Source of the DNA: Dicyema japonicum
Lineage: Eukaryota > Dicyemida > Rhombozoa > Dicyemidae
Assembly: GCA_011109175.1 (NCBI GenBank)
Contig: RDEW01000023.1
Span: forward strand, 283,225-347,224
Direction of reading: 5' to 3'
DNA length: 64,000 nucleotides
Notes under the pieces: model-generated
The model's input: the letters and a program-made list of their open reading frames with translations, nothing else
Told to the model about the DNA's origin: nothing
The model's database searches: none
Translations under genes and position numbers: made by a program
Part shown: one piece after another, positions 1 through 64,000 of the stretch
Layout of the letters: every line of letters begins with the position of its first letter
Numbering within the stretch: the stretch's first letter is position 1

Positions 1-10408: not shown

Positions 10409-10888
10409 TCAATTAAGGTTCCCTTTTGCCGCGCCGGCCACCCTTTGCACCAATCGCATCCAAAGGCCTCTCCGTTTCGCAAGATCTCTTAGTTCATCGA
10501 GGTCATCCATTGTTTTCAACTTCCTGCCTATGGCTTTTAGGTCCTCATTTAGCGTGATAGGTAAGGTTGTTCTAGGCCTTCCTCGGAATGATTTTGTTTT
10601 TTCCATGAAATATTCATCTATTACGTGATTTGCCGGGACATCCAGGTCCATCCTCAGAATGTGACCGAACAATCTCCATCTCGATCTTCTGATTTCCATG
10701 GATAATGGTTTTGTTTTGCTCAACTTATATAATTGTTCGTTTTTGATCTTCATTTTGTAGTGAATATTAAGTGCCTTCCGAAGCATACTGCGGTCGAAAC
10801 TGTCAATAGACTCCATTGCCCGTTTAGACAAACCCCATGTCCCACAGTTATATATTAGGATAGGCACAACAATGTATTTGTATATCAT
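10409..10888 (-). pseudogene. C-terminal domain of the RTE-like LINE
   Basis: 159 codons: YKYIVVPILIYNCGTWG, SFDRSMLRKALNIHY, RRSRWRLFGHILRMDLDVPA, FRGRPRTTLPITLNEDLKA, LDELRDLAKRRGLWMRLV. The R..WRLFGHxLRM block is typical of RTE-like/related LINE C-termini. It is out of frame with the upstream RT by a single break near 10960. Confidence 0.75.
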
Positions 10889-10977
10889 AAGCTTTATTTT
10901 TCCACAAAGTCTTCTTCCCGAACTCCATATTTTAGATAGGCTTCTGAAAGCACCAGATGCGAGGATTTTCCGTCGAG

Positions 10978-12666
10978 CTACATCTTCCTCGTCCCCAAGA
11001 GCGATCCGACCTTCTTATGTCTTCTCCACGTCTCGTCGGATATCCTCTCTGCACGGCTGAATGATGTAAATTCCGTTTTGTCAGTGTTTATCTTCAAGAA
11101 CCATTTTTGGAAAATGTTAGGAAGATGTTCGTTTATGTACTTGAGAAATTCAGAATCATCCGATACAAAGTCCAGATCGTCTGCGTAAATCAACTCATAA
11201 TATTGTCCTTTAATGGATAATCTGAAATCCCTCAGTGCAGCCTCAAGATAAATAATAAATAGAATAGGAGACAACGAATCCCCTTGTGGAACTCCCCGAG
11301 TGGTTTTAAAAAAATTGGAAGCGGTATTTCCGATTTTGACAGCCAGGTGAGTATCTTCTAGGAGCAAGGAAATAATTCTAACATCATCCGTGTCTAGAAA
11401 TGTATTCAGAATGTTAATAAGTAGTCCCCTGTGTACAGAGTCGAATGCACGACTCATGTCGATCCCCAGAACTTCTATGCATTTTTTGTATTTCTGACAT
11501 ATAGCGCCAGACCATCTGTGCGTCCATACTATGTCGGCGGTTGATCTTTTTTCCCTGAAACCGCTTTGTCCAGGCGATAAGAATTTGTCGACTTTCCCTT
11601 TGATTCGATTTAATACAATGATAGAGAGGGTTTTCCGTAAGACCGATAATAGAATTATTGGTCTTAGACTGTTTGCGGGACCTCTAGGTTTCCCAGGTTT
11701 TGGTATTGGAATTAGCCATCCTCTCCCAATTCCAAGATCGTTTTTGTCTTCAAATGCTTTATTGAGTATGATGGTGATTATTTCACCCAATTCAGTGGGT
11801 CCACATTTTATTAACTCTGCAGGTATATTATCAGGACCAGCCGCTTTCCTGTAGTTTAGTTTTCCTATTGCCTTGATAGTTTCCGCGATAATAATGGGGC
11901 AGTTAAGAGGAGCCGTTGATGTTATTGGAGATTTGTTTTCAATTTCTTGATTGTTAAAGATGTCATAGTAGTGTGAAGAGACTATGTTCGCCTTTTCAAT
12001 AACATTCAATACTGATCGTCCATGTTGGTCGTGAATAACAATATTCCCTGGTCGTTTCTTTTTGCTAATAATCCGAATGGCTTTGAACATTTTGGATCCG
12101 TTCTTATATTTCTTGATTTCATCGACCTGTTCCTCCACTTCCTTTTTTACTTGATATTTTTGAAGTTTTTTGATTTTTGTTAAAATTGAGTTACGAACTA
12201 TCCTTAGCTCTTTTTTTAGACTCGGTATATTTGAATTATTAATTCTAATCCTCAAATTCTTTTGTTCTGAAGATAAGTATGATATTTCTTCGTTGTTATA
12301 TTTGAATTTGTTTTTGTGAGTAGTCCCCAAAACCAACGACGCGGTATTCTTCATTGCAACTCCAACGTCATTCCACAAATCCTGTGCACTATTGTTTGTA
12401 TTCATCTTGCTTAATTCCTTTCTGAGTTTTTCGCCATACTCTTTCATCTTTATTTCATTGCTTATTAGAGTTTCTGTATCCAATCTTTCGAATTCCGTTT
12501 TTCCATATCTTCCAGGTTTGTACAAACTTCCCAAAGAGAACCGAGTGATCACCAATTTGTGATCACTTGATGTTTCAAGCCCATCGTATGATCTCGAGTT
12601 TCGTATTAGGTTTTTGTTCCTTCTTCTGCACAAGATATAATCAATTTGATTATATATTTTAATCAA
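10978..12666 (-). CDS. Reverse transcriptase of the RTE-like LINE
   Basis: A 562-codon open frame without stops. It begins with the end of the APE domain (QIDYILC, SSDHKLVITRF), then a basic linker. RT motifs follow in order: RKAAGPDNIPAELIK, LRPIILLSVLRKTL, GQSGFREKRSTADIVWTH, GIDMSRAFDSVHRGLL (motif A aspartate about residue 402), TRGVPQGDSLSPILF (motif B) and LIYADDLDFVSD (catalytic YADD, about residue 494). The length and intact YADD show a relatively young copy. The missing C-terminus continues in the ORF at 10888 after a frame break. Retrotransposon RTs make cDNA at the nicked target in the nucleus. Confidence 0.85.
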   Translation of the reverse strand: MIKIYNQIDYILCRRRNKNLIRNSRSYDGLETSSDHKLVITRFSLGSLYKPGRYGKTEFERLDTETLISNEIKMKEYGEKLRKELSKMNTNNSAQDLWNDVGVAMKNTASLVLGTTHKNKFKYNNEEISYLSSEQKNLRIRINNSNIPSLKKELRIVRNSILTKIKKLQKYQVKKEVEEQVDEIKKYKNGSKMFKAIRIISKKKRPGNIVIHDQHGRSVLNVIEKANIVSSHYYDIFNNQEIENKSPITSTAPLNCPIIIAETIKAIGKLNYRKAAGPDNIPAELIKCGPTELGEIITIILNKAFEDKNDLGIGRGWLIPIPKPGKPRGPANSLRPIILLSVLRKTLSIIVLNRIKGKVDKFLSPGQSGFREKRSTADIVWTHRWSGAICQKYKKCIEVLGIDMSRAFDSVHRGLLINILNTFLDTDDVRIISLLLEDTHLAVKIGNTASNFFKTTRGVPQGDSLSPILFIIYLEAALRDFRLSIKGQYYELIYADDLDFVSDDSEFLKYINEHLPNIFQKWFLKINTDKTEFTSFSRAERISDETWRRHKKVGSLLGTRKM

Positions 12667-13334
12667 GTTGCCATTTTTGTCCTTTCGTGAACCAGTCCAG
12701 GTAGTTTATGTCTTGCTGGGTGTTCAAAAGCAGTGTTCGTAATAAATAAGTTGTAGGATTCGCAGAATTGAACCAATGAGACACCAGAGGAATTTCGACG
12801 ATTCCGAGCATGTGATCCAATACAAGTCTCCCCATTCCGTACTTTACCAACTCTGGCATTCCAGTCTCCACCAATAAACGTCAGATATGACGACGAAAGT
12901 GAGTCATATGTCCCTGTCAAACATGAGTAAAACGCACCAAGTTCTTCAGGATTGGCATCAGCCCGGACAGCGGTCGGAGCATAAACATTGATGATAGAAA
13001 TAACAGAGTTGGGCTTTGTTCCAAACTTCAGTTGCATGACTGCAATACGATCCGAGACAGCCCATACGCGTGTCACACGGTCGTAAAGATCCCTGTGAAC
13101 CGCAAATCTAAGACCATAATGTCGGCAGTCAGAGTCCAAAGTGATCATGTAGTAATCATCCAATTTCGTAATATAATATGCTGTAATCTTTGTTTTTTGA
13201 ATGCAGCAAATACTGACACCATGGATAGATAAATCACGTGCGAGTTGATGTTTTTTGGTGATGAACTTCAAGCCTCGAGTGTTGAAAGTACCAAGAGAGA
13301 ATGGGCAACGGGTAATTAAGCGCGAAGAAGACAT
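12663..13334 (-). pseudogene. APE-type endonuclease of the RTE-like LINE
   Basis: 223 codons from ATG at 13334. Endonuclease/exonuclease/phosphatase motifs in order: TFNTRGL (start), CIQKTKI (Q-E/K-T-K step, with K where most have E), INVYAPT, FIGGDWNARVG (catalytic D/N), CESYNLFITNTAFEHP. Near 12700 the frame slips by one base; the correct continuation TTWTGSR..LIKIYNQIDYILC and SSDHKLV (catalytic SDH) lies in the next ORF. The LINE endonuclease nicks target DNA to prime reverse transcription. Confidence 0.75.
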
Positions 13335-13339
13335 ATTTT

Positions 13340-14470
13340 CAAAGAGAGTTTCTGAAAGTTGATAAATTTTGTTTGTTTATTGGATTAATTTATTATTTTT
13401 TTATATATAGTTTTCCGATATATGACCGATCCTGAAGTCTGGGTAGTCGAAGGATTCCCCCAGCCTCTTACAGACTCATCCTTCATCTGCGAAATTCTCG
13501 ATGCGATCTGCTTATGACCCCTTTTCACATGGATTCAAGAAGGGTCTTTCAGCGACCATTTTACCAACCTTAAACGTCTAACTCTCGGGAGAAGATATAA
13601 TCTTTTGTCAATTCATTCACTTACAAATATTTGGAAAAACTCACTGATTAGACCAAAACATTTCATCTAACTTTCAAACATTCGTCTCCTTTACTTTCAT
13701 CATATAGAAAAGTTCTGAAAAGTTTTTTCTGGTGAGAATTTCTCATGTTATGCCAATATCTAAGTTCCAGTATTGTTTTTGAGCATTGCGATCTACCATG
13801 ACCCACTTTGGATCTGTCTTCCAATTTATCATTGATGATTTCAATCGGAAAACGCATTTACAAACGTCTCTAGTATAAATCAACATACAGATGCCCTTCG
13901 ACTCTATTTCAAGGCCGATTATCATCTGCATGTCAAACCCGAACATAACGATATGCCAACAACTGAGGACCATAATACCATACTTCTATCCTATGCGTGC
14001 GATCTTAATATTGCCGCTAAAATATCATTTCCTCAGTGGCTGCCGTAATGGTCCAGCCACACTTTAACTTGGTTTATGACTGGCTATCCGCCAACATATT
14101 ATGTTTATCGCCATCCAAATCCCAGTTCATCCTTTATACTACAGATAGGAAGTGCAAAAGTAAATCTGCATTCTTTCACGGAGATATCCGCAATCTTTAA
14201 AAGAAATGCCAGAAGATCCTTGATGTCACCTTAATGCATTAATGAGGTTCACTCGTCATGCTGATGAAGTCAAAACTAGGAAGCTTAGGAAGTGGAATAT
14301 TTTTATTGTACGCAAGATCAACCTCCTTTCTGTGATTTAGAATATCATCTGTCACAGTCCTATTAATTAATCCGCGAATAAATTAATTGTGGTTCGCAAA
14401 TTACATAAAAAATATGAAATTTCATAAAATTTTCATTGGATATTAAAATATATCTATAAATTTTAATAAT
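13340..14470. other. No gene assigned
   Basis: Only short frames are present. Plus-strand 13880-14045 reads DYHLHVKPEHNDMPTTEDHN and SYACDLNIAAKISFPQWLP, probably an old element piece that I could not place. The rest is AT-rich. Confidence 0.35.
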
Positions 14471-14479
14471 TATTCAACT

Positions 14480-14545
14480 GGATACACTTAATTAGTTGAT
14501 TACTTTAACTTCCTTCTCGGTGTATCCGGGTTAATAAATAAATAA
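14480..14545 (+). repeat. 3' stem-loop end of the short ribozyme-headed element
   Basis: GGATACAC (14480-14487) and GTGTATCC (14520-14527) form an 8-bp stem with 32 nt between. GGGTTAATAAATAAATAA follows. The same stem with the same 32-nt spacing is at 26750 and 34815. Confidence 0.75.
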
Positions 14546-14554
14546 AAATTAATT

Positions 14555-15268
14555 GACTTTTTACTGCTTATGCAGATGATATTATTATTGCATCCGGGGA
14601 CCAAGACGTTCAAGTCGCCTCGGAGAAATTTCAATTACTTGTAAACTGCTTAATCTACTGGTTAAATGAAAACGGTCTGCCGATCAGCCCGGAAAAATTG
14701 GTTACGTCTCTCCTTACCTCTGATGAGAGAATATCAACAGGACAGTGGATATAGAAACAGATAAAAGCAAGTTGCCATTCCAAAAATGGCAGAAGATCCT
14801 AGGAGTAGTATTCGACACTCATGACTTTTTCGCGCCACATGGGAAATGTTTTAAACAAATGTGAAAAGAAAATCAACTTCTTGAAGGGGATCTCTGGTTT
14901 ATGAAAGATCGGAAGTCATCCCATTCTGAAATCACTTTACACAGCCAGTACGTAAATTTCTTGGACGAATGCCCAGAGAATTGCGGCAACCCAAAAAAGG
15001 ATTCCCCCAGCCTCTTATCAGCAAACCGTGATAGAATACTGGATCAAAGGCGATCTAAATTCTATACCTATCCCCTTGGAAGACCTAATAAGAAGAAAAG
15101 GAGGCCAAACTCAACGATACCAGAAGATCACTCGTCCACTGCGTGCTTGTGATGGATCGAGGGGAGACCATCGGGCCAAACTGAGAGCCCTATTGGAATT
15201 CGCCGGGATCACATAATTTCTTGTTTTTGTCTTTAACTGTGGTCTTTTGAAATAAATTTCAATTTCAA
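14555..15268 (+). mobile_element. APE-type LINE, RT and C-terminal fragment with 3' end
   Basis: It starts inside the RT at AYADDIIIASGDQD (catalytic YADD, 14560s), continues through LPISPEKLVTSLLT and KILGVVFDTH, then YQKITRPLRACDGSRGDHRA and LLEFAGIT-stop at 15216. The following 55 nt (GGGATCACATAATT...GTGGTCTTTTGAAATAAA) is a 3' end also seen at 17320-17230(-), 19220-19180(-) and 60040-60110(+). Stops and frame changes are present. Confidence 0.65.
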
Positions 15269-15271
15269 CGT

Positions 15272-15482
15272 GCCGGGTGGCTTAGTGGTTAGATGTCGGG
15301 CTTAAGTGGCTTAGGCTACTGGTTCGAATCTCGCTGCTGCTCACCTGGTGGAAGGTTCCACGCATCTACGATGCTAAAAGGGTTTGACGAGTGACGCCGT
15401 CATCAGTGGAAAAAATCTTTTTTTTACTTAAATAAAGTGTGTCTTGCCTATGCAGAGATATAAATATTATGGCTCTCGTGAA
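15272..15482 (+). mobile_element. tRNA-derived SINE, copy 1
   Basis: The head resembles a tRNA with RNA polymerase III boxes: A box TGGCTTAGTGG (15278-15288) and B box GGTTCGAATC (15321-15330). A shared body follows (CACCTGGTGGAAGGTTCCAC, then TTTGACGAGTGACGCCGTCATCAG) and a tail ending ATAAATATTATGGCTCTCGTGAA. The tail matches the 3' end of an RTE-like copy at 52410-52435. The acceptor stem does not pair, so it is not a working tRNA gene. Confidence 0.75.
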
Positions 15483-15484
15483 GC

Positions 15485-16850
15485 AACCCAAAAAAATCTG
15501 AATTTGAGTTCCGATTCATTCTACCTTTTTCATAGAAAACTCTGCGAAATCATCCTAGGGGTTATGGAGACTCATATTGATTCTCTCGACTTCCTTGGGT
15601 GTGGGATTTTGGTAAACCGGGTGAGGGAGTTATTGGAAGGCAAGAGGACTAATTTACGTCAGTATGCCGACAGGATGAGTTTTTTGGACAGTCATGTCGC
15701 CTTTTTTATGCTGAAGAATTGTCTCCTTCTCCCAAAACTCCTTTTTATTCTACGGGGATCCCCATGCTACGCCGAAAAAGACCTTCTATCGTTAATTGAT
15801 ATGGATATCCGGTCGACGATGGGGTCCATTCTTAATGTTCGTTTTGATGATTTCGGATGGTTACAGGCCTCACTCCCTGTAGCCTGCGGTGGTTTGGGTC
15901 TTTCTCTTCCTTCGGACGTTGCTTTGGGCGCCTATTTATCTTCGTTCGGCTCGTCAAGGCGTTTAGTGGATACGGTCCTTCACTCTACTTCCAGACTAAA
16001 CGTACCGCTGACGCCGTCGAGAGCCTGGGATGAATGGATGAATTTGTAACTGAATGCTCCGGTCAATTATGATAAGCAAAAGTCCTATTTGTTTTTTGTC
16101 TTCGAAAAGAAGAAAGATTCCCTTGAAAAGACGGAAGATGTAAGAAGGCTTGCCTGCCTCAAAACAGCCATTTGTCACTCGACGGGGGCCTGGATGAACG
16201 CTTATCCATCTGTCGAAATTGGAAACCTGTTGGATGATGAGGCTGTGAGAATAGCTACCTCGCTTCGTCTTGGTCTTAAATTGTTTGCCGAAAGAAAATT
16301 CCGCTGTGGACGTTGGATCGATCCTTTTGGTTATTATCTTTTGTCATGAAGATGAGTGCGGGTCGTTTCCCAAGGAACTCTTGTCTTAACATGACATTAA
16401 AGAATTCCCTTGCCTCTGCTGGACACCATTGCTTGTTAGAACCTGCTGGTCTTTCCCGAAACGATGGAAAACGCCCTGATGGGATGACGACTTTTCCATT
16501 CGTCAACGGACGAAACCTGATCTGGGACGCGACGTGTGTTGATACTTATTCCCCGTCTAATTTAGTTGCTTCTGCTTCAGACCCAGGACATGCTTCAAAG
16601 CAGGCCGAGGAACGAAAGAGGAAGAAGTACCAGAGAATTTCGGAGGAGTATCTTTTTGTTCCATTCGCGGTGGAAACGTCAGGAATCCTTGGCCCCAAGC
16701 AGATGAGTTGGTTCGTAAGATCGGCTCCATGATTCAAGCTGTGACCAAGGATCCGCGAGAGACTGGTTGGTTCCGAGAACGTATCTCGTTGGCTATTGTT
16801 AGGGGAAATAGCATGGCCATTCAGATGCCTTAATTTAATTTTTATTCATT
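15485..16850 (+). mobile_element. RT/C-terminal-nuclease retroelement, copy B
   Basis: The longest copy of this family. The frame ending at 16049 reads FLGCGILVNRVRELLEGK, LRQYADRMSFLDSHVAFF, LKNCLLLPKLLFILRGSPC, RSTMGSILNVRFDDFGWLQA, SLPVACGGLGLSLPSDVALG. It then continues as TGAWMNAYPSVEIGNLLDDE, ATSLRLGLKLF, KRPDGMTTFPFVNGR, IWDATCVDTYSP, FVPFAVETSGILGPKQ and RISLAIVRGNSMAIQMP, ending at 16832. Two or three frame breaks (about 16050, 16349 and 16730). The nuclease-like KRPDG..IWDAT motif is intact. Confidence 0.8.
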
Positions 16851-17215
16851 TTATAATAAAATTTCTTTCATAAAAAAATAGAAATAAAATATTTTATGTC
16901 TCATTTGACTTTCTCACGAGTTTAGAACAACAAATGAGCATTTTCTGCCCAATTGGCAAGTAAATCATAACTTCATAAATGTGCTCCTTGGAGCTCTTTC
17001 TCCTCATCGCCAATTCTTTATTTACTCAAAATCAACCACGAAAATATAAACATCAGAAAAACGCATTTGAAGAAATTCAAGATCTTTCAGTCCTCAGCAA
17101 TTGGAACTCAAAAGTTTTCACTTTCCTTCAACCTTGCCTCTTTGATGAAAAGAACGGATGTGACGGTTCATCTCACGTGAACACCCTCCAATTAAGTGAG
17201 AGATAACAAATGGTC
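16851..17215. other. No gene seen
   Basis: AT-rich sequence with one 75-codon frame (16979-17206) that starts with a hydrophobic segment (MCSLELFLLIANSLF). There is no recognisable product and no support as a gene. Confidence 0.4.
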
Positions 17216-17400
17216 TCTTCTAGTGTTATCCTGGCACTGGGTGTCTCCTAAGGAGAATAATAAAAATAATAACACCAGAGACCACGGTTACAAAAACTAA
17301 CTAATTACGTGATCCCAGCATACTCTAGCAGAGATCTCATCTCGGCCCGATGCTCCTCCCCTGAGGAAAATGGATAACGTTGATAACGTCACTCAAATAT
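17216..17400 (-). mobile_element. LINE C-terminus and 3' end
   Basis: The minus strand reads SGEEHRAEMRSLLEYAGIT-stop, then GGGATCACGTAATTAGTTAG..CGTGGTCTCTGGTG, the same end as the fragment at 15160-15265. Confidence 0.65.
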
Positions 17401-18384
17401 TAATTATAAATTTAATAAATTTAATTATTTAATATTTAATTATTAATATTTAATTTTAATTTTTCAGTAAAATATTTAAAATCGAGACTAAATAGGATAT
17501 TGAAACGAACTTTTAGTGTTATGTTGACAACAATTTTGGTACTAAAATTTTAATATTTAGATTTGTGTGCTAATAACTTTAAATTCAAGTTGCAGATATA
17601 AACTTTATAATGGTTGTTATGTTAATCCTAATATTTAGATACTTGTTCATATTCTGTCAATAAAGTCGATAACAGTCAGGCATTTATAAATAATTCTTTT
17701 GAAAGAATCGTTACTCCAAGATTAATTCATTTTTTTAATATTCAAAATTGAATAGTTAAATTATTTTTAAGTTTATTCTTAAGAAATGTCAAAAATATAG
17801 TCTACCTATGTTTATCATTGAGAAAGCCTTTGTCTATTTTCTTTGATGTGCATAGACAAAGTGACGAACTCAGGAGATATCGGAAACTCTTGTTCGGAAC
17901 AAAGGAAGGAAGTTCAGAATATACGAAAACCCCAAGTTCATATCCCATCCGGCCAAGGATTGAAAGAATTCGAAGGATCATTTGTTCGATGTAGCACGTG
18001 CAGGATAATAGTTAATATGATTGATTAAATTTTTTAATAATCAAAATTTAATGGAAGGAAGTAAGTTAAAAAATTAAGTTTAAGAGTAACAGATTGGTTG
18101 AATAATTTTAAACGCTAAACAATACCATGGGGGTTCTTTCGAAATTTATTTTATCAGTTATCTGATTCAAAAATTTTTTTATCGGAAAAAACTGGAATTT
18201 ACCCTTGGTTTTCCCCTAATTTAATTACTGTTTTGAGTTTGATGAGTAATAAAAATTCTCTACTTTCCACGTAATAATTATCATGTTATACTCAAGAGAC
18301 CGGATGGCTCCTACTATGTGAAGAAGCCAATTTCTAGTTTTTGAGTCATAACCTAAAAAGAAATTGTTGTCATAGCTGAAAAAC
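17401..18384. other. AT-rich region without recognisable genes
   Basis: Short frames only; long TTTAAT-type runs (17395-17470). I see no TE end or coding similarity. Confidence 0.4.
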
Positions 18385-19137
18385 CTTAATAATACACAAG
18401 TAAATCTATATTTTAAAATTTTAATTTTTTAGATTTGTTATCAACTAATACAGATATGAGAAGTCGCAAGGTTTTTATGAACGAAAGTCTATTTATCACT
18501 TCGATCAGTAAAAAGAGTTTGAACAGGTGTATACAAAAGATCGAAAGCTGTGAACTCGAGGATCCTACTTTCGGTGATCTTTACAAGACAGTAGGCCGAA
18601 AAAGACTCAAGAAAAGGTCCGAAGTTACACTCAATCCATAAATGCTGAGAAAATTTGGCAGAAAGGGGAGTATTTTCATCAAGAATGTTAGGGTTTAGAA
18701 ATAGGCCGTTATTATTTTTAGATGAAACCGGGTTTAATTTGCATACATCAATTAATTATGGGTATTCCCCAATTAGATTTCATCATTGTGATGAAATTAA
18801 AGATTTCTTTATTAGGAAAAGTGTTACAACATTTTATTTACCCCCTTATTTAACTGACTTGAACCCAATTGAAAACTTTTTTTTGTGTGAAATCTCGTCT
18901 AAATGTAATTAGACCAAGAGCAACTGTAAGAAGAGAATTGCTAACAACTATCGGATTTGTTATGAGTGGTCTCGAAACCGAGAATTTGTCCTCATATTAC
19001 AGTTTTTGGGAAAGGGTAAATAGAATTAATAACAGATTAATTGAATAAAATACTTTTTTCCTAAATTATTTATTAGTATAATATATATAACTTGGACATC
19101 ATTTATGGGAATTGGGTCAACATGTATGGGATTGAGT
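18385..19137 (+). mobile_element. Mariner/Tc1-type element, second copy with transposase remnants
   Basis: Frames 18435-18641 and 18655-18912 encode pieces of a DDE transposase: RPLLFLDETGFNLHTSINYG (first catalytic D within FLDETGFN) and YLPPYLTDLNPIENFF (second region). The right end (19085-19137) repeats the termini of the 6778-7396 element (ACTTGGACATCATTTATGGG, ATGGGATTGAGT). The left terminus is lost. Frameshifted near 18640 and 18900. Confidence 0.75.
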
Positions 19138-19179
19138 AAATAACAATTTGGGTATTAACTCAGGATAGTATTCCAATTT

Positions 19180-19470
19180 TAAAGACCAGTGATAAAACTA
19201 AACTAACTAATCCCGTGATCCTGGCACGTGGAAATAGAGCCCACGTTGAAGCGCATTGATCCATTTTCCAGGAAGATTTTGTCGAAACTAGAACTCGTCG
19301 CCAGATTAATAAATAATCTTCCAGTGGAATGAAGAGGTGAATCCTTTGAATGTCGGCTAAGCATTGGGTATATCTTAAGTTAATTGTTTCGATGACGTCA
19401 TCACAGGAAAAAAGAAATATCTTCAATCGCTTAGCCTCATAATACCACATAGCACTACGCGGAAAAGTTA
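19180..19470 (-). mobile_element. Short non-autonomous repeat with LINE 3' end
   Basis: From 19466 down: CCGCGTAGTGCTATGTGG, TTATGAGGCTAAGCGATTGA, a TGATGACGTCATC palindrome, ACTTAAGATATACCCAATGC, CTGGAAGATTATTTATT. It ends in the GGATCACG..TTAGTTAGTTT..TGGTCTTT LINE 3' sequence. About 200 nt of the 5' part recurs at 54692-54912(+). Confidence 0.6.
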
Positions 19471-19599
19471 TACATAACTTGCAATCGTCTTCTCAGCGGT
19501 ATCTCGTATTTTGCACACTAGGTTATCATATATTCACTCAAAAAATCATTTAGACTGTCCAGAAAGAAAACTTAATCACCGATTTTCTTGATTTTTTCA

Positions 19600-20960
19600 A
19601 AAAGTGAGATATGTTTCTTTTTCGGAGAGACATACCACCCTATTTGCATTTATATGTATGGAAGAAGATGATGACTCACTTAAAGACAAAAAAATGAACA
19701 TAAAATTTACAGGCATAGGAATGGATAGAAAGCCTTTTTTCGTATCTAAGATGTTTTCCGTAGAATTTTCTTTCGACACAATATATCGTTAAAGAGCAAC
19801 TTTCTTTACGGCTTCTAATGTGAAGAGGTCGATATTCCCTATAATGGGAGATACACACTTCATCTATCATCAAATTCTCATCTAATGAGTCTTCTTCTAC
19901 ATAGTCGAATGCCTTTTTAAAATAAATCCAGGCAATCCATGCACAAAAGAGAGTATTTCGATGTTTATCGTTAACCATCAGTTGTAAAAAGATCTTTATG
20001 TCCTTTAGTCCCCAATTGATAGTCAAAAATGAGATGAAGCACTTCCTTTTAACTTTAACAAACTATATTAACCAAGGAAAGCAAAGAGGGTATTAATTTG
20101 AGGCTACTCACCACTAGTTTTGCCATAGCTTGGACTTTTCTCTGCGACCTCAGATCTCTCTTATCGTTCATTCTGTGCTGCGCCTAGTCAAGGATGGTTA
20201 TCTTTTTTAGGAAGCTTGCAATCCATTTCTCTGTTAATTCTCTATCGACACTAGTAAAAAATCTTCATCCTCATCTAACGTAGCGTAGGCCAATCCTGAT
20301 CCATACTTTCCTCGATTTTTCAAGAAGCAAAATAAAATGCTCTTTGTATGCAGTGTAATACAATCCTTCGAGTCATTAAATGAGCGATGGAATGATCGTA
20401 CGTGAAAAAAATAAAAATAAAAATCCGTATCGGGTCTTAATTTCCTCATACATAAGATCGCATGGTTTGCTTTTTTCCCTCGGCAACTCGTATAGCGTAC
20501 TCCCAGTTTTCTCAAAAGCTGTTTGAGATGATTCAAGATTTCACAGTATTGATTCCACACAAGGAACCTTGCTAATTTTTTAGAAAAACTTTCTTATGAC
20601 ATTTTTAATCCTTGGAGAGCACACCAATCTTTTATCTTTTCCATATATACATTGAGTATCCACTCCGAGATCATACTCGATCTCGTCACATCAGACAGTA
20701 TTACGTAGTTTGCGTTTATCAGAGATCTCGTACTTTGTTACCTCGGCGACGCGAAACTGGCCATTTGAATGTCAAATAATAGAGGACTCAAATTTGATCC
20801 CTGTGGGACTTCTCTCTTCAATGATATATATTTGACAAATAACGTCAGCATCTATCATAGGAGTTTATTGCTTCTAGGAACAATTTTACCAAATTCACGA
20901 AACCCGAACACTTATGTCGTTTTCTAAATACCTTATTAAAGTGAGTTTTTTGGTGAGGAA
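19600..20960 (-). pseudogene. Non-LTR reverse transcriptase remnant
   Basis: Blocks in minus-strand order near 20000-19880: MVNDKHRNTLFCAWIAWIYF-KKAFDYVEED (motif A-like). Upstream at 20960-20760, broken frames resemble a motif B-like stretch (KREVPQGSNLSPLLF when frames are combined). The 108-codon frame 20560-20234 lies between. Decayed; probably the RLE-type family. Confidence 0.4.
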
Positions 20961-20984
20961 AGGATAAATTAACTTACAATGTTT

Positions 20985-21690
20985 ACAAGTAAAGTTTTAT
21001 TTTTAATATATATCAGTGAAATAATCAAATAAGTACCCGAGAGGGAGTCGAACCCTTGAACTTTGCGTCTTCGATAGAATACCGTGAGTGTTTCAACTTT
21101 TCCAAATTAGATTTTAGCTATTTATATTTCGAATTTCAATTATTGATTGCTTCACATTTCAATTTTGAAGGTATGAGTAAAATTCTGGCGATAGATTTTT
21201 ATTTGAGATATCAAAAATACTTAATATCCCAGATTTCTGAAGCTTTTTGATATATAGTTTTTTATATTGCACCGATCTGATGAAAATTCTATGCTGTTCA
21301 GATCTGTCTGTATGAGATTTTTTTCAATTGAATAATCGACTAGTTAGGTATTTGAAATCATTTCAATTAAAACCAAATAGTTTGAGCAGATTTCGGTTAA
21401 ACTTGAAAAAAAACATTTGAATATTAACTGATTTTTTGGCCTAAAATAATTTAAAATCAAAACATTTTTGATTAAAACTCCATCTCCTTCAGATTCAGAG
21501 ACAATTTTAATAATTTCTTGAAGATTCTAGGAGTAATATTTGGCTGCTTTTAGCCAGCTTCCCCATCTTAATGACAACAACTTCAGGTGGATTTCCTATT
21601 TGTGAGAACATTTCCCAGCGTCTTTAAAAAGCGAGTTCCATTGACTTGAGCTTCATCACAAACCAATAAAACATATTCCCCACTATTAAA
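20985..21690. other. No gene seen
   Basis: AT-rich. The minus strand at 21060-21034 carries GGTTCGACTCCCTCTCGGG, a tRNA T-arm-like piece without a matching 5' half. Nothing else is recognised. Confidence 0.35.
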
Positions 21691-21695
21691 TAACT

Positions 21696-22165
21696 TCAAA
21701 AAAATAACATTAATTGATTCTGAATAGTATCTATTTTACATTTTGAGATTTCTTTTATATTTGACCTACATGTTGATTCGGATGGCAAATGATATGTTTC
21801 ATCTTCAAAAAGGCGTATGAGAGAAGGGTGTCTCATTTCGTAAATTGGGATATTTGCCTCCAAAAATGCTTCTGTTACTTTCATAGCCCAAGTTTTCAAA
21901 GTATCGGTTATCTCAGAAATGAATGTGTACGAACTCTGAGATGAGTTGGATTGAACTCAAAAATACTGTGCCCTTTCAAATGTCTTTTTGGAGAACGATG
22001 TGCATCAACAAAAAATTTTGTGTCACATCGTACAACATTCGAGGAATTGGGGCAAAATAAATTCCCCTCTCCGTCAATAATAAACTCTGGGAATTTTTTT
22101 GCATAAAAAGAAATTTTCTGTGAAATACTCCTTTCTACCGATACGAGAGAAAAAAAATATAGCAC
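21696..22165 (-). pseudogene. CGGBP1-like (hAT-derived BED-type) protein
   Basis: Two frames read in order: FYAKKFPEFIIDGEGNLFC then SNVVRCDTKFFVDAHRSPKR (a zinc-finger-like block matching the LFC..CN..L......I..HL.S..H region of CGG-binding protein 1), and after a break VTEAFLEANIPIYEMRHPSL with HLPSESTCRS. CGGBP1-like proteins come from hAT transposases. The two parts are in different frames around 21905; a short intron there is possible, but I did not find a clean one. The Cys pattern is incomplete, so it is probably decayed. Confidence 0.5.
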
Positions 22166-22199
22166 GTTTTTTTAACTTTTTATTGTTAATTAATGTCAC

Positions 22200-23310
22200 T
22201 GTCACATTAATGCAGACGGCATATATATGGACAGCATCAATATGTCATTTATATTAATTACGTCCATATAAAATGTATTTTAATTTTTTCTAAGTCCCAT
22301 TTCAAACCTATTTTTGATGGTTCTAGCGGCTTCTGGAAAACTAAGATAGACACCGAAACTAACCTAACCTCATTTTTGAAAATTATTGATTAATTATCAT
22401 ATTGTTAATTATATTTAGAGATTTTCCATTTTAAAATAATCATTTTTAATTGTAAAAAAACTAATAAATTTTAATTGTAAACTTTTTAAGTTTGAGATAT
22501 GAATATCCTAACTCGATTTCGAAATCAACCCTAACCAAACCCTAATTGTCGAAAGCCGATTTGATATTGTACCCTATGCGGCCTTCGGTCGCGGTGTATT
22601 TGACTCAGTTTTTTTTATTAATACCATCTTTAATACTTTTTTATTACAATTTCTAGTCTTAAGAGTAACTCTAAATAACATTTTTATTTAAACTTAATTA
22701 TCAAACCGTGTACGACATAATAAAAAATAAAGTGTCAACTATTTATTTTAAAATTTTAGCAAGTTTCGAGATATTTACATTTTTGATTACATTTTTTCCA
22801 TATTTTCTAGATCATAATTATGTACTTCTTGATGAATTACTGTATACATATTTGTTTGTATTTCATTAAACAAAAGATACTTTCGGTTTGGCACATTTCC
22901 ATCGTAATCATGTCAATAATCACTTGGATACTTCGGTTTGACACATTTTCATCATACCACGTTTATATTTTCCTCATCATATCGCCATTTTCATTGTTTC
23001 TTCATTTTCTCGCCTGCTTTTTGAAGATTTTCCAGAATCTTTATATTATGTTGTTCATCTTCCGAACTTTCATTGTTTTCGTAATTTATTTCTTCTTCTG
23101 TGTCGGTTCAGTCGAATGCCATTAATGCGTTTATTTCATTTTCCTTTAGTTTTTTTAATTCCCATAAAACTTTGAAAGGGAATATTCTTCGTCGTGTCAT
23201 GTTTTGTTCGATTGTAATCATATACAATCTTCTTTATGTAAAAGAAAACTCCAAAACTTCCAGCTGAAGCACTTGTTGAGGACATCCATCGTTTAATTGA
23301 TTAGTTGAAC
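22200..23310. other. AT-rich region; hairpin at 22576-22598
   Basis: GCGGCCTTCGGTCGC (22578-22592) can form a tight hairpin. The rest is AT-rich; plus-strand frame 22820-23125 is hydrophobic low-complexity (101 codons) and not supported as a gene. Confidence 0.3.
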
Positions 23311-23317
23311 CTATTTA

Positions 23318-24110
23318 TTATAGCTTTAAAATAAACCTTTCAACTTGTCCTTGTACCCATGGTGCTCTAGGTCTGCCACAGATATGCTTTATTTTTAAAA
23401 ATTCACAGAGCTCATCATTTTCAGAATTGCGAAACTCCCTTCCGTTATCAGTTCGAAGAAAAACGGGTTCTCCAATAACGTAAAATATATTCTCAAGAAG
23501 AGATGAAATTTCCAATGCACTTTTATTCTTTGCTAGTTGCACAACATCATACTTAGTGAATGAGTCAACGACCACTAGCACCTTCATATAAATAATTATT
23601 GAAGTTTACACAGGAGTTTGATCGATTTGTTTATGAATACCTTCTGAGATCTAAAAAATCTGCAATATAGAGGTCTCATGGACCTCGAGTAAAATTAGAG
23701 TGACGGGTAGCTATGTTGCCATCAATTTTTTTGACTAATAATAAATAACCAATACTTGGCAATAAACACATTTGTTTAAAACAAAACGGATATCTTCTCT
23801 CATTATGTTGTAGAAACTATTCCTCCATATACTACTAAGTCTATCTCGGCCAAAATGGTTTTTATTATGCTCAGACTTCATAAAGCAGATACACTACCTC
23901 AATTATCGTTAATTTCAGTTCCTTATCTTCAACTGCAGAGAATCGTAATTTTAGGTCGTTCTTCAGAAAAAATGCTTGACCGTCTTCAAAAACAAATTTT
24001 TTCCATAGTTCTTTTAATCGAAATCGTTGTTTCCTGTTTAATGAATTTTCCGCTATTGATGAATTTTGAAATTTCTGAATTTTTTAAAGTTGTTCCCTAG
24101 TCAATTCCAA
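23318..24110 (-). mobile_element. Ginger-type integrase/transposase remnant
   Basis: From 24110 down: broken frames give HKNHFGRDRLSSIWRNSFYN and FVLNKCVYCQ (HHCC zinc-binding domain), then 23587-23318 gives VLVVVDSFTKYDVVQL, FLRTDNGREFRNSE (second catalytic D in TDNG.EF) and RAPWVQGQVERF (catalytic E). Integrase with no adjacent gag or RT fits a Ginger-type DNA transposon, though a Gypsy pol fragment cannot be excluded. Confidence 0.65.
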
Positions 24111-24177
24111 CAAACGCATCAGACACGTGTAATTAAAAAATAATTAAAAATATAAGATTATAATAAAATTTATTATA

Positions 24178-24256
24178 ATTGCGAAAGGTTGCAATTTTAA
24201 TTGCAACGTCTAATAAGACAAAAATTGCGAAAGGTTGCAATTTTAAATTGAAAAAA
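24178..24256. repeat. Two-copy repeat, period 46
   Basis: ATTGCGAAAGGTTGCAATTT occurs at about 24179 and 24225. The first copy also contains an inverted TTGCAATTTTAATTGCAA. Confidence 0.65.
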
Positions 24257-24339
24257 AAATATAATTAAAATTAATTATTATTCACTACTTTATTTTTTAA
24301 GTGTTGATTTATATTAAAGCAAAACATAAGTTAATTAAT

Positions 24340-25040
24340 TGCCGCGTTCACTGCGTGGCTGTTCCCTCTCAGGATTGCGAGCTAAATTCTCTCAAACAGC
24401 CAGTGGCGTTCGCGGAGATCTGCATGATGTGATCCGAAAAAGTTGAGTGTGGATCCGGAAGTCTCCATAGCAAGGGTAACAAATTTGACATTATCGGGAA
24501 GGTCGACATATTTTTCGAGTTTGGCCTTCTCCACCTTGACGGCTGCAGAGCAGGCCCTTGAAGCGCACTCGTGAAGATTGTACGGGGCGAACGTGTCTGT
24601 ACATGTCACGTCCCAAACAAGTGGTTTCCCAGGATCAAAGGCAAATATGGTCATCCAATCCGGTCGTTTCTCGTCACTTCTGCATAACCCGACCGGTTCA
24701 AGAATGGCCGAGTATCCAGCAACATCCATAGCCCCCTTGACAATCTCATTCAGAGCTTTGTAATTTGAAGATTTGCTAGCACTCCTCTTGCAGGCGAGAG
24801 GGTGCAGGCAATAGCATTCCATCAGGATGCCACATCGGCACGGGTGAGGTACACATACTTTCAGTCTCAGCCGCAGTAAGATACCACTTCTAACGCATTC
24901 ATTATCCAGAAAAATGCCCAGAGTTCCATTTGGGATGGCGTTTAGCCAAGCTCGGCTCTCAGGGGAAGCCCCCTAAAGCAAACAAGCGCGTCGGTGCTGA
25001 TTGGCTGATTCCAGTAGGAGTCCATATGTTTTCTCCGTGA
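24340..25040 (-). mobile_element. RT/C-terminal-nuclease retroelement, copy C
   Basis: Frame 24822-24382: CYCLHPLACKRSASKSSNY, KALNEIVKGAMDVAGYSAIL, EKRPDWMTIFAFDPGKPLVW, DVTCTDTFAPYNLHE, VTLAMETSGSTLNFFG. It ends with ISLAILRGNSHAVNAA-like sequence near 24345. Upstream (25000-24830) the AWLNAIPNGTLGIFLDNECVR block is in another frame. The PDG motif is PDW here, so the nuclease centre is altered. Confidence 0.7.
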
Positions 25041-25099
25041 AGAGAGAAGCACTTCCGACTTTCTGTGTTCTTTGAACAAAATTTTTGTGTAGAATTTTA

Positions 25100-25954
25100 T
25101 CAAATTGTTAACGTCACGTTGAGTATAGTCATCCTCGGGGAAGTTTCTTCGCCCTTTGCAACATTTCTAGTGGCATTCCACATTTCACCGATACTACGGT
25201 TGCGATTTACCCTTGTAAAAATCCGATTCCACTTCAATTTTTGGGCCTTGAACTCTCTGGCCTTTATTTCGTTGTTTAGAGCTCTGATCCGAAGTTTCGT
25301 TTCTAATGTGATCCAATTAGATTTTTGAGGTGATTTCTTTTTGATCAATGCCGACTTCCCTCGACCATTAAAGGAATTTAGACGATGCTTGGGAATAGCT
25401 AATAATCTTGCTTCTAGGATTGTGCAAGTAAAGTATTTGATCGCTTTTTCTAGCGATTTGAAGCTGTCCAAGTGACAATTCTTTAGTCTATCATCCGAGA
25501 TTGCGCGATACAATTCCCAATTAGCAGCTTTGTAATTATAACTAGTAGGTGTTCTCCTCACTTTGACTTCTCTCTTGATCTTCATCACAATTGGGTTATG
25601 ATCGCTTCTTGTTTCGTAGAAGAATGACAAGGTAATTTTCGATGAAAGTGATGTGAAATAGAGTGTTACGTCAGGAGAAGTAGGCTGGTCCGTATCTCTG
25701 AGTAGGGTCATTGCATTTCTCGCTGAGTTATTCAGTATCGCTAGGGAGTCCGTTTTCCATAACAATTGCTTCCCTCTCGTGTCGGCCTGTTGGGTTGACA
25801 ACCATAAGGGATGCTTTGCGTTTAAATCTCCACATATGATGATCGTAGATAGCCAATCTTGATAAGTTTTGAATAACATAGTCCTTTGGGCAGGAGCCGG
25901 GAGGAGGAAGTAGTTGTTCACGAGACACAGACTTCCGTTTGTTGTCCCAAGCAA
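25100..25954 (-). pseudogene. APE-type endonuclease of a LINE
   Basis: 284 codons. Motifs: IIICGDLNAKHPLW (catalytic D/N), NNSARNAMTLLRD, TSPDVTLYF, YETRSDHNPIVMKI (SDHxP catalytic His), then a basic linker SYNYKAANWELYRA. The N-terminal half is in the frame 26389-26123 (LNINGIKGKV, MIQET). The DLNAKH and SDHNPI motifs match the LINEs at 39460 and 35095. Confidence 0.7.
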
Positions 25955-26344
25955 GATTCCAATTGCCTCAGTAACCTCGTCATTTCCAACAAGTTTCTCA
26001 CTTCCGAAGTAATGTCTCTGTATTTCAGGTTCTTTTTGAATAGAGTAAGTAGTTTACCCCCTCTTCTCTTTTTACAGTTCATCCTGATAGCCTCGTATCC
26101 AGGAAATGAAGGAGTGGATCATTCATGCGGAGTTAGTTTCTTGAATCATAGTTACGTCAATCTTTTGATTTACCAGGATTGAGGGGAGTTCCCTGACCTT
26201 GCCTTTAATTCCGTTGATGTTCAATTGGAGAGCAGTGAATTTCCTTTCTCCACAGTGGGCTGAGGGTTTTCTCCGGGAATGTTTGGACTTTTTCTGAAAC
26301 ACATCGCCGGTGGTCGATAATGAACCCGGGAGGAAAAACTCTGA

Positions 26345-26420
26345 TGGTCCTTTTCGGGAGGGAATTAGGAGCCCTCTGGGCGTTGCCAAATCTTTTTAAA
26401 TTGGTGGACCACATAACGCC
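26345..26420 (-). ncRNA. HDV-like ribozyme-like leader (copy A)
   Basis: Minus strand: P1 GGCGTT (26420-26415) pairs with AACGCC (26384-26379). P2 TGGTCC (26411-26406) pairs with GGACCA (26350-26345). P3 CCAA/TTGG lies between. P4 is a GAGGG/CCCTC hairpin, and the linker CGAAAA precedes P2', matching the C-G-A-A junction of delta-like ribozymes. P2 is a compensated variant of the other copies. Confidence 0.65.
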
Positions 26421-26654
26421 ACGCTACACGATTATTTTTTATTTAAATTTAATATTCTTTAGTCTATATTAACTTTATCACCCCTATACATGACATTGAT
26501 TGACACATGATTTTGTTGCGCGTTGCTCACAGTGCGGGCGACATAATAAACGTGAGAAATGTTTTCACTTGTCATCACTCTCGCGCTCACGACATAATTA
26601 GTGTAGCCGGGAGAGAGATACGCGTTAATTAATATTAGTTGAGTGTGCTCTCCC

Positions 26655-26818
26655 CACTCCACTGGAGGGGTTTCCACAACTGCATGTAATGGACGTCTTA
26701 TTTTTTATGCTGATTCCGGATGGACTCTGTTTCTGTAGAAGTGGTAACTGGATACACTTAATTAGTTGTTTACTCTAACATCTTTCTCGGTGTATCCGGG
26801 GTTAATTAATGTCGTATG
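26655..26818 (+). mobile_element. Short ribozyme-family element, 3' part (second copy)
   Basis: CCCCACTCCACTGGAGGGG to the 3' end matches 34718-34880 almost base for base, including GGATACAC (26750-26757) and GTGTATCC (26790-26797) with 32 nt between, then GGGGTTAATTAAT. The ribozyme-like 5' part is not seen upstream here. Confidence 0.75.
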
Positions 26819-27355
26819 TCATAAGAACCCGGGGCGTTGATACTGTCCGGGTTGAAAAGACAAATTTATCACTTGAAAACATTAACAACCACTAAGTTTT
26901 GTCTCAAGAGAAACAAAACAGAGATAAGTTAAATCCCCAAGGAAAATAGAAAAGTAAAATCCCGGAGTAAAGTAGAGATGTTAAATCCCTAAGGAAAATA
27001 ACCGAGATATAAGGTTACTTTGTAGCAAATCCGACAAGACAAGACAAATTTTATTTTCTAACAAACCCCAAAACTAATTACTGTAAAGAAACCAAAACCT
27101 GAACCAAAACTAATTAAGTGGGTTTGTATTCATCGTGTAGGGTCATTTTATGAGACACCACATGTCTCTACTTCGTTTGGACCCCAAAATTACAGCAAAT
27201 CCGAGATAACAGATAACATAATTTATTTGCAAAACCCCAACTAACTAAACAAGGTAAGAGCCATTAACTAAAGAGGAAAAACCAAGATTTGGGGTCGTCT
27301 ATATCGGGGCACTCTCATGAGACACCGTATGTCTCTTCTCCGTAAAAAGCCCCAA

Positions 27356-27628
27356 TTACAATGCGAGTTTCCACAAGCAATGTAATAAATCACCGATTCT
27401 TCTCGTTTTTCTTTCGTATTCGTCATCAATTTCAGATGCTAAATCCAATCCATGTGCGAGTTTAATTGCATACCTTCTTGTCTTTTCTAATTTAGTTAGT
27501 AGGACTGATTCCTCCTCTGTTTTAAACCAACCTTGATATCCATATATTAGGAAAGGTTCAATACACGTTTTGTAGACAAACATAAAAGTATCTGGAGACA
27601 AATGAAAGCGGAGTAGGGACTTGAGCAT
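27356..27628 (-). pseudogene. C-terminal end of the Jockey-type RT
   Basis: 90 codons: MLKSLLRFHLSPDTFMFVYK, CIEPFLIYGYQGWF, LEKTRRYAIKLAHGLDLASE. It follows the RT ORF after a frame change. Part of it recurs at 30835-30725. Confidence 0.7.
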
Positions 27629-28932
27629 TCCCGTAGCTTTCTCTCTTCGTATTTTGATGTGCTCTTTAAACGATCCTTTTTTGTTAATGCATACTCCATC
27701 AAGTTTTCCGAGAACTTAACATTCCCTGTATCAACATATTGATTCTTCCTATTTCTCGCTATCCAGGTTACAGAACTTTTTTCTCTTGATAATGTCAATC
27801 CATTATTCCGACACCAATCTTCGATTTTCGACATATGAGCTAATGTTCTTTTCCATGATATTGATTTATTTATACTAGTGTCCAAAATTAGAATGTCGTC
27901 TGCATAAATTATCATTTTGGTATTGATGTGTTCCGGTTTTGGCACCTCGCTCATTATACAGTTGAAGAGGAGGGGACTCAAAATTGAACCTTGTGGAACA
28001 CCTCTACTTAGTTTTATCTTTTTAGAGAGCATATTTCCCACACGAATATAAGACTCCCTTCCCATAAGGAAGTCTCTAATCCACATGAGCGCCGACTTTC
28101 CAATGTTCGCTTTTGACAATGTCTCGAGAAGTCCTTCATGCCAGACACTGTCAAAAGCCTTGGATATGTCCAAACACGTTGCAGTAAGGTATTCTTTCTT
28201 ACTTATAGATTCTTGAATTGACTTCCTAAGTTCCCGGATGCAGTCTTCAGTTCCTCTATTTTTACGGAACCCCCACTGATTGTTTGCAAGAAAATTGTTT
28301 TCCTCAACCACTTTTGATAATCTATTAAAGACAATTTTCTCCATAATTTTTGAAGTTGAACAAATAAGACTAATTGGTCTATAATTTTCTGGATTAGATC
28401 TTGATTTTCCTTTCTTTCCAATCATCCGAACAATCGACTTTTTCCAGGTCGATGGAACGTGAGCAAGTTTCCACGAGGCATTATAAAGCATGGTTAATGC
28501 ATCAATTAACATAGCATTTGCATTCTTGAATATTTTCATTGGGATAAAATCCCATCCAGGGGTTTTGTTCTTGCAGCTACAAATCGCAATTTTTACTTCT
28601 TCAGGGGAAATAGGAGTACACATAGGACCCTTCATTGACACCATCCTATCATAGTGATGATTATTGCTTCGAAATTCACATGGAATAATGGAAGCAGGAT
28701 CTACTTCTTGAATTTTTGCTAACTGTTGCCGTAGAATTTCTGGGATTTCCCCCTTTGAAATACAACAACCATTGGATGATTTTAGGTGTATTTCATCACA
28801 TTTATCATCAGAGGATTTCAATCTCGCGAATACTTTCCAAAAGTCTGCATTCTTGTGGTTGATCTTTGAGCATTCTCTTCTCCATTTATTTTCCTGTTTT
28901 CGTTTGGATATTTTCATTAATTCATTTTTCAC
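27547..28932 (-). CDS. Reverse transcriptase of the Jockey-type LINE
   Basis: 461 codons without stops. Motifs: CKNKTPGWDFIPMKIFK, NPENYRPISLICSTSKIMEK, NNQWGFRKNRGTEDCIREL, ATCLDISKAFDSVWHEGLL (motif A D about residue 255), SRGVPQGSILSPLLFNCI (motif B), MIIYADDILILDTS (YADD about residue 342). The C-terminal thumb continues in the frame 27628-27356 (TFMFVYKTCIEPFLIYGYQG) after one frame break near 27690-27620. One of the two best-preserved RTs in the window. Confidence 0.85.
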   Translation of the reverse strand: MKNELMKISKRKQENKWRRECSKINHKNADFWKVFARLKSSDDKCDEIHLKSSNGCCISKGEIPEILRQQLAKIQEVDPASIIPCEFRSNNHHYDRMVSMKGPMCTPISPEEVKIAICSCKNKTPGWDFIPMKIFKNANAMLIDALTMLYNASWKLAHVPSTWKKSIVRMIGKKGKSRSNPENYRPISLICSTSKIMEKIVFNRLSKVVEENNFLANNQWGFRKNRGTEDCIRELRKSIQESISKKEYLTATCLDISKAFDSVWHEGLLETLSKANIGKSALMWIRDFLMGRESYIRVGNMLSKKIKLSRGVPQGSILSPLLFNCIMSEVPKPEHINTKMIIYADDILILDTSINKSISWKRTLAHMSKIEDWCRNNGLTLSREKSSVTWIARNRKNQYVDTGNVKFSENLMEYALTKKDRLKSTSKYEERKLRECSSPYSAFICLQILLCLSTKRVLNLS

Positions 28933-28989
28933 GAAGCTGATCTGAACCTTTAGCTATTCCGAGTCGGGAATGTTCCAACATCTTTTCAG

Positions 28990-29862
28990 TTAACTTTCAA
29001 GTGATTTTTTCTCTCGATAGAGGGAATCTTCTTTTAAGCTCATTGATAAGCATCCATGCGGCATACGGAATTTTTTATTTCCATATTCGTCCAAATAACA
29101 CAATATCAAAGTCCTAATTTTGTCATCCAAGTAATCAATATCTGAGGAGTCCAAGATCAATAGATCACAGACATTTCCCAGTTTCACCCGTATAAAATAA
29201 TCGAAATCAACCCAGTTGACATTATTAAGGTTGTAGCCAACAAAAGTTCTTTCAGCAGATATAGGCCCCGTCCTTATTTCCAAAGTTTGTGGAAGATGGT
29301 CGCTTCCAATATCTTGCTCCACATATGGGTGCTCACAAATTTTGCTTAGATTCTGAGGCATCACAAAAACTCCGAGCTTGTCCCCACTCCTTGGTGCAAA
29401 GTGATTAATTTCTACTGAAGTTAAAATCTTTAACTCTCCAGACTTCATCCATTTTACAAGGCATTTTCCATCTTGATTGGTTGCTACACAACCATAGTCA
29501 GTATGTTTAGCGTTCATGACCCCAACAAGGATTGGATATTCATTGTTTTCCATAAATTTGTCAACAATCCATGGATATTCTCGTAGTTTTTTAGAATAGA
29601 TTCCTCCGATAGTTATCCATCCCATAGTTATTTGTAGTTGAATGCTTGCTAGTTCACAAAGATTTTCTTCATTGATCGTGGGTAGTCTTGTATTTAAAGA
29701 AGTTTTGTAGTAAATTGAAGTTCCTGTTCCAGCACAAGAACCAGTCTTCCAAAAAATATCTAATGAGTCGTGTCCATCAATTTTAAATGGTCTTTTCTTC
29801 AATTTAGTTTCGTTTATAATTAGAACATCCATCTGGATAGTGCTGGCTAAAGCAACCAGCAC
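28990..29862 (-). CDS. APE endonuclease of the Jockey-type LINE
   Basis: 290 codons: VLIINETKL (catalytic E), SLDIFWKTGSCAGTGTSIYY, WITIGGIYSKK, PILVGVMNAKHTDYG (DxN written as VMNAKH, first residue changed from D), IGSDHLPQTLEI (SDHxP), VGYNLNNVNWVDFDYF. It is open throughout but lacks the usual catalytic Asp before NAKH, so it may be inactive. Confidence 0.7.
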   Translation of the reverse strand: MLVALASTIQMDVLIINETKLKKRPFKIDGHDSLDIFWKTGSCAGTGTSIYYKTSLNTRLPTINEENLCELASIQLQITMGWITIGGIYSKKLREYPWIVDKFMENNEYPILVGVMNAKHTDYGCVATNQDGKCLVKWMKSGELKILTSVEINHFAPRSGDKLGVFVMPQNLSKICEHPYVEQDIGSDHLPQTLEIRTGPISAERTFVGYNLNNVNWVDFDYFIRVKLGNVCDLLILDSSDIDYLDDKIRTLILCYLDEYGNKKFRMPHGCLSMSLKEDSLYREKKSLES

Positions 29863-29900
29863 TGAGGCCAGTTTCCAAAAAGAACGGGCATTAATCAGGG

Positions 29901-30584
29901 TTATCTGACTACTTCTGGTTTTTTTTGGTGGCTGCCCTCTCTTTTTAAGAGCGCCACCAAATCTAGTAAAAATTTAGAATCCTTTTTTGTTCTAGTCATA
30001 TCTTTAATGCTTCTCTCCAACTTGTCAAGAATCGAGTTGGAAGCTACTACTTCTTCATTTTCAGACAAGATGTTTGAGTGAGTCTCGATAGTCTGTGTAG
30101 CAACTCCAAAAGTCACTTTTCTAACAGGTGCTTCCGCCTGGTCACTCTCATCAAAACTGCTTGTCTGTGTTGAAACTTCTACTGTTTCTTTTTTAGAAGG
30201 TTTCTTATTATATGTCGTATTCCAGCCAGTCTGCCCATACATTCTTAATTTCTTATTCGTTCCAATATTGGAAACTTCACTTTCTCCTTTATGGGCATTT
30301 TCTCGTTTTAGAGATAATTTTCCATTCGATTCTTTCCTTTTTTGGTCAATTTTGTTTTTCTTCGCTATGTTAGCTTCAACAGCCTTGGGGCATCCTCCAT
30401 AATTGGCAAAGTGGCTGGATGAACCACAATTCACACACGACTTATTATTGTTTGTAACAGGACACTGCGATCTTCTATGTGGCCCAGAACAAACAAGAAA
30501 TCTTTCAACATTCTTGCAAAAACGAGCAATATGACCAAACTGTTGACAACGAAAACATTGGATAAATCCGATGAGAGATAACAT
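29901..30584 (-). CDS. Gag-like ORF1 with three CCHC/CCHC-like knuckles
   Basis: 227 codons, 5' truncated. Zinc knuckles: CFRCQQFGHIARFC, CSGPHRRSQC (first Cys pair reduced), CVNCGSSSHFANYGGC. A basic stretch (KRKESNGKLSLKRENAHK) follows, then a low-complexity tail with TQTIETHSN and KFLLDLVALLKRE. This is the nucleic-acid-binding ORF1 of I/Jockey-type LINEs. The start of ORF1 is missing because the element is truncated at about 30580; the first M is internal. Confidence 0.7.
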   Translation of the reverse strand: MLSLIGFIQCFRCQQFGHIARFCKNVERFLVCSGPHRRSQCPVTNNNKSCVNCGSSSHFANYGGCPKAVEANIAKKNKIDQKRKESNGKLSLKRENAHKGESEVSNIGTNKKLRMYGQTGWNTTYNKKPSKKETVEVSTQTSSFDESDQAEAPVRKVTFGVATQTIETHSNILSENEEVVASNSILDKLERSIKDMTRTKKDSKFLLDLVALLKREGSHQKKPEVVR

Positions 30585-31445
30585 GATTTATTCGCAAAAC
30601 CCCAACTAACTAAACAAGGTAAGAGTTATTAACTAAAGAGGAAAAACCAAGATTTGGGTCGTCTATATCGGGGCACTCTCATGAGACACCGTATGTCTCT
30701 TCTCCGTAAAAAAGCCCCAATTACAATGCGAGTTTCCACAAGCAATGTAATAAATCACCGATTCTTCTCGTTTTTCTTTCGTATTCGTCATCAATTTCAG
30801 ATGCTAAATCCAATCCATGTGCGAGTTTAATTGCATTTATAATTAGAACTTCCATCTGGATCGTGCTGGTTATAGCAACCAGCACTGAGGCCCGTTTCCG
30901 AAGAGAACGGGCATTAATCAGGGTTATCCTGACTACTTCTGGTTTTTTCGGTGGCTGCCCTCTCTTCTTAAGAGCACCACTCTCTTCTCTGTGTTGAAGC
31001 TTCTACTGTTTCTTTTTAGAAGGTTTCTTATTATATGTCGTATTCCAGCCAGTCTGCTCATACATTCTAATCTCTGACTTTAATTTCTTATTCGTTCCAG
31101 TTTTGGAAACTTCACTTTCTCCATTATGGGCATTTTCTCGTTTTAGGGATAATTTTCCATTCGATTCTTTCCTTTTTTGGTCAATTTTGTTTTTCTTCGC
31201 AATGTTAGCTTCAACAGCCTTGGGACATCTTCCATTTCTCGTTTTAGGGATAATTTTCCATTCGATTCTTTCCTTTTTTGGTCAATTTTGTTTTTCTTCG
31301 CAATGTTAGCTTCAACAGCCTTGGGACATCTTCCATAATTGGCAAAGTCGATGGATGAACACAATTCAAAGGACTTATTATTGTTTGTAACCGGACACTG
31401 CGATCTTCTATGTGAATCAGAACAAACAAGGCATCTTTCAACACA
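30576..31445 (-). mobile_element. Rearranged second copy of the Jockey-type LINE
   Basis: A mosaic of the neighbouring LINE. 30590-30835 matches its 3' region (27220-27460). At about 30837 it jumps to the ORF1/APE junction (29815-29965), at about 30970 to ORF1 (30150-30270), and 31090-31440 matches the zinc-knuckle part. The order is kept, so three internal deletions explain it. It also carries the 101-bp duplication. Confidence 0.75.
31140..31341. repeat. Tandem duplication, period 101
   Basis: TTTTAGGGATAATTTTCCAT starts at 31141 and again at 31242; both units end GGGACATCTTCCAT. The copies are nearly identical, so the duplication is recent. It lies in the ORF1 remnant of the LINE. Confidence 0.85.
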
Positions 31446-32270
31446 TCTCCATTAGGCCTGAAGTATGTTTTTCAAACTCGTAGTATATTCCTTCGTCTTG
31501 TAGCACCAGTGACATCACTTACTCACCAGTGGCACCACAAGTCGTCCCAATCGGTCCCCAAATCTTGGCTTTCCTAATTGGACAAATCCTAATTGGACAA
31601 ATCCGAAAATATTTAGGTAATGCCATATTATTGAGATATTTATATCTTATAACATTAAACTGATAAGGTTGAATTAAGTAATTCAAATTAAGAATAAAAT
31701 TTAAAATATAAAAAAAAGATTAAAATATGTGATAAAAATTACAAATAACTCAAATATCGATGATTCAAAGGTTTTCGATGAAGATATAACAGAGTCTGAG
31801 TTAGGAAGCTCTTATAAATTCAAAGACGTCGACAAGTACCCAGTGAGCAATTGGCCCAGGACCCTGTTGAAAATAATGTATCTGTTTCTATATTTTATTC
31901 ACCGGCTCTGGACCCTTATTTTTCTCATTTTTTCACTGAAACTAATGAGCCATTAAAATGGAAAGAGAATATAAATAAAAAAAAATGAAAATTAGAAATC
32001 ATTTCTTTTGCTAACTAAAAGTTTCTTTCCAAAGAGTTGGAGTTTGATATACCTCGCAGAGTTCAAGATTGTTTTGATTGTACTCACTTGGGATGGCCTA
32101 GTGACTACACATTCCTGAAGTTTGCCAGATCTTTGAATATGAGTGAAAGAACGTATGCTAACGAATAAGAATGGCTCTAACAGAATCAATGGAACCTTTA
32201 TATGGACCCGAAATGGAACCGTTATTGAATGATCATAACAAAAATTTAACAACTTTTAATATAAAAACGA
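31446..32270. other. No recognised gene
   Basis: Plus-strand frame 31729-31956 (75 codons) and an overlapping frame with FYSPALDPYFSHFFTE are not recognised. The rest is AT-rich. Confidence 0.3.
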
Positions 32271-32271
32271 T

Positions 32272-32517
32272 TTTAAAAAATCAAAAACTTTTTTACTATC
32301 ATACAAATAAACTGTATTTAAAGACTAATTAATTTTTTTAATTCTTGATTTTGAAACTTTTTTTGTTTCATCTGTGGAAACTCCCTTAACGTTTAAAAAA
32401 TCAAAAACTTTTTTACTATCATACAAATAAACTGTATTTAAAGACTAATTAATTTTTTTAATTCTTGATTTTGAAACTTTTTTTGTTTCATCTGTGGAAA
32501 CTCCCTTAACGATAACA
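32272..32517. repeat. Tandem duplication, period 120
   Basis: TCAAAAACTTTTTTACTATC begins at 32281 and 32401; each unit ends GGAAACTCCCTTAACG. The two copies look identical, so the event is recent. It lies just downstream of the Ginger remnant. Confidence 0.9.
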
Positions 32518-32526
32518 AAATAAAAT

Positions 32527-33396
32527 TCATAAAGCTAACCTGAAAGGTGACTTTCCAGTAGCACGATGAATAGAAATGTTATATTTATAAACAGTAGTTT
32601 TCAATATGTCAATCCAATTATTAGATTTGGATTGAAATAGAGTTTTTGCTAACCAACGCTTTAGCGTTTGATTATAGCGTTCCACCTGCCCTTGTGATTG
32701 AGGGTGTCTTGGTCTACCATGAATCGCCGTTATCCCCCAATCACATAATAATGCTGAAACTTCAGAGTTACAAAACTCTTTTCCATTGTCCGTGTGTAAT
32801 GTTTCAGGTGGCCCAACTGATAAAAACATGTCTTCTAAAGAATTTCTTATATTTTGAGAAGTTTTACTAATTAAAGAAAATGACCAAGAGAATTTTGAGT
32901 AACAATCAATAACATTAAGAATTCATTTATATTCTTTATTATAGGAAGAATATCTACGAGGATCTATACAATCAGCCATGAATCTTTCGAATTTATGTGA
33001 AACGGTAATCATTTGAATATCTTCACAAGTCTTTAGACTGTTGAAATGGTTGCAGGAATCACAAGTAGATACAAAATGGCGAATAATTTTTTGATTGATG
33101 CCAATGTACTTTTCGCAAATTAATTTGCACATCTTGGAAACACCAGGATGTCCAATAGAATGTTCCTTAGCTAAAATTGAGTTAATTCTAGCTTCTTGAA
33201 AGGAACTAATAACGGTACGAAGATTTCCATTACATGCAAAAAATAAATCTCCATTCAACAGTTTTAAATTCTGACATCTTCTGCGTAATGTCCGCTTTTG
33301 ATTTTCTTTAAATCCATCAGGATACTGTTTATATTCGAGATAATTCAAAATTTTCTTTAATTCATCAGGTGTATTAATGCTGAATGTAGAAGGCAT
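32527..33396 (-). mobile_element. Ginger-type integrase/transposase remnant
   Basis: From 33396: NTPDELKKILNYLEYKQYPD, GDLFFACNGNLRTVI, KEHSIGHPGVSKMCKLICEKYIG broken here, then HFVSTCDSCNHFNSLKT (HHCC zinc domain), KFERFMADCID (first catalytic D). After a stop, 32829-32527 gives TLHTDNGKEFCNSEV (second D), GRPRHPQSQGQVERYNQTLK (catalytic E) and YKYNISIHRATGKSPF. About 30 codons between the ORFs (32922-32830) are out of frame. No RT is adjacent. Confidence 0.75.
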
Positions 33397-33495
33397 AACA
33401 AAATTAAAATGAAGCGTGAAATTTTATATTTTTAAAAAGAAATTAAAAATATTAAAAAAAAGTATTATATAACATTCAAATACCATTTTCACGCT

Positions 33496-33645
33496 AATCG
33501 CTTTATTGACTCAAAATAAAATTTTTTGTTTTTTGAGTGAACAAGGGACCGATCCTTCGACCTCTTCTATTTTCGACCCTTTTCTTGTTTAATCGCTTTA
33601 TTGACTCAAAATAAAATTTTTTGTTTTTTGAGTGAACAAGGGACA
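33496..33645. repeat. Tandem duplication, period 95
   Basis: AATCGCTTTATTGACTCAAA starts at 33496 and 33591; each unit runs through TTTTTTGAGTGAACAAGGGA. Copies are almost identical. Confidence 0.85.
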
Positions 33646-33655
33646 GATTTTTCGA

Positions 33656-33765
33656 AGCAAAACTTAGTGATTGTTAATGTTTTCAAGTGATAAATTTGTC
33701 TTATCAACCCGGACAGTATCAACAGCCCGGACGCTATCACATACGACAATTAATAATAATAATAA
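33656..33765 (+). mobile_element. 3' end of the Jockey-type LINE, plus orientation
   Basis: AACTTAGTG(A/G)TTGTTAATGTTTTCAAGTG to ACCCGGACAGTATCAAC matches the reverse complement of 26900-26815. A TAA repeat follows at 33745-33765. Confidence 0.65.
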
Positions 33766-33886
33766 TAATTGAGTGTGCTGATAGTTATATTTCCTTAGTC
33801 AGATAGCCACTATCTTACGAAAATTATTAAAAATAAAATATTAGTAAGCAATAGTTCCAACGATGGAATATTTATCTACAATTAAA

Positions 33887-34310
33887 TTACAAAAAACCAT
33901 TATAGCGTTTAATCCACTTATTTAAATTTTCCATTTGTTCATAATTCAAATCCTTCAAGTCATCGTATGCGTCTCTAATGTCCTCATCCAAAACACTCGA
34001 AATGGAAAGGTTCCTTGCGATCTCCCTGCCGGCAAAGTTAGCATGACCAGCTCCTATAATGACTCCAAAGAAGACCCAGTCCGTAAAATCTTGTTTCCAA
34101 TGTGACATCATAAATTACCCCTTTTACGCTTACAAATATCTTGGGATTTGTGATCCCATCGTATTCTTTCAATTCCTGAATCGACAAAGTGAGGTTTTTT
34201 TCCTTTGCCTCATCATTCTCATTTTTCCTTCTTTTGTAAAGATTAAACAAAAAATATGAAATTGGAATCCCCAATAAAATACTTATGTAAAAATGTTTAA
34301 CGTGGTGCAT
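33887..34310 (-). CDS. Membrane-associated progesterone receptor-like (MAPR/PGRMC) protein
   Basis: Start ATG at 34310. Exon 1 (34310-34076) encodes a membrane anchor (ISILLGIPISYFLFNLY), a charged linker, then the cytochrome-b5-like MAPR core: LSIQELKEYDGI, KIFVSVKGVIYDVT, RFYGL. A 22-nt intron (34075-34054, GTCTTC..TTATAG) follows. Exon 2 (34053-33887) continues GAGHANFAGREIARNLSI, DLKDLNYEQMENLNKWIKRY. The splice exactly restores the FYGxG...FAG..R family motif. Product 133 aa, shorter than the roughly 190 aa of vertebrate PGRMC but complete for the domain. The family binds heme and acts in sterol/P450 metabolism at the ER. No paralog is seen here. The unspliced frame stops at once, so the intron call decides the gene. 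Confidence 0.85.
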
Positions 34311-34639
34311 GATAAGAACTATAAATTATTTTAACTCATTATTATAAGGAAAAAGGAAAAAGAATAGTTAATTCAGCTGTTGGGAGATGCACAAGCTATT
34401 CCCACGGACAACAGCCAGAACTATAAATTGAAATAATTATTTTAAAAATTAAAATAAAATATAAATTTTTATTAATAAAAGCACCATAATATTATTTTAA
34501 CTATTCATTTTAGCTCTCCTCCTTTTAGAAACACCCAATGGCCAATCACTTTATATTTTGCCGCGTGACTCCATGTGGTGCTTCGTGGTTAATTGGTTTA
34601 AATTTTCTGTTTGTTTGTCTCTTCATCCTCTCTCTTCCT

Positions 34640-34895
34640 AATAGAGTGGCGTCATGTGATCCACCTTTCTAGGTGACGCCCAATGCCAGGCCGGCATGAA
34701 AAAGGATCATTTGCTCTTCCCCACTCCACTGGAGGGGTTTCCACAACTGCATGTAATGGACGTTTTACCCTTTATGCTGATTCCGGATGGACTCTTTCTG
34801 TAAAAGTGGAAACTGGATACACTTAATTAGTTGGTTACTTTAGCTTCTTTCTCGGTGTATCCGGGGTTAATAAATAAATAAAAAATAAAAAGAAA
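34640..34895 (+). mobile_element. Short non-autonomous element: ribozyme-like head plus LINE-like 3' stem-loop
   Basis: About 255 bp with no ORF. The 5' end (34648-34709) folds like the leaders of the 2A LINEs. The middle is CCCCACTCCACTGGAGGGG..GGATGGACTC. The 3' end is GGATACAC (34815-34822)/GTGTATCC (34855-34862), GGGGTTAATAAATAAATAA. Autonomous LINE copies end in the same style (stem, GGGGTTA, short repeats; see 63520-63470 and 5130-5083). It resembles an internally reduced LINE mobilised in trans. Confidence 0.7.
34648..34709 (+). ncRNA. HDV-like ribozyme-like fold (copy B)
   Basis: P1 GGCGTCA (34648-34654) pairs with TGACGCC (34674-34680), 7 perfect bp. P2 TGATCC (34657-34662) pairs with GGATCA (34704-34709). 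P3 CCT/AGG (34664-34666/34671-34673) sits immediately before P1'. P4 ATGCC/GGCAT is at 34683-34697. The junction before P2' is TGAAAAA; the expected active cytosine may be a C-to-T change. Order P1-P2-P3-P3'-P1'-P4-P4'-P2' is the delta-ribozyme topology. Confidence 0.6.
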
Positions 34896-34949
34896 CACCC
34901 AATGGCTTAAATCCCAACGGGCAAATTCCAGAGTAAGGTCCCTATTAAA

Positions 34950-36020
34950 ACAATTATCTGCCTTGTCTATTCTTAACAATCCGAAGACCCACACTAGGAC
35001 CCCTTATAAGTATAACGAATGTTTTACCTTTCCGGTCCTTACACTATCCACCGCTAACTTATCCTCGGCCATCTCATGGTCAGTAAACTACGATCTTAAT
35101 TCGGATCACAATCCAATCATCATCGAGATCAAGAAAGCCTTTCCACACATGAACAAAACTATGTCTTTTTTCAATTACAAGAAGGCAACTGGGAGGGATA
35201 TGCAACTTCACCGGAGCTGTCAATTGCTTAAACGAGGCGATTTTATTGTGTAGAAAACTATTTATTCCAAAATGCACTTTCCAACGCTACGACGAAAATC
35301 TGGATCGGAAGGTAAAAATTCTCATCAAAGAAATGAACCTTTTTAAAAAGAATCTCTTTCCTATGTCAGACGGAAGAAACCACATCAAGAACTTCAGTGA
35401 TACTATCACTGAGAAAATCAAAGCTTCACAAAGAAAAATCTACCCAACGCATTCGGAATGCCGTCAAAAAGTTCGGACCTTCCAAACTCAACAGAAAAAT
35501 CAACATGAATTGAACAATCTTATGAAATATTATGCTGAGATCAGCCACAAGAAATACCTGAAGATAAGCCCGTATTCTGCTTCTACAAGACAAAGAAATC
35601 AAGCTCACCTATCAACATAACCCACACTGAAATTGAGTCGGAGATTGTCAATACAAAATCATCCTTATCCTCTGGACCGGATTCCAGCGATCATGCTTAA
35701 ACACCTGGGTCCCATCGGAATCGAAGCAGTCACGAACATTTGTAACTATTCTGTTGACCAAAATCAAATACCAAATATCTGGAAACATTCCCATATATTC
35801 AAGCCGATTCTCAAGCCGGGCAGGCTGAAGAACGCCCCTCCTCCTATAGACCCATCTCCCTACTATACTCGACCTCGAAGGTCCCTGAAATTCTCATACT
35901 ACGTTTGATCACCCCTGATCAGGGATTCACCTTTATCCGACATGTTGAAAACAAAGTAACTTCTGCTCTGAAGAAAATGAGAATTTTAAAAGTGCATTCA
36001 AAAACACTTAGAGACCAAAC
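34950..36020 (+). mobile_element. APE-type LINE fragment (end of APE to RT start)
   Basis: 34963-35253 encodes NNPKTHTRTPYKYNE, YDLNSDHNPIIIEIKKAF (SDHNP of APE) and FFNYKKATG. 35246-35620 is the basic linker. 35633-35908 has the RT entry (LDRIPAIMLKHLGPIGIEA, then SYRPISLLYSTSKV in another frame), ending about 36015. Frames are broken at least four times. The nearest relatives are the LINEs at 25100-25954(-) and 39318-39846. Confidence 0.65.
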
Positions 36021-36149
36021 TGGTAGCCTTCGTTGAGCGGGAAGGCTTCTTCATGAAGTGGACTGGCTTTCTTTTGATAAAAGTCCTCATGCCCTCACGC
36101 AGTACACCAATGAATTATAGTAAAGCGTTAACGAGAGAGTTGAAGCTGT

Positions 36150-36480
36150 TAAGGTCAAAACCATGCTAATTTTTTCCTTTTAATAGACAATATTCCTTTG
36201 AACGTGATGATGATGGGGTTATGGTCACTGGTAGTGTCGTATGATACTGAATTGATTAGGGAGGCAATTTTTGGGGAAGCAAGTGTCAGGTCGGGGGAGG
36301 AAGTTCTGTCGATTGCTCTGTTGGGAGTTCTTGTGTTGAATCTGGGATTGTATAATATTACAAGTTGGTTCAGCGTCGATAGCAGCTGGGTTCCCTGGCG
36401 TCTTCCGGTTGGTTTTTGAACCATATCGGATGTTTCACGTTCAGGTCTCCACATACTAATGGTGGAGATAGATATATTAT
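36150..36480 (-). mobile_element. APE fragment of a LINE
   Basis: Frame 36454-36155: NQLVILYNPRFNTRTPNRAI, TSSPDLTLASPKIASLINS, YDTTSDHNPIIITFK. It is the end of an APE domain like that at 34963. Both ends are truncated. Confidence 0.6.
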
Positions 36481-37374
36481 TGAGGACTAAGGTCGGTGCA
36501 GAGTTTTTAATCTTCCATCAGAGATAATTAATGTTGTTGAGGACACAAATAAGGTTATTTCTTGCAGTTTAAGTTAAATTGTGTCATGTGCAAAGTAATA
36601 TTTTTCAGTAAAACAATTTTATTACCTACTAGCTGGACAGGTCGATTCGCTCACATCGAAAGCTTAATTGTTTTTTAATTCATAAGAATATTTTGTATTT
36701 GCCGTCAACTTATAGAGTTTTTGCTGATGTAAAATACAGTATATGTTGGTAGATCCTGAAAGTTAAAGTTCATCTAGTTTGAATCTAATAAGTACATTTA
36801 TTTTTTAGAAAATGTTCGATAGGCAGAACAAAAATGGTGAGGTAAACCATAGTTTGCTAATTCAAATACTACTAGTTAAGCGATCAGATAATTAAGCTGG
36901 TGACATCCCTCTATTATGCCTCTATATCTTCAAATGAATATAATTTTTCCTCTTTGTTCTAGTGTTAATAAACGGAATGTTGAACTAAAGAAACATTGGA
37001 TATAAAATGTTTCGAGAGTAAGAAAGCGTAAGGCAATCCATTAAATTCGAATTTCATTGACCTAAAACTTGGGGGAGTCTGAGCAAGTATATTACTATTC
37101 GTTTCATCACTGATAAAAGCCCTAGTTTTTATTCATTTTGATGGACTATATGACTGACCCTAAAAACTTGGGAAATGTAAAGTATTGACTTAAATCTGAC
37201 CCAAAAATTCAAAGATTCTGGACAAAAATTATCCACTTAAAATTATATTTAGTATGGTTCTATGTGAGCGACTAATTAAGGAAATAGCTTCATTTTATTG
37301 ACTTGAGTGAAATGGACGTCCTAACTTAAGATTTCTGGGAGATCCTCAATTAGATTCATAAAATTTTGATAAGA
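36481..37374. other. Intergenic, no gene seen
   Basis: No long frame and no TE motif was recognised. It lies downstream of the OFD1-like gene, whose AATAAA signal (minus strand) is at 37380-37375. Confidence 0.4.
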
Positions 37375-37394
37375 TTTATTGAATGACCTTAAAG

Positions 37395-38576
37395 TCACCA
37401 AAAGTCAGAAATTTCGGAAACTGGTTCTGAATTACTGAATGACTTTCGTTCTTCTGAAACAGATAATTTTGATATAACTTCAAATTTTTCGAGAATTTCG
37501 GAATTCTTTAAGCTCTCGTTTTCTTTATCTTTTTTTGTTGAAAGTTGTAGACTTTCCTGCTGCGATAAGTTGATGTCGTTTGAATATTCATCGTCCTTAA
37601 CCTTTGAATCAAATTTACTGCCAAATTCAGTCGATATTTGTGAAATACCGGTCCTTGATTTATCAGTCAACTTTTCCGTGCATTCGTTGTCTGAATAATC
37701 AACGTTGTCGATAGAATATAGAAAGTTTTTAACTCGTAATTCCAAATCTGAGCTTTTATTTTCCAATTTTTTCAAAAAATCCGGTAAATTCTTCAAATCT
37801 TTGCGTTCTGTGTTTAATTTTGGGGACAAAACATCATTTAACTTGCTTTTTCCGGTAAGTTGTTCAAATTCCGGGATGAATTCCATATTTGACTTTAAAT
37901 TATGTGTCTCCGGTATCAAAAGAGCTTTAATCGTATTAATCTCCTTTTTTAGCTGTTTAACCTCTTCCATCATGGTGACGTTTTGAGGATCTTGCTGTGA
38001 TTGCATATTAGATGGTATTTGATGTTCTGATTCCGCTGTTTTTTCAATTTTAGGAAAATCAGCAACATTCTCTATTTTTGAATGACTTCTAAATTCAGCC
38101 ATAGAGTAGTCCCCCATATATAAATCCCCGTTTTTATACTTCTGTTCTATTAACCTCATTTTTTCGTCAAAGGATAGCAGGTTTTCCGTTTGTATACCAA
38201 CAATAGACGTTTCCGTGATTACTTTTTCGCACAATTTGTATAAAAAAGAATTCCCATTCGTTGGGGATATTCCGTTTAATGATGTGGTCAGGTATTCGAT
38301 TGTTAGACGTGGATTTTGAGTCGGGATAGAAGCTTCGGGGATCAGCACACTGCATGTTAGATCAAGATTGTTGGTTTGCAGGTGGTTGATTATTAGGGCG
38401 TTGACCAAATCAGTTACTTTTGGCGACAAATCGAATTTTGGCAGCGATGAAATATGCATCTGGTTGTCGATGAGTTCTTTGATAACATAACCTCGGGTTT
38501 CCAATCGAATCTTCTCGAAGACTTTACAATCGGTAAATTTTTTTAATAAATTTTTTCTAAACTCATCCACCTGCAT
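37395..38576 (-). CDS. OFD1: OFD1-like centriolar/ciliary protein
   Basis: 393 codons in one open frame from ATG at 38576, with an AATAAA 15 nt past the stop. The N-terminus (VDEFRKNLLKKFTDCKVFEK..RGYVIKELIDN) aligns with the start of OFD1. Residues about 55-90 form a LisH-type motif (VNALIINHLQTNNLDLTCSV then LIPEASIP), matching SLVADHLQ...YSLSVFFPES in OFD1. SFLYKL and GIQTENLLSFDEKMRLIEQK match later OFD1 blocks. A short coiled coil (MMEEVKQLKKEINTIKALL, about residue 205-225) follows, then an acidic, Ser-rich tail. It is much shorter than vertebrate OFD1 (about 1000 aa), so the long coiled coil is missing or reduced. The related FOP/FOPNL (CEP43/CEP20) family shares the LisH part and is the main alternative. 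OFD1 controls centriole length and cilium assembly; a ciliated host is implied. Confidence 0.6.
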   Translation of the reverse strand: MQVDEFRKNLLKKFTDCKVFEKIRLETRGYVIKELIDNQMHISSLPKFDLSPKVTDLVNALIINHLQTNNLDLTCSVLIPEASIPTQNPRLTIEYLTTSLNGISPTNGNSFLYKLCEKVITETSIVGIQTENLLSFDEKMRLIEQKYKNGDLYMGDYSMAEFRSHSKIENVADFPKIEKTAESEHQIPSNMQSQQDPQNVTMMEEVKQLKKEINTIKALLIPETHNLKSNMEFIPEFEQLTGKSKLNDVLSPKLNTERKDLKNLPDFLKKLENKSSDLELRVKNFLYSIDNVDYSDNECTEKLTDKSRTGISQISTEFGSKFDSKVKDDEYSNDINLSQQESLQLSTKKDKENESLKNSEILEKFEVISKLSVSEERKSFSNSEPVSEISDFW

Positions 38577-38647
38577 TAAAATTTACGTTTCTATGGTAAC
38601 TATAATTAATAAATTTTCATTTTTAATATATTCATTGCTGATTAATT

Positions 38648-38760
38648 GAACAAATCTGGCTCGCCATTCCTGAGAGGGAATAGCCACACAGTCATTTGCC
38701 CACTTTTTCCCTTAATAAATTTGTTTTTATAAAAATAAAATAAAAAATACTCATTTATTG
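38648..38760 (+). mobile_element. RT/C-terminal-nuclease retroelement, 3' tip (copy F)
   Basis: CTGGCTCGCCATTCCTGAGAGGGAATAGCCACACAGTCA matches the end of copies A and D (SLAILRGNSHAV) and is followed by an A-rich tail. Confidence 0.6.
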
Positions 38761-38833
38761 AATATAATTTCATCCTAAAGCATCTTAATAGTCATTTTCA
38801 TTACAAAACTGGACTGCATTTGTTGGTTGCATA

Positions 38834-39343
38834 ATGAAACATTCTTTATTAGCTTACGTCATGTGGTTCACCGTTTCTGGTGGCGTCGGATATAGTCCTA
38901 AACTATATCTAAAAAGAACCATTTGTTCTCTACCAACCAGAGGACTTCCCACTGGACGGCATTCTCTCACTGTTGGAACATTCTATCGATTGAGACTGTT
39001 GACCTCAGAAGACGTGGAACAAAATCCAGGCCCAAAGAAGTTAACAATCCAAAGTTTAAACATAAACGGGATCAGAGGAAATATTGCCGGACTTTCTTTA
39101 TTCTTGGAGAGGAACAGAGTGGACATCTGCCTTCTCCAGGAAACGAAGCTTTCAAATAACATTCATACTACTTTCTTTAACGGATACAACACAGTAAGAT
39201 CCGACCGCCGATCAGGCCAAGGAGGGGGTCTACTGACTCTTGTGAGAAAAGGAATAAAATACCTCGAGAACCCTTCTCCTTACAAAAGCTTAATGGAAGA
39301 CTCGAACAAGGAGATAATTGGAATCTGTTATAACTACCATTGA
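38834..39343 (+). CDS. LINE ORF with 2A ribosome-skipping motif and APE N-terminus
   Basis: 169 codons. The 2A consensus D(V/I)ExNPGP is exact: DVEQNPGP at 39011-39034, preceded by LRLLTSE. In a working 2A the ribosome fails to join G and P, separating the leader from the downstream protein. APE follows directly: LTIQSLNINGIRGN, ICLLQETKLSNN (catalytic E), GGGLLTLVRKGIKYLEN. The frame shifts at about 39340 (ICYNYH-stop) and APE resumes in 39318-39572 (ANVYVPPPDSC, LLCGDLNAKHPS) and 39586-39846 (SPDLSVCSPRLSP, YDLRSDHHSMIM; the SDHxP proline is lost). The exact start codon is uncertain because an ATG precedes the ribozyme; a later start is likely. 2A motifs are known in APE-type LINEs of several animals and trypanosomes. 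Confidence 0.75.
   Translation: MKHSLLAYVMWFTVSGGVGYSPKLYLKRTICSLPTRGLPTGRHSLTVGTFYRLRLLTSEDVEQNPGPKKLTIQSLNINGIRGNIAGLSLFLERNRVDICLLQETKLSNNIHTTFFNGYNTVRSDRRSGQGGGLLTLVRKGIKYLENPSPYKSLMEDSNKEIIGICYNYH
38856..38921 (+). ncRNA. HDV-like ribozyme-like leader (copy C)
   Basis: P1 ACGTCA (38856-38861) pairs with TGGCGT (38881-38886, one G-T). P2 TGGTTC (38864-38869) pairs with GAACCA (38916-38921). P3 ACC/GGT (38870-38872/38879-38881). P4 GATATAG/CTATATC (38889-38909) is a perfect 7-bp hairpin. The linker C-TAAAAA follows P4, giving the active-site C at 38909 followed by UAA. It lies about 90 nt upstream of the 2A codons. Confidence 0.65.
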
Positions 39344-39858
39344 AAGAATTGAAATTGCGAATGTATATGTTCCTCCTCCTGACTCCTGCAAGAAAAATTT
39401 CTCCTTTGACCTATCTATTTTGGACAAACTGGAGAACTTGCTTTTATGTGGAGACCTGAATGCGAAGCATCCTTCTCGGTTCCGCTACCAGTTCGCTGAT
39501 ATCAGAGGAAACCTGCTATTATCCCAAATGCAAAACTTAATAATCATCAACAACCCGAAAAAAAAACACTAGGACACCATACAACATGAAGGACATGGTG
39601 AGATCTCCGGACTTATCAGTCTGCTCGCCTCGTCTTTCTCCGATCATTAATTGGACGGTCCGTTATGACCTCCGGAGTGACCACCATTCAATGATAATGA
39701 AGCTGAACTGCGAGCCACGTTTTGTACCGAAGCCTATTCATTTCTATGATTACAAAAATGCAAATTGGACTGGCTTTACAAATTTCGTTGATTCAAAACT
39801 GCAACATTTCCACCCTGAAAATTTCTCTGAAATTTTGAGTGACTAATCACCTTATCTC

Positions 39859-40009
39859 AAGAGGCTCTGAACTCGGAGGTGACGTAGAAGAGGAACCAAG
39901 AAAAACAGCTGTTTTGTCAAGTGATTTTCTTTCTCAAGTGGTATACGAGGGGAACGGTGATGGTGATACAAAGGGCCAATGCCCAAAGAGGAGAAGAATT
40001 CAGCTTGCA
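39859..40009 (+). other. Possible last coding exon of an unknown host gene
   Basis: The frame to a TAG at 40009 reads GSELGGDVEEEPRKTAVLS, SDFLSQVVYEGNGDGD and ends KGQCPKRRRIQLA. The acidic stretch followed by a basic nuclear-localisation-like end looks like a real protein C-terminus and resembles no LINE part. No upstream exon was found; a LINE ends at 39850. It converges on TTC5. Confidence 0.3.
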
Positions 40010-40163
40010 TAGTATTAATTAATTACAATTGATTTTCTTTATTCGATTTTTAATAATTAGTAAAATTTTAACTTATTTTAAAACAAAATTATCAATAATT
40101 CCAATAAATCGTTAAAATAAGTACAATTGAAAATAAAATTACAACAAACTAACATTTTAAAAT

Positions 40164-41493
40164 TTACACGGAAGATGATTTATAAGAGGCAAAAACATGT
40201 TTATCTTTCGTATATTTTCTTCCATTAACCACCAAAACAACTGGCGAGTTGACGCGGATTGAATTAAATGACATTTTCTGCAAAATAAGTAGCAAATTAC
40301 CTCAGAAATGGAGTGTCTGCTAAAATGGGGTTCAGGGATCGCGACAGAGTCCCCCAATTTTACACCTTCTCCCATCCTCATATTATAAACGGTCACACAG
40401 ACGCAGTGCTCTTCCTTATCACAGAGTCCAAACGTGCTAAAATGCCCAAAAAAATAAACTATGGGAGAGACTGATCGGAAGACAACGAATAGACGACTTT
40501 CCCAATCACAACGGTCTCGGAATTCAGCCCCTCTGACAAATCTCCAATCAGTTTCACTTCCAATTTATATTTTTTGTCTCTGTAAGGGCCCAAAGACTGG
40601 TCGGAAATAGAGTGGCACATCAAGGTAAGTCTCTTGGAGCTCACCAATCCACGTGACCTTGTCAGATTGTCAACTTTTTCTAAAAACTCCCTGACTGTCT
40701 TTAAAAACTTCACAGGTTCCTCCCAGTCAGGATCCAGAAGGACAACTCGCTGGAAAGCGAAGAGACTCTCAGAAAATCGCTCCTCGAATAGATTTAACTA
40801 GAATCAGTCAATTTATCTCACAATTCTCTTGTTGTAGTACAAGGTGGGACTAAATTCTGCTATTTTGTCCCTTCCTGGCTTGTTGTACGCCATGAGGGCC
40901 GACTTCAAGTAAGAATCTTTATAGCCATCCACAAAAAATTGAAAAATAGGCATTTCCTACGATTTGTGGAATAATTAGATCTGAGACCCCAGGAAAGTCC
41001 ATCATTTAAGTCCAACTTTAGGGCCTCTTTGGCCATTTCCAGCCCGAGAGAATGAGTCTTTACCTTTGTCAAGGGACTACCTGTAGAGAACTGAAAGGGA
41101 TCGAAAAGTTCTTTTATTTGGGTGCTGGATTGATTACATCTAAGATACCCATCGATTTGCATTTTCAAAACAATTTATAGCTCCGTTGATATCTCCACCT
41201 CTCCAATAAGACTCTCCTAGCTCATTCCAAGCTTCCATCTTGTCAGGGAGCATTTTGATCGACCTGCTTCGATGCTTTTCAGCCAAGGGATTGTATTCGT
41301 CAGATAAATTGTAGGACCTCCCCCACAAATTATCAATCATCCCAATGTCTGCACAATGTGGAGTACTTTCAAGAGCCAAAATTAACTGGTTGTATTTTTC
41401 CTGAACAGTTTTGATGTCTTTTTGTAGCTTGTGAGTGGACTCGATTCCTTCAGAGATCAAATATGTGTCCTTCATAAGGTAGATATCATCCAA
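40164..41493 (-). CDS. TTC5: TTC5 (Strap) tetratricopeptide protein, 5' end abutted by hAT
   Basis: Exons in order: from about 41493 (first ATG 41475) MKDTYLISEGIESTHKLQKD, TPR block PDKMEAWNELGESYWRGGD, INGAINCFENANRW; 24-nt intron 41148-41125; HPNKRTFRSLSVLYR; an unplaced junction near 41085-41060; LGLEMAKEALKLDLNDGLSW; 31-nt intron 40987-40957; GNAYFSIF, then VDGYKDSYLKSALMAYNK after a 1-nt shift in an A6/T6 run (40933-40938); 24-nt intron 40821-40798; LNLFEERFSESLFAFQRVVL, DPDWEEP; OB-fold part VVIGKVVYSLSSDQSLP; 23-nt intron 40459-40437; TFGLCDKEEH, GVKLGDSVAIPEPHF; 23-nt intron 40300-40278; NSIRVNSPVVLVVNGRK; stop at 40164. TTC5 is a TPR plus OB-fold cofactor in p53/stress response and in tubulin mRNA autoregulation. 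The conserved N-terminus begins right at the hAT junction, so the first exon may be lost. The frame slip may be a real mutation or an assembly error. Confidence 0.8.
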
Positions 41494-41499
41494 GAGAGC

Positions 41500-42760
41500 C
41501 TTGGTTCAGTAACTGGGAAATAATCTCCAATTTTATTTTCAAGATTTTCGAGATGATCAATAATCAAAGAAAACCATTTTTCAGGTTAATTATCACCAAT
41601 CTTATTTTCTACTATCGGAAACATTGAAGCGTTGTTATTTCGTATTTTTCTTTTCCATAGTGACAATTTTTCTTTAAACGCAGACATTTTTCCATAGCTT
41701 CAATGTTGGAACCATTATTACCTTAACATAAATAATTGATGAAGAATAAAACCAAATAGTTAAAGGCTACTGGCTGCTCTCAGGATTGAGAGCGCATTTC
41801 TCCTTACGATCTGTAACTTCAGTATGAAATAAAAACACTGAATGATATGCTCCTAATTCTTCACAGAGTATTTTAAAAAGTCGATGATTTGTAGCCCTAC
41901 CTCGAATCAAATTCACAATCTTGACTGTTGAATCAAGTACATTTTTTAGCTCAAATGGCAGAGTTTTTGTAGCGAGTACATATTTATGAATGACACAGTG
42001 TTTCGTAATTACATGTGGTGCTACTTCTTTCACCGATGTGACAAAACCAGAACGATGTCCTATCATAGCTGGTGACCATCTGTACAAATAGATCCAACTT
42101 TATCCCAGTGAATACAATTGTCACGTAAGAAGCCAGAAAACAAATTAAAAATATCATTAGCTGTTGTTCTTGCAGTTAATTCCAAACAAAATAAAAACTC
42201 GTCATGAATAGAGTCCATGTCGACAAAACGGACAAATGCAACCAACTGATTTATAGATGTTATATCGGTAGATTCATCCAATTGTATACTAATTCTGCAT
42301 GGGCGGCCGTTTATTTTCATAACAAGTTGTTCCAAAACATTACAAGACATGTTTCGTATTCGATTCGTAGTCGTGTCATTAGATAAAGGTACATTTTTAA
42401 ATTTTTGTACGGCATCTTTATCGAGCAATATTCTTGCCATTGTCAATGCGGAAGGTTTTATTAAATTTTCTCCAGAAGAATGAGATGCTTTGTTTTTGGC
42501 AATAATTAAGGATATCTAAAATAAATGCTTCAATTATTAATACCTCATATGAAGCTAGCAGACATGGTTTATCTATTGGTCTAAATCCGAAATTACTAAG
42601 TTTTCCAGATTTATCATATTTAGTTCTCTTTGCAATAAAACTTTCGACAGTGTCAACATTTTGTGGGTGAGTTTTTTCCTTATGTCTTTTTAATTGTGAC
42701 GGCTTCAAAGAGTTGTTTCCCATGTTCGCCAGCTTCCTCAGGCTGGTTCGATTCTGGTTT
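41500..42760 (-). pseudogene. ZBED5-like hAT transposase
   Basis: 42760-42418: NNSLKPSQLKRHKEKTHPQN, TVESFIAKRTKYDKSGK. 42446-42063: FKNVPLSNDTTTNRIRNMSC, RISIQLDESTDITSINQLVA (catalytic D in LDESTD), DNCIHWDKVGSICTDG (second D region). 42087-41767: AMIGHRSGFVTSVKEVAPHV, HCVIHKYVLATKTLP, NLIRGRATNHRLFKILCEEL. Then, in broken frames, LSLWKRKIRNNNASMFP and HLENLENKIGDYFPVTE. Three frame breaks. The C-terminal dimerisation domain is missing. Confidence 0.75.
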
Positions 42761-42903
42761 CTGAAACAACTCCGAGAGCGCCTTGTCCAATTGAACCCTT
42801 TACCCATATGGCATCTCAGGGCTCTGCCTCCTATACTCCAGTGTCAGGCTCTCTAGGGTCCGCTTTAACATAGTGGACTGTAGATAGGCCTGGAGCTTCC
42901 TAT

Positions 42904-43596
42904 CTACCCCAACTGCTTCAGATAACCCTTGTGGTACTTTGTTGCAATTCCTTCCCACGTCATTACTATTGGAATAACGAGGGCCTTGCAGCCAAGCATC
43001 TGCCCCATCTTGTTTGCAAGCAAGTCATACTTCCTTTTTTTCTCCACCTCCACAGTCTGCAAACGGTCTTGAGACGTAATACCAACCTCGTTGATAAGGA
43101 CTTGGCCAGACTCCTTATCGTGTACCACAATGTCCGGTTTATTGTGTTTGACTAGCACCGAGGTGCGGATAACAGTGTCTACCTTAATTTGGACTCTGGT
43201 GTTCTCTACTACAGATTGCATCTTATGAGTCCGCAACTTTCTGGTGTGGCGAATACCTTGCTTATTGCATAATAGAAGATGAAGACTCCTTACTACCTCG
43301 TTATGCCTCCACATATAGTCGTGGCAGAGCATGGATCCACATCGAGTGGCTAAATGATCAACCGACATGCTCCTTGACTTACAGTGGGGACATGCATTTG
43401 TTGATCGACTCCAAAAAATATTGCGGTCTTGCATATACGTGTACAGCAACTGATTCCCGGAGAGAATCCCATTTGCTTTTACAAAGCTCCTGACCTCATT
43501 AGCTACCAATTTGGTCATCAGTTTATACAGGGTTGGCATGCAGGTTATCGGTCGATAATCTGCAGTAGACTGAGGGTTGTCCAGCTTTGGGATCAA
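42904..43596 (-). pseudogene. RT start fused to restriction-like endonuclease of the LINE
   Basis: 230 codons. It starts with an RT block (MIPKLDNPQSTADYRPITCM, LMTKLVANEVRSFVK, GILSGNQ), then jumps to the C-terminal region without palm motifs. The jump is followed by CPHCKSRSMSVDHLATRCG (CCHC-type finger), DYMWRHNEVVRSLHLLLC, KPDIVVHDK (the PD of the nuclease), LINEVGITSQDRLQTVEVEK (E..VEVEK) and MTWEGIATKYHKGYLKQLG. About 400 RT residues are missing by in-frame deletion, so no RT activity is possible. Confidence 0.7.
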
Positions 43597-44021
43597 ATAA
43601 GTTGTCCCTGTGCAGGCCTAATCAGGAATCGTTTCCGGGTTAGTGATGCTTTTCTGTAATCGTGCAATGAAGTGCATCTTTTGATAAAGAAATTATAAAC
43701 TTTATCGAGCCCGGTCGTTTTCCAATCAGGGAGATGTCTCACTACCGCCTCAAATTTCTTGCGAAAATCAAAAATTCCGCAAGATTCCGCCAAGAAAGGA
43801 GCGGCGCTGTACGGGACATTCCACGCATTTCCTCTGCGTGGTTTAGCCTCCCGCATAATACTCCATGTGGAAAGCATTTCCGCGTCCTGCTGGGAACATA
43901 CACTATGGCCATTTTCGTGTAGGCGACGGTAAAACAATCTGCGATTAAACTCAAACAGATTATTTTCTCTCCTTCTCTTACACCGACTTTCATGTGTATA
44001 GAGTTTCCTCTTATACACCAT
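43593..44021 (-). pseudogene. Middle part of the RLE-type LINE ORF
   Basis: 142 codons: RRENNLFEFNRRLFYRRLHE, EAKPRRGNAWNVPY, FRKKFEAVVRHLPDWKTTGLD, VYNFFIKRCTSLHDY. The WKTTGLDKVYNFFIK block resembles the pre-RT region (W....A.G.D.V.N...K) of RLE-type LINEs. Confidence 0.6.
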
Positions 44022-44888
44022 TATTTCCCCCTTCTATCTCCACCTTTGCCCTTCTCAACTCTTTGAGGTCCCATTTGGGAACACGGAGTTTACTAATTAG
44101 CCCCTTTACTATAGGCGGTGCTTTTCCTCTAACCCCTCTCGCCACCCTACTTATGTGCCCCTCCAGTGCTTCCAGCTCAGTCTGTCTCCAAGCAATCTTG
44201 GCACAGACCTGCTCACTCCATTTACTGGGTGGTCTGGGCTTGTCTATCAATTCCTCATAGGTGATCTGTGCTGCATACAGCACTAGGGAGATGTCACCCA
44301 GTGACCCTACTGGCTTAGCCTCCACCGCATAAGCCACAGCCTTATTGATACAGGTTAACACTACTCCGTTAACCTTACAATGAGGGATCTTGAGGGTAAA
44401 TCTACGGTCCTCAAGTGGGACATCTGCCGCTGCAGCGAGATTCCGCGCGAAGACCTCATAAACATGCTTGAGCTGCAACGTATCACAGCTCTGGTGCTCG
44501 TGCTCTCTTTGACAGTTGTGGTCACCTGGTCCCCGCCCCTTTAGACCAGTACCCTCTTTGCCTACAGCCATTTTCTTGAGTTCACTCACAGATATAGCAG
44601 TACTGAATCTGCCACTGTAGAGCTCCGCCAAGTATGGCCAACCATTCCAGATAGCCTGCTACGTACCTGCAGGACTACCTGCCTCGCCCATTCTTTTGGG
44701 TCATCTGCCACAACGCTCTCGGATATGGCAAGAATTACATTCATACCATCAGGTAACGCAAGTGATCCTTCTCCTTTTTTCCTTTCAACATTTTTGCCAA
44801 CTCTAGAGAGTTTTAGCGCCACCGAATCGAAACCACGTTGCATGTTTTGCGAATAAATAATAAGAATTAAATAATTTTTTTTAGTCAT
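44011..44888 (-). pseudogene. N-terminal ORF of the RLE-type LINE
   Basis: Two overlapping frames: 44888-44586 (ERKKGEGSLALPDGMNVILA, PKEWARQVVLQVRSRLSG) and 44631-44011 (206 codons; REHEHQSCDTLQLKHVYEVF, AVAYAVEAKPVG, SKWSEQVCAKIAWRQTELEA, LEGHISRVARGVRGK). The second resembles the region before RT in NeSL/R2-type elements (W...I..R...LE). The first codons of 44888 belong to the hAT. Confidence 0.5.
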
Positions 44889-45040
44889 AAAAATTAATTG
44901 ACCTAAAAATATTTCTGGGGACCACGTTAAGAAACACTGGTCTAGTTGCTTCTTAAAGATATCTGGGGCTTCTTACGTAAAACATGATCCACCTTCTGGA
45001 TTGATCAAAGTGATTTTCATATAATTTTTTTTCCGACCAG

Positions 45041-45772
45041 TTATTCTTTTGTAACAAAAGATTTCGACGGCGTTCGCTTTATGTATAAAGCTGTTTCGTC
45101 ACAGTTGAAAATATTTTCACTTCCTACAGTTTCCGAATCAGAGAAAAAATTGGATACAGAAGCAAGGTCAGACGAATTCATTTCTCCACTTATATTTTTG
45201 AATAGTAACTCGTGCCTTTTCTTGAACCGGTCGAGCCATCCATTTGATGCCTTAAATGATTCATAATTTATTTTTGTAGAAATTTTTTTTTGCAATGAGT
45301 TTTAATATAATTCCAGAAATTAGAAGAAATTCAATTCTCAAATGTAGAAAAGTTTCAAAAACTAATCTATCTAGTGTAGATGATTTATCTTGTGTAGAAG
45401 ATTGATCATTTTGATCGCATGATTCCTTGTTTCGATTGCATTCAGTTAATCCCACGTCATCTCTCAAACGTAGAAAAGTTTCAAAAACTAATCTATCTAG
45501 TGTAGACGATTTATCTTGTGTAGAAGATTGATTATTTGGATCGCATGATTCCTTGTTTCGATCGCATTCAGTTAATCCCACGTCAAAATAATAAACCAAA
45601 TTTTGTTTAATGCGAGAAAAAGTACCTGTAATTAATAATTATTTAAAAAGATACCTTTGCTCGTTTTATACTTTTTAGCGAGATCTCTTTCTGAAAATTG
45701 ACCATGTTTTATATCTTTAGCAATTTTAATTTTTGTTTCATAATTAATCTTTGAATTCTTTTTACGAACCAT
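45041..45772 (-). pseudogene. Tigger/pogo-type transposase N-terminal half
   Basis: It starts at ATG 45772: MVRKKNSKINYETKIKIAKD, FSERDLAKKYKTSKG (first CENP-B/psq helix-turn-helix). A tandemly duplicated linker follows (45596-45345). Then NYESFKASNGWLDRFKKRHE (second CENP-B HTH), LASVSNFFSDSETVG, IFNCDETALYIKRTPSKSF (first catalytic D in NCDETAL). It stops at 45041; the rest of the DDE domain is absent here. At least two frame breaks. pogo/Tigger elements are Tc1/mariner relatives. Confidence 0.75.
45345..45596. repeat. Tandem duplication, period 126 (42 codons)
   Basis: TAGAAAAGTTTCAAAAACTA begins at 45345 and 45471; each unit ends TTCAGTTAATCCCACGTCA. On the minus strand it encodes a repeated block (VGLTEC.RNKESCD then STLDRLVFETFL). 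Period 126 is a multiple of three, so the frame is kept. Confidence 0.9.
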
Positions 45773-45885
45773 ACAAGAATCAAAATAAACACGTGAAATA
45801 ATAGTACTATTTAATAATTAATAAATAAAATAACATTTTGTAATTAAATAAATTAAATATGTGCCCCAAACCGGGGTCATCAAAA

Positions 45886-46563
45886 GAATGGACAACATCC
45901 TTAATGAACGTTGGCGACATGTTAATAAGCTTGGATCCCTACTGGGGGACACAGAAGACATCATCAAAAAGAAAACACTTGCAGGAGTAGCAATGCGAAA
46001 ACTCAAAAAGGGATGGCTGAAAGGACTAGATGTCAATCTGCGGATACGCATGTACAATGCATTTGTGAAACCGATACTGACATACAATGCTGGTACTTGG
46101 GCCTGTACAGGTGCGGAATCAATGGCTCTCGATGGGTTCCACAGAAAACAGCTTAGAGTATTATTTGGCATGCAGTGGCCGGCCAGAATCTCGAATACCG
46201 GTATTTACAAAAAATGCAAGAGTAGGCCTCTAAGCCTGGAAATCACTGACGCCCGGTGGAGACTGTTTGGTCACGTACTACGCATGGATCTTGCTGCCCC
46301 GGCTAATGTGGCGATGGAGGACCATTTCATGTTCGAGGGCAAATGCTTCCGTGGCAGACCAAGGATGACCCTACCTATCATGCTGCACAAAGACCTCCAA
46401 AGGATGAAGAAATGCCTAAAGACGGGAGACGATCTGGACATGCTGAGATCGACTGCGTGTAACCGTGGAGGATGGAAGAGGCTAACTAATAACATTGTTT
46501 CTTGTATTGCACATGCTTTGCTATAACTATTATGGCAAGGCGATAAGTGCTGTAATAATAAAT
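45886..46563 (+). mobile_element. 5'-truncated RTE-like LINE with 14-bp target duplication
   Basis: CGGGGTCATCAAAA flanks both sides (45872-45885 and 46564-46577). The insert encodes the RTE-like C-terminus in one open frame (MDNILNERWRHVNKLGSLLG; MYNAFVKPILTYNAGTWACT; ARWRLFGHVLRMDLAAPANV; CFRGRPRMTLPIMLHKDLQR; GDDLDMLRSTACNRGGWKRL) to a stop at 46526, and ends in a TAATAATAAA tail. The target lies inside the CCCCAAACCGGGGTC repeat of the Tigger element. Confidence 0.9.
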
Positions 46564-46599
46564 CGGGGTCATCAAAAATAAATAATATAATGAAAATTG

Positions 46600-46695
46600 A
46601 CTGTTTTCAAAAACTGCCCCTAAAAGCGGGGGTGCCCCAAAAACCGAGGGTGGACCACCCCTGGGGTCTGCCCCAAACCGGGGTCGTACTGTAAT
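46600..46695. mobile_element. Tigger/pogo terminal inverted segment
   Basis: The outward end reads CAGTACGACCCCGGTTTGGG from 46693 (minus strand), flanked by TA-rich sequence. It is followed inward by nested inverted segments (CCCCAGGGG, GGTGGTCCACC-like). It is identical to 10085-10097 at the tip. The left end of this element was not found. Confidence 0.6.
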
Positions 46696-46739
46696 GATTC
46701 ATCACTTTTGATTTATTTATGCCTACTATTTTTTATAAA

Positions 46740-47030
46740 ATTGTTCTAGAAGGGAAAGATTGAAGAAAAGATTCCCGTTTCATCCATGTTTAGCAATTCG
46801 TCAGGGTCAACTTCTTTTAACCTATCAATCATATTTTTTATTCAAATTATGTTCATCCTGTTTATATGGAACTTCGTAAAATTTTGCTGACTCATCGAAA
46901 AAAATCGGATTATTGAAGTTCGGATTAATGTGGGTTTACTGAATATAATGGACAATTGGACAGCTATGTTGACTTTTTCTAATTTAAATTAGTTCTCATT
47001 TTCGAAAGTCACAATTCTAATCCTGTTCAC
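46740..47030 (-). pseudogene. Second Tigger-like transposase fragment
   Basis: The minus strand reads LKEVDPDELLNMDETGIFSS (catalytic D in NMDETGIF) and, upstream in another frame, FFDESAKFYEVPYKQDEHN. Decayed; no termini seen. Confidence 0.4.
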
Positions 47031-47044
47031 AAGTGTATTTCAGG

Positions 47045-47104
47045 TTTTCATGTGGGTCATCTGCTGGTGTAAAAAATTGCCTAAATTTTTAGCGAACAAA
47101 CCCA
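47045..47104 (+). ncRNA. HDV-like ribozyme-like leader (copy G)
   Basis: P1 TTTTCA (47045-47050) against TGTAAAA (one mismatch). P2 TGGGT (47053-47057) pairs with ACCCA (47100-47104). P3 CATC/GGTG. P4 CTAAA/TTTAG (47081-47092). The junction CGAACAA follows P4 and carries the active-site C-G-A-A. The segment from 47054 on is tandemly duplicated. Confidence 0.5.
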
Positions 47105-47247
47105 GCTTATTTTTTTACCAAACAACTACCAAATAGTTTGCTTGGTCGGTGGGTCATCTGCTGGTGTAAAAAATTGCCTAAATTTTTAGCGAACAAACCC
47201 AGCTTATTTTTTTACCAAACAACTACCAAATAGTTTGCTTGGTCGTG
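47054..47247. repeat. Tandem duplication, period 97
   Basis: GGGTCATCTGCTGGTGTAAA occurs at 47054 and 47151. Each unit runs to TTTGCTTGGTCG and the copies are identical over almost all positions. Confidence 0.9.
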
Positions 47248-47254
47248 GCTACGA

Positions 47255-47900
47255 GACGAGAGTACCAAACTACCTATCCCAGATTTGTTTAATCAGTTGT
47301 GATGATGTTGAACCTAACCCTGACCAGACTCAATTCAACGAAAGTTAAAGATGATAAAGTTGAACATAAACTGACTTTCCAAAAATGTTTTGATTTACGT
47401 AACTTTTTGCAAAATCATTTTGTAGACATTGTCCTTATCCAAGAAACTAGGATTACACCGAAATCAAAGACTACATATTTCAAGAACTATTCTTTATTAC
47501 GTTTCGACCACGTTTCCAGCTCAGCTGGGGTGGTTTACTTATTCTTTTGCATATATCTTTTCATTTTGCTGATTCTTATTTTTTATTAAATCTTTCATAT
47601 CTGAGAATCCTCATATTAAATTTTCATCAATCTAGATCAATCAAGAAGACCTGTTTAACTGTCGTCAATGTTTACATTCCTTCTATTTCTTTTACTTATG
47701 GTTACACAAAAAAATTACTTCCTCTTATGGTTATTGAACATATTTATATGGTGATTTTAATATTCATCACCCATACCTGATTGGCCTTGAACATGTCTGA
47801 TCATGAAATTTGAAAAAAAAAATTTTTGGAGATCTGGTTGTCTTGAACGATCCAGGTTTACGCTCCCTGAACATTCAATATGATCTTAAATATTAAGAAA
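47255..47900 (+). mobile_element. 5' end of a second 2A-type LINE (decayed)
   Basis: LISCDDVEPNP is encoded at about 47289-47321: a 2A motif whose G-P is knocked out of frame by one missing base after CCCT. Then MIKLNIN, FDLRNFLQNHFVDIVLIQET (APE), LRFDHVSSSAG, TVVNVYIPS (VNVY motif) and IYMVI-type remnants follow. DVEPNP differs from DVEQNP of the other LINEs, so this is another subfamily. RT is absent. Confidence 0.6.
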
Positions 47901-48123
47901 TATATAAAACACGCATTTAAAGTTTAAAAACTAACAGTTAAAACTCTCATAATTTTGAACGCATTTCTCTGAGGATTTGAAGGAAATGCGTTCAATGAAC
48001 CAGCTCCTTTCTCTCTTATCATTTTCCTCTTCGCGATTGAAATCCGATTCTGTTTAGCAGGTCAGCGACCTGCTTTCTATGATTCCTGGCGTTTTAACGG
48101 AGACCTCATTCTATTGCTTAGAG

Positions 48124-49030
48124 CAGTGTTTCTCAACCTGGATTCTGCGAAGTTCCAAAAAAAATTTTTTAATTCTTTTTTCAAAAGAATAATTTTTCTA
48201 AACGAATTAATTTAATTTGCGCGTGTCTAAATGGAGTCGTGTGACAGTACATATCTTAAAGTTCGATCGTGTCGAGAAAGTTATATTGCCTTTGGTGTCA
48301 CATGGACTGGGGACATGGATTGCCCTCTACCACTTTTTTGTTTTTGCGGTGAAAAACTTGCGAATAGTGTTATGGTTTCAACGAAACTTAGACATCATTT
48401 CTCCACCAAGCACCGTAAACTTTCAAAGAAAAAAAATAATATTTTATGCGGAAACTGGACCAGAATAAAGTTCAATCATCCCGTTTTACAAAAAAATCAA
48501 AATAAACAAAAAAGCACTGTATGCTAGTTATGCTGTTGTTGAGATTCCCGCTAAAAATATGAAATCGCATACTTCGTCGAAACTGTCATTTTGCTTGCCT
48601 CCATGTAAAGAAATAGTGAAGATAATGTTCGGAGAAATTTCTGCCGCTAAGATCGACTTAATTCCTATTTCTAATAGTTATGTGAGCAGACGCATCAAGA
48701 ATATGTCTGATGACATTGAAACCATTTTGGTTCGGCGAATAAAAAAATCTGTGTTTTTTGCGCTTCAAGTGGATGAAAGTTCAGATATTAGGGAAGAATG
48801 CAACTCCTTGTTTTCGTTCGATTTATGAACGATGAATCTATTGTTGAAGATCTACTTTGTTGAAAAGAGATGTTCGGGACAACAAAAAGATATGACATTT
48901 TCAATCTTATAAATTCATATTTTGAGGATATAAAGTTGGGTTGAAATGCATGGGTATCTGCACTGATTGTGCTCCAGCAATGACTTGGCAATTTAAAAGC
49001 TTTGTTTCTATTGTGAAAAAATAGAATCTT
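48124..49030 (+). mobile_element. hAT transposon (ZBED5/FAM200-like), third copy
   Basis: The terminus CAGTGTTTCTCAACCTGG is at 48124. Frame 48231-48527: SYIAFGVTWTGDMDCPLPLF then CFCGEKLANSVMVSTKLRHHF (BED zinc finger C..C...H...H). 48559-48828: SHTSSKLSFCLPPCKEIVKI, IPISNSYVSRRIKNMSDDIE, VFFALQVDESSDIREECNSL (catalytic D in VDESSD). It then breaks and is cut at about 49030 by the RT/nuclease element. Frameshift near 48530. Confidence 0.75.
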
Positions 49031-49118
49031 GGAACTTTGCACCAAATAGCAGTGGAGGTCTCGATGGCTTAATGCCCGGCCATCTTAAAGACCTTATTTC
49101 ACCGACTATTGAAGACAA

Positions 49119-49440
49119 GCCGGGTGGCTTAGTGGTTAGGTGTCGGGCTTAAGTGGCTTAGGCTACGGGTTCGAATCTTGCTGCTGTTCACCTGGTGGAA
49201 GGTTCCACGCATCTACGATGCAGAAATGGTTTGACGAGTGACGCCGTCATCAGTCAATACTCACTGCGGAACTGGATTTGTCTAGAAAGGACACTCACAC
49301 AAGAAAAAGAAAAAAAAGAAGTGAAGATCATTCCTTGGTTCTACGATTAGTTAAAATTAACTGTTCTTTACTTAAACAAAGTGTGTGTCCTGCTTATGCG
49401 GAGCTATAAAATACTATGGCTCTCGTGAAAAGGCTTTTTT
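49119..49440 (+). mobile_element. tRNA-derived SINE, copy 2, with 11-bp target duplication
   Basis: ATTGAAGACAA flanks the element (49108-49118 and 49441-49451). A box TGGCTTAGTGG (49125-49135), B box GGTTCGAATC (49168-49177), body as in copy 1, a unique middle, and tail ACTTAAACAAAGTGTGTG to CTATGGCTCTCGTGAAAAG. It interrupts the RT frame of copy D exactly at IED/K. Confidence 0.9.
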
Positions 49441-50076
49441 ATTGAAGACAAAGTATGTCGTCTCTCCTTCTCACTCATTTCTTTTATGAACAGGATATTA
49501 TCTGGACATTTGCATGATTTAATACGTAATATTTTGTTTTCGGCTAGTCTGATAGCAGTCGACAAGAATGGAGGTAGAATCCGCCCGATCGCGGTCGACC
49601 CCTGAAAACGAATTGATTTTTCTTGTATCCCCATCACTAGGAATGCTATGAAGCATATCTTCCTTGACAAAAAATAACTCCTATGCGAATCGCTTGACAG
49701 ATTACTGCTACTTGACTCACACTCAGGACTATTTCTCATGCAAAAAAGTCTTAACATTAAAAGAATCGCCTATTTACTCAAGACAGCCCCGTACTACTCC
49801 CAATTGGAGCAGCTCGAGCATTTTGATTTGTCTTTCCTCAGTTCGACGGAGCAAATATTTAATGTCAAATTCCACAATGCTACATGGAAGCAAGCTACAC
49901 AAGATCGACTGTTTTGGCCTACACCCTCTATCCTGCAGGAAGAGTGCAGGCAGATTTCCCAGACACATGGCTTTGAACGAAGCCGTTAGGCGAGCTTTGG
50001 ACGTCGCCGGACACCCCTCCATGCTCGAACCTGTCGGCCTTTGCAGGAGGGACGGGAAACGACCAGATGGGATGAC

Positions 50077-50290
50077 AATCTTCCCTTTTGAAGCCGGGAA
50101 ACCTCTTGTCTGGTACGTTACCTGCACTGACACATTTGCCTCTTGCAACCTACTCCAGAGTGCCTCTGGAGCCTGTTCTGCAATCTTCCCTTTTGAAGCC
50201 GGGAAACCTCTTGTCTGGTACGTTACCTGCACTGACACATTTGCCTCTTGCAACCTACTCCAGAGTACCTCTGGAGCCTGTTCTGCGGCT
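50077..50290. repeat. Tandem duplication, period 105 (35 codons)
   Basis: CAATCTTCCCTTTTGAAGCC occurs at 50076 and 50181. The unit encodes IFPFEAGKPLVWYVTC.. to SGACSA and stays in frame. The copies differ by about one base. Confidence 0.9.
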
Positions 50291-50534
50291 GAGAAGGACG
50301 AGAAGATAAAACGGAAAAAGTACGCGGTCCTAGCCAAGGATTTTTTTGTTTGTTCCACTCGCCGTTGAGACGTCTGGTTCCCTTGCGCCTGCGACGCTGG
50401 AATTCTTGAATCGTCTAGGGAATCGGTGTGATATTTGATACTTCTTTATCGCTCGCTATCCTGAAAGGGAATATCCACGCAGTCAGGGCAACCTCTATAT
50501 AGCCGTTCACTCTATATTCTTTTTTCAATAAAAT

Positions 50535-51780
50535 AGTATGCGAAAAGAAACTGAACGTATTGAAAAGTTTATCGGGAATATGGAAGAGTGGTACTCACCA
50601 GGTCCTGATGAACGTGTACAAACAGTACATCGAGCCATGTTTCTCATATGCATGCTCCTCATGGGGACCGTCCACATCTTGGACAAATATGAGGATAATT
50701 GAGGAAATAAAAAATGAGGGCTTACATAGTAACTTCCTCAAGGTTTGGTAACTTCCTCTCAGTCCTTATTAAATCTTCATCTAGTAAGCTTACCAACAAA
50801 CCAGAACACTTCCTATGCACACGATATCATAATTGCCTCATGCTACCGCGATGTAGCCGTCGCCATATTGACAAATTCCTTCTGGATGCACCTAAATCTG
50901 TTCATCTCTTCTAACAAAAAGTCATCAATAATGACTTTCACTAAAGACCGTAATCAATTCAACTTGGAACAAAATTATTTCTAAACAAAACTGTCCTACC
51001 TGTTGTTAAAAACCCCAAAATACTTGGTGTGATATTTGATACTTTTTTATCATTTTCAAAACATGTTTGGCCAGAGTAAAGAGAGCTTGACTCTAGACAA
51101 TTTATCAGCAACAATGAACTATGCTGTAACGCCTGGGGTCTTTGTTTATCAATCAAAAAGTAGAAAAATACAAATAATTCAAAACTCTGCTCTAATAATA
51201 ATTACTGACTGCCTAAAAACTGCAGCAACTGACCACCTACATTAGGAATCAAAAATTATCCCGATTATATACCAATTCACGATTCTCAGTTTACAATTCC
51301 ATGACAAGTGTAAAACGCTGTGACATCTAGCCCACTGCCATTGTTTCTCCACAGAAAAAAGAAGAATTATCCATACCCTCGGTGATAAAATTCTGATTCT
51401 ATGAACCATCTCAAAGACTGAGAACTCTCAATCACATCTGAAAACAATCCACGTGTGGATATCCACTAAAACCATAGAAGCCTTGTTATCAACAAGCTTC
51501 TAGGACGTACTCCAAAAATTATTGATGGAAACGATCGTGTCCACTTGCAGCGCCTACGTAGAGTTTCGAGTTAGTCATTTCGTCCATACTCACTTGATGA
51601 AAGAAGACAGAGGATTTCATCCATCATGAAGATAAATAGAGGTACACCTCCTCAACCTTTTGACCAAATAAGCACCTGTAACCTTTATCATCTTATTCAT
51701 GTTAAATTAAAACTTAACACCGCTAGATTCAACTCATTCAAAATAAACAGAAATTCATTTTAAAGTATTAAATTATCATA
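50535..51780 (+). mobile_element. APE-type LINE C-terminal region, heavily decayed
   Basis: 50560-50751: MKSLSGIWKSGTHQVLMNVY, YIEPCFSYACSSWGP. Then an RT thumb-like segment with SYAHDIIIAS (decayed YADD) at 50804-50833, SKHVWPE-type sequence near 51058-51078 and LTTDCLKTA remnants. Order is scrambled, so two overlapping LINE ends may be present. Confidence 0.45.
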
Positions 51781-51789
51781 TATGCCCTT

Positions 51790-52450
51790 CTCGACCGAAG
51801 GAACGAATAATCATCAAAGACAAAAATAGCAAGACAATACTGAATACTGAGACCAAGCGAAGGCAATTGCAACAAATTTTGAGAAACTTTTCAATGTGAC
51901 TACAGCAATCCCTTTATTCAAAGGAAAGCCAAGACCCCTGAAAGAACCAATTACAAATTTGGAAGTAAAAACAGCATGTCAAAAACTAAAAAATAACAGA
52001 AGCCCCGGACCAGATGCGATAAACCCAGAATTACTGAAATACGGCCCTGATTCCCTTTTTAAAAAAATCGTTACACTACTAAATTAAGTGTTTTTAACTA
52101 ACTCAACTTTACCCCTTGGAACGGGGTTACTGATACCTATTCAAAAACCCAAAGGACCGGTTGTAAACTTACGACCGATTATATTATCAAATTCTATACG
52201 GAAAGTCTTAGCCAACATTGTATTGGAACGAATAAAAGGACCTGCCTATGAATACCTACCCGAAAGTCAAAGTGGATTCATGAAAGAAGATTAACAGCTG
52301 AACACAAGAAAACATTGGCATCTGGTGACAACCTGGACACACTGAAGATTTGGCTATGAACATAAAAGCCTGGAGCAAGGTAACTCTCTTATATTTTTTG
52401 CTGCACATGCTATAAATATTATGACTCTCGTGAAAGTGCTAATAATAATA
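51790..52450 (+). mobile_element. RTE-like LINE, internally deleted
   Basis: 51896-52087: ITNLEVKTACQKLKNNRSPG, PDAINPELLKYGPDSLFKK. 52088-52294: GTGLLIPIQKPKGPVVNLRP, IILSNSIRKVLANIVLERIK, ESQSGFMKED. At about 52310 it jumps to the C-terminus (LASGDNLDTLKI) and 3' end CATGCTATAAATATTATGAC, CTCTCGTGAAAGTGCTAATAATAATA. The last 25 nt are shared with the SINE tails. Confidence 0.7.
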
Positions 52451-52551
52451 TGCCCATTTGATATGACAGGAATTCCCACTTATTGGTGGTGAATTAGTAA
52501 AAAATCTCAATTTAACCAAAATAATAACCCAATAATAAAATATATGTAAAA

Positions 52552-53997
52552 TTAGGCATCTTTATCATAAACCACTAGAACAGATCTATCCGAAAGGCCC
52601 AACTCCCCAATCTGAACATACCCCTCAGAATCAGAAGGTTCACAGGCAATCCTCCTATACGGTCTCACAGAAGAAATTGTCATTCTGTAAGGGGCATCCT
52701 CATGCAAGTAAGCAAACCGGTAAATATCCTACAGTTAAAAAACAGATTACGCTGCAACAATCAGTGACCAAAAATCGCCTATCCGCAGTACGTCCAGTGT
52801 GGTACCGAATGCGTAACAACAGAACCCCGGATCCCCTTTCCTCAGTCTCCATTCCCAACTCTTCTTTGAATTGGTCTTTTGTCCTCTTCCATATCTAAAA
52901 CTCAAAGTCTCCTTCAACCTCAGGGTCCACAGTCACGGCCTCCTCCTCATCGTCCTTGATGAATTCCATCAGCTCCTGCAATCAACCAAACACCTACATC
53001 CTGTATTAAGGCTTCATCATACTCTTCCTGTTGTTGTCTCCTGATCTTCCGGTCCTCAACCCTGGATAAAAAAACAGCTTACATCATCGCCCGATTGGTC
53101 TTCATCGCCTTTATCAAGTCCAAAATGTCCTCTAGGTTCTGTTTCATAGTGAAAGGAGTCCTCAGATCCGATAGCTGGTACACGTGACAGTCGGTTTCCT
53201 CTATGTTAAGGATGGCGACTGTGGGGAAGTTCAAAGACCGAATTTTTGACACCACTAGAGTTAAATTAAAGAATACGGGTCAACGGGATCAAAGCACGGT
53301 TTCTTACTGGCCAAAACACCAAGGTGTTAAGCTTTTCTACCATCCTATTGTTCAAGAGGAATTGGCTTCAGTAAGAAAAGAACCAACTTGTGGAACTGAG
53401 AACATCTGAACGAGATTTCGTAGAAGTACATTATACATGATCTGTTGTAGTTAAGACAGAAGTCACGCGCCTGGAATTAATATGTTCAATGACCTCTTGA
53501 AAAGTTTCGGCCACTAAATCGAGCTGGTTGAAGTTTGGCTCCTCGAGCAAGTCTCTGATAGCCTCGGGGCGCAAAAAGGACCCTAAAATGCGGAATCAAA
53601 GAAACTCAGCCATTCGAAGATCCCAGAAAAAAGACTTAGAAGATACTGAATTACCCAGTTATTGGTCAGTAAGGCCAACCAGCTGGAATTAGGGTGCATA
53701 ACCCCGCTATCATGTTCGCTGTCCTCTGATTCCTCACCGGACGAGTTCGTCACATCATCCTGGAAGGATTCGTCAGCAGAAATTATCTGAAAACTGGGAT
53801 CCCCTCCGACAAATCGGCGAGCCTCCTTAAAATCAAAAAAAATGTTACTTGAATGTCCCAATTTGTTACTTCCAGGACATTTATGCAGAGATCAGCATCA
53901 AAGATCTGAGAGTCCCTCTTAGAAATGTTTAGATTAGTTTTACCATAAAATTCTTAACTGTTTCTTGCTTTTGAGGGGACAAACTATCAATACCCAT
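52552..53997 (-). CDS. FAF2: FAF2 (UBXD8): UBA, membrane hairpin, UAS and UBX domains
   Basis: Eleven exons joined by ten tiny introns give 405 aa: introns at 53943-53918 (26), 53848-53826 (23), 53605-53583 (23), 53493-53471 (23), 53387-53366 (22), 53276-53255 (22), 53082-53062 (21), 52997-52976 (22), 52918-52895 (24), 52750-52729 (22). Every junction is GT..AG and the frame is open throughout. Order: UBA-like start MGIDSLSPQKQETVKNFM, INVLEVTNWDIQ; acidic linker; hydrophobic hairpin LALLTNNWVIQYLLSLFSGI then FEWLRSFLRPEAIR; UAS domain (AETFQEARDFCLNYNRSCIM, VEKLNTLVFWPV, VSKIRSLNFPTVAILNI); charged coil VEDRKIRRQQQEEYDEALIQ; UBX (LLLRIRYHTGRTADRRFLVT, IGELGLSDRSVLVVYD). Human FAF2 is 445 aa with the same order. 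It recruits p97/VCP to the ER and lipid droplets for degradation of ubiquitinated proteins. It shares a 74-bp upstream gap with the BORCS8-like gene. Confidence 0.92.
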
Positions 53998-54071
53998 GTA
54001 AACGATTTATTAAACAACTTATTATATAATTAATTTATTAACTTTTCATCATTAAAAAAAATTAAATTTAA
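53998..54071. promoter_or_regulatory. Bidirectional 74-bp intergenic promoter
   Basis: Start codons of FAF2 (53997, -) and the BORCS8-like gene (54072, +) face away from each other with 74 bp between. It is very AT-rich (TAATTTATTAAC, AAAAAATTAAATTTAAA). Both promoters and 5' leaders must fit here. Confidence 0.6.
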
Positions 54072-54456
54072 ATGAATTCAAAACCCAGAGACTGTATATT
54101 TTCAATTATTTTTTAGTTGTGCAAAATGTGATAAATGCTTATTATGTGGGCACGAATACAGCCATGTCAGGTCTATACCGAGTTAAAAATCACACAATGA
54201 ATTCCATATCTAAAATCGCGTCGACCACAGTAAAACCATCTGGTCTATTTAGGATTTAATGACCTGTAAAGTCAGGAACATTGGGAGTACTTCAGTGGGG
54301 ACCGAATTTGCCAACAATGTGTTGATTGAATGTGAAAGGTTCGCTAGCGTCATCGATACATTGAACGATTCCTCTATCGAAGTGATCAGATCTTACTGTG
54401 AGAAGCAGAAGCTGAAGACAACCTCTTCTGGATCAAAGGAGGCAGTCCCTGATTAA
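54072..54456 (+). CDS. BORCS8: BORCS8-like (BORC subunit) small helical protein
   Basis: Three exons: 54072-54093, 54117-54229, 54253-54456, with introns 54094-54116 and 54230-54252, both exactly 23 nt and GT..AG. The product is 112 aa. Start MNSKPRDFVQNVINAYYVGT, then NTAMSGLYRVKNHTMNSISK, FANNVLIECERFASVIDTLN. The block S.ALYRL.EH of BORCS8 corresponds to SGLYRVKNH and the spacing of the following helices agrees (human BORCS8 119 aa). BORC couples lysosomes to Arl8 and kinesin. Similarity is modest, so the family call is tentative, but the two perfect 23-nt introns strongly support a real gene. Confidence 0.55.
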
Positions 54457-54691
54457 AGTATTCGCAAACTGTTTCATTTTGTGGTGTATTTGTGTCAGAA
54501 TTATGAAATATTTGCATAATATTTACTTCTTGCTATTAACCGATTGTAAATGTAGTTCTGCTTTAAACCTTCTGTTAATTTAAGTAAAAAAACTGATAAC
54601 TCTACTATGACCATAAAATCATGCGTTTTTAAAGTGATTCGTATTCAGTCACATCTGGAATATTTTCCAAGTTAAGTTTTTCCTAGCGACG

Positions 54692-54912
54692 AGTCAAACG
54701 CTTCCGCGTAGTGCTATGTGGTATTATGAGGCTAAGCGATTGAAGATTTTTTTCCTTCCTATAGTGACGTCATCAGAACACTTAACTTAAGATATGCCCA
54801 ATGCCTAGCTGACATTCAAAGGATTCACATCTTCATTCAACTGGAAGATTATTTATTGCTCTTGCGACGAGTTCTAGTTTCGACAAAACCTGCCTGGACA
54901 ATGAATCAATGT
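54692..54912 (+). mobile_element. Short non-autonomous repeat, second copy
   Basis: GCGTAGTGCTATGTGGTATTATGAGGCTAAG through CTGGAAGATTATTTATT..CGACGAGTTCTAGTTTCGAC matches 19466-19240(-). The LINE-like 3' end is missing here; an RTE fragment follows. Confidence 0.65.
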
Positions 54913-55140
54913 GCTTCTTCGGGCCATATTTTAAAAGTTCTTCTGGGACATTGTCTAGTCCTGCAGATCTTCCGGTGTTCAGTTTTTTGATTGCATGAAG
55001 AGTTTCCGAAATGCTTATTGGGTGCAATAGTGTGGATTTGTCTGTTTTCAATGGTTTAATTGTGTAGTTAATTTCGCTGCGCGAGTTGAATAGATGATCT
55101 AAATGCGAAGCTATTGAGAAGCAGCATATAAGCTATTATA
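54913..55140 (-). mobile_element. RTE-like RT fragment
   Basis: The minus strand reads KTDKSTLLHPISISETLHAI, KKLNTGRSAGLDNVPEELLK, YGPKK, the A.GPD/LD.(I/V)P.ELLK.GP RT entry of the RTE-like family. It breaks off at about 54913. Confidence 0.65.
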
Positions 55141-56160
55141 TGTTGCGTCCCTCCTGGGTTACCCATCCAGTGCTGGTTACATTTCACCTATCAATCGACA
55201 TATCACCTGTCATTCAATCACTATTAATTGGTTTCTGATCAAAAATCAAAGAATTTATTTTTTTTTAAGTCTATATTTTTTTGACTCGACTGATGTTGAC
55301 TATTTTCAATTCTCATGATTGTGTCTTAATTTGTGATAAAAATTGAATAAACCTCTATTCGGTTGTTTGACAAAATTTGAATAATTTTACTAGCTACTCA
55401 TATGGAGATTCAAATCTCCTCAACTTTAACGATGGATTAGTCCCATAATCCTTTAAAACTCATATCTAAATTTATTCACTAAAAATAACTTATTTCCAAT
55501 TGAAAAATCATATTTTGAATGAACGTTCATTCTTTTGTTCATCCGTTTAAATAGGATGAATTAAAATTTGCTGGAGAAAAATTAAGATCAAAGTGATCTG
55601 AATCTAAGTTTTTTAGCTGACTTTATACAATAAATACTTAAAACATCTGAAATATGTTCCACGTCAATATCCTCTGATGATCGTAAAAAAGCATCATCAG
55701 AACTCTCATTTTCTAAGAAATTAAAAATAATAAACTTTTATACTCACGAATGACTGTGTTTATTCCTGACACTACTCTCAGTTTTATAATTGGAGTTTCA
55801 TTTGTGGAGGAATGAATCGTAGTGTTATATACTAGTTAATCTACGATAAGTGCTTCGTTTAATAAATTTTTTCCAGTTTTTAGTTGATTCGTAATTTATT
55901 AAATTTGCAAAATTTCTTGTCAAAGTTTGGTTAAATCTATGATCCCCTGAAACAAATAAAAGATTATTTCAATAGTTGTGATTGAGGATGATTTGGTCTT
56001 CAATAAATATACATGTTTTTATTTTTCACACAGAAAGAGTCTAGATATTTGTTTTTAAACTGTTCCATTATCTGTTTGCAGAATCTTACAAAAGCCGATT
56101 TCAAAACAAGTTTCTTCGAATGCTTCACAAATTTCTAAATTCCAATAAATAAAAAATATA
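55141..56160. other. AT-rich, no gene seen
   Basis: No frame over 60 codons and no TE motif. A CATCATCAGAACTCTCATTTTC-type stretch at 55690-55712 is unremarkable. Confidence 0.4.
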
Positions 56161-56164
56161 CCTA

Positions 56165-56640
56165 TTACAGATTTACTTTAGAGTCATTTACAAATAGCAT
56201 ATTTGCTGTAAACATCAATGGCAGTAAAAATCCATTTATAGTTATCATTTGAATCATTAAATTGTTTAACATCTATGAGGTCTGCTTGGAATCGTTCATT
56301 AGGTCTATTGGCAGCCACATGGTATTTAGAATCGGAAATCTATTATATGAATTAATTTTCTACTTTAAATGAAGTAGATAACTTGCAAATTGTGCACTCT
56401 TTGAAAATTCTTTCAATATTTTTCCGTTTATTGAAAAATAAAGGTGTAAACATTCTTGCTGCAGTTTACGAATCCCAGAATGACTATTTCTATGGATAGA
56501 CTCCGCAATAGTTCGCATTTCAGACTCGTCATCCATGCAAACAACTAGTCTGTGTTTTTCAAATTTTTCGTCTTTGAGTCGACCATCAATGACTATAAAT
56601 TTCTCGGATTTTTTCATTAATTTGTATTTCCCTTGTCTTG
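56165..56640 (-). mobile_element. Ginger-type integrase/transposase remnant
   Basis: 56617-56360: KFIVIDGRLKDEKFEKHRLV, MRTIAESIHRNSHSGIRKLQ (zinc domain His pair). Then DSKYHVAANRPNERFQADLI, DVKQFNDSNDNYKWIF and AIDVYSKYAIC (first catalytic D in QADLID, and TAIDVYSKY). It is cut at about 56170 before the second D. One frame change. Confidence 0.7.
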
Positions 56641-56889
56641 AAGATTTCTGTACAGTATCACCATTTAGAAAATGTTTATCTCTTTATATGATAATAATAG
56701 GCTTTGTCAAAAATATTATGGAATATTAATCCATAGTGAGCAATTTTAAAAGACGCCTTAATTTATTTCGTAAAGCGTCTTTTAAAATTGATATTGAAAA
56801 TTATCTTTCACATAACTTTTGTAAGAAGACACTAAAAATAATGTAACATGCTGGAAATCACTTTAGAAATTTAAAGTTGCCACCATAAA

Positions 56890-58430
56890 TTATAAGATTG
56901 ATAATCAAAGACTTGATATATGTCATTTTGACGCCATTGACAGAAATCCACAATCAAAAGCCTTCTGGATATCATTCGAGCAGACATTTGATTTTTTCTT
57001 GTTTGGGATTTTTACATAAGCTATTTGATATATATATCTTTAGAGACTTTAAACACGATGTAGTCGATAGTCCTTTCTTAAAATTATACTGAAATATTAA
57101 TGAAGGGCGCATGTGTTTCAGAATCAATTTTTCAAGATTTCTCGATTGGACACAAAGGATCCTTCGGTTTCGCCGATTTTAAAATCGGATGCATTTTTGG
57201 AATATTTTTATATGTCTAACTGAGTGGTTAAATATATTGGTAAGTGCATAGATAGCCATTGAAACTAGTTAATTTTTATTTATTATTTTCGTTATTTAGG
57301 ACTTCCATTTTAGTGCTTTTATAACATCTAATCATCTTTCAATAAAAATTTCTCTTTTTGAGAATATTTCTTTCCTTGATTAGTTTGAATGTGTTACAGT
57401 CATATTTCATTCCCCGCAATTTAATTATAATTTTCCCGACAAATAAGTTTCTTCCTTTGTTTATCAATTTATTGAAATGATTCACTGCTTTGTCTAGAAA
57501 AATTAACAGCCCTGGATGAAAATATTTTTATTTATTGTCCACGTATTCTTTGAATCCTAACCAATTAGCATTTTTGTAGTCATGGAATTGAATAGGTTTT
57601 GATTTCTTAATTTGAGTACACCTCTTATTCATTATCACGTCGTAATCATATGTTACCGACTATTAAATCTGATTAGCTAAACATGAAGAACAGGTAGCTA
57701 TGTCAGGCGATGTGACAGAATATTTTTCATCGTATAAAGTTCTGGTATTTTGCTTTGGATCATTAATTATGGTTATTTTTTTCCATTTGAGAAAAGATTT
57801 CCTCTAATGTCTAAATGCTGATTCCAAAACCATGATGGTATTTCGCATTGAAATCTTCGGAAACAAGCACATTCCCCATATCATCAAGGTCTGAACGATC
57901 AAATAAGAATCATTTGGTATAAGAACCAGGGGGATAGGCATAAACGTTTCAAATTGTTATGACTCTTTCAGAAGTCTGTACTAAAATTCCAATCACTTCC
58001 GTGTTTGAGTCTTCAGACAGCTTCCTGAACATTTGTAGTTCATAGCCCCCCCCCACCTCCGCTAGAAGGTCGATCCATTCTCAAAGCAATGTATCCACGG
58101 AATTTTGGTGTAGAAGAACTTTTTAGGATATCTGTTACTTGTAAGAGGCAGATGACGATTTTCTTCCTCTCCAAGAATTGACATAATTCCATTGATTTGC
58201 CTCTGACTCCATTTATGTTTAGACTTATTATCATAAGGTTTTTATTTGGACATGGATATAATTAAAAATCACCGGAAATAAGAAATTTCAACCTGGAAAA
58301 GGTTCCAATGCGGAAAGAGAGCCATTCAGGGGAAAGTCCACTGGATGGTCGTAGAGAAATGGCTTCTTTTCGATACAATTTAAGGTTGTATCTTACGTCA
58401 CTAATAATGGTGAACCACATGACGCATGTT
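56890..58430 (-). mobile_element. Ribozyme-headed LINE (5' end to RT motif A), decayed
   Basis: From 58425: ribozyme-like leader, a decayed 2A region at about 58290-58258 (LISGDF-stop-LYPCP against LTSGDVEQNPGP), MIISLNINGVRGKSMELCQF (APE start), IALRMDRPSSGGGGGL, then PIQFHDYKNANWLGFKEYVD at about 57600-57540, and NDIQKAFDCGF (RT motif A) at about 56980. Many stops. It is the fullest linear arrangement of this family in the window. Confidence 0.6.
58360..58425 (-). ncRNA. HDV-like ribozyme-like leader (copy F)
   Basis: Minus strand: P1 GCGTCA (58425-58420) pairs with TGACGT. P2 TGGTTC pairs with GAAGCCA allowing one bulge. P4 GATACAA/TTGTATC is a perfect 7-bp hairpin unlike the P4 of other copies. 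The junction is C-GAAAA. Confidence 0.6.
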
Positions 58431-59185
58431 ATACCCATAATTAATGTCTACGCGCTCACAATGGCAAGGGTTTCTTTCTACAAATCCAGATGAACTTGAT
58501 CTGTTTTATATGTCACTAACGGATACCATCTCTGATCTCAAAAGTTCGTTTATGACTTTTTTGTGTGGAGATTGGAATGCTAAAGTGGGACACTGTCTAT
58601 GGAGAGAACCCTGTATGGGTAGGCATGCCAGGGGGTGGAGGAATATGTCAGGAGAATCGCTCGTGCAATTTTGTAACATGTTTGACTACTACATTTGTAA
58701 TTCTGCATTCGACCACAATAAGACTACGTGGACTGGACTTAGAAAAACTGGAAATGATGAATATGTCCGGATATACAACAAGATTGATTATGTTATATGT
58801 AAAAGATCTCTTCGTGCTTTACTAACAGACTCCCGCAGCTATGGATGCACAATCACTTATAGTGATCATAACTGCTGGTTGCACGTTTCAGAATAAAAAG
58901 ATATTTCGGAATAGATGGAGCTAGAAAGAAGAGAGCTTATCTGGATTTTTTTATTGTGGAAAAATTATGCTTATGTGAGAAGACGTGTGAAGATTATTGT
59001 ATGGCAATTAAGGAGATTGTGAACAAAAATATGGAAAATTCTCCAGATATGATTTGGAATGCTAATGTAGATGGAATAAGGAAGGCAAGTTTTGACGTGC
59101 TTGGGGAAAAGAGGCGGCAGAATTTAAAGGGGTCTTCGATCACGAAATTGGATTATTATCAATTAAACAAAAAATTCAGCTTCAT
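58426..59185 (+). mobile_element. RTE-like LINE, APE part
   Basis: It may start slightly upstream (58400-58450). Frame 58444-58896: NPDELDLFYMSLTDTISDLK, FMTFLCGDWNAKVGHCLW, GRHARGWRNMSGESLVQFCN, YYICNSAFDHNKTTWTGLRK, RIYNKIDYVICKRSL, YSDHNCWLHV. It matches the APE of the 10.4-13.3 kb element block by block (GGDWNARVG, QFCESYNLFITNTAFEH). It continues in 58956-59180 and is cut by the next LINE. Confidence 0.75.
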
Positions 59186-60020
59186 TATCATTGAATGGTA
59201 GTCACTGGAGATCATAACGGACCGTCCAATTAATGATCGGGGAAAGACGAGGCGAGTAGATTGATAATTCCGGAGATGTGACCATGTCATTCGTGTTGTA
59301 TGGTGTCTTAGTGTTCTTTATCGGATTGTAGATGATTATTAAGTTTTGCATTTGGGATGATAGCAGGTTTCCTCTGTTATCAGCTGCCTGGTAGCGGGAC
59401 CAAGAAGGATGCTTCGTATTCAGGTCTCCACAAAAAAGCAAGTTCTCCAGTTTGTCCAAGGTCGAAAGGTCAAAGCAGAAATTTTTCTTGCAGGAGCCCG
59501 GAAAATAAACATTCGCAATTTCAGTTTTCCAATGTAAGTTATAACAGAAATTTTAATTAGCTCCATGTTCGAGTCTTTCATTAGGCTCTTGTAAAGAGAA
59601 GGGTTCTCAAGGTATTTTATTCCATTTCTATCAAGAGTAGTAGACCCCCTCCTTGACAAGATGGACGGTCGGATCTTATTGTGTCGTATCCATTAAAGAA
59701 AGGAGTAGGAATGTTATTTTAAAGATTCATTTCCTGGAAAAGACAGACATCTACTCTGTTCCTCTCCAATAATAAGGAAAGTTCGACAATCTTTCCTCTG
59801 ATCCCGTTTATGTTTACGCTTTGGATTGTTAATTTCTTTGGCCCTGGATTTTGTTCCACGTCTCCTGAGGTCAACATTCTCAATCGATAGAATGTTCCAA
59901 CATTGAGAGAATGCCGTCCAGTGGGAAGTCTTCTGGTTAGTAGGGAACAAATGGTTTTTTTTAGATATAGTCTATGAGTCTATCCGACGCCACCACAAAC
60001 GGTGAACCACATGACGCACG
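59186..60020 (-). mobile_element. Ribozyme-headed 2A LINE, 5' part (second copy)
   Basis: From 60017: ribozyme-like leader, CATTTGTTCCCTACTAACCAGAAG, then LRMLTSGDVEQNPGPKKLTI (2A motif intact at 59862-59839), VNINGIRGKIVELS, and APE pieces (RGSTTLDRNGIKYLENPSLY; MDKLENLLFCGDLNTKHPSW; NPIKNTKTPYNTNDMVTSPE) down to MIMKLN at about 59190. Frameshifts and stops interrupt it. Like 38834-39850 it lacks RT. Confidence 0.75.
59952..60017 (-). ncRNA. HDV-like ribozyme-like leader (copy D)
   Basis: Minus strand: P1 GCGTCA pairs with TGGCGT (two G-T). P2 TGGTTC pairs with AAACCA (one mismatch). P3 ACC/GGT. P4 GATA..TATC is a decayed version of the copy C hairpin. The junction is C-TAAAAA. It is slightly decayed relative to copy C. 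Confidence 0.55.
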
Positions 60021-60034
60021 CTAAATAATAATTA

Positions 60035-60118
60035 TAATATCGGGATCACGTGAAGTTAGTTTCGATTTTTGACCGTGGTCTTTGGGTGTTTAAATAAATA
60101 ATATAAATAAATTTAAAT
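60035..60118 (+). mobile_element. LINE 3' end next to COQ5
   Basis: CGGGATCACGTGAAGTTAGTTT..GACCGTGGTCTTTGGGTGTTTAAATAAATAA matches the 3' ends at 15205-15265 and 17320-17230(-). It stops a few bases before the COQ5 ATG. Confidence 0.65.
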
Positions 60119-60123
60119 TAATA

Positions 60124-61114
<991 letters not shown>

Positions 61115-61304
61115 CTTTCACTTTATGTTGCTAGCTGAATTTGGAAGACTGTTTGATATTTTAATTCTCATTCGTGTTATAGTGAATGACATCAATCCAA
61201 TGTTGAGCCAAAGAGAAGAATTATTGATTCCCTTATATTTTACGGATGATGATCTCATCTATCCATTGGACTTCAGATCAGCTTTGTCATTTAACGAGAT
61301 TTAA
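61115..61304 (+). other. Open frame downstream of COQ5, unassigned
   Basis: The frame continues past the COQ5 stop in another phase: LAEFGRLFDILILIRVIVND, INPMLSQREELLIPLYFTDD, LIYPLDFRSALSFNEI-stop. It looks protein-like and carries no TE motif. TTGCTAG at about 61128-61134 could be a splice acceptor. No family recognised. Confidence 0.25.
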
Positions 61305-61600
61305 ATGAGAATGTCATAATTCCTATGAAAAAAACACAATTTTGTAGAAATACTTACTTTTTATGTGTTGGGGACAGGTTCACTAAAATAACATATAATT
61401 ATTCATTTTTTAAGTGATCAACAATTCCGTAACCATGTAGCTTCCTTTTCTGGATAGCTGTGATCCGTCAGCATTTTTCTAGTAGATCAACAACACTCAT
61501 GAGTAAGAAATATATGACTCAATCCACTTTATATTTAGGAAAAAGCGCATTTAGGAAAGAGCGATTGCAGATCTTTAATAATTCAAAAAGGTTTTTCACT
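61305..61600. other. No gene seen
   Basis: AT-rich intergenic sequence between COQ5 and a hAT terminus. Confidence 0.35.
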
Positions 61601-61603
61601 AGA

Positions 61604-62260
61604 TCAGGTATGTCAAACTCAAAAAGCATAGGGCCGTAAGATAATTTGAGTATACAAGCGAGCCGCAGTAACAAATCTGAAAATCTTATTGAAGAGTATT
61701 TAATAATTTGTAAGCCTACTACAACTGCTATATTATGTTAATTCTGTACAACGACTAGTATAATAATTGTAATCAAACATTTAAGATTATCTTTTTCACT
61801 ATTTAGTATTTGTCTTAAAGTGCGTATTTTTCATGACAATTTTCGTATATCTGACTAAAATGTATTAGCAGTTCCGATCTTGATCAGGAAAGAGTCAATA
61901 TTGTTCTCTGGTAAGTATTTCTCATCAGTCAGTATTGTTCTCTGAGAAGATTTTGTTGATTTCATGAAGGAAAACAATTGATCACATATAGGCGAATCCG
62001 AACATTTCCATAATCCTCGTTAAAAACTTTCTGAATTTTATTAACTCTTCAGGGAGGTATCGCAGAAAACAGATATCTCTCAACTTCGAGGTATTTTGTT
62101 CTGAGTGTAGAATCAGACTGATTTTCTAAGAGTTTAATCTGCAAGTTTTCATCCTAAAGTTTCATTTTTTTCTTAGCTGAAGATGCTATTATAAATGGAG
62201 TCAGTTTGCGCAATGCTTTATAAAGACTATCAATATAATAACTGGCACGATTCCACAAGA
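61604..62260 (+). mobile_element. hAT-type remnant with terminus
   Basis: CAGGTATGTCAAACTCAAAAAGCATAGGGCC..GAGCCGCA at 61604 resembles the ends of Charlie-type hAT elements. The following 600 bp hold only broken frames and a short repeat (CAGT/CAATATTGTTCTCTG at about 61898 and 61941). Confidence 0.4.
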
Positions 62261-62274
62261 TACAATTTATTATT

Positions 62275-63467
62275 GTGTTAAAATTTGTTAAAATTATCGC
62301 CATAATCATTGTCTGTCAATTTGATGCCATTGTCAGAAATCCACTGCTTTTCTCTGGTGGTCTCATTTTCAAAACAAGTGGAATTTTATTGCACGTGTTC
62401 GCTGTGGAAGAAGATGAACAGAAGAGGATATTTATTGAAAATGTTCACCTCAAAAATGGACATCCTGGTCGTGATAGACTTCTTTCTCTTCTAAAGAATC
62501 TAGTCTAGTGGATTTTGCAGAGATAAAGTTATGGTTGTTCTCAGGTCTTGTTCACAATGTCTGGCTTATGAACACTCGACCAACTATAACACCTATCAGA
62601 GCACATACAGTGAGAGAAAGGTATTAGTTAACTATTCTAATTTCAGGTATATTTTTGATTTAGTTGATATACGACACTTCAAATTTCAATGAAAATTTTT
62701 ACTGGCTTTTGGTTGGGTTGGATTTCTTTTCCAAATTTTGCTGGACAAAACCTCTAAAGAGTAAATCGGCTACGGAGGTGCCAAGTGAAATAAAGAGCAT
62801 ATTTTTAATGTTTGGAAAACCTACCATTTTGCACACGGACAATGGCAAGGAATTTGTAAATGAAAAAATGTTCGAGTTATGCTCAACAAATGGTATAAAA
62901 CACGTCACGATACGTCCTAGGTGTCCTTGGGTGCAGGGACAAGTCGAGCGTCTGAATCAGACATTGAAAGTTATGATTTCTTCAATCTGCTTTTCAAAGA
63001 ATTTGAATTTCAAATGGATAGACATAATTGAAGAAATTACAGCATTCAACAACTTTGCACGCTCCTTTTAAATTGATGTTCGGAGCTTCTGCCAATGAAA
63101 CCATAAATAATCATTATTCAGAAGAGGAAATGAATGAAATATTCAAACAAATTGATTCATGGAATGAAGAAACACAAACTGAAGCAACTTAATATCTTGC
63201 ATGGTTTTGGTCATCAAGTGAAACTTCGAGAACAAAAGCAATTTTAAATTCAAACAATCCTGAAAGAAAAATGTTAACAAAAAGAATGTGGAAGAATGAT
63301 ATTTATATTTTAACATCGGTGATCGAGTTGTTAGAAGGGTCTATCTTGATAATAATAAAAAAACACGAAAAAGTGGCTTAAACGAACACATTGATACATT
63401 CATATATCATGTTAAAGGAGTATCTGCCACAGGATTGATTGATCTAGAAGGAGAAGATGGTGTGTGA
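62275..63467 (+). mobile_element. Ginger-type integrase/transposase, most complete copy
   Basis: 62275-62508: EDEQKRIFIENVHLKNGHPG, RDRLLSLLKNLV (zinc-domain His pair). Then CSQCLAYEHSTNYN-like remnants (Cys pair). 62664-63071: YWLLVGLDFFSKFCWTKPLK (first catalytic D in GLDFFSK), TILHTDNGKEFVNEKMFELC (second D), RPRCPWVQGQVERLNQTLK (catalytic E). After a break LHAPFKLMFGASANE, then EKMLTKRMWKND, IGDRVVRRVYLDNNKKTRKS and a C-terminal chromo-like tail to about 63460. There is no gag, protease or RT in the flanks. Confidence 0.75.
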
Positions 63468-64000
63468 TTAAATTAAATTATTAACCCCGGCTTCGCCAGC
63501 AAGTGGGAAGCCGGCGACCATCAGAGAGCGTGCAGTCCGGACAGGACGCTCCCAGAGATCCTCGACTTTTGCATCCGGTGGTCCAGGGCAGGGAAAAAGG
63601 TCCCGAACTACTCTGCCAGCCAGGAAAGGGTGGTGTCCACATCGTAGGCGAGCCAGTCCGATTCTGATCTTCCTCGGGAGCGATTGTTCCGTTGGACTGA
63701 TATCAGGGGGGAAGCGCTCCAAGACTTTGTTATATTGAAGTGTCCTAATGGCCCGTGTCGAGATGAAATCATGGATTCGGCGGGTCCAAGTTGAGTCTTC
63801 TTGAGGGGGGGTGATCTTCGACAAGGCTCTTTGTAGGTCAAAGAGGGTCCTGCGTATGTATCTGCGGTTATTGTTACTTAGCAGAGCGTGAACTGGGTGA
63901 TTCGGGTCGAACGACTGCCGTAGGAATTGTAAATTACGCATTTCCAGGTGGTCATAGAGCGGGAGGATTTTCGACTCCCAATGTAAATGGTCGGTGGGGG
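63468..64000 (-). mobile_element. APE-type LINE C-terminus and 3' end
   Basis: It runs from the window edge (LHWESKILPLYDHLEMRNL) through RNLQFLRQSFDPNHPVHALL, YIRRTLFDLQRALSKITPPQ, RIHDFISTRAIRTLQYNKVL, SLPRKIRIGLARLRCGHHPF, VEDLWERPVRTARSLMVAGF, one open frame of 157 codons. It ends at a stem GGCTTC/GAAGCC, GGGGTTAATAA, TTTAA repeats at about 63485-63468. It is the best-preserved 3' end of the family that also has fragments at 1850 and 5083-6095. Confidence 0.75.

Follow-up and report, generated by a model that had tools for sequence, protein, structure and literature searches.

Self-cleaving HDV-like ribozymes were reportedly described by Ruminski in 2011 at the 5' end of the animal LINEs R4, R6, SART, Baggins and RTE, with a possible effect on translation initiation. 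LINEs that bear a 2A and an APE-type endonuclease are said to have been found in multicellular organisms by Odon in 2013. The available sections of the reports on trypanosomatid L1Tc/ingi LINEs describe the Pr77 HDV-like ribozyme as part of the 5' UTR (PMC4035085, PMC4748587). For R2, the accessible parts of the literature indicate that the cut position relative to the element end differs among lineages and that 5' junctions carry untemplated nucleotides (PMC3774820, PMC11331408), and raise a possible effect of the ribozyme on translation initiation (PMC8256844). An N-terminal 2A also appears in sea-urchin NLR proteins, according to the excerpt at hand (PMC4981915). HDV-like 5' ribozymes are known in R2 and in L1Tc, which also has a 2A; what is new in the DNA presented here is a likely start codon inside the fold. 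The open-access texts searched, in the sections they make available, report no ribozyme in 2A-bearing LINEs of multicellular organisms, no LINE HDV-like ribozyme with an internal start codon and none in a dicyemid, by which we do not claim absence from print.

The window is a stretch of 64,000 nucleotides from Dicyema japonicum, to which all positions below refer. An earlier note had proposed seven loci in it with the order P1-P2-P3-P3'-P1'-P4-P4'-P2'. All seven are present where it placed them and can be folded as described, and one delta-type pseudoknot fold fits each. The index copy, from family A, spans 38856-38921 (plus strand) and was assigned from its sequence, a covariance model and pair counts on the family. 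Its P1 comprises 38856-38861 and 38881-38886, P2 38864-38869 and 38916-38921, P3 38871-38872 and 38879-38880, and P4 38889-38895 and 38903-38909, all on the plus strand; the C at 38909 is followed by TAAAAA. The covariance model also places a second family A copy at 59952-60017 (minus strand), with a stop codon within the P4 region, and a family B copy with a CGAA junction at 58360-58425 (minus). Family C is represented at 26345-26420 (minus), with endonuclease similarity at about 26320-25121, and family E at 6211-6279 (minus), where the upstream P1 bases AAT are mutated. The family F copy at 47045-47104 (plus) has a P1 that starts 2 nt upstream (GG) and a damaged 2A, DVEPNPDQ, downstream. The seventh locus, at 34648, belongs to SINE family D and is described below.

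P1 reaches further upstream than first proposed in E (6279) and F (47045), giving AATTTTC/GAAAATT in family E and GGTTTTC/GAAAACT in some copies of F. P1 is weak in the window copies of these two families and measures just 5-6 bp, G-U pairs included, in A and B. By eye, a GG that is a candidate for P1.1 follows P1' in E, is less clear in A, B and F, and was not seen in C. The delta models of Rfam are few and narrow. No HDV-like Rfam family was matched in the window, at gathering or at E up to 10, and six small loci of families D, E and F likewise gave no such match. RAGATH-12 gives weak matches, far below gathering, at 6971-7048 (E 0.11) and 18939-19018 (E 5.3), which are two inverted repeat copies about 96% identical. 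Judged from sequence features, those tested fit membership of the HDV-like class, save the Rfam match, of which there is none, and P1.1.

A covariance model comprising P2, P3 and P4, with P1 left out, was built from five window loci. It recovers all seven, including the two outside training, at 34649-34709 (E 2e-8) and 47045-47104 (E 0.0012); five of eight family F loci searched with it did not reach the threshold of E 0.01. Pairing was counted over 83 model matches (74 distinct) in the window and 77 fetched loci, four of the matches being second elements within their respective loci. The 77 are what remains of 128 fetched loci once one F locus and the redundant copies of A, C and D are set aside. 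The covariation proposed for P2 and P4 is borne out: 86.1% of cells are paired, compared with 30-55% when the 3' partners are slid. The covariation score is 0.391 against 0.172 for shuffled alignments, and none of 500 shuffles reaches 0.391, although kinship among sequences can lift this score above shuffles without any structure. Cells changed on both sides number 212 against 66.9 shuffled (0/500), with 30-83 in the slid controls. Two further counts are unexceptional, namely the pairs with changes on both sides (16 of 21 against 14.0, a value reached by 57 of 500 shuffles) and the further pair types (43 against 40.2, reached by 55 of 500). P1, which lies outside the model, is paired in 75.8% of cells with both-side changes at four of its six pairs, in a count that takes E and F out of register because their P1 extends two or three bases further upstream. 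When strands were swapped among eight chosen copies, one per family or subgroup, the score of the own pairs was reached by 342 (P1), 24 (P2) and 5 (P4) of 40320 permutations. The P2 variants are TGGTTC/GAACCA, TGGTCC/GGACCA, TGATCC/GGATCA, TGGGTC/GACCCA and TGGCTC/GAGCCA. Comparison between copies thus indicates that the HDV-like double-pseudoknot fold in the 5' segment of several related LINE families is real.

We searched for further copies at the DNA level with the first 200 bases of each locus against the 64.7 Mb, 191-contig assembly. With 40 scored places per family, family sizes are lower bounds and further families may exist. Loose candidates number 191 for A, 107 for B, 96 for C, 1677 for D, 107 for E and 59 for F, and 30, 30, 30, 20, 9 and 9 copies were fetched, respectively. 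At least six LINE families carry the fold (A, B, C, E, F and G), G being a single copy found by chance in locus L043. The earlier description of the fold as the head of a 2A-bearing LINE family survives in its LINE 5' position and in the 2A of A and B. It is otherwise too simple, given the number of families, a 2A that is damaged in E, F and G, and a SINE at 34648. In the index element, the 2A motif DVEQNPGP (39011-39034, plus strand) is in frame with an AUG in J1/2 and is followed by a decayed endonuclease region (39035-39834, plus strand; tblastn with the protein P0001, and Pfam). An in-frame D(V/I)ExNPGP is present in family A copies (DVEQNPGP) and in a B copy, L058 (DVEMNPGP). No 2A was seen in the family C copies examined; an E copy in L065 has the stop-interrupted DI*QNPGP and the G copy has CGDVETNPGP out of frame.

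The best preserved element, L008 with its continuation L129, has the Pfam domains of an APE-type LINE (Exo_endo_phos, Exo_endo_phos_2 and RVT_1) in one ORF and ends in an AAT-rich tail of AAT repeats; Pfam gives no RNase H match in this single copy tested. Family B groups with a head have a LINE-like 5' part and 3' end, judged by eye against the end of the L008/L129 ORF, so that they look like internally deleted derivatives. A search for flank matches at the seven window loci gave no clear target duplications. The start of the family F ribozyme is duplicated in tandem (47052-47152 and 47149-47248, 99% identical). A further short repeat has the same fold, with GGCGTC and GGATCC helices, at L033:290-350, L065:210-263 and L053:706-759 (minus strand); ATT or ACT replaces its AUG and TAGCGT is missing upstream.

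The J1/2 AUG of the index copy (38861-38863, plus strand) likely starts an ORF that crosses the ribozyme, the fold being the first part of the coding sequence, an overlap absent from the earlier note. Two of 30 family A loci (L006 and L008) are open across all 564 codons fetched; in the remaining 28 the frame is broken or the AUG is absent. Continued in L129, L008 has 935 open codons through ribozyme, 2A, endonuclease and reverse transcriptase. Codon 66-67 marks the start of the endonuclease in each of five ORFs examined. After the J1/2 AUG, Met next occurs at codon 145, 145, 92 or 90, and at codon 46 in L006, the only one before the endonuclease. Of 17 chosen rows from families A-F, all but SINE D have a length from AUG to the end of P2' (55, 61, 64, 70 or 79) that equals 1 mod 3; it is 54, off this register, in the single G copy, and six of nine family F copies have an early in-frame stop. 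The best protein match, P0001, is recorded as Octopus sinensis and shows 72% identity over 66% of the query with the same start Met; a second record of that species, P0027, matches the reverse transcriptase part. Dicyema japonicum is a kidney parasite of Octopus sinensis with a genome of 67.5 Mb, 49% of it repeats, according to the available part of the genome report (PMC6736024). Circumstantially, contamination or transfer would explain these records.

The AUG could be structural first, since HDV ribozymes themselves also have an AUG at J1/2 and SINE D retains it despite a stop at the next codon. The likeness between loci might also reflect a conserved peptide (MWFT...KRTI) rather than RNA structure, as no stop interrupts the fold in the longest ORFs of A and C. 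We regard this as very improbable, because P2 and P4 change on both strands together with the residues they encode and because SINE D keeps its pairing although a stop stands at codon 2. Divergence by codon position argues in the same direction. Relative to L008, the ribozyme of six B copies has diverged by 0.25/0.24/0.26 and their endonuclease by 0.43/0.36/0.61; for seven C copies the values are 0.39/0.60/0.44 and 0.44/0.36/0.60. The ribozyme is better conserved than the endonuclease in the B comparison only, and it shows no third-position excess in either, which points to constraint on RNA rather than protein and leads us to reject protein conservation as the sole cause of the similarity. 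A chance likeness in an A+T-rich genome draws on the topology-only descriptor, which matches the window 11 times; 20 dinucleotide shuffles gave 0-6 matches, on average 3.15, and only two of the seven loci (38856 and 26420) pass it. For single loci topology is near chance, so that the case rests on comparison between copies. There, the covariation, its slide control and the position of the fold at element 5' ends make chance scarcely credible.

The earlier note had expected a catalytic cytosine in the junction before P2'. Across families A, B, C, E and F this holds for 101 of 108 copies, which have CNAA there (A 30/30, B 27/30, C 29/30, E 9/9, F 6/9; the window's own copies L001, L031 and L061 are included, and 22 of the B copies are SINE-like), and fails at 34648, which has T. 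The junction is kept in these copies although the codons over it vary (L-K, P-K, T-K, A-N). The nature of the locus at 34648 had been missed. It is a SINE (34563-34927, plus strand) in which the fold at 34648-34709 stands behind a head of about 85 nt, with AUG followed by UGA and T at the catalytic position. All 20 fetched D copies share upstream sequence, over 58-130 bases, and target duplications are visible by eye at four SINE D copies. CNAA is found in one of the 20 and T in 19, because the fetched set is biased to relatives of the window copy. Genome-wide, exact 19-mer matches number 342 for the C type and 110 for the T type, which refutes the idea of SINE D as a family-wide natural knock-out. 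Exact matches of head plus ribozyme were found for 13 of 52 C-type and 29 of 39 T-type cases (Fisher p 5e-6). We do not count this as head loss in active copies: the readable C-type copies L109, L090 and L078 keep the head. Two of these three have a head with a variant end (L078 is damaged), so that the difference is due, in part at least, to the sequence of the head. A second SINE D body fragment (26646-26810, 91.6% identical to 34712-34875) lies just upstream of the family C copy.

Both window A copies share the stretch TTATTAGCTT upstream of P1 (38846-38855 in the index copy, plus strand), and in many A copies the bases before P1 end in TAGCGT. With at most one mismatch, AGCGT abuts P1 in most copies of A (26 of 30), C (28 of 30) and LINE-like B (six of eight), and in none of the nine E or nine F copies. 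For eight A or C copies that sit in known repeats, 16 comparisons place 3-23 nt of non-host sequence between host and P1, and in all but one of the eight these bases end in TAGCGT or a variant differing by one letter; these copies were picked from repeat matches, and how many extra bases are counted varies with the point at which the alignment stops. A target-site preference as the source of TAGCGT is rejected, since the host lacks it at the eight copies whose target repeat was identified. The non-host nucleotides upstream of P1 imply that those A and C copies came from RNA uncut at P1. In Drosophila R2, in contrast, junction bases are not propagated, as cutting removes them, according to the available part of Eickbush 2013 (PMC3774820), whereas A and C copies do propagate bases upstream of P1. 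Base -7 of the leader is family-specific: most A copies have T (25 of 27), most C copies G (20 of 28). In A and in C alike, 28 of the 30 loci have unrelated upstream flanks. The exceptions are one duplicated insertion each (L009/L013 in A, L069/L081 in C), and the C loci L077 and L086 lie inside a repeat common to both. Among the 30 B loci, eight share no flank and 22 share upstream sequence, mostly over 60-130 bases, some being duplicates of longer segments.

Family E ends differently. Its bases before TTTC are A in 9/9, A in 7/9 and T in 9/9 copies, and this AAT completes a 7-bp P1. In copy L119, inserted in another ribozyme copy, there is by eye at most one further extra base. The paired AAT and this edge place the E terminus at or next to the predicted cut. 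In family F the upstream bases fit P1 in part of the copies only. An element end that coincides with the P1 start is thus indicated only for family E and, weakly, for F. Counted from the AAT position, six of the nine E copies (L111-L119) have CGTG at +25 to +28, and a seventh has it one base earlier.

We consider it fairly probable that the HDV-like 5' fold is under RNA selection, that the J1/2 AUG is used as a start, and that cutting occurs at P1 while leader-bearing uncut RNA is the template for A and C. In this group of APE-type LINEs the leading 60-80 nt form the fold, probably kept by selection on the RNA, and would most likely still cut at the first P1 base, trimming co-transcripts as in R2 and L1Tc. 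Translation would begin at the J1/2 AUG, the fold most likely also helping uncapped RNA to do so, and in families that have a 2A ribosome skipping there would free a ribozyme-encoded peptide of about 57 residues from the endonuclease/reverse transcriptase. In families A and C, the reverse-transcribed RNA is nevertheless uncut and retains its short TAGCGT leader, and cut and uncut RNA may be put to separate uses. A stricter division of labour seems to us rather unlikely: uncut leader RNA would be the insertion template and RNA cut 5 nt before the AUG the messenger, with the 2A removing the ribozyme peptide so that the catalytic protein is left unconstrained.

It is also possible, although we doubt it, that the fold is real and does not cut in A, B, C and D, providing a stable 5' end for protection, insertion or translation, or overlying a DNA promoter. 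Leaders and SINE heads upstream of P1 are indeed propagated, also in three D copies with C at the catalytic position (L109, L090 and L078, the last damaged), and the T-type sub-family of SINE D, with its 110 exact matches, exists. The available text of an R2 transgene study concludes that the 5' end of a template is well served by a stable HDV-like fold, non-cutting folds having also been tried (PMC11331408), and Pr77 of L1Tc is described, in the sections at hand, as promoter and ribozyme in one (PMC4748587). A fold that does not cut is harder to reconcile with CNAA retained across differing codons, with the C form of SINE D outnumbering the T form and with E termini at the P1 start. Alternatively, the termini may be transcription starts set by an internal promoter, the agreement between E and P1 then having nothing to do with cutting. 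The family-specific base -7 is as expected of a transcribed leader, and the CGTG of E copies stands at the site of the L1Tc downstream promoter element, as given in the accessible part of that report (PMC4748587). A four-letter motif is weak, however, and the covariation would be left without explanation, so that we find this reading somewhat unlikely. Cutting at P1, with uncut leader-bearing RNA as template in A and C, is the reading we retain.

Compared with the accessible descriptions of L1Tc/ingi, the Dicyema elements have the same 5' HDV-like fold, APE endonuclease with reverse transcriptase, and 2A. Their short, internally deleted derivatives that retain the 5' end resemble NARTc and RIME, as far as the available text describes these. 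They differ from L1Tc/ingi, on the same partial sources, in the likely start codon in J1/2 with a frame that crosses the fold, in the animal host and in the lack of RNase H in the copy tested. An HDV-like ribozyme at the LINE 5' end is shared with R2, according to the available parts of two reports (PMC3774820, PMC11331408). Unlike R2, which targets 28S rDNA, the elements have unrelated flanks (A and C), an APE-type endonuclease, a 2A and a propagated leader upstream of P1. They agree with the 2A-bearing APE-type LINEs in having the 2A close to the N terminus and ahead of the endonuclease, and differ from R4, R6, SART, Baggins and RTE in host group and 2A. Most surprising are the predicted coexistence of catalytic core, start codon and frame in one segment of 60-80 nt, and the propagated leader. 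If the retained reading is true, LINEs with both an HDV-like ribozyme and a 2A would extend from trypanosomes to an animal lineage, and the fold would be a clear case of a ribozyme also read as protein, in which any change must preserve the pairing as well as the frame. Why a catalytic core is kept when the inserted RNA is uncut is a question raised by the leader and by the SINE copies; among the latter, those with C and those with T as catalytic base form natural comparison pairs.

Two other kinds of sequence were noticed in the window. A fragment at 41140-41505, which we take to be TTC5-like, gave no match in a homolog search. Integrase-like fragments lie at 32527-33423 and 62664-63071; Pfam matches rve at 32527-32922, and the rest was recognized by eye.
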